Source of the DNA: Antedon mediterranea
Lineage: Eukaryota > Echinodermata > Crinoidea > Comatulida > Antedonidae
DNA: 64,000 bases
Assembly (NCBI RefSeq): GCF_964355755.1
Contig: NC_092673.1
Coordinates: 4,593,001 to 4,657,000, forward strand
Direction of reading: 5' to 3'
The notes beneath the pieces are model-generated. The model made no database searches. It saw only the letters and a list, made by a program, of their open reading frames with translations, and was not told where the DNA came from. Of this stretch, positions 1-64,000 are shown piece after piece (the first letter of the stretch is position 1; each line of letters starts with the position of its first letter). The translations under genes and the position numbers were made by a program.

Positions 1-174
1 AAAATACCGTATTTTTATACCGTATTTTGAGCAGTTGCAGCAGAAACAGGCCAGCCTAGAATACAGTAATTTATAATAAATGTACAAACAATAGAAATTT
101 CAAAATGATTGGATAACTTTATATTATGACATTATAGAGCATAAACTAAGTTAGCTTGTTTATAAACATGTCAC

Positions 175-769
175 CTTGCTTTTGAGTTCTGCAGCTGTGA
201 GGTTACGATCAGATTGCAATAAAAGAATAAGATCCTTATAAATACCACGTTGATCTATAAAATAGAATAGAAGAAACACAAATTAATTAAAGATGTATTG
301 TCTCCCAAATACCTGAAAAATAAGGATTAATAAAATCAGACTTTGAATAAATCCAGTTTTTGGTCAAAGTGAACCATTTTCTGACAACATGGAGAAATAA
401 GTTAAAATGACATATTCAATAAACAACATTTTTTTAGGGGGACAATATATCTTTAAGTGTAATAAACATATATTAATAATCATCACAAAAAAAAATATCA
501 TTATATAACAATAATAATCAAACAAAATGATACTTTTTAAATACAAGATAATTTTTACTACAGGGGCTACCTTACTGGTATCATGGAGGTAAAATATTTT
601 TAGCTCCATTCTGGTATTAATCCCTGGTGCCTCTTTCACTAATATAATTTATTTGTATGCAAGGAAAGTTTGGACAGGATAACTTACTCACGAGGTCACA
701 ACTGTATATACTTACTAGAATCACCAACAAGGACAACGAATGAATTCATCAAAAGCTTTTGCACATCTT
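175..769 (-). CDS. PCED1: PCED1/FAM113-like PC-esterase-domain protein, 5' part (partial)
   Basis: Two minus-strand exons can be spliced: 769 down to 716 and 254 down to 175. Acceptors are TTTTTAACAG and ATTTTATAG; donors are GTAAGT and GTGACA. The phases fit (a leading split codon, then phase 1 into phase 0). They read DVQKLLMNSFVVLVGDS then NQRGIYKDLILLLQ followed by LTAAELKSK. From family knowledge this is the N-terminal GDS block of the PCED1A/PCED1B proteins, which have a GDSL/SGNH hydrolase fold but no firmly established substrate. The Ser of GDS is the family's nucleophile position. Vertebrate PCED1A reads GDSIQR here; this protein reads GDSNQR. The rest of the domain must lie left of the window. 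The exon carrying the start codon should end in phase 1 somewhere in 770-4000; I could not place it. A TTAA-type MITE sits in the intron between the two exons. Confidence 0.8.
287..456. mobile_element. TTAA-bounded MITE (family B), short copy
   Basis: It begins TTAAAGATGTATTGTCTCCC and ends with GGGGGACAATATATCTTTAA, so the ends are inverted repeats bounded by TTAA. The inside matches other copies at 17087, 51393 and 16304 (for example the stretch TTTTTGGTCAAAGTGAA). It is internally shortened to about 170 bp and lies inside a PCED1-like intron. TTAA targets are typical of piggyBac or Kolobok superfamilies; which of the two is inference. Confidence 0.7.
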
Positions 770-1039
770 CTGTTAAAAATAGGGCTGCCATATTTTAAAT
801 TCACTAAAAAAAAATACCCATAAGATGTAAGATAAATGTCTGGGCTGCTGCAGCATGGAACAATAAAACAAAGCAACATACAAATGGGTGGGTGACAGGA
901 AATATAAAACAATGACCAATATAACAATTAAATGTGCACTGACAATTTGGCTTTGATATGGATGCACCACTTCCTGTGTGTGCCACCAATGTAAAGGTGC
1001 AATTTCCAAATAAATTGATAACATAATAATATAATATTA

Positions 1040-2045
1040 GCTTTACTTAACACATGGCAACTGCCGTGAACAATTCAATCCCTTTCCTAGGAATGCTGAT
1101 AACCAAAGATTTGGAAAAATTGCACACACAGGTTTATAGAAAGCCAACAGACACATGCTTATTGCTACACTACAATAGTCACGTTGACAACAAGTATAAA
1201 AGGTCACTTATTATAACTATGTTAAATCGGGCTTACAAACTATCGTCGACCCACCAACTTTTTAATGATGAATGTGAAATTCTAAGGAAGATTTTTTAAG
1301 CGTCTGAAATATCCAGATGAACTAATAACAACCACCACACAGAACTTTAAACCAGCAGAGAGCAATAACAACACTGCAGAAGGTGAAACAGATTTATCCG
1401 AAATACCAGTGCGAATCATCCTGCCATTCAAAGACCAGAAATCTGCAAACTCCGTCAAGCGACAACTATGCCAACTAAGTCACAAGATAAACAAAAACAT
1501 TGTCCCTGTATTCATAAGTAAAAAAGTTAAAGATAACATTAGGAAAGTCGAAAAGAAACCAACTATTATAAGTCAACAATGTGTTGTGTATAAATTTAAA
1601 TGTGACTTGTGCGATGCAAGTTATGTTGGATATACATGCCGACACCTCTACCAACGCATTGTTGAACATAGTAGATGCTTAATAGGACAGCATTTAAAGG
1701 ATCATAACGTGATTGTTAAACCAAGTAAAATTAATTCATGTTTTAGTATACTTAGGAAATGCAAAAACAAATTTGACTGTCTTATCTATGAAATGTTGTA
1801 TTATATCAGACAATTAAAACCTAGTCTGAATAAACAAAGTGACTCTGTAAAAGCTAAGCTTTTCATTTGACAAGATGTTAGACAATAGGTCTTTTGTTAT
1901 TTAAACTTTGACCCTTGGCTTGTGCTATTTAATTAGTTGTTGTTTTAAATTTTATTCATTGGACTTGATAATGACCCCATGATGGAGTCGAAACGTCGTT
2001 CTTTTTTAAGCGTTATTTTTATATTATGTATTTACAATAAACGTA
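1040..2045 (+). mobile_element. 5'-truncated Penelope-like retroelement with GIY-YIG endonuclease
   Basis: Two reading frames belong to one broken element. The first (1054-1299) reads PFLGMLITKDLEKLHTQVYR and continues with KPT, the C-terminal part of a Penelope-type reverse transcriptase. The second (1409-1870) contains CVVYKFKCDLC, then YVGYTCRHLYQRIVEH, a Cys-containing GIY-YIG endonuclease module, and ends about 85 residues later after a run of basic residues. A frame break occurs in the T6 run near 1293-1298, so the copy is not intact. The fingers and palm of the reverse transcriptase are missing at the 5' side. Downstream (1975-2000) is a GAGTCGAAACGTCG motif resembling terminal sequences of Penelope-like elements. 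It lies between the PCED1-like exons and the V-ATPase B gene, most likely in a PCED1 5' intron. It is probably inactive. Confidence 0.75.
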
Positions 2046-2459
2046 CCCTCATTCGTAATATAATAAGATTTATTTAAATTAGTAATACAACACTCACACT
2101 GTTTACTGACCATATACTGTATACGTTTTCTTGGATCATTCCAAGAAAGAAAACGTTTAATTAATAATATTAATAAGTAGGCCTTTGACATTCTTTCTTT
2201 TTAACTTTGTATTCAAGTATTTTTTAAAAGTCAATCAAAATTATCAAGATAAAAACATATAGGCCAGTGCCAATCTGTAAAATGGATGATATTGTAAATA
2301 ATATATCTTTCTTTCCTTAGAATGATCTAAAAAACACTTAATTATATATGCCCTTTGGCCCAAATAATTTACAATATAAAATATATATTATATTAAATAA
2401 ATAACATTAAGAGTGCGTTTATATATTTAAATTTAAAAAATTAATATTTTCCAAGCTTA

Positions 2460-2797
2460 TGCACTTGTCAATTGTATGACCCACTATACGACCCCCGGTA
2501 GAGGTGCGTCATTTGTCCGATGTGCGTCATACTTTTGAATACCATGACGCACCCGTGCGTCAAAAAGGTGACTTACCTTTAGGTGACCATGACGTACCCA
2601 TTTTGACGCACTGTGACCATGTTGTTTATGATATGGTGGGTGGTAAAGTGACGGACATTGACACACCTTGTTCATTGATGTGACGTACCATCTAGGTTTT
2701 TTGACGCACCCCTGTGTCAGTAATTATTTGTAAATGACGCACCCATGACGCACCTCTCCCGGGGGTCGTATAGTGGGTCATACAATTGACAAGTGCA
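2460..2797. mobile_element. Harbinger-like MITE, 338 bp, TTA target duplication
   Basis: Both ends carry the same inverted repeat of nearly 40 bp, starting TGCACTTGTCAATTGTATGA and continuing through GACCCCCGG. TTA is present on both sides (2457-2459 and 2798-2800). A 3-bp TTA/TAA duplication is characteristic of PIF/Harbinger elements. The inside is filled with copies of GTGCGTCA and its complement TGACGCAC, which can form hairpins. No transposase is present, so it is non-autonomous. The near-perfect ends suggest recent activity. Confidence 0.75.
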
Positions 2798-2800
2798 TTA

Positions 2801-4078
2801 GTAATGAGATCAGTATTTGTATTTTCAGAATCCCTGCTCCATAGAAAGTAAAAATTACATATAAATGAAATAAAATAAACAAGACTAATTACTACTACTC
2901 ATCTCAGTACACATAAGATAAATATATTTTAATTTAGATGAGTTTTGTATACAAGGAAAACATATATTTAGTTCTAATTAATATCTGAATAAAAGGGACA
3001 AACTGAAGTGAAGTGATATTCATCTTCAATTGATTGTAGAGAACTAACTTGCATACTCTTTCATATATACCAGTTGTACAGTTATTCAAAATAAAAGAAA
3101 ACATTTGTGACTTGAATAGATAGACATAGTTACAGTATTAGTAAGTAGGTGAGAAGTAATAGACCAGGCTGCCAACAAAGTGATGAGTTCACTGCCCTGA
3201 GTGAGTGAGATTGATAAAATGATAAAAAAGTTTAAAAATTGGCATACTAGGAATTTAAAACACCAAATAAATTATCTGATTATAAATTTGACTTATTTCA
3301 AAGTACTTATTGAACCGGAGATTCTATGTCAGGGCACCCACAATCGGCGAATATACGAGTGGGAAATAAATCACACTACGAATACCCACTACCACAACCC
3401 AACCAAATTCCTATCAATCATGGCAGTATGCAAATTCCATAACCTGTCCTCGGCTTGGAAATGCCGATGCAATGGGCAACACCAAAACCATTTCAAACTG
3501 AGTGCCAGAAAATGTAACTTTTAGAAACTACAGTACATTATTATAAATATATAACAGTGAAACACATGAAGATGACGATAACGATGACAGACACTTGATA
3601 TGCTTATAATATTATTTAAAAATTACCTTATTGTTGACCACATGCAACAGGTCGAAAGTCGAGCACCTGTTTTATTGTGAAGATGGCATGGATGGTTGTG
3701 TGTGCAGCATGCAGCAGCAGCTTGTTGGAAAAAAAATCTGTCTCCAAAAAAGACAGTGTCTCCTAGTCTGTCGCCCTCAAATATACATAAAAGTTCTACT
3801 AGACTTTTCCTTATCGTCATCGCTCAAATGCAGCATATTTCACAAAAAAAATAATAAATAGACATGTTTATTCATTATTGATTGTTGATTACAATGTATT
3901 AAAAGTTATATAATGTTTGTTGTTTTCTTTAACTTGTTAAAATAAATTCGGTTAAAACCACATACATTTAGAGCAAAATGTGTTGTCCAATACAATCGCC
4001 TCGTGGCGACTGGATTCGTCCTTAAAAATCCGTCACGCGAATCATGTGACTGTATTAATAGAAAATTAATAGAAAAAG
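2801..4078. other. Spacer upstream of V-ATPase B; no gene recognised
   Basis: The region is AT-rich up to about 3600 and contains small open frames (3201-3524 plus, 3631-3861 plus, 3623-3820 minus) without recognisable domains. A minus-strand splice-donor-like site occurs at 3626/3627. It could end a leader exon of the PCED1-like gene, but the phase does not fit a coding join to 769. The last 100 bp are less AT-rich and hold the probable V-ATPase B promoter. Confidence 0.4.

Positions 4079-4087
<9 letters not shown>
4042..4087 (+). promoter_or_regulatory. E-box (M-box type) and YY1-like motif at the V-ATPase B start
   Basis: TCATGTGAC at 4042-4050 is an M-box-type E-box of the kind bound by MITF/TFE proteins. 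AAGATGGCGAC at 4077-4087 contains the start codon and resembles the YY1 motif. Known biology: V-ATPase genes in vertebrates are regulated by TFEB/TFE3 through related E-boxes. That the site works here is inference from sequence similarity and position only. Confidence 0.3.
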
Positions 4088-12740
<8,653 letters not shown>

Positions 12741-13900
12741 AATTATAATATTAATAATTAATAAATTGTGTATCGTAAACAAAGGGAATGGTACTAATAA
12801 TGTAATCCTATGTTCCTTCAAAGATGTAATTAATATATGAGTGGTATATTGTTTGGTAAAGTAAACATTTAACTTGTGTTTTTATACTGTTACAACATAG
12901 ATTAGTATAGAAAAAAGGTGAAAAATATAAATTTATGGATATTATGGGGTTGCATTCCACTGATGGTGTATTAAAAGTTGAGAAATATTAATGTTTATAA
13001 ATTTTGATATTCATTAACTCAACACACAGTGCTACAGGCACATTAACATTCATGATCAATGATTACAAATAAAATTATAACTCACTTTTTTTAATGATAT
13101 GCGACGAAAAATCAATTAAAAAAAAGTGTGCTTTGTGGAAATACCTGATAAACTGAACACCTAGTTTGTTTGATTCTCAACTCAGAGTGATGGCAGCGCT
13201 TCTCACTAAAAAGTAATGTACTTGAGAAGACTGCTTTAAGTATATCATGATCAACTCTAAATGTGAATATGAACCTATCTAGTTATATACCAAGTTCTAT
13301 ACCAAGTTCACAATACATATCTGCTGTGTGGTCAAATATAATGACGTAATTTGATCAACACTGAACACTAACAGCAGTGGTGTGTGTACTTTGAATGTTA
13401 TAATTTTTTAATGTACTATGTTTATGTCATCTCAAATGTAAGATTTTGCAGACAAAATATTTTAAAACCCAAGACAGCTATACAATTGTGCTAATGAAAT
13501 ATTTTAATGGTAAATACAGTGTTATGTACGGTAAATGGCTGATTAGACAAAAATCATTAAATGTGCATGAAGTTCCGTGACTTACTGTAGTTGACACTGA
13601 ATATAGCATGTTTGGTTTGAGATCGAATTGTGCACATGTACAAATAACAAATACTGACTTGGAAATATATTTTTGAAATATATAATGGTATGGTACATAA
13701 CTCAAAATCAGTTTTCAGAGAAGAAAAATACATTCTGTTAGAACATTAGAAAATGTTTTTCAGTGTTAAAAATAAAAATAGAAGCAATATATTATATGGG
13801 ATTAGATTGTAGAATATATTATTAAATATTAATTCTTATGGAAGTTGTCTATTGTATCATTTTGTCGATATAAACTCACAACAAAGGTCATCAATTGTTA
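12741..13900. other. 3' flank of V-ATPase B; no gene
   Basis: This is the 3' untranslated and intergenic sequence after the V-ATPase B stop. It is AT-rich with several AATAAA-type signals (for example around 13068). No open frame here has recognisable domains. Confidence 0.5.
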
Positions 13901-14080
13901 AGCGTGGTTCCCACTAGCGACGCAAAGCAAGGACGTAACGCAACGCAAGTGAATTGACCAATCACAAGCGATGGCTTATTTGCTTGTGATTGCTAACTGT
14001 CTATAACTTCGCTTGTCATTGGTTAAAACGCTTGCGTTGCGTTTACGTCCTTGCGTTACGTTCTGGTGGGAACCAAGCTT
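13901..14080. mobile_element. Long-inverted-repeat MITE, ~180 bp
   Basis: The two arms are complementary over about 70 bp. Left: AGCGTGGTTCCCACTAGCGA, then GACGTAACGCAACGCAAG; the right arm reads the same in reverse complement, with AGCTTGGTTCCCACCAGAAC. The arms carry CGTAACGCAACGCAAG motifs and the loop has an ACCAATCACAAGCG/CGCTTGTCATTGGT pair. It can fold into one hairpin. The superfamily is not clear because no target duplication could be fixed. Confidence 0.75.
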
Positions 14081-14094
14081 CACCAATGACCAAG

Positions 14095-14330
14095 TTAACA
14101 CCTAAAAGTTGGTATCTAGCTAGATTTGAACTTGCAACTCGTGGTTTACAAGACTAGTGCTCTAAACTCATGGAAATAGGCTTGTCACCAACGAATGGCC
14201 GAGTGCGCAGCCAAAGATAAAACTCCATTGAATTGACACATAAAAGTTAGCCTCTATTGGGAACTGGCAACCCCTGTTTTACAAGACCAGTGCTCTAAAC
14301 CAAGGACCGATTGTGGGACCGAAGAAACTT
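14095..14330 (-). repeat. Two tRNA-Thr(UGU)-like sequences, SINE or pseudogenes
   Basis: On the minus strand two copies about 140 bp apart read TTAGAGCACTGGTCTTGTAA (14325 side) and TTTAGAGCACTAGTCTTGTA (14175 side), followed by T-arm-like GGGGTTGCCAGTTCCCAA and GAGTTGCAAGTTCAAATC. This matches the D-stem to T-arm region of animal tRNA-Thr with anticodon TGT. Acceptor stems do not pair, so these are not functional tRNA genes. Confidence 0.55.
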
Positions 14331-14962
14331 GTTTTGAACTTGTTACCGGTGGTGTTAACGTATATTGAGGTTTTGTCACCTAACTATCAGATCAATAAGT
14401 AATAATTGTTTTTTATCATATAATAGCCATGGAAGTAAAAAAATTCTCAATGATAAAATAGAAGGAGAGATATGAGAGGAGAGATTAAAACCTTTTTTTT
14501 GTGTTTGATTTTTTATTTTTTTATTGTATCTTCTCAATTGTCGGTTTATTTAAATAGATGATTTCTATTCTATTATTCTGTTCTATTTATGCCACGTATT
14601 AAATATGTGCATAAAAGCATTATTTGTATTGTATGTTATTGTTAGTTATGAGTATCGATCACGATGTGTGTGGCAGCTTTCTATGCAATTACTTTATCTG
14701 AAGAAGAACCACCAATGAGAGATCAAGTATTAATAGTTACTTCTAATAATTAAATGTAACACGCGTTTCTATTGGATAGATGGTGGACGAAACATTAGAC
14801 GCATGCGCATTTGATAACTATCCTTTCATTTCCAAGGCTGGAGAGATAGCGTTGTGTGTGGGGCGGTACATAAAATATTTCTTGAGGTAAGTGATCCCAT
14901 TTCACAAAATATTAAAGAAGGGGATAGGTAGGACCAACATTGGATTCAAGTTTAGATAAACT

Positions 14963-15022
14963 ATGCCATCATTTACTATAAAGGACAGTAAACGCAACTC
15001 TGTTCAACCAGATCCTCACGAT
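14963..15022 (+). CDS. GNE: Candidate upstream first coding exon of GNE (20 codons)
   Basis: ATG at 14963 opens MPSFTIKDSKRNSVQPDPHD and stops at a good donor (GAT|GTAAGC) in phase 0. The next GNE exon starts after TTTATTTCAG at 18090 and is open in phase 0 through 22 residues up to the conserved Met at 18156. The join would give a 763-residue GNE. In humans the longer isoform likewise adds an N-terminal extension to the short form. A second donor-like site (CTTGAG|GTAAGT, 14886) upstream may mark an alternative leader exon. There is no transcript evidence. Confidence 0.45.
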
Positions 15023-16303
15023 GTAAGCAATTTTCAATTTATTTGATCATCTCTCTGTGTACGTATACGTGTGAGGCCGGCTGAGCTTATATAGCCGGCC
15101 GGCCGGCCTAGAATTAGCTTTCATCCCATGCATGGCTACTCTAACTAGGGCCTAGAGGCGACACCCCTGTTTGGGTGTGGGCTGATAAGGTCAAGGACGT
15201 GTTGGCCCTTCCTTTCTAGGCCTATGTAGTTTGACTCTTGAATAGGTTGGCCTGTTGTGTTACATGTTGTTTAAGTTTGATGGCCACAGTCACAGGTATT
15301 TATGTTTATTTATTTATGAAGCCAATTTAAAAAAGCACTGTCAAGGTTCCTGCAAATGCGCATATCCAATCTTGCCGAGTTGGTCGCAGGAAGTGTCATG
15401 CCAGTTGAAATCTTGCAGTAGTCTGAATAAAAAGAATCTGTGATTGATACGTGAAACCAAATTCTATAAAAAAAAACTTTTCGAGATCACTTTTGCAAAC
15501 TAAAGAGGAAACCTTTTTTTAAATGAATGTTACTGTGGTGTGTTTCTTTTTTATTGCAGCTAAAACTAGGTATTAACATTAATTAAGTATTGCCAAAAAA
15601 AGATACTTGTGATCAAAGCACCATTTAGAAGAAGTTGTATAACTAAACAGGGGTTTGAAGGACAACTGGTGTTAAATCTTAACCATTTGTATTGTTTATT
15701 TCTGTTGCCATTTGACATTCCTTCATGACAACATAATAAACATTCAACAGTATATTAGTACTATTGAAGAATCCCATGATATGTTTTCTGGATCTACTTT
15801 TGCTGAAAAGAAAATCAGGAAGCTTCACATGTACAACAGTATTTATTACAGTTATTTTAAATGCAAGTATCTAGTATTGTAACATAGCAGGCCCATTCCC
15901 CATTATACTCATTCTTTTAGTACAATTCTCGTGAATGCGATTGAAAATTTTTTTTTTTTACTGTACAGTATTCCAATATATAAAAAAGTGTGTTATTGTC
16001 TGTCAATCTGCATTGTACATTATGACCTTTGAACTAATATTATCAAGAAGCATGCACACACTGCATGGTTACTTGGACTTTGTGAATCACCATGTAGGTC
16101 TGACAATTGTGCACGTTGATAGGAAGATAAACATACAAACATTGAACCTGTTCAATCGGAATATATTTTGTGTCCTGTTTGAAAATGTTACTTAATTTAC
16201 TGTAAAATTTGTTTAATCTTCCACCTTCTATATTTTCAAAACCACTAATAAATTCAGAAATCAATGAAGGCTAAAAAGAATGTCTGACATCTTTAAATTG
16301 ATT

Positions 16304-16510
16304 TTCGTTAAATTAAAGATTTATACTTTAGTCTTTCCAAAACATTTTGTAGATTTCATAAATTAGGAAAAAATAATTAAAAGGCAAAGTAATCTCAACC
16401 AACAGCCCATTGGCTGGCAATCTGATTTTGCTAAAATTGAATTATTTCTATTGTATTATGCGACATTAAAATGGAATTTCGAACAAAAATACGTATCTTT
16501 AAATGTGTTC
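16304..16510. mobile_element. Family-B element, degenerate copy
   Basis: It begins AAATTAAAGATTTATACTTT and shares the blocks CCCATTGGCTGGCAATCTGA, ATGCGACATTAAAATGGA and ATCTTTAAAT with other family-B copies (compare 17250-17410). Its terminal repeats are eroded. Confidence 0.5.
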
Positions 16511-17086
16511 AATAATAATGTATAATGGTTATATTTCCAATTCTCCTTAAATTATGTGAAATAATTATTCCATGCCTTTTAATTTATTTAAAATTATGAT
16601 AAAACTGTACCAATACAGATAATGAAATGAATATCCCTTGTCATAATGTCATTCATTCGTGAATATAATATGGCAGTGTCCGGTTACCATAACTGTTAAT
16701 TAAATGTGTAATAATATACACTAATGAATTGGATGGTGAGAAAAATTGATGTGTAAAATTGATAATATTAATAGTATATGATGAGTATAATTCAATAAAA
16801 TAAATGAATCATACAGTTTTTGAACCATTCGCTTTTAACCATTTCTACTCTAGTTTTAAAGATAATCTCAAAGCTATAGTACGCTTGTATCGGTTTTTAT
16901 GGCAACAGATCTCTTGATGCTTTATTGATTGCTTACATTCTGTCTGTTTTTGTGTGTTACTTGCAATGTAATAAACCTCGATTGTTTACACAATCATTGA
17001 TCCTGCCATTTATTTTTACTTTTCATTGACATTTTTTATTAATAAATAGCCAATCAAATGCCGTGTGTTTCACTAGTGGTCTTAGC

Positions 17087-17445
17087 TTAAAGATGTATTG
17101 TCCCCCAAAAACATGAAAAACGAAGATTAATTAAATCAGACTTTGAATAGGTTATTTTGTAGTTTTAATAACGTTAATCACTTCAGTAGAAAAAAACAGG
17201 GGAAAAAACAATGTTTTCACTTATAAAATGAGAAAATATGGTTACTGTAATTCAACCAAAAACCCACTGGCTCGCAGCCAATTTGACTATTTTTCCTTTA
17301 AATTACAGTTTTTTCAGATAAATAAATTTCTTTTCGATCCAATATTTGGTCAAACTGGATAACTATATTATTATGTGACATTAAAATGGCATATTCAACC
17401 AAAAATTTTGAAAAAAATATTTTTCTGCTATTTTTTTCTATAAAG
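17087..17445. mobile_element. Family-B TTAA element, right end eroded
   Basis: The left end is TTAAAGATGTATTGTCCCCC, followed by AATCAGACTTTGAATAGG and ATTATGTGACATTAAAATGG, shared with 287-456 and 51393-51695. The right terminal repeat is no longer recognisable. Confidence 0.6.
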
Positions 17446-18155
17446 ACATCATTCCATGTTAGACTACAGTATTTCATTTTGAACTACAGTACAGTACTTT
17501 ATTTTGTATATTATGGAAAATAAATGACATGAATGAACCAGTTGCAAATTCGTTTGTGAAATAATAAAATTGTCTTATTGTAATGTAAGAAATAATAATA
17601 ATTAAAACGCTGTACTGTTAATAAATCAAGAAGGAATATTTGTCGTCGTGTCATTCATCTATGAAGTAACTATCAAGTAACAATTTATTTACTGTCAGTT
17701 TGTGGTCATAGTGGAAAAATAAGTATCAAGTAACTATCTATTTAATTAATGTCATATAATTAAGTACTGGTGGTACTAATACTGACAAATTGCAATGACC
17801 ATTGACATTATTGACCAACCTAGATCAGGTCAATCAATCGGTTGTCACCTGGAAACCGTCAAACCTGTGTCAAAGGGTTCATAATGAACTAAAATGATGT
17901 AGGGGCCCAGGGCATAAAGATGACACACTGGGCAGGCCCTTCCCCCCAACTCCTCATGGTGAGACCTTTGGAGAGGCCAGTTTAATTAAATGACACCCCT
18001 ATATGATTGGAAATATGGTACAGTACTCTCGCACATAAGTCATGATATATCTAGTTTTTAATAACAGTTGTTTAAATGTTTTATTTCAGGCTGCCTTTCT
18101 AACTTTTAACAATCTTATAAACAACAACAACCTTGCTGTGAATAACCACGTAAAC

Positions 18156-21100
18156 ATGGCGGAAGATAATTCAAATCGCAAGAGAAGGGTGTGTATAGCA
18201 ACATGCAACCGCGCTGATTACTCTAAGCTCGCTCCAATAATGAGCGCTGTACAGAAAGATCCCGAGCTTGTACTAAGCGTCATCGTCCTAGGATGCCATC
18301 TTATTGATGATTATGGGTATAATTTATTTTATTACTTTTTTTAAAGTGTTATTACTGTTTAAGGTACTTTAGATACTATACCTTATGATTTGCTGTTCTT
18401 CATGTATTCAAGTATGTTAGCCGAATCTTGCTACTGTTCTGTATCTATAATTTGTGCAATATCACAGGCAGGCCCTTGATACAGTGTTACATGTATAACA
18501 TATGATGCCTGTATCATTTGCCATAAGCCATTACATAATACATGAAACATGTGACACTGTTATACAGAATTTGCCTGTGATACTGGCATTACTGTATATG
18601 TGGCAATACAGTTTTAGATAGGGTGTTTATATACTGTTGACAACCTTTAATTACTGTAAATTAATCCATAAATGACAAGCACTCTAAATATATTATGATG
18701 CTTTGTTCTACCTTTTTTTACACAGAAAATCCATTATCTATTTCGCACATTTCATCTTCAAGGCACGCATTAATTTATATTCACATATTTTGATATTATG
18801 ATGAGCTATATGCTATTTGTTATTACTATAGTTACTGCATTAAAAGTGGCTAAAGACACACTGAAGCATGCATTATGTGGTAGTTAGACGACAAGACATA
18901 CAGTATTTAAAGTAGTCTTTGTGTTGTATAATTTACCATTCACACCTTGAGAAACACCATTAAAATTGTTTTAAATGGTTATATTTTATATCCAACAAAG
19001 TGATTATTGCACCATTAACATAATACGCCATTAGCATAATCATTATCATCATCATTTTCATCTTCGTTACCATCAGTATTTATTTCTTTTAACAGTTCCA
19101 CCTATAGGCTTATAGAACAAGATGGCTTCCCAGTAGATGCAAAGTTGCATACAATCGTGAGAGGAGAAGATGAGGCAGCTATGGTAGAATCTGTAGGCTT
19201 AGCACTCGTCAAACTTCCAGACGTTCTACTACGTGTCAAGCCGGATGTACTGATCGTTCACGGTGACCGATTCGATGCCCTATCCCTATCAACCGCTGCA
19301 GCGCTAATGAATATACGCATCATGCACGTAGAGGGCGGCGAAGTGAGTGGAACAATCGATGACAGTATTCGTCATGCCGTTTCTAAACTTGCTCACTATC
19401 ATGCCTGCTGCACGGAGCGTGCTCAGAGTCGACTCCTCACAATGTGCGAAGACAATGAACGTATCTTATTAACAGGCTGTCCGTCTTACGATAAACTTTT
19501 AAGCGCTGATTTGAACACTCCAGATGATATAATAGCTAAGTGGATTGCTCCGGGAACTAAATCAAAGGAATATGTGATAGCATTGCAACATCCAGTAACG
19601 ACGAACATCCAAGAATCTCTCAAGATGTTTGGCTTTATGCTTGAAGCATTAGACCAATTAGGTGCCATGACACTTATACTATTTCCAAATATTGATGCAG
19701 GTAAGAATGTATAATATTTTTTTTTTTTCAAATAACTACAGTACTAACATGCTTACCTCACATTTAAATAAAATGGTTAAAACAGGGGCGCCACCATATA
19801 ATCGGTTCTGAACTCCCTTCAACCATTGTTGTAGAACAAGTCTTGGAAAAGGAGGTCCAGTGTTACAACCCAGTGCAGAAAGAGTAGGGGGTTATCCCGA
19901 TGTACTAGGCCATCAACCCCTGTCTTTCGTAGTAGACATTTCACTGTGGCTGCCGTGTGTTCGTAGACAACTTAATCTACTGTAAATGGCTTCATTATGA
20001 AGATGTTAACAAATATGTCAAATGTGTAAACTAATTTGACAATATTCTCTCCAAACTGTCAACCAATATGTATATATTTACAACAGTTAGTTGGCATACT
20101 TTTAAAAATAATTTATAATACTATTTCTAGAAAATTGTTATTGAATTGTAATTGTATTAAACTACTGTGGAGTAGCTTTGCGTCAGGAAGTTGAGTAATT
20201 GGTCAGATGTTTTGCCCTACCCTGTTATTGAATTGTTGTACTGTACAATAACTATTAGAGATATTTTAAAGAGATATGGTAGATTGTACACAGTTACTAT
20301 CTAACCAGCATATTCTTATAAAAAACATGACCAACAGCATTATACTAAATTTTGAAACTCCCAGTTGTAATGCTCTGTTTTTTCTTAGTCCTTGCCACGT
20401 CATGTAGTTCTTATGGGATCACCAGACCATAGTGTGTACCACCCAGTTTAATCCCCCAAACACAAAGCCTCTTTATTGCCCTTCAATCAACACCCACACT
20501 GACCTTTGATCTTACTCTGTTGTCCCTAACATCATCCAAGCATACAGTACTGTCATCAGTAATGTACTGGGTTATCCTATCTCAAATGATGATGTATTTC
20601 GTACGTAATACACCAGTGGTTTTATTTGTCTCAAATATTGTTTTTTTCTAAAATTATCCCACTCACTGTTAAGAAATATAATATTTTCGAACAAATTATT
20701 AAATTTTGTTGTATATTATGTACAAAGTAATATTACAAACATTTCAAATCAACAGATGTAAATAAGAATAAAACAAAAATACAGTATAGTGTAATAAAAA
20801 AAACCTTGCCACCTGTCTACAGTATTCAAAATATAGATAAAATGTTATTATGTTGTACTGTATTAGACAGATTTAACGCTAAACCACTAATCCGTACATT
20901 GAGGTTTGATGGATTTAACTTTAAACTCAAGGTCTAAACCATAGAGTTGATTTCTAAAAGTAAACCAATTGCATTATGTAGCCAATACAACCTCAGTTTA
21001 GTCTCTTTACAAAAGGGGCGGATTAAAAAAACATTGTACATGTTTAAAAAGCATTGCAGTGAATTGAAGACTATTTGTTAATAATGAGAGTTAGTCCTTG

Positions 21101-24100
21101 TTATATTATTCATATTAAGTACAGCATTCGAAAGAAATGACATTCATTGTCATTAAAATCCATTATTCACATTAGTGCTTCTTTATTATCAGTGTTCTTG
21201 TAGTATACCATCCTATTGTTGTTAGTGTTTTATTTGACTCTACATTATTCAATTATATTGATTCCATTATTTGATCAAGGCTACTCAATATACTATAGTA
21301 AAGGCAGTGAGAGGAGTTGGTTGGTAGTCATTTAACTATTACTACATAGTTTTTAAATTATATTATACAATTTCTATATAATAATTGTGTTTTATTTCCT
21401 ACATGGACATACTCTTGCTGTACATACAAATTCATTTTAAATATTTAATCATAGGGATCTACTGTATATGAAACATTTTTATGAAAGTTAAGTATTTTCA
21501 TGATGGATATTTTCCTCGATGGTTGAAATAACACATTTTTATGAGCACACCCATACAGTGTAGTGAATACCAATTCCTTAGTACAAACAATGTGTGGCTT
21601 TCATTCAATAAACACACCCTATTGTTACTGTATCTTAACCGTTACACTTCATTTATTGTATTGTTAAACAATATATTACTTGTGAAACAACCTGTAAATT
21701 GTAAAACAACACTTTATTTCTTTAAAAATACGTTTAATCATTGAAATCCTTCGTGCAAAACCATATTCAAACCTTAAAATTATTTTCTAACATCACTTTT
21801 ATCAAGTATCAATCATTTATTTCTTGCTAGTTCGCCTAAAAAATACATAATACTATATTTAATTCAATGAGAAAAAAATTGGGGAGAACAGAGCCAACCA
21901 AATAAATAATTTCATGAGAATTGCCCGTTCTTCGACAAGTCTGAAAATACAGTATGAATATTGTGTTATTTTATTTCTATTAAAATTCATTGTCGAATAC
22001 AGAATTAAATTGAAATTGGTATTAAAAGGGTAAAAAACACAACTAAAATAGTTGCACTCAAAAACATACAAAGAAACATAATACAATTTTAAAATATGTC
22101 AAAAGTATAAAAATTTAAAACCATAAAATGTTAAGATAGGACTGGATAAAATTGCACTATATGATCAGGTCAATTTTTAAAAATACAGAACGTTTAAATT
22201 GCTTATTGAATAGCGTAGGCAGAATCAATAAAACAACCTCCGTTGAAGAGGATTGTTGCTTCATAATCAATAGTACTTCTAAGAACATCTGTTGTTATAG
22301 ACATGAAACAATATTATATAGGTAGTTGAACATTATCAACAGGTAATTAATATTCTTTTATGCAAACATACGTTTTAGTACAACATCCAAGGTGACCCAT
22401 TTATATTCTTCAGGTTCACATGAACTAATAAATATTATAACTGCTTTATGATAATCTGTTTAGCAGTTTCAATCAATCAAAATTTTACATTTTATACCAA
22501 TACTATGCTACTATATAGTTAATTTTTTTAAATGCGAATAACAAAACCAGTTGCGATTACTGATTGATTTTACAACAGACTTTTGTACTTTTTGGTGAAA
22601 CTATTGTATTTATTTTGCTGCTTTCTAAACTGGAATAGTTTTGGTTTCAGTTTTTTTCAACAATTAAAAAAAAAATTAAAAGTATTATGCAATAGCCTAA
22701 AGTATATATAGAAAAAGGAAGACAGAGAGTCGACGATGAGTCATCTTTACTAGTCAGTGTTGACCGAGTTAAATCTCGCATAAGGCGTAGTTTTTTTAGG
22801 TCATCGCAAAAACTTTAAACATGTTTAATTTTCTCCCGGCGAGATGACTAGTCGGGCCTTGTCGTACAATGCTGTCTAAAATGGCTTTAAGAGGGTACAG
22901 TAGTTTTCCGGTGAAATATTTGTCCATGGATAATTGTACACTATGGAAATAATTGAATTGAATAAAATCATTATGAATTTTCTATAATATTTTTATTTAT
23001 TAATATTTCAGGTAGTAAGGAAATTATTCGAGTTATGAGGTTAAAGGGTATAGAGCATCACCCAAAATTTAAGCCAGTGAAGCACATTCCATTTGAGGAG
23101 TTCCTAATTCTCATCGCGCATGCAGGATGTATGATTGGCAACAGTAGCGCAGGTGTGCGAGAAGCAGGAGCGTTTGGAACACCTGTTGTCAACCTTGGTT
23201 CAAGACAGACAGGACGTGAGACAGGTACGTAGGCCAAAGTTCATGCCTTTATAATTAAATTTTTTGGTGGGGTGGGGTTGGAGTGCGGCTGCGCTAAGGC
23301 CTAAATAACACAGCTTACTTGGATCTACATGTGGTAGTCAGTAGTTGGAGGTATACACCTATTCAATTTCTGACTGTGGCTTATGCTGCTTTTGCCCTTC
23401 CCTGATTAGTAACTAGGATTTTTGTTTGCCTTCTTAAATGTTTGCATCCTATTTGCCTAAAATAATAACAAATACAAATTAAGAGGAATAGATTGTATAT
23501 CTTTATAGATTGTATAAAGAAACAAACAGATTGTATTAACATTTCACATTCAGCCTGTATAAACGCTTCCTGAAAGAAATTAACCTTTGACATTTTTATC
23601 CTAATGCAGGCGAGAATGTTCTTCATTGCCGAGATGCCGACACCACAAACAAGATAAAGCATGCATTAGACATCCAGTATCAAAAACGATTCCCACCGTA
23701 AGTGATTATTACAATGTTAGCTTTGAAATGATTTATTTGTCAACGACCCATGAATCTCAATCTTCGATCTAAATACTGTTACAGATATCAAAATGAGATG
23801 CATACTCTTGACAGTAGTTATCAGGTCATTAGATTAGATTTGACCCCACACCCACTTTGAGTACTGTGATAACCTACTATTGGGACTGTAAAAAGATAGA
23901 CCTGTCATCAGCAATCGTCGAATACACCATATAGTTTAGTTATTTCTTATTTATCCTGGGTGACCACATCAGTATAAGACTGTTCCCTGAAATGTCCCAG
24001 TACTGTAACCTTTGAAAAATCGATACACATAAAACATAGGAAAATATTTCTTTACTCTATGACATGCAAAAAATATAGATGAAAAATACATATTGAAAGG

Positions 24101-27100
24101 AACATGTAGAATAATATAATCTTTTCATGTTAGTCCCTAGGGAAAAAAAATATAGAAACAAACACCAGAACCCACGACACATCTTTTGCCAGCGTTCCAA
24201 ATCTTAGTCCCTTGAAATAAATGTCTCTCCGAAATAGTATTAGGCTAAGAGAAAAAAATATTTCATTTGAAATTTTCCAGGTCTTATATTTATGGAGATG
24301 GCCATGCTGTTCCTCGTATCATAAAGTTTTTAAAGTCTCTCAGTTTAAAGAGCGTGATCCAGAAATCTTTTGTCTTTCCACCGATGCCAGATAGCAAGAG
24401 CATGGATATCGATCACATCCTGGAGATCCAAAGCGCCCTCGCTGTTGACCTGGGTGGCACGCATCTTAGGGTTGCCATAGTTACAAATTCAGTAAGTGTA
24501 AACAGAGGAGATATATAGTCTTCCATGGTGTAAGTGTTAATTAAATTGAATGAAATAATGAACGTGGGTAATATCATAAGCCACCTGAATAATTTATACA
24601 TGTGGCATTTTTCTGTTCTGTAGTGTTTAAACAGGACAAATAGGTTAAATATGTTTACCTTCTCTCATATCTCTACCTTTGTATCCTATTGTAGTTTTTG
24701 TATTTCTTTATCTCTATCTGTCCTCTGAGTGTTTGTACACAACCATAATTATTTGCTTTATTTTCAATGTTTTTATCTGCTTACACCATAGAGGAATAAT
24801 ACAATTTTGCTGTGTTTGCACAACTTCTTTTCTCTATCAAACTTAAATACAGTCAATGTTGCGGTTAAAGTTGTTATTCATTCAAACGCAACAACCGGTT
24901 GAACATCTGATATGACGTAAATACTATAGGAATATGACCAATGATTATACTTTATTAAGCTCTGTCTACACTATCAAACTTTATGTGACAAACAAATGTG
25001 ATGTGCCCATATATGAACATGACGATGTCATATCACTACCATATTTAAGCATATCACTACTATATTTAGACACTTTTTTTTGTCACTAGTTTGAACAAAA
25101 TCTTATTTAGAATTACCTACCTTTATTGGCTTATATTTTTGTTGAAAACATATTATTTAATATGCAACATACAAAAATATAGAGGGAGAATATATAATCT
25201 TGTTTCGTTTATAATATAATAATGCCGTAGGCTGTTTTATACATTACAGAGACAGTCATATATTATTAAAACAACTTTATATCTTATTGCTACTGTAGCT
25301 AGAACTAGGTCTTTATTTGAAGCCATAAATGTAATAGAATTTTATTTATTACACCTGAAATTGTTTTTCAAGGATTTAAAGTAGTCCTATAACTCAATAT
25401 GGTGCTTAATTATTTAAGCTTTAGACTGTATTGTTTATTATAAACTTAATATTCTACGTAGGTGTTATAAATCAAAACAATAATAAATATAATTTAATAT
25501 TAACAACAATAACCATTTTCTTTGTGCTAATTCAATGTATGTGAATTTCTCTTAAATAATCCTTTTATCCATATGGTGGTATAAACTTGAATGTTTAACT
25601 CAATTACAATTAACGTATTAAACTCTGTCTACACTATCAAACTTTATGTGCCAAACAAATGTCATGTGCCCATATATAGACATGATGATGTCATATCATT
25701 ACCATATTTGATTGTATCACTACCATATTTGGGCACATCACACTTTTTTTTCAAACTAGTATGATGTAGAGTTTTACCTATTGCTTGTTTTCATTTACAG
25801 GGAAAGATTGTTTATAAAACATCAAAGCCTACACCAGATGGTAACGATGAAAAACTAAGAGAATTATTGAATATGTTGCAAGAAGCATGTTGTGAAGCGG
25901 TCGACTTAAATTGTAGAATTTTAGGAGTTGGTAAGTGATTTATCATCATTTTTGTGCCTAATTCACTCCTCGAGGAGCGAGATACAACTTAAAAAGTAGA
26001 AATTTTCATTAGACACCCCTCTCCACAAATGGTATAATGCATGAACTATGCTCTTAAGTTGGAGCCTCCCCACAAACCACCATTGTCATTTCTTTTCGAG
26101 ACATGAGAGAGTATCGCTTGTGTTGTAATATGCAGCACCTTAAATGCACAATGAAGATAAATTAAATAATAAACAAACAAAATAGGACCTACATGGTGTA
26201 TACATGATAGAACATCTTGTCATGTTAGTCTCTAGAAAAAGGGGAAAAAAGAGAAGGTACTGTAGAATCAAGTAAATTTTACAGTTCCTCCATTGAAACA
26301 ATAATGTACATTATCAATATATTACAACAATTGATAAAAACAGTTTGGTTTTTCTTCACTGGTGGTATTATCATTTCCTTTTCACGCTATTCCCCTTAGT
26401 ATTTTTCAACCAGGTACTCATTATACAGCTAAGTGCACTGTGATTCGCTCTCTAAATTCATTTTTACTTGATTTTTGTAGGAATTAGTACAGGAGGAAGA
26501 GTGAACCCAAGAGCCGGGATTGTTATGCACTCAACCAAAGCACTTGATGGTAATTATATGCATCATTCTGCCATTTTTAGTTTTGTGGTTAGTAAGATTT
26601 CCATTTGAATTGTGTGGTTTATATGTGGATGTTTGTTTTGTTATAGCTCTTAGATTTGAATAAGTAATACAGTACCAATACCAGTTCCCTGAATTGGGTT
26701 AATTACTTAAACAGGCCTAGAAAAAGGTTGAGGTAATCTTTTTTCAATGTAAAAGAGAGGAGGGCAATTTTGAATCATGTTAAACATGTCTATTACTTGC
26801 AAATCCTTCATGTTAATCATATTTTCTTATGGGCAATATGTTTAATTTTATTCTTTAAATATTTTAACATGGCTGGAAATTTGTCTTAATTCCTTGCATG
26901 TGGTTTTTAAATTTCTGTTAATATCCAATCCATTTGCAGGTTGGAATGAGATTGACCTGAGGTCACCAATTTCAGCCAAGATGCATCTTCCAGTTTGGGT
27001 TGACAATGACGGAAACTGTGCTGCTCTGGGAGAGAGAAAGTTTGGATGTGGAGTAAACATTGAAGACTTCATTACTATTGCCACTGGAACAGGTATGCTG

Positions 27101-28641
27101 GCATTCTTTAAAATCATTTGTCACATTTTGTAATAATATTTGACAAATGTGATGTGTCCAAATATGGTAGTGATACGACATCATCATGTCCATATATGGG
27201 CACATCACATTTGGGAACATAAAGTTTGATAGTGTAGACAGACTTATTTATTTTAAAGTACCTACCATCTATCGAGTACTTTGGTACATAAGCGGTTCTT
27301 AGCAGGAAATTACCCTAGTTGTAGATCTTATCAGTGTAGAGACCAAAAGAGTCGACACTAATATTAATTTTGCGTAAGTATTTATGCATAATTAACAGGT
27401 GTTGAGGAAGAACTCATTTATATTTGTCATCTTTTGCAGGAATTGGTGGCGGTATTATACTTGATAATAAACTCATACATGGCAACAATTTCTGTGCGGC
27501 TGAACTTGGACATATCAAGGTATCTCTGGATGGTCCTAAATGTCTGTGTGGTAGTACTGGTTGTGCAGAGGCGTATTCGTCTGGTGCTGCCCTCCAGAGG
27601 GAGGCTGTCAAGCTTAATGAAGGTGCGTAGTTATAATTGTACTTCAAAATTTCATTAGCATATAGTATACACATTTTTTGAAGTTGAAATAGAACAGACT
27701 GTCAATGAAAATATTCTCTTCCTTTTTGGTGTCCAGTTTTTTTTAAGCTAAAGTAATCTTATCTTTTGCAGCTGGTGAGCTATTTATTAATGGTTACAAG
27801 AATGAAGGCAACCAACAAATCAGTGCGAAACATCTTATGGAGGCTGCAGAACATGGTAATCAGAAGGCACAGGCTGTCATAGATCTAGGTAAAGTATTAG
27901 CTGTTCATCTTATACACCATAGCAAAGAGAGTAACACAATGACGACATATTTATATAGATGCCACTGTATTACACCTGAGCTCGATATTCACCCATTGTA
28001 AACTAGTATTTTGCTAGTAGATGAAACTTGTATGTGCAATATCTGGTCCACTGTGCTTTGGTTACCATAAAGCCCTGCATACACTAACAATTTGTGAGCT
28101 ACAGCCTTTGAACCACTGACTTCCAACACCTGTCCATTTCTCTGGGATCCATCAGCAAACGTTAAGGTTACAATCTCTGCAAACTTTGGAAACTGCAGAA
28201 ATAATGTGCTGTCTACACTGTCAAACAAGTTTGACAAAAAAAGTGTGATGTGCCCAAATATGATAGTGATAAGACATCATCGTGTCCATATATGGGCACA
28301 TCACATTTTGTTGTCACATAAGGTTTGATAGTGGAGACAGAGCTTAAGCGCAATCAATTATCCATCAATTAGTTATTGTAATAATCATTATGTTATGTTC
28401 TTTAGCTGCCAAGGCAATGGGCTATGCTGTCACCAGTATGTTGCACGTCCTCAATCCGTCTCTTGTCATTCTTTGTGGAATATTTGCGCCATTATACGTC
28501 AATGAAGTGCGTAGGATGGTGGATGAAGATGCCCTGCGGTCAGCTAGAAATGTTCAAATTAGGGCGTCAGAACTTGTTGAACCTGCCTTGCTTGGAGCTG
28601 CTAGTATTGTATTAGAATATGCAACAAGACGAACATATTAG
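18156..28641 (+). CDS. GNE: Bifunctional UDP-GlcNAc 2-epimerase / ManNAc kinase
   Basis: Exons: 18090-18316 (start Met at 18156), 19096-19700, 23012-23224, 23610-23697, 24281-24491, 25801-25930, 26481-26549, 26940-27092, 27440-27622, 27772-27888, 28406-28641. All junctions are GT/AG with matching phases, giving 721 residues (human short form 722). It makes ManNAc from UDP-GlcNAc and phosphorylates it, the first two steps of sialic acid synthesis in the cytosol. Epimerase half: [78 protein letters not shown]. Kinase half: [12 protein letters not shown] (about 410-421), [16 protein letters not shown] with catalytic Asp at 516, GTGIGGGI, and the zinc-site pattern GH...CLCGSTGC (His568, Cys578, Cys580, Cys585). 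Arg262 and Arg265 (RVMR) match human Arg263/Arg266, where mutation abolishes CMP-sialic acid feedback, so feedback control is probably retained. It ends [17 protein letters not shown]. Confidence 0.97.
18460..18582. mobile_element. Short palindromic MITE in a GNE intron
   Basis: The left arm TATCACAGGCA..ACAGTGTTACATGT and right arm ACATGTGACACTGT..TGCCTGTGATA are inverted repeats. The outermost TA pairs could be a TA duplication. It is 123 bp with no coding content. Confidence 0.55.
19701..23011. other. 3.3-kb GNE intron; mostly unannotated AT-rich sequence
   Basis: It contains SINE-like fragments: GGGGGTTATCCCGATGTACT at 19890-19910 matches the SINE body, and a fragment of the second tRNA-like family lies at about 20190-20225. 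Short open frames at 21541 and 21859 (minus) have no recognisable domains. No exon-like sequence fits the GNE reading frame. Confidence 0.5.
24957..25093. mobile_element. MITE-A copy, two core units
   Basis: It starts AAGCTCTGTCTACACTATCA, then GACAAACAAATGTGATGTGC, and has two core units (TATCACTACCATATTTAAGCA and TATCACTACTATATTTAGACA). The right arm TTTTGTCACTAGTTTGA is eroded. It lies in a GNE intron. Confidence 0.75.
25619..25777. mobile_element. MITE-A copy, two core units
   Basis: It starts AACTCTGTCTACACTATCAA, has two core units (TATCATTACCATATTTGATTG, TATCACTACCATATTTGGGCA), and ends CAAACTAGTATGATGTAGAG. It lies 23 bp before the acceptor of the GNE exon at 25801. Confidence 0.75.
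27138..27243. mobile_element. MITE-A copy, left end lost
   Basis: It contains TTTGACAAATGTGATGTGTC, CAAATATGGTAGTGATACGA, CCATATATGGGCACATCACA and GTTTGATAGTGTAGACAGAC. It lies 45 bp after the donor of the GNE exon 26940-27092. Confidence 0.75.
28013..28067. repeat. ~50-bp module shared with 30520-30572
   Basis: It reads TTGCTAGTAGATGAAACTTG, then TATGTGCAATATCTGGTCCA and CTGTGCTTTG. The same module with a few changes lies at 30524-30576, in both cases immediately before MITE-A terminal sequence. Its origin is unknown. Confidence 0.7.
28070..28344 (-). mobile_element. MITE-A composite carrying a captured V-ATPase B exon (Pack-MITE-like)
   Basis: From left on the plus strand: a MITE-A-like end AAGCCCTGCATACACTAACA at 28070, antisense V-ATPase B exon 3 (28095-28192) with its AG acceptor, about 10 bp of adjoining intron-like sequence, then a MITE-A body from GTGCTGTCTACACTGTCAAA to AGTGGAGACAGAGCT. 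TA lies on each side (28068-28069 and 28345-28346). The host site is the last GNE intron. Interpretation as capture of a host exon by the element is inference; the sequence parts and order are seen directly. Confidence 0.75.
28095..28192 (-). pseudogene. Antisense copy of V-ATPase B exon 3
   Basis: Read on the minus strand it matches exon 3 of the V-ATPase B gene (5348-5446) over 98 bp with three base differences, each changing a residue (Leu to Phe, Ser to Asn, Val to Ala). It retains a pyrimidine-rich acceptor ending TTATTTCTGCAG, similar to the donor locus TTATTTTCTTCAG, so the source was genomic DNA, not a spliced transcript. The 5' splice donor is lost. An 82-residue open frame (28237 down to 27989) runs through it, but without the rest of the enzyme it cannot make a working subunit. 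Confidence 0.9.
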
Positions 28642-30520
28642 ATAGAAATGTATTACCATACTGACCGTTATAAAGCTCTGTCTACACAATCAAACTTTGT
28701 GACAACAAGAATTGATGTGCCCATATATGGACACGATGGTGTCATATCACTACCATATTTGTCACATCAAGTTTGATAGTGTAGACAGAGTTTAGTCTAC
28801 CACCCTCAAATATCAAGTAATCTTTATAACCCAATAAATTTTGGCTTTCCATATAAGCCCACCGCAAGTTAAATGGGCTTATGCTTGAGTCAGTTCATTG
28901 TACAATTCAAGTTAAATTGTTTTTATACAGTGAACTTCACAGTTACACACAGTGTAACATGGGACCAAAAAAACAGTAAATTTGAGTTAAGGTATATGGA
29001 AAAAAGATAGACCTATATGAAAATGAATATTTATATTAAAAAATAAGTGTTATACATAACACATCCTTTTAAATTTTTCAATTTGTTTATTTAATTTAAA
29101 TCAAATAACGGACACATAGAAGAAGAATAAAGAAAATATATTATTATTTCTCAAAAAATTATATATATATATATTTAGTGTGTGTAGAATCTGAATTTTT
29201 CAATTCTTGCTAAATATGGGATTAGTATTATTAGAAATAGTATTAATTACAATTATGATCAGGTATAAGGATTCGCCTTGCTTTACCTTTATGACCAAAT
29301 AAGAACTTTTATTTGTCAGCCTTTATCAAAACTTCTTTATAGAATTACTTAATATATATTATGCTTTATAATAATTTACCTAAAATTATATTTTTGAATT
29401 ATTAAAGTATACCTGAAAGTAGATTTTAATTTGCATATAGTAGTTAGCAGCTGATCAAATATGACACTTATTAAAGTTGATTTAAAATAAAAGATGCATG
29501 AATTAATGTACAAATTATCTAAGTTATTAAAGAAAATGTAATGATACTGCCCGTTGATTGCTCTCATATACTGCCGAAAATTGCACTCAATTAAACGCGA
29601 AATAACATTGTGATGTTTTTCAAACTCAGTATTATAGGTTTATAGAATCAATATCCAGTAACAAAATATCAGGACAAGAATTTCAATAGTAAAGGTTTTA
29701 TTCTCAATAATTCATAGATAATAGATAATTTTGTGGATAAAATTGTGTTTAGTTTGTCCTGATTATTTTTTGCAACTATAATTAACTGTATACAGAATTG
29801 AAAAATATTATTTATACAATATACAGTGGATATTATAAGATTTTATTTTTTACTAAATTAATCAAATTAAGCTGATATTTTTGTGGATTTGAGATGAATA
29901 ATAACTGAGACCAGGTTTAATTTGATAATCTTCAAATTTGTAAATAAATTATGTATTTGTATGATCCTCTTTAAATCATAAAGTAGAGGTGATGGGTATT
30001 TTCCTGTATGAAAATTATGAATTTATAAATATATATTTTGTTTGTTTTATTTTGTTGCTTTCTGTGTACAAAAAATGCGGTTAATGATATATTTTATTCT
30101 ACCAAAGTATATTTTGGTACTGTACTGTATACGTATTATTTTACAGTGGCAGTATTAACAAAAATACTACTAGATAACTGCTTAAATTTAATGATGCTGC
30201 ATTTGTATTGAGATGGATCCTAGCTATCCTTCTTTGAGTAGCAAATTGCCTTTATAACTCCGATGACATTCCATATTTCAAATTTCAAAAACAAATATCT
30301 TTATTATTTTTAAGTTATACGTATTATTAGATCAGCTTCTAGTGGTTAATATATATTTTGATTTTCTTTTTCGATAAATAAAAAAATTCAAAATGTTATT
30401 TAATAATTTTCTTGTTATTTATGATTACCATACATAAATTTAATATTGAATATTTGATACAATTTTAGTACATTTCTCAAATGTTTTTAATTGTATGGCT
30501 CTAACTCTTACTATCAAACT
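28642..30520. other. GNE 3' flank and convergent intergenic region
   Basis: It holds a MITE-A copy just past the stop codon, a polyadenylation signal AATAAA at 28833-28838, a TA dinucleotide run near 29160 and very AT-rich sequence. Nothing codes. Confidence 0.5.
28673..28792. mobile_element. MITE-A copy in the GNE 3' untranslated region
   Basis: Complete: AAGCTCTGTCTACACAATCA to GTTTGATAGTGTAGACAGAG then TT, with TA at 28671-28672 and 28793-28794. It begins 31 bp after the GNE stop and before the first AATAAA (28833), so it is probably transcribed into the mRNA as a hairpin. Confidence 0.8.
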
Positions 30521-30572
30521 AGTTTTTGCTACTAGATGAAAGTTGTTGTATGTGCAATGTCTGGTCCACTGC

Positions 30573-30710
30573 GCTTTGTCTATGAAACTAGTTTGACAAA
30601 ACAAGTTAGATGTGCCCAAATATGGTACTGATATGACATCATCATGTCCATATATGGGCACATTACATTTTTTTTTTGTCACAAAAAGTTTTATAGTGTA
30701 GACAGAGCTT
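30573..30710. mobile_element. MITE-A copy beside the 28013-type module
   Basis: It begins GCTTTGTCTATGAAACTAGT, has CAAATATGGTACTGATATGA and CCATATATGGGCACATTACA, and ends TATAGTGTAGACAGAGCTT with TA at 30711-30712. The preceding 50 bp (30520-30572) match 28013-28067. Confidence 0.75.
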
Positions 30711-30885
30711 TAAATAGGGTGAGGTAGTCACTCTTTTGGAGTACAGTAGTCTAGATAAGAACCTCTTTTAATGGGACACCTCTGGGATCCAATAAAGCAT
30801 CCTCTTAATTTGGTTGAGCTGTTATGTCAATTTACATATATTTCCTAGGAAAGTGTCCTCTGAATAGGACTGTATGTTTAAGAAC

Positions 30886-32748
30886 TTATTTATATGAGTT
30901 GAATTTGATTGAATTTGATGTTCGCTTTTTGGTTCCTGCTGTTTTTGCAATATAAGCCTCCTGTTGCCTCTGCAACGCCAACTCAGTTAAATGTTGTTTA
31001 TGGTTGTCCTTTTCATGTTTTAATCTCTTTTTTAGTGATTGTATTTCTTCCATTTGTGATATAGATTCACTCTCTGCTTTTAGTTTTTCAGCCTGCAATA
31101 CTGGAAAGGAATTAATCATTTTAATTAGATTAAGATACTTTATACATTAAATATATATAAAGTAAATTTTACATATCTGTATCAAAAAGTAGATAGCTCT
31201 TGAAAAAATTTACAATTTACAAACTCCTGGGGTGGATTGCTATAAAACAGTCTTAACTGATGGTCTCAACTCCCCGATTAAAGCCGGCTTTATCAGATAG
31301 GACGGTCTTATTAAAGCCACTCCTGATAGACCATTGCTATAAAACAGTCTTGAATAAGACCACGCAAAGTAACAAATTGAGGGCGTACTTTGCGCGTAGA
31401 ATACCAAATAAGGTAATGTTCGTCACGCTTGTTCAATTCACAAATCATAACAGTACGTACATTTATACACGAGAAAATCTATTCTAGGCCTATATAAGAA
31501 TAAAATCACCGTTATTATTTGATTTAACACTTAAAACTCGTTCAATTGGTTATCTTTGACGATAAATAATACGTAAAAGCAACAAAAAGAGAGGTTTAAG
31601 ACTGTTTTAAGACTCCTTCGAGTAGGCTTTAATTTTAAAGACCGTTTACAGGTTAGACCGCGGTATAGCAATGGTCTATAATATAAGACTACTTGCTACG
31701 TCACGAATTATAGCCGGCTAAGCGCTAAGACCGGTTATAGACCGCTTATAGCAATCCACCCCTGGATGTTATACTGTAATAAGATTTGGCTGAGTGAATT
31801 ATTAGAACTTTTGGAAAACTGGGGTTTATTTTCCTAGGATTAGTTTAAATTACATGCATGGTTGACCAATGAGTCTTATCTATTTTGGGTAACTATTAAC
31901 ATATTGTGTCAATAAACCATTATACCAGAGAATTTTGACGACAACTCATCATGTTTAGTGGTCTCTCTCAGTGCTTTATTCTTCAGTAATCCAAACCTGA
32001 AAAAAAAGTATAATTCAATATTAATTAATATGTTTCAATGTTAAAGCAAGTTCTTGCAAAATTAATTTTAATATCAACTGAATTTGTTACTCTTACGTGT
32101 TTTCAAATTGTGACTTTTCTCTTTGTAATTGTCGTTTAAGAATCTCCACCTCCCCAAGTGCAAACTGTAACTTCTCTGTTTCGTTTGCTAGCTTAGCTTT
32201 TGTATTTGCATGTTCCAGTCTTTCATTCTAAAGATATAAAGTATAACACTTTCTTAATGAAAAAAAACCAGAAATTTATTACATTAATAAATTTCCACTA
32301 GGCTAGGCCTAGTGACTAGGCACTAAAATAATACTAATCTAACCTTTAAATCTTTTAGAATCTGTTCATACAGCTGTTTTTCAACCATCTCTTCTTGCAG
32401 TGAGTCATTCTACAAAATAAAGAAAACGCTATACAAAACAGTGCTTCTAATCTAAGGAACAACAGCCAAGTCCTTTCATGATGTAGGCCTAGGCTATTAA
32501 TAATTATCAGCGTCTTAGCTTACTCTCGGCTAATGTCATGCTCTGTCCTTTGATTGAGCAGAAGGGGCCTAGCTAGCCATCATGCCTGCAGATTTCACTT
32601 AGTCAAGTAGGTATATACTATAACAAAGTTAAAAACAATTTACGTAAGATTTTATGTTTTCATATACTGTCCTCTGAGCAAAAAATAAGTCCTGAAGTTG
32701 TTCGCTAACAAGTTTACCAGTTGAATCAAGTTTATTTATTGTTGACAT
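30886..32748 (-). CDS. SPATA24: SPATA24-like coiled-coil protein (5 exons, complete)
   Basis: Minus-strand exons in order: 32748-32644, 32409-32344, 32227-32097, 31996-31926, 31100-30886. All junctions are GT/AG with matching phases, giving 195 residues (human SPATA24 about 205). Key matches are EKLQFALGEVEILKRQL (residues about 76-92; human has EKLQFALGEVE) and QRQQEAYIAKTAGTKKR near the C-terminus (human QKQQESYMAQ). The protein is almost entirely predicted coiled coil, rich in Glu, Lys, Leu and Gln. From family knowledge SPATA24 is expressed in testis and reported to bind DNA or a TBP-like factor; its exact role is unclear. The last exon acceptor was set at TTTCCAG before TATTGCAG because the next AG (GCAG) would put a stop in frame. 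Head to head with FAM193; a 530-bp transposon sits in its last intron. Confidence 0.85.
31231..31760. mobile_element. 530-bp inverted-repeat element with CCTGG duplication
   Basis: Ends are GGTGGATTGCTATAA and TTATAGCAATCCACC. CCTGG lies directly on both sides (31226-31230 and 31761-31765). Inside, GACCATTGCTATAAAACAGT-like blocks recur (31241, 31328, and inverted at 31662), and CCGGCT/AGCCGG motifs occur in both halves. It has no coding capacity. It lies in the last intron of the SPATA24-like gene. Confidence 0.75.
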
Positions 32749-33202
32749 TCTGTTCTGTGTGGGAAATTAATTTTTCAAAACAAAGTATATGTCGCCCTCT
32801 ATTTATGTTTATTGAATTAGCCTTTTTACTATCGGTATTAAAAATCCTTGCATTTTTATTGTACGTAAGTGCTTTGTGTAGATAATAAAATATAATTTAG
32901 TAACTTTCTTTATTTACGAATTTATAATGTTTTTATATAAATTTCAACAAATATTGCTCTCAACCTTATTTTAAATATAAACCTCTTATGGTATAAATTT
33001 TGCGACGTCTGGATTTACAAGCTGATGTATGATGGGATATTGCCCTGCCATATTGGATTCTTACTTTATGTAAGATGAGTGTTTCTGCAAGCAAAAACCT
33101 ATAAAAATAAGGTTTTAACAGTTTGGATCACATTAGATTTATCAAGAAATTGACAATCATTACACTCTGAATTATTAAAGGTTATTATAATAAAGATTTT
33201 AA
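32749..33202. promoter_or_regulatory. Shared head-to-head promoter of SPATA24 and FAM193
   Basis: Only 454 bp separate the two start codons, on opposite strands, so both promoters and leaders must lie here. No TATA box is placed convincingly. The segment TTGCCCTGCCATATTGGATT near 33040 is less AT-rich than the surroundings. Bidirectional activity is inference from the geometry. Confidence 0.55.
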
Positions 33203-60237
<27,035 letters not shown>

Positions 60238-61190
60238 CCTCTAAACCTTGACCTTTAAACTCATGTCACCAAACCTTTCTGGCTATCTCCAATTATTAGG
60301 ATCTTAGAACAATGTCTTCAAACCTTAAAGCAGTTTGAATTGCTTGATGCATGTTTTAAGTTTTTGTGTTGTCCAATTGTCATCTTATACTTATTAAAGG
60401 AACATGCATATGCATACAATGTCAGCATAGATTTTTTTTATGTTTGAGGAGTAGATTATTATGTAGTAAATATTATGGATGAAAAAATGTATGGAAAAAT
60501 AAGACGAGATAAATGAATGTTGGTCTCTAATCTCTTTAAATCAAATGTAATTTATGCATTATGCACTTTAGGCTACTTTTAAAGTTATTAAAATGCATAC
60601 ACCCTGGTTGAGGTGTAAATACCTGCTAGGTAAAGATTTATTTCAAATGTAAAAGGCATCCCAAAGTTGCAGAAATGTGTAATTTTATATCAATACATCT
60701 ATGAGTATAAAATACTATCTAATTGCAGAATTCTGAATGTGTTTCATTGTACACTACTTTTGTGGTAACATTAAGTACGATTTATTTAAAAGAAAAACAT
60801 TAAATGTTTAATAAATTAAAGAGATCTTGTAAAGAGACCAATTTAACTTTGATTGTTAATACATTATTTTAAAATTGTTGAGGATGGTACTGCATTCTCT
60901 TCTGTATCAATGAGAGAGAGAGTGAGAGTTTTTTAATGATAGGAATTAGCTTAGAAATATTGGTAGGAACTTGCTACCTTTTGAAGGTTGGTGATACATT
61001 TTAGTGGTTGGTGGAAAAAGTTTTTGTTTTACTTATAATTATTCCATGTAATGTATTGTAAGTTATAGTACTTTTGAATTAGTACCAGGTGGAGATAGTC
61101 AAGAAAAACATGTTTAGGTTTCCCTCTATAGCCAACTCTGTGCCATAAAAGAAAGGAAAGAAAACAAATATATTTCATTTCTTGTGGTCA
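60238..61190 (+). other. FAM193 3' untranslated region and flank
   Basis: AT-rich sequence after the stop; AATAAA at 60810-60815 could be the poly(A) signal. A short GA run is at 60908-60925. No other gene is seen. Confidence 0.5.
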
Positions 61191-61192
61191 AA

Positions 61193-61625
61193 CATGAGTA
61201 TTATGTCATGGTTCAGAGGTTAATCTTGTTGAAAATAAGGAGTTTGGACTGTGTTGCTACAAGTTCAAATAAGGTCAAACAACATGGGCATTATATCATG
61301 GTTCAGAGGTTAATCTTGTTGAATATAAGAGTTTAAATGATGTTACTACAAGTTTGAATAAGGTCAATCATGAGTATTATGTCATGGTTCAGAGGTTAAT
61401 CTTGTTGAAAATAAGAGTTTAAATGATGTTACTACAAGTTTGAATAAGGTCAATCATGAGTATTATGTCATGGTTCAGAGGTTAATCTTGTTGAAAATAA
61501 GGAATTTGAACTGTGCTGCTAAAAGTTTGAATAAGGTCAAACAACATGGGTATTATTGGTTCAGAGGTTAATCATAATGAAAAAAGTTTGAATAAGAGTA
61601 TTATGTTGTGGTTCAGAGGTGAAAT
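61193..61625. repeat. Tandem array, ~85-90-bp unit, five to six copies
   Basis: Each unit holds TATGTCATGGTTCAGAGGTT, AATCTTGTTGAAAATAAG and a CTACAAGTTTGAATAAGGTC block. Unit starts are at about 61201, 61292, 61378, 61462, 61553 and 61602; the last two are shortened. Confidence 0.85.
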
Positions 61626-62214
61626 AAGGTTTACATTTTGAATGGCTCTTTTTAAATGTTTGTTGAACAACTGCTAATAATTGTAATGTGTTGGAATAAT
61701 CAAAATACAAATGAATTAGTGAAAAAGTTTGGTATTCTCTGCAAGATAAAGCAATTAATAACTATAACGATTGTACCCTTAGCTGAAAATGTGGAATTTG
61801 CTAGGGGAAAAGTGTTAAGATATGAGCATGAATGTCGCATTGATGTCGGCATTCTATTTGATATCCGTATTCTGGTATATCGGCATCCGTTTTACTTATC
61901 GGACTCAATGTCGTGTTAAATAAATACACTTCTCTGCTTAAATACAAATTAATTGTTGCTTATTATGTTTTGTCATATGCATGCATGTGTATAACCACAT
62001 AATGTCGTAACATTATTAATCTAATCTAATAATTTCAAAATGTCGATATTTTGGTCATTTTTAACATTTAACTGGACATTCCAATGGTTACTTAATCATG
62101 TGACATGAATCACATAACATGTTCTGCGCATGTTAACAAAATATTTTGGCCTTTTTTCGAAAAATCTTTGTTACCTTCACAGAATCACATATTGTGTTCT
62201 TTCCTAAATGCATA

Positions 62215-63120
62215 ATGTGACATGCGCAAGAATGTTACCTTAACATATTTTTGGAAAATTTTCCCGAAAAATGACCAAATTTCGACTTTTTTATTTTTCA
62301 ACATAAAGTGGTCCCATGACAATATAAGATGATGATATGGTACTGTACATGCACATATAGCAATGTGCATATTGGATTTCAAAAAGGTCGAAATTTGGTA
62401 CAGGGATTTTCCTGAAAAATGACCAAATTTTGGCCTTTTTATTTTTTGACATAAAGTGGTCCCATGATACTTAAGATGATGATAGGATACTACACGTGCA
62501 CATTTAGCAATATTAGTGCAAATAAATTGGATTTTAAAAAGGTCGAAATTTTGGTGATTTTGCAAGAAATCCCTGTAGGCCTACTATAGTACAAGAATTT
62601 TCTAAAAAAATTACCATATTTTGACCTTTTTATTTTTCGACATAAAGTGGTCCCATAATACTATAAGATGCACATATTATAGCAATTAGTGCATATTAAT
62701 TGGATTTCAAAAAAGGTCAAAATTTGGGTGATTTTGAAAAAAATCACTGTACTATATAGTACAGGAATTTTCCCGAAAAAATGATCAAATTCCGACCTTT
62801 TTATTTTTCAGCATAAAGTGGTTCCATAATACTATAAGATGATGATAGGGTACTGTACGTGCACATATAGCAATTAGTGCATAGTAATTGGATTTCAAAA
62901 AGGTCGAAATTTTGGTGATTTTGCAAAAAATCCCTGTATATAGTACAGGAATTTTCGAGAAAAATGACCAAACTTCAACCTTTTTATTTTTCAGCATAAA
63001 GTGGTCCCATAATACTTTAAGATGATGATAGGGTACTATACGTGCGCATATAGCAATATTAGTGCATATTAATTGGATTTTAAAAAGGTTGAAATTTGGG
63101 TGATTATGCAAAAAATCCCT
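62215..63120. repeat. Tandem array, ~175-185-bp unit, about five copies
   Basis: Units share TTTTTATTTTTCGACATAAA, GTGGTCCCATAATACTATAA, GATGATGATAGGGTACTGTA, TTGGATTTCAAAAAGGTCGA and AATCCCTGTACTATATAGTA. Unit landmarks lie at 62287, 62437, 62623, 62798 and 62980. Apparent open frames on the minus strand are products of the repeat. Confidence 0.85.
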
Positions 63121-63126
63121 GTACTA

Positions 63127-64000
63127 TTTCCAAGTAGTTCCGAGTAGTGACGAGTTCCGAGTATTGCCGAGTAGTTCCAAGAAGTTGCGAAAAGTTCCGA
63201 GTATTTCCAAGTATTTCCGAGTAGTTCCGATTAGTTCCGATTAGCTCCGATTAGTTGCGAGTAGTTCTGAGAAATTAAGAGTAGTGACGAGTAATTCCGA
63301 AAAGTTCCGATTAGTTCCGAATAATTCCGAATAATTCCGAGTAGTGACGAGAAGTTCCGAGTACCGTAATTCCGAGTAGTTCCGAGCAGTTTTGAGTAGT
63401 TCCGAGAAGTTCCGAGAAGTCCCAAATAATCCTGAGTTGTCCCGAGTAGTCCCGAGTAGTTCCGAGTAGTTCCGAGTAGTTCTGAGTAGTTCCGAGAAGT
63501 TCCGAGTAATTCCGAGTAGTTCCGAGTTGTCCTGTGTAGTTCCGAGTAGTTCCGAGTTGTTCCGAGTAGTTCCGAGTAGTTCCGAGTATTTCCGAGAAGT
63601 TCCGAGAAGTCCCGAGTAGTCCCAAGTAGTCCCTAGTAGTTCCGAGAAGTTCCGAGAAGTCCCAAATAATCCTGAGTTGTCCCGAGTAGTCCCGAGTAGT
63701 TCCGAGTAGTTCCGAGTAGTTCTGAGTAGTTCCGAGAAGTTCCGAGTAATTCCGAGTAGTTCCGAGTTGTCCTGTGTAGTTCCGAGTAGTTCCGAGTTGT
63801 TCCGAGTAGTTCCGAGTAGTTCCGAGTATTTCCGAGAAGTTCCGAGAAGTCCCGAGTAGTCCCAAGTAGTCCCGAGTAGTTCCGAGTAGTTCCGAGTAGT
63901 TCTGAGTAATTCCGAGTAGTTCCGAGTAGTCCCGTGTAGTTCCGAGTAGTTCCGAGAAGTTCCGAATAGTTCCGAGTTGTTCCGAGTAGTGGCGAGAAGT
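63127..64000. repeat. 10-bp satellite with 240-bp higher-order repeat, cut by window end
   Basis: The basic unit is GAGTAGTTCC with variants (GAGAAGTTCC, GAGTAGTCCC, GAGTTGTCCC). From 63419 and again from 63659 the same order of variants occurs (starting GTCCCAAATAATCCTGAGTT), so 24 units form a 240-bp higher-order unit. The 5' part (63127-63400) is more diverged. The array continues beyond the window. Confidence 0.95.

Follow-up and report, generated by a model that had tools for sequence, protein, structure and literature searches.

An intron of a gene that we take to be animal GNE carries an antisense copy of exon 3 of the V-ATPase B gene, set between two pieces of a single repeat family, MITE-A. 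Donor and copy both lie within the 64,000-nucleotide stretch of Antedon mediterranea DNA that was analyzed (the window). With a probability of about 0.58, we read the copy as patch DNA produced by template switching during repair at a MITE-A end, not as transposon cargo. Such patching in place is favored because both edges are flush, letters are shared at the junctions, the donor is on the same chromosome, the copy is single, and a second composite is found close by.

The donor exon spans 5348-5446 on the forward strand (99 nt, 33 codons, frame 0). Its peptide matches V-ATPase subunit B chains in a phmmer search (E 9e-11) as well as the model TIGR01040 (E 1.2e-10). Just downstream, on the same strand, is the MITE-A remnant that the original prediction had placed 20 bp from the exon, at 5466; it was recovered at 5468-5553 by blastn and at 5452-5553 by profile, with its outer end retained and its exon-facing end unrecognizable. 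Also in this part of the window, a stretch of ~426 bp downstream of the exon (5900-6325) is 98.6% identical to a place ~39 kb to its left.

The copy occupies 28095-28201 on the reverse strand, 22.6 kb from the donor, and comprises exon 3 together with 9 bp of acceptor sequence, the 5' splice site being lost. The matching block (5339-5445 with 28095-28201, inverted) is 107 nt long at 96% identity, and its E value of 6e-43 rules out chance. A 98-bp antisense match with three mismatches and a likeness of the splice-acceptor sequence had both been predicted; the count of 3/98 was reproduced, and the block indeed takes in part of the donor acceptor tract. Over the whole exon (5348-5446 against 28094-28192, reverse strand), 4/99 positions differ. 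These fall at codon positions 1, 2, 2 and 3, and all four alter the amino acid. Because the last two lie within the final five exon bases, which may already be junction sequence, the copy proper is counted as having 2/94 differences. A DNA search of the whole genome (354 Mb) with 5300-5466 as the query returned two places, the donor and the copy in the GNE intron. Divergence is greater in the copied acceptor tract than in the copied exon part (3/17 by hand count vs. 2/95; p 0.024), which makes the age of the copy uncertain. The copied exon is probably inert filler without function. An assembly or haplotype artefact is very improbable, given the 4/99 differences from the donor, the opposite orientation, and the intronic position within a 36-Mb contig.

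The host gene contains a UDP-GlcNAc 2-epimerase exon at 19145-19711 that matches TIGR03568 with an E value of 5.5e-55 and 186.7 bits, under the model cut-off of 235.9. The exon that follows the intron (28408-28638) gave no convincing match in a family search, and the presumed identity as GNE is based on the TIGR03568 exon and the original prediction. Elsewhere in the window, an ORF at 1409-1870 (153 aa) presumably resembles the GIY-YIG end of Penelope-like retroelements, and a long array of 10-bp tandem units extends over 63061-63865, where the minus strand contains a 184-codon ORF (63311-63865).

The 140-bp MITE-A consensus folds end to end as a palindrome; it starts with AGCTCTGTC and ends with GACAGAGCT. 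It is short, palindromic, present in many copies and set in a TA-rich target flank, as expected of a MITE. A regex scan for end pairs detected just 13 left ends and 10 right ends; a profile search, used in its place, returned 73 matches that merged to 54 elements in the 264 kb around the finding. Genome-wide, there were 3515 first-look candidates. Twenty other copies were aligned and the consensus was built from 19, excluding the copy in the GNE intron and a segmental duplicate (L016, with the flanks of L013). In some MITE-A elements, an inner 21-bp unit is tandemly expanded, as at 49793-50044 and on contig C4 ~81.8-81.6 kb left of the window start.

The family is mostly flanked by TAA or TTA. 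TWA occurred on both sides in 25/40 elements, a count from which 2/23 local full-length elements were dropped (one end with <15/22 match), and the two flanks were identical in 17 of these 25, against ~13 expected from the margins. Since identical flanks are not clearly commoner than expected, we assigned no superfamily to MITE-A. The genome contains Harbinger-type transposases (at least 150 DDE_Tnp_4 matches); in four DDE_Tnp_4 loci that were cut out, the best matches to MITE-A ends were 13-15/22, the same as in random MITE-free stretches.

To the left of the exon copy, 28068-28096 is a decayed MITE-A end fragment of ~28 bp on the forward strand that begins with TAA. It scores 15-16 against the MITE end, and 15 was attained by only 1/5000 shuffles. 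When the window was scanned every 10 positions, all other stretches scoring that high coincided with MITE-A elements. The MITE-A-like end that had been noted here is therefore real. To the right, 28205-28344 on the forward strand is a palindromic MITE-A of 140 bp. Previously described as a MITE-A body with a right end, it does have that right end (21/22 match to the family end), and it is more than a body, being a complete element with both ends. TAA is found at 28068-28070, at 28202-28204 on the inner edge of the right-hand MITE, and at 28345-28347, so that the TA predicted on both outer sides is present. The fragment differs from the left end of the right-hand MITE at 7/20 positions and from its right end at 5/20. 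The alternative of two independent MITE insertions, each with its own TA duplication, thus agrees with the sequence in that the parts are different copies, 7/20 apart, and departs from it in that a full TAA pair frames only the right one.

The degree of decay differs among the three parts. The left fragment is off the family consensus at 4/20 positions and is more decayed than the exon copy, whether the latter is counted as 2/94 (p 0.009) or 3/95 (p 0.017). The right-hand MITE is off the consensus at 11/140; the aligned copies behind the consensus were chosen for likeness to this MITE, which biases their own closeness to the consensus. Three of the changes in the right-hand MITE fall within the 7 bp that adjoin the exon copy, against 8/133 in the remainder (p 0.011). 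This damage to the exon-facing end is not unique, because 1/20 of the other aligned copies also has three changes in its first 8 bp. Comparison of 11/140 with the exon gives p 0.05 (2/94) or 0.11 (3/95), and p 0.14 or 0.25 without the first 7 bp of the MITE. Dating by MITE decay is thus suggestive only. An order of old fragment, right-hand MITE and exon copy agrees with the decay of 4/20, 11/140 and 2/94, with a weak middle step, for which p ranges from 0.05 to 0.25 depending on the positions chosen.

Both edges of the exon copy are flush with MITE-A sequence and nothing is left over, which bears out its predicted position between MITE-A parts. Given how common MITE-A is locally (54 elements in 264 kb), the chance of a single flush edge is ~0.4%. 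At the right junction, donor and MITE consensus have TAAAG in common, and an identity of at least 5 bp was seen at 0.7% of random breakpoints; the five letters are those of the family consensus, and the copy itself now reads TAATG. At the left junction the common letters are TGA, with at least 3 bp at 5.9% of random breakpoints. The likely switch point in the donor is its acceptor tract (5336-5347, forward strand), the reverse complement of which continues into TAAAG (5333-5337), the same letters as in the MITE-A end (TAA followed by AG).

The exon copy and the right-hand MITE could also stem from independent events. If exon 3 had been duplicated into the intron by a segmental or templated event, the right-hand MITE-A could have inserted later by ordinary transposition, using a TTA within the acceptor sequence that had been copied. 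The donor reads TTA at exactly that point, the right-hand MITE is complete with TAA on both sides, and when this MITE was cut out in silico, the aligner carried the donor match across the site. That extension is no better than in controls, though: 104/400 shuffles and 32/600 random stretches scored as high, and with stiffer gap costs so did 287/600 and 258/600 controls. We therefore rejected a continuation of donor homology beyond the right-hand MITE, since shuffled and random sequences extend as far, and the MITE seems to mark the end of the copy. Under two separate events, the MITE would have had to land by chance within a few base pairs of the end of the copied stretch. Because flush edges on both sides are improbable for unrelated events, we rank this explanation lower and regard it as unlikely.

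Transposition of the exon itself was the core of the original prediction, according to which a MITE captured exon 3 and carried it into the intron. This is not supported. The right-hand MITE forms a whole element by itself and is framed by TAA, no further copy of either composite was found in genome searches with the exon query and with the second filler described below, and the left end, changed at 4/20 against 2/94 or 3/95 in the exon, looks unfit as the working end of a recently moved unit. A more specific form of transposition is a Pack-TYPE composite or end bypass, in which a transposase would have acted on the outer ends of MITE-A copies flanking donor exon 3 and moved the block into the GNE intron as one element, the donor allele having been restored or derived from another haplotype. 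Its main attraction is the donor MITE end at 5536-5557, which resembles the left fragment most closely (19/22) among 98 other sampled MITE-A-end-like sequences, a sample that includes many weak matches and counts identical end sequences once. Fragment and donor end both have GGGC, found in 3/99 rows, and also agree in three bases past the end. Furthermore, the outer flanks are TAA and TAA, and the 3/7 changes at the exon-facing end of the right-hand MITE suit the plant model, which needs deletion or mutation of inner ends (PMC8903248).

Other observations count against such a composite. The fragment differs from the donor end at 3/19 positions and lacks the inner part of the MITE, whereas the exon differs at only 2/94, and derivation of the fragment from the donor MITE was rejected as the main explanation and retained as a rival because, despite the best sampled end, it needs an uneven mutation rate. 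The common TGG lies outside the element, and transposition should not carry it along. The damaged inner end is no special feature, with 1/20 other copies in a similar state. A MITE inserted 10 bp before the acceptor of exon 3 would be expected to harm the donor gene. The genome search gave one copy only, and a good left terminal repeat would have been needed at the time of the jump, yet decay has gone further in the fragment than in the exon copy. In a Pack-TYPE element that transposes as a unit, both outer terminal repeats should be conserved; here the right one matches at 21/22 and the left one is changed at 4/20. Overall, we hold movement as a composite to be rather doubtful.

Support for repair patching comes from a second locus of the same build, 2.2 kb away at 30498-30710, which also consists of an end fragment, a filler and a MITE. 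A self-comparison of the 264 kb gave 38 low-copy pairs, including the exon pair and a pair involving a different sequence of the GNE intron, X, at 28000-28060 (forward strand). Its second copy, at 30516-30578 on the same strand, is the filler of the second composite. The two copies of X (61-63 bp, 87.5% identity) were the only places found in a genome search, and either may be the source of the other. The filler is preceded by a MITE-A end fragment (30498-30525, forward strand), and its start at 30516, AAACTAGT, is common to the MITE arm. It is followed by a near-complete MITE-A at 30574-30709 (forward strand), whose own left end is degenerate (12/22). Recurrence of the arrangement with another local filler suits repair patching better than a single odd transposition.

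The flanks of MITE-A elements were surveyed for similar arrangements. A MITE-end-like piece was present in 8/108 flanks, against 1/324 controls. The eight include the two composites, two pieces nearly continuous with the adjoining element, and one piece ~155 bp away; three, with gaps of ~30 bp, we read as long variants of single elements. Low-copy duplicates beside MITE-A were not enriched, occurring in 9/108 flanks, three of which stem from the present finding, whereas 30 control sets averaged 16.1 (s.d. 3.1). General enrichment next to MITE-A was therefore rejected, the number being lower than the control mean, and this speaks against a strong general effect. Two other inverted pairs were observed: 9417-9576 and 48430-48589 in the window (160 nt, 94% alike), which perhaps represent another repeat family, and 4562956-4563585 and 4565141-4565770 on contig C4 (630 bp, 100% identical, ~1.6 kb apart).

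How repair patching could have produced the arrangement can be outlined as follows. The GNE intron would already have contained MITE-A sequence, and a break or stalled fork may have occurred at the left end of the right-hand MITE. The patch would then have been copied from V-ATPase B exon 3, 22.6 kb off. Synthesis probably left the MITE fragment at the 3-bp match TGA, proceeded backwards through the exon into the acceptor tract, and may have returned to the MITE at the TAAAG that it has in common with the donor. The composite resembles a Pack-TIR, although no move is required to explain it. In this scheme, the break, the way in which synthesis ran and the sequence of events are inferred. As the copy includes intron sequence from the acceptor, a spliced RNA template is excluded, and an unspliced one could have served.

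Some features are not readily accommodated by repair patching. The right-hand MITE is complete, so its first ~28 bp stand twice. Simple gap filling within a single MITE would leave complementary pieces on the two sides, which these are not. A break just outside the right-hand MITE, between an old fragment and a younger MITE, would explain its completeness. The right breakpoint is at a MITE terminus, and the donor is beyond the <15 kb class of published cases. In another reading, which we consider improbable, MITE-A copies act as repair partners of each other. The broken MITE in the GNE intron would have invaded the MITE beside exon 3, and synthesis would have exited the donor MITE into the exon and back, taking the outer end of the donor MITE and skipping the hairpin, so that the exon was copied. 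The second composite, filled with flanking sequence of the GNE MITE, would have arisen by the same process. If this were true, repeated palindromes would be a general local engine that copies neighboring exons into nearby introns.

The locus is a seemingly young animal case in which host exon sequence was duplicated into a different gene next to a DNA transposon and in which donor, copy and junctions can all be read. It argues that exon shuffling of this type can arise from repair at MITEs, not transposition, and the second composite, 2.2 kb off, is a place to test recurrence. No general rule is changed, since the process is already in print.

In the plant Pack-TYPE model, a block moves after its inner ends are deleted or mutated (PMC8903248). 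The present case is similar in having coding DNA between two neighboring insertions of the same family with damaged inner ends. Unlike in plants, the block bears no sign of movement or multiplication and its left outer end is decayed (PMC8903248). Among animals, Turmoil-1 transduplication in C. elegans likewise associates host coding fragments with a DNA transposon, but those fragments are inside the inverted terminal repeats of the element (PMC2572040). Human class 2 templated sequence insertions, which have been argued to be RNA-templated, are also short copies of distant sequence with microhomology and without a target duplication of their own; in contrast to the present case, the passages of that source used here do not tie them to a DNA transposon (PMC5110952).

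The closest counterparts are the Pack-TIRs of animals. Events of this type had been called rarely described in animals, a statement that is out of date, as 370 Pack-TIRs were reported from 100 animal genomes, or ~2 per 10,000 TIR elements (Tan et al., 2021; PMC8277862). Single-copy animal Pack-TIRs were mostly attributed to transposition-independent gap filling, the donors of which show a same-chromosome bias with near donors favored (56.9% under 15 kb), and breakpoint microhomology, present in 67.6% of the animal cases with a median of 2 bp, is not required (PMC8277862). The present case deviates from them in that the right TE part is complete and the left part belongs to a different copy (7/20 and 5/20 off), where gap filling calls for parts of one interrupted element. 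The right breakpoint is at the terminus, where published breakpoints tend toward the element interior (PMC8277862). The case would also fail the strict list, as a MITE, the remnant at 5452-5553, lies less than 100 bp from the parent; the filter for TEs at this distance guards against segmental duplication (PMC8277862). On the other hand, the filler of 107 bp exceeds the 100 bp used to define Pack-TIRs and is located between TIR parts that each cover at least 10 bp of the terminus (PMC8277862). The parent is unique and, at 96% by BLAST, above the 90% identity of the published definition, which was scored by BLAT, and TAAAG and TGA, identified against the MITE consensus, provide the microhomology (PMC8277862). 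With a single copy, short identity at the breakpoints, a non-TE filler whose unique parent lies on the same chromosome, and ends from one TIR family, the exon copy in the GNE intron resembles the single-copy Pack-TIRs of animals (PMC8277862).
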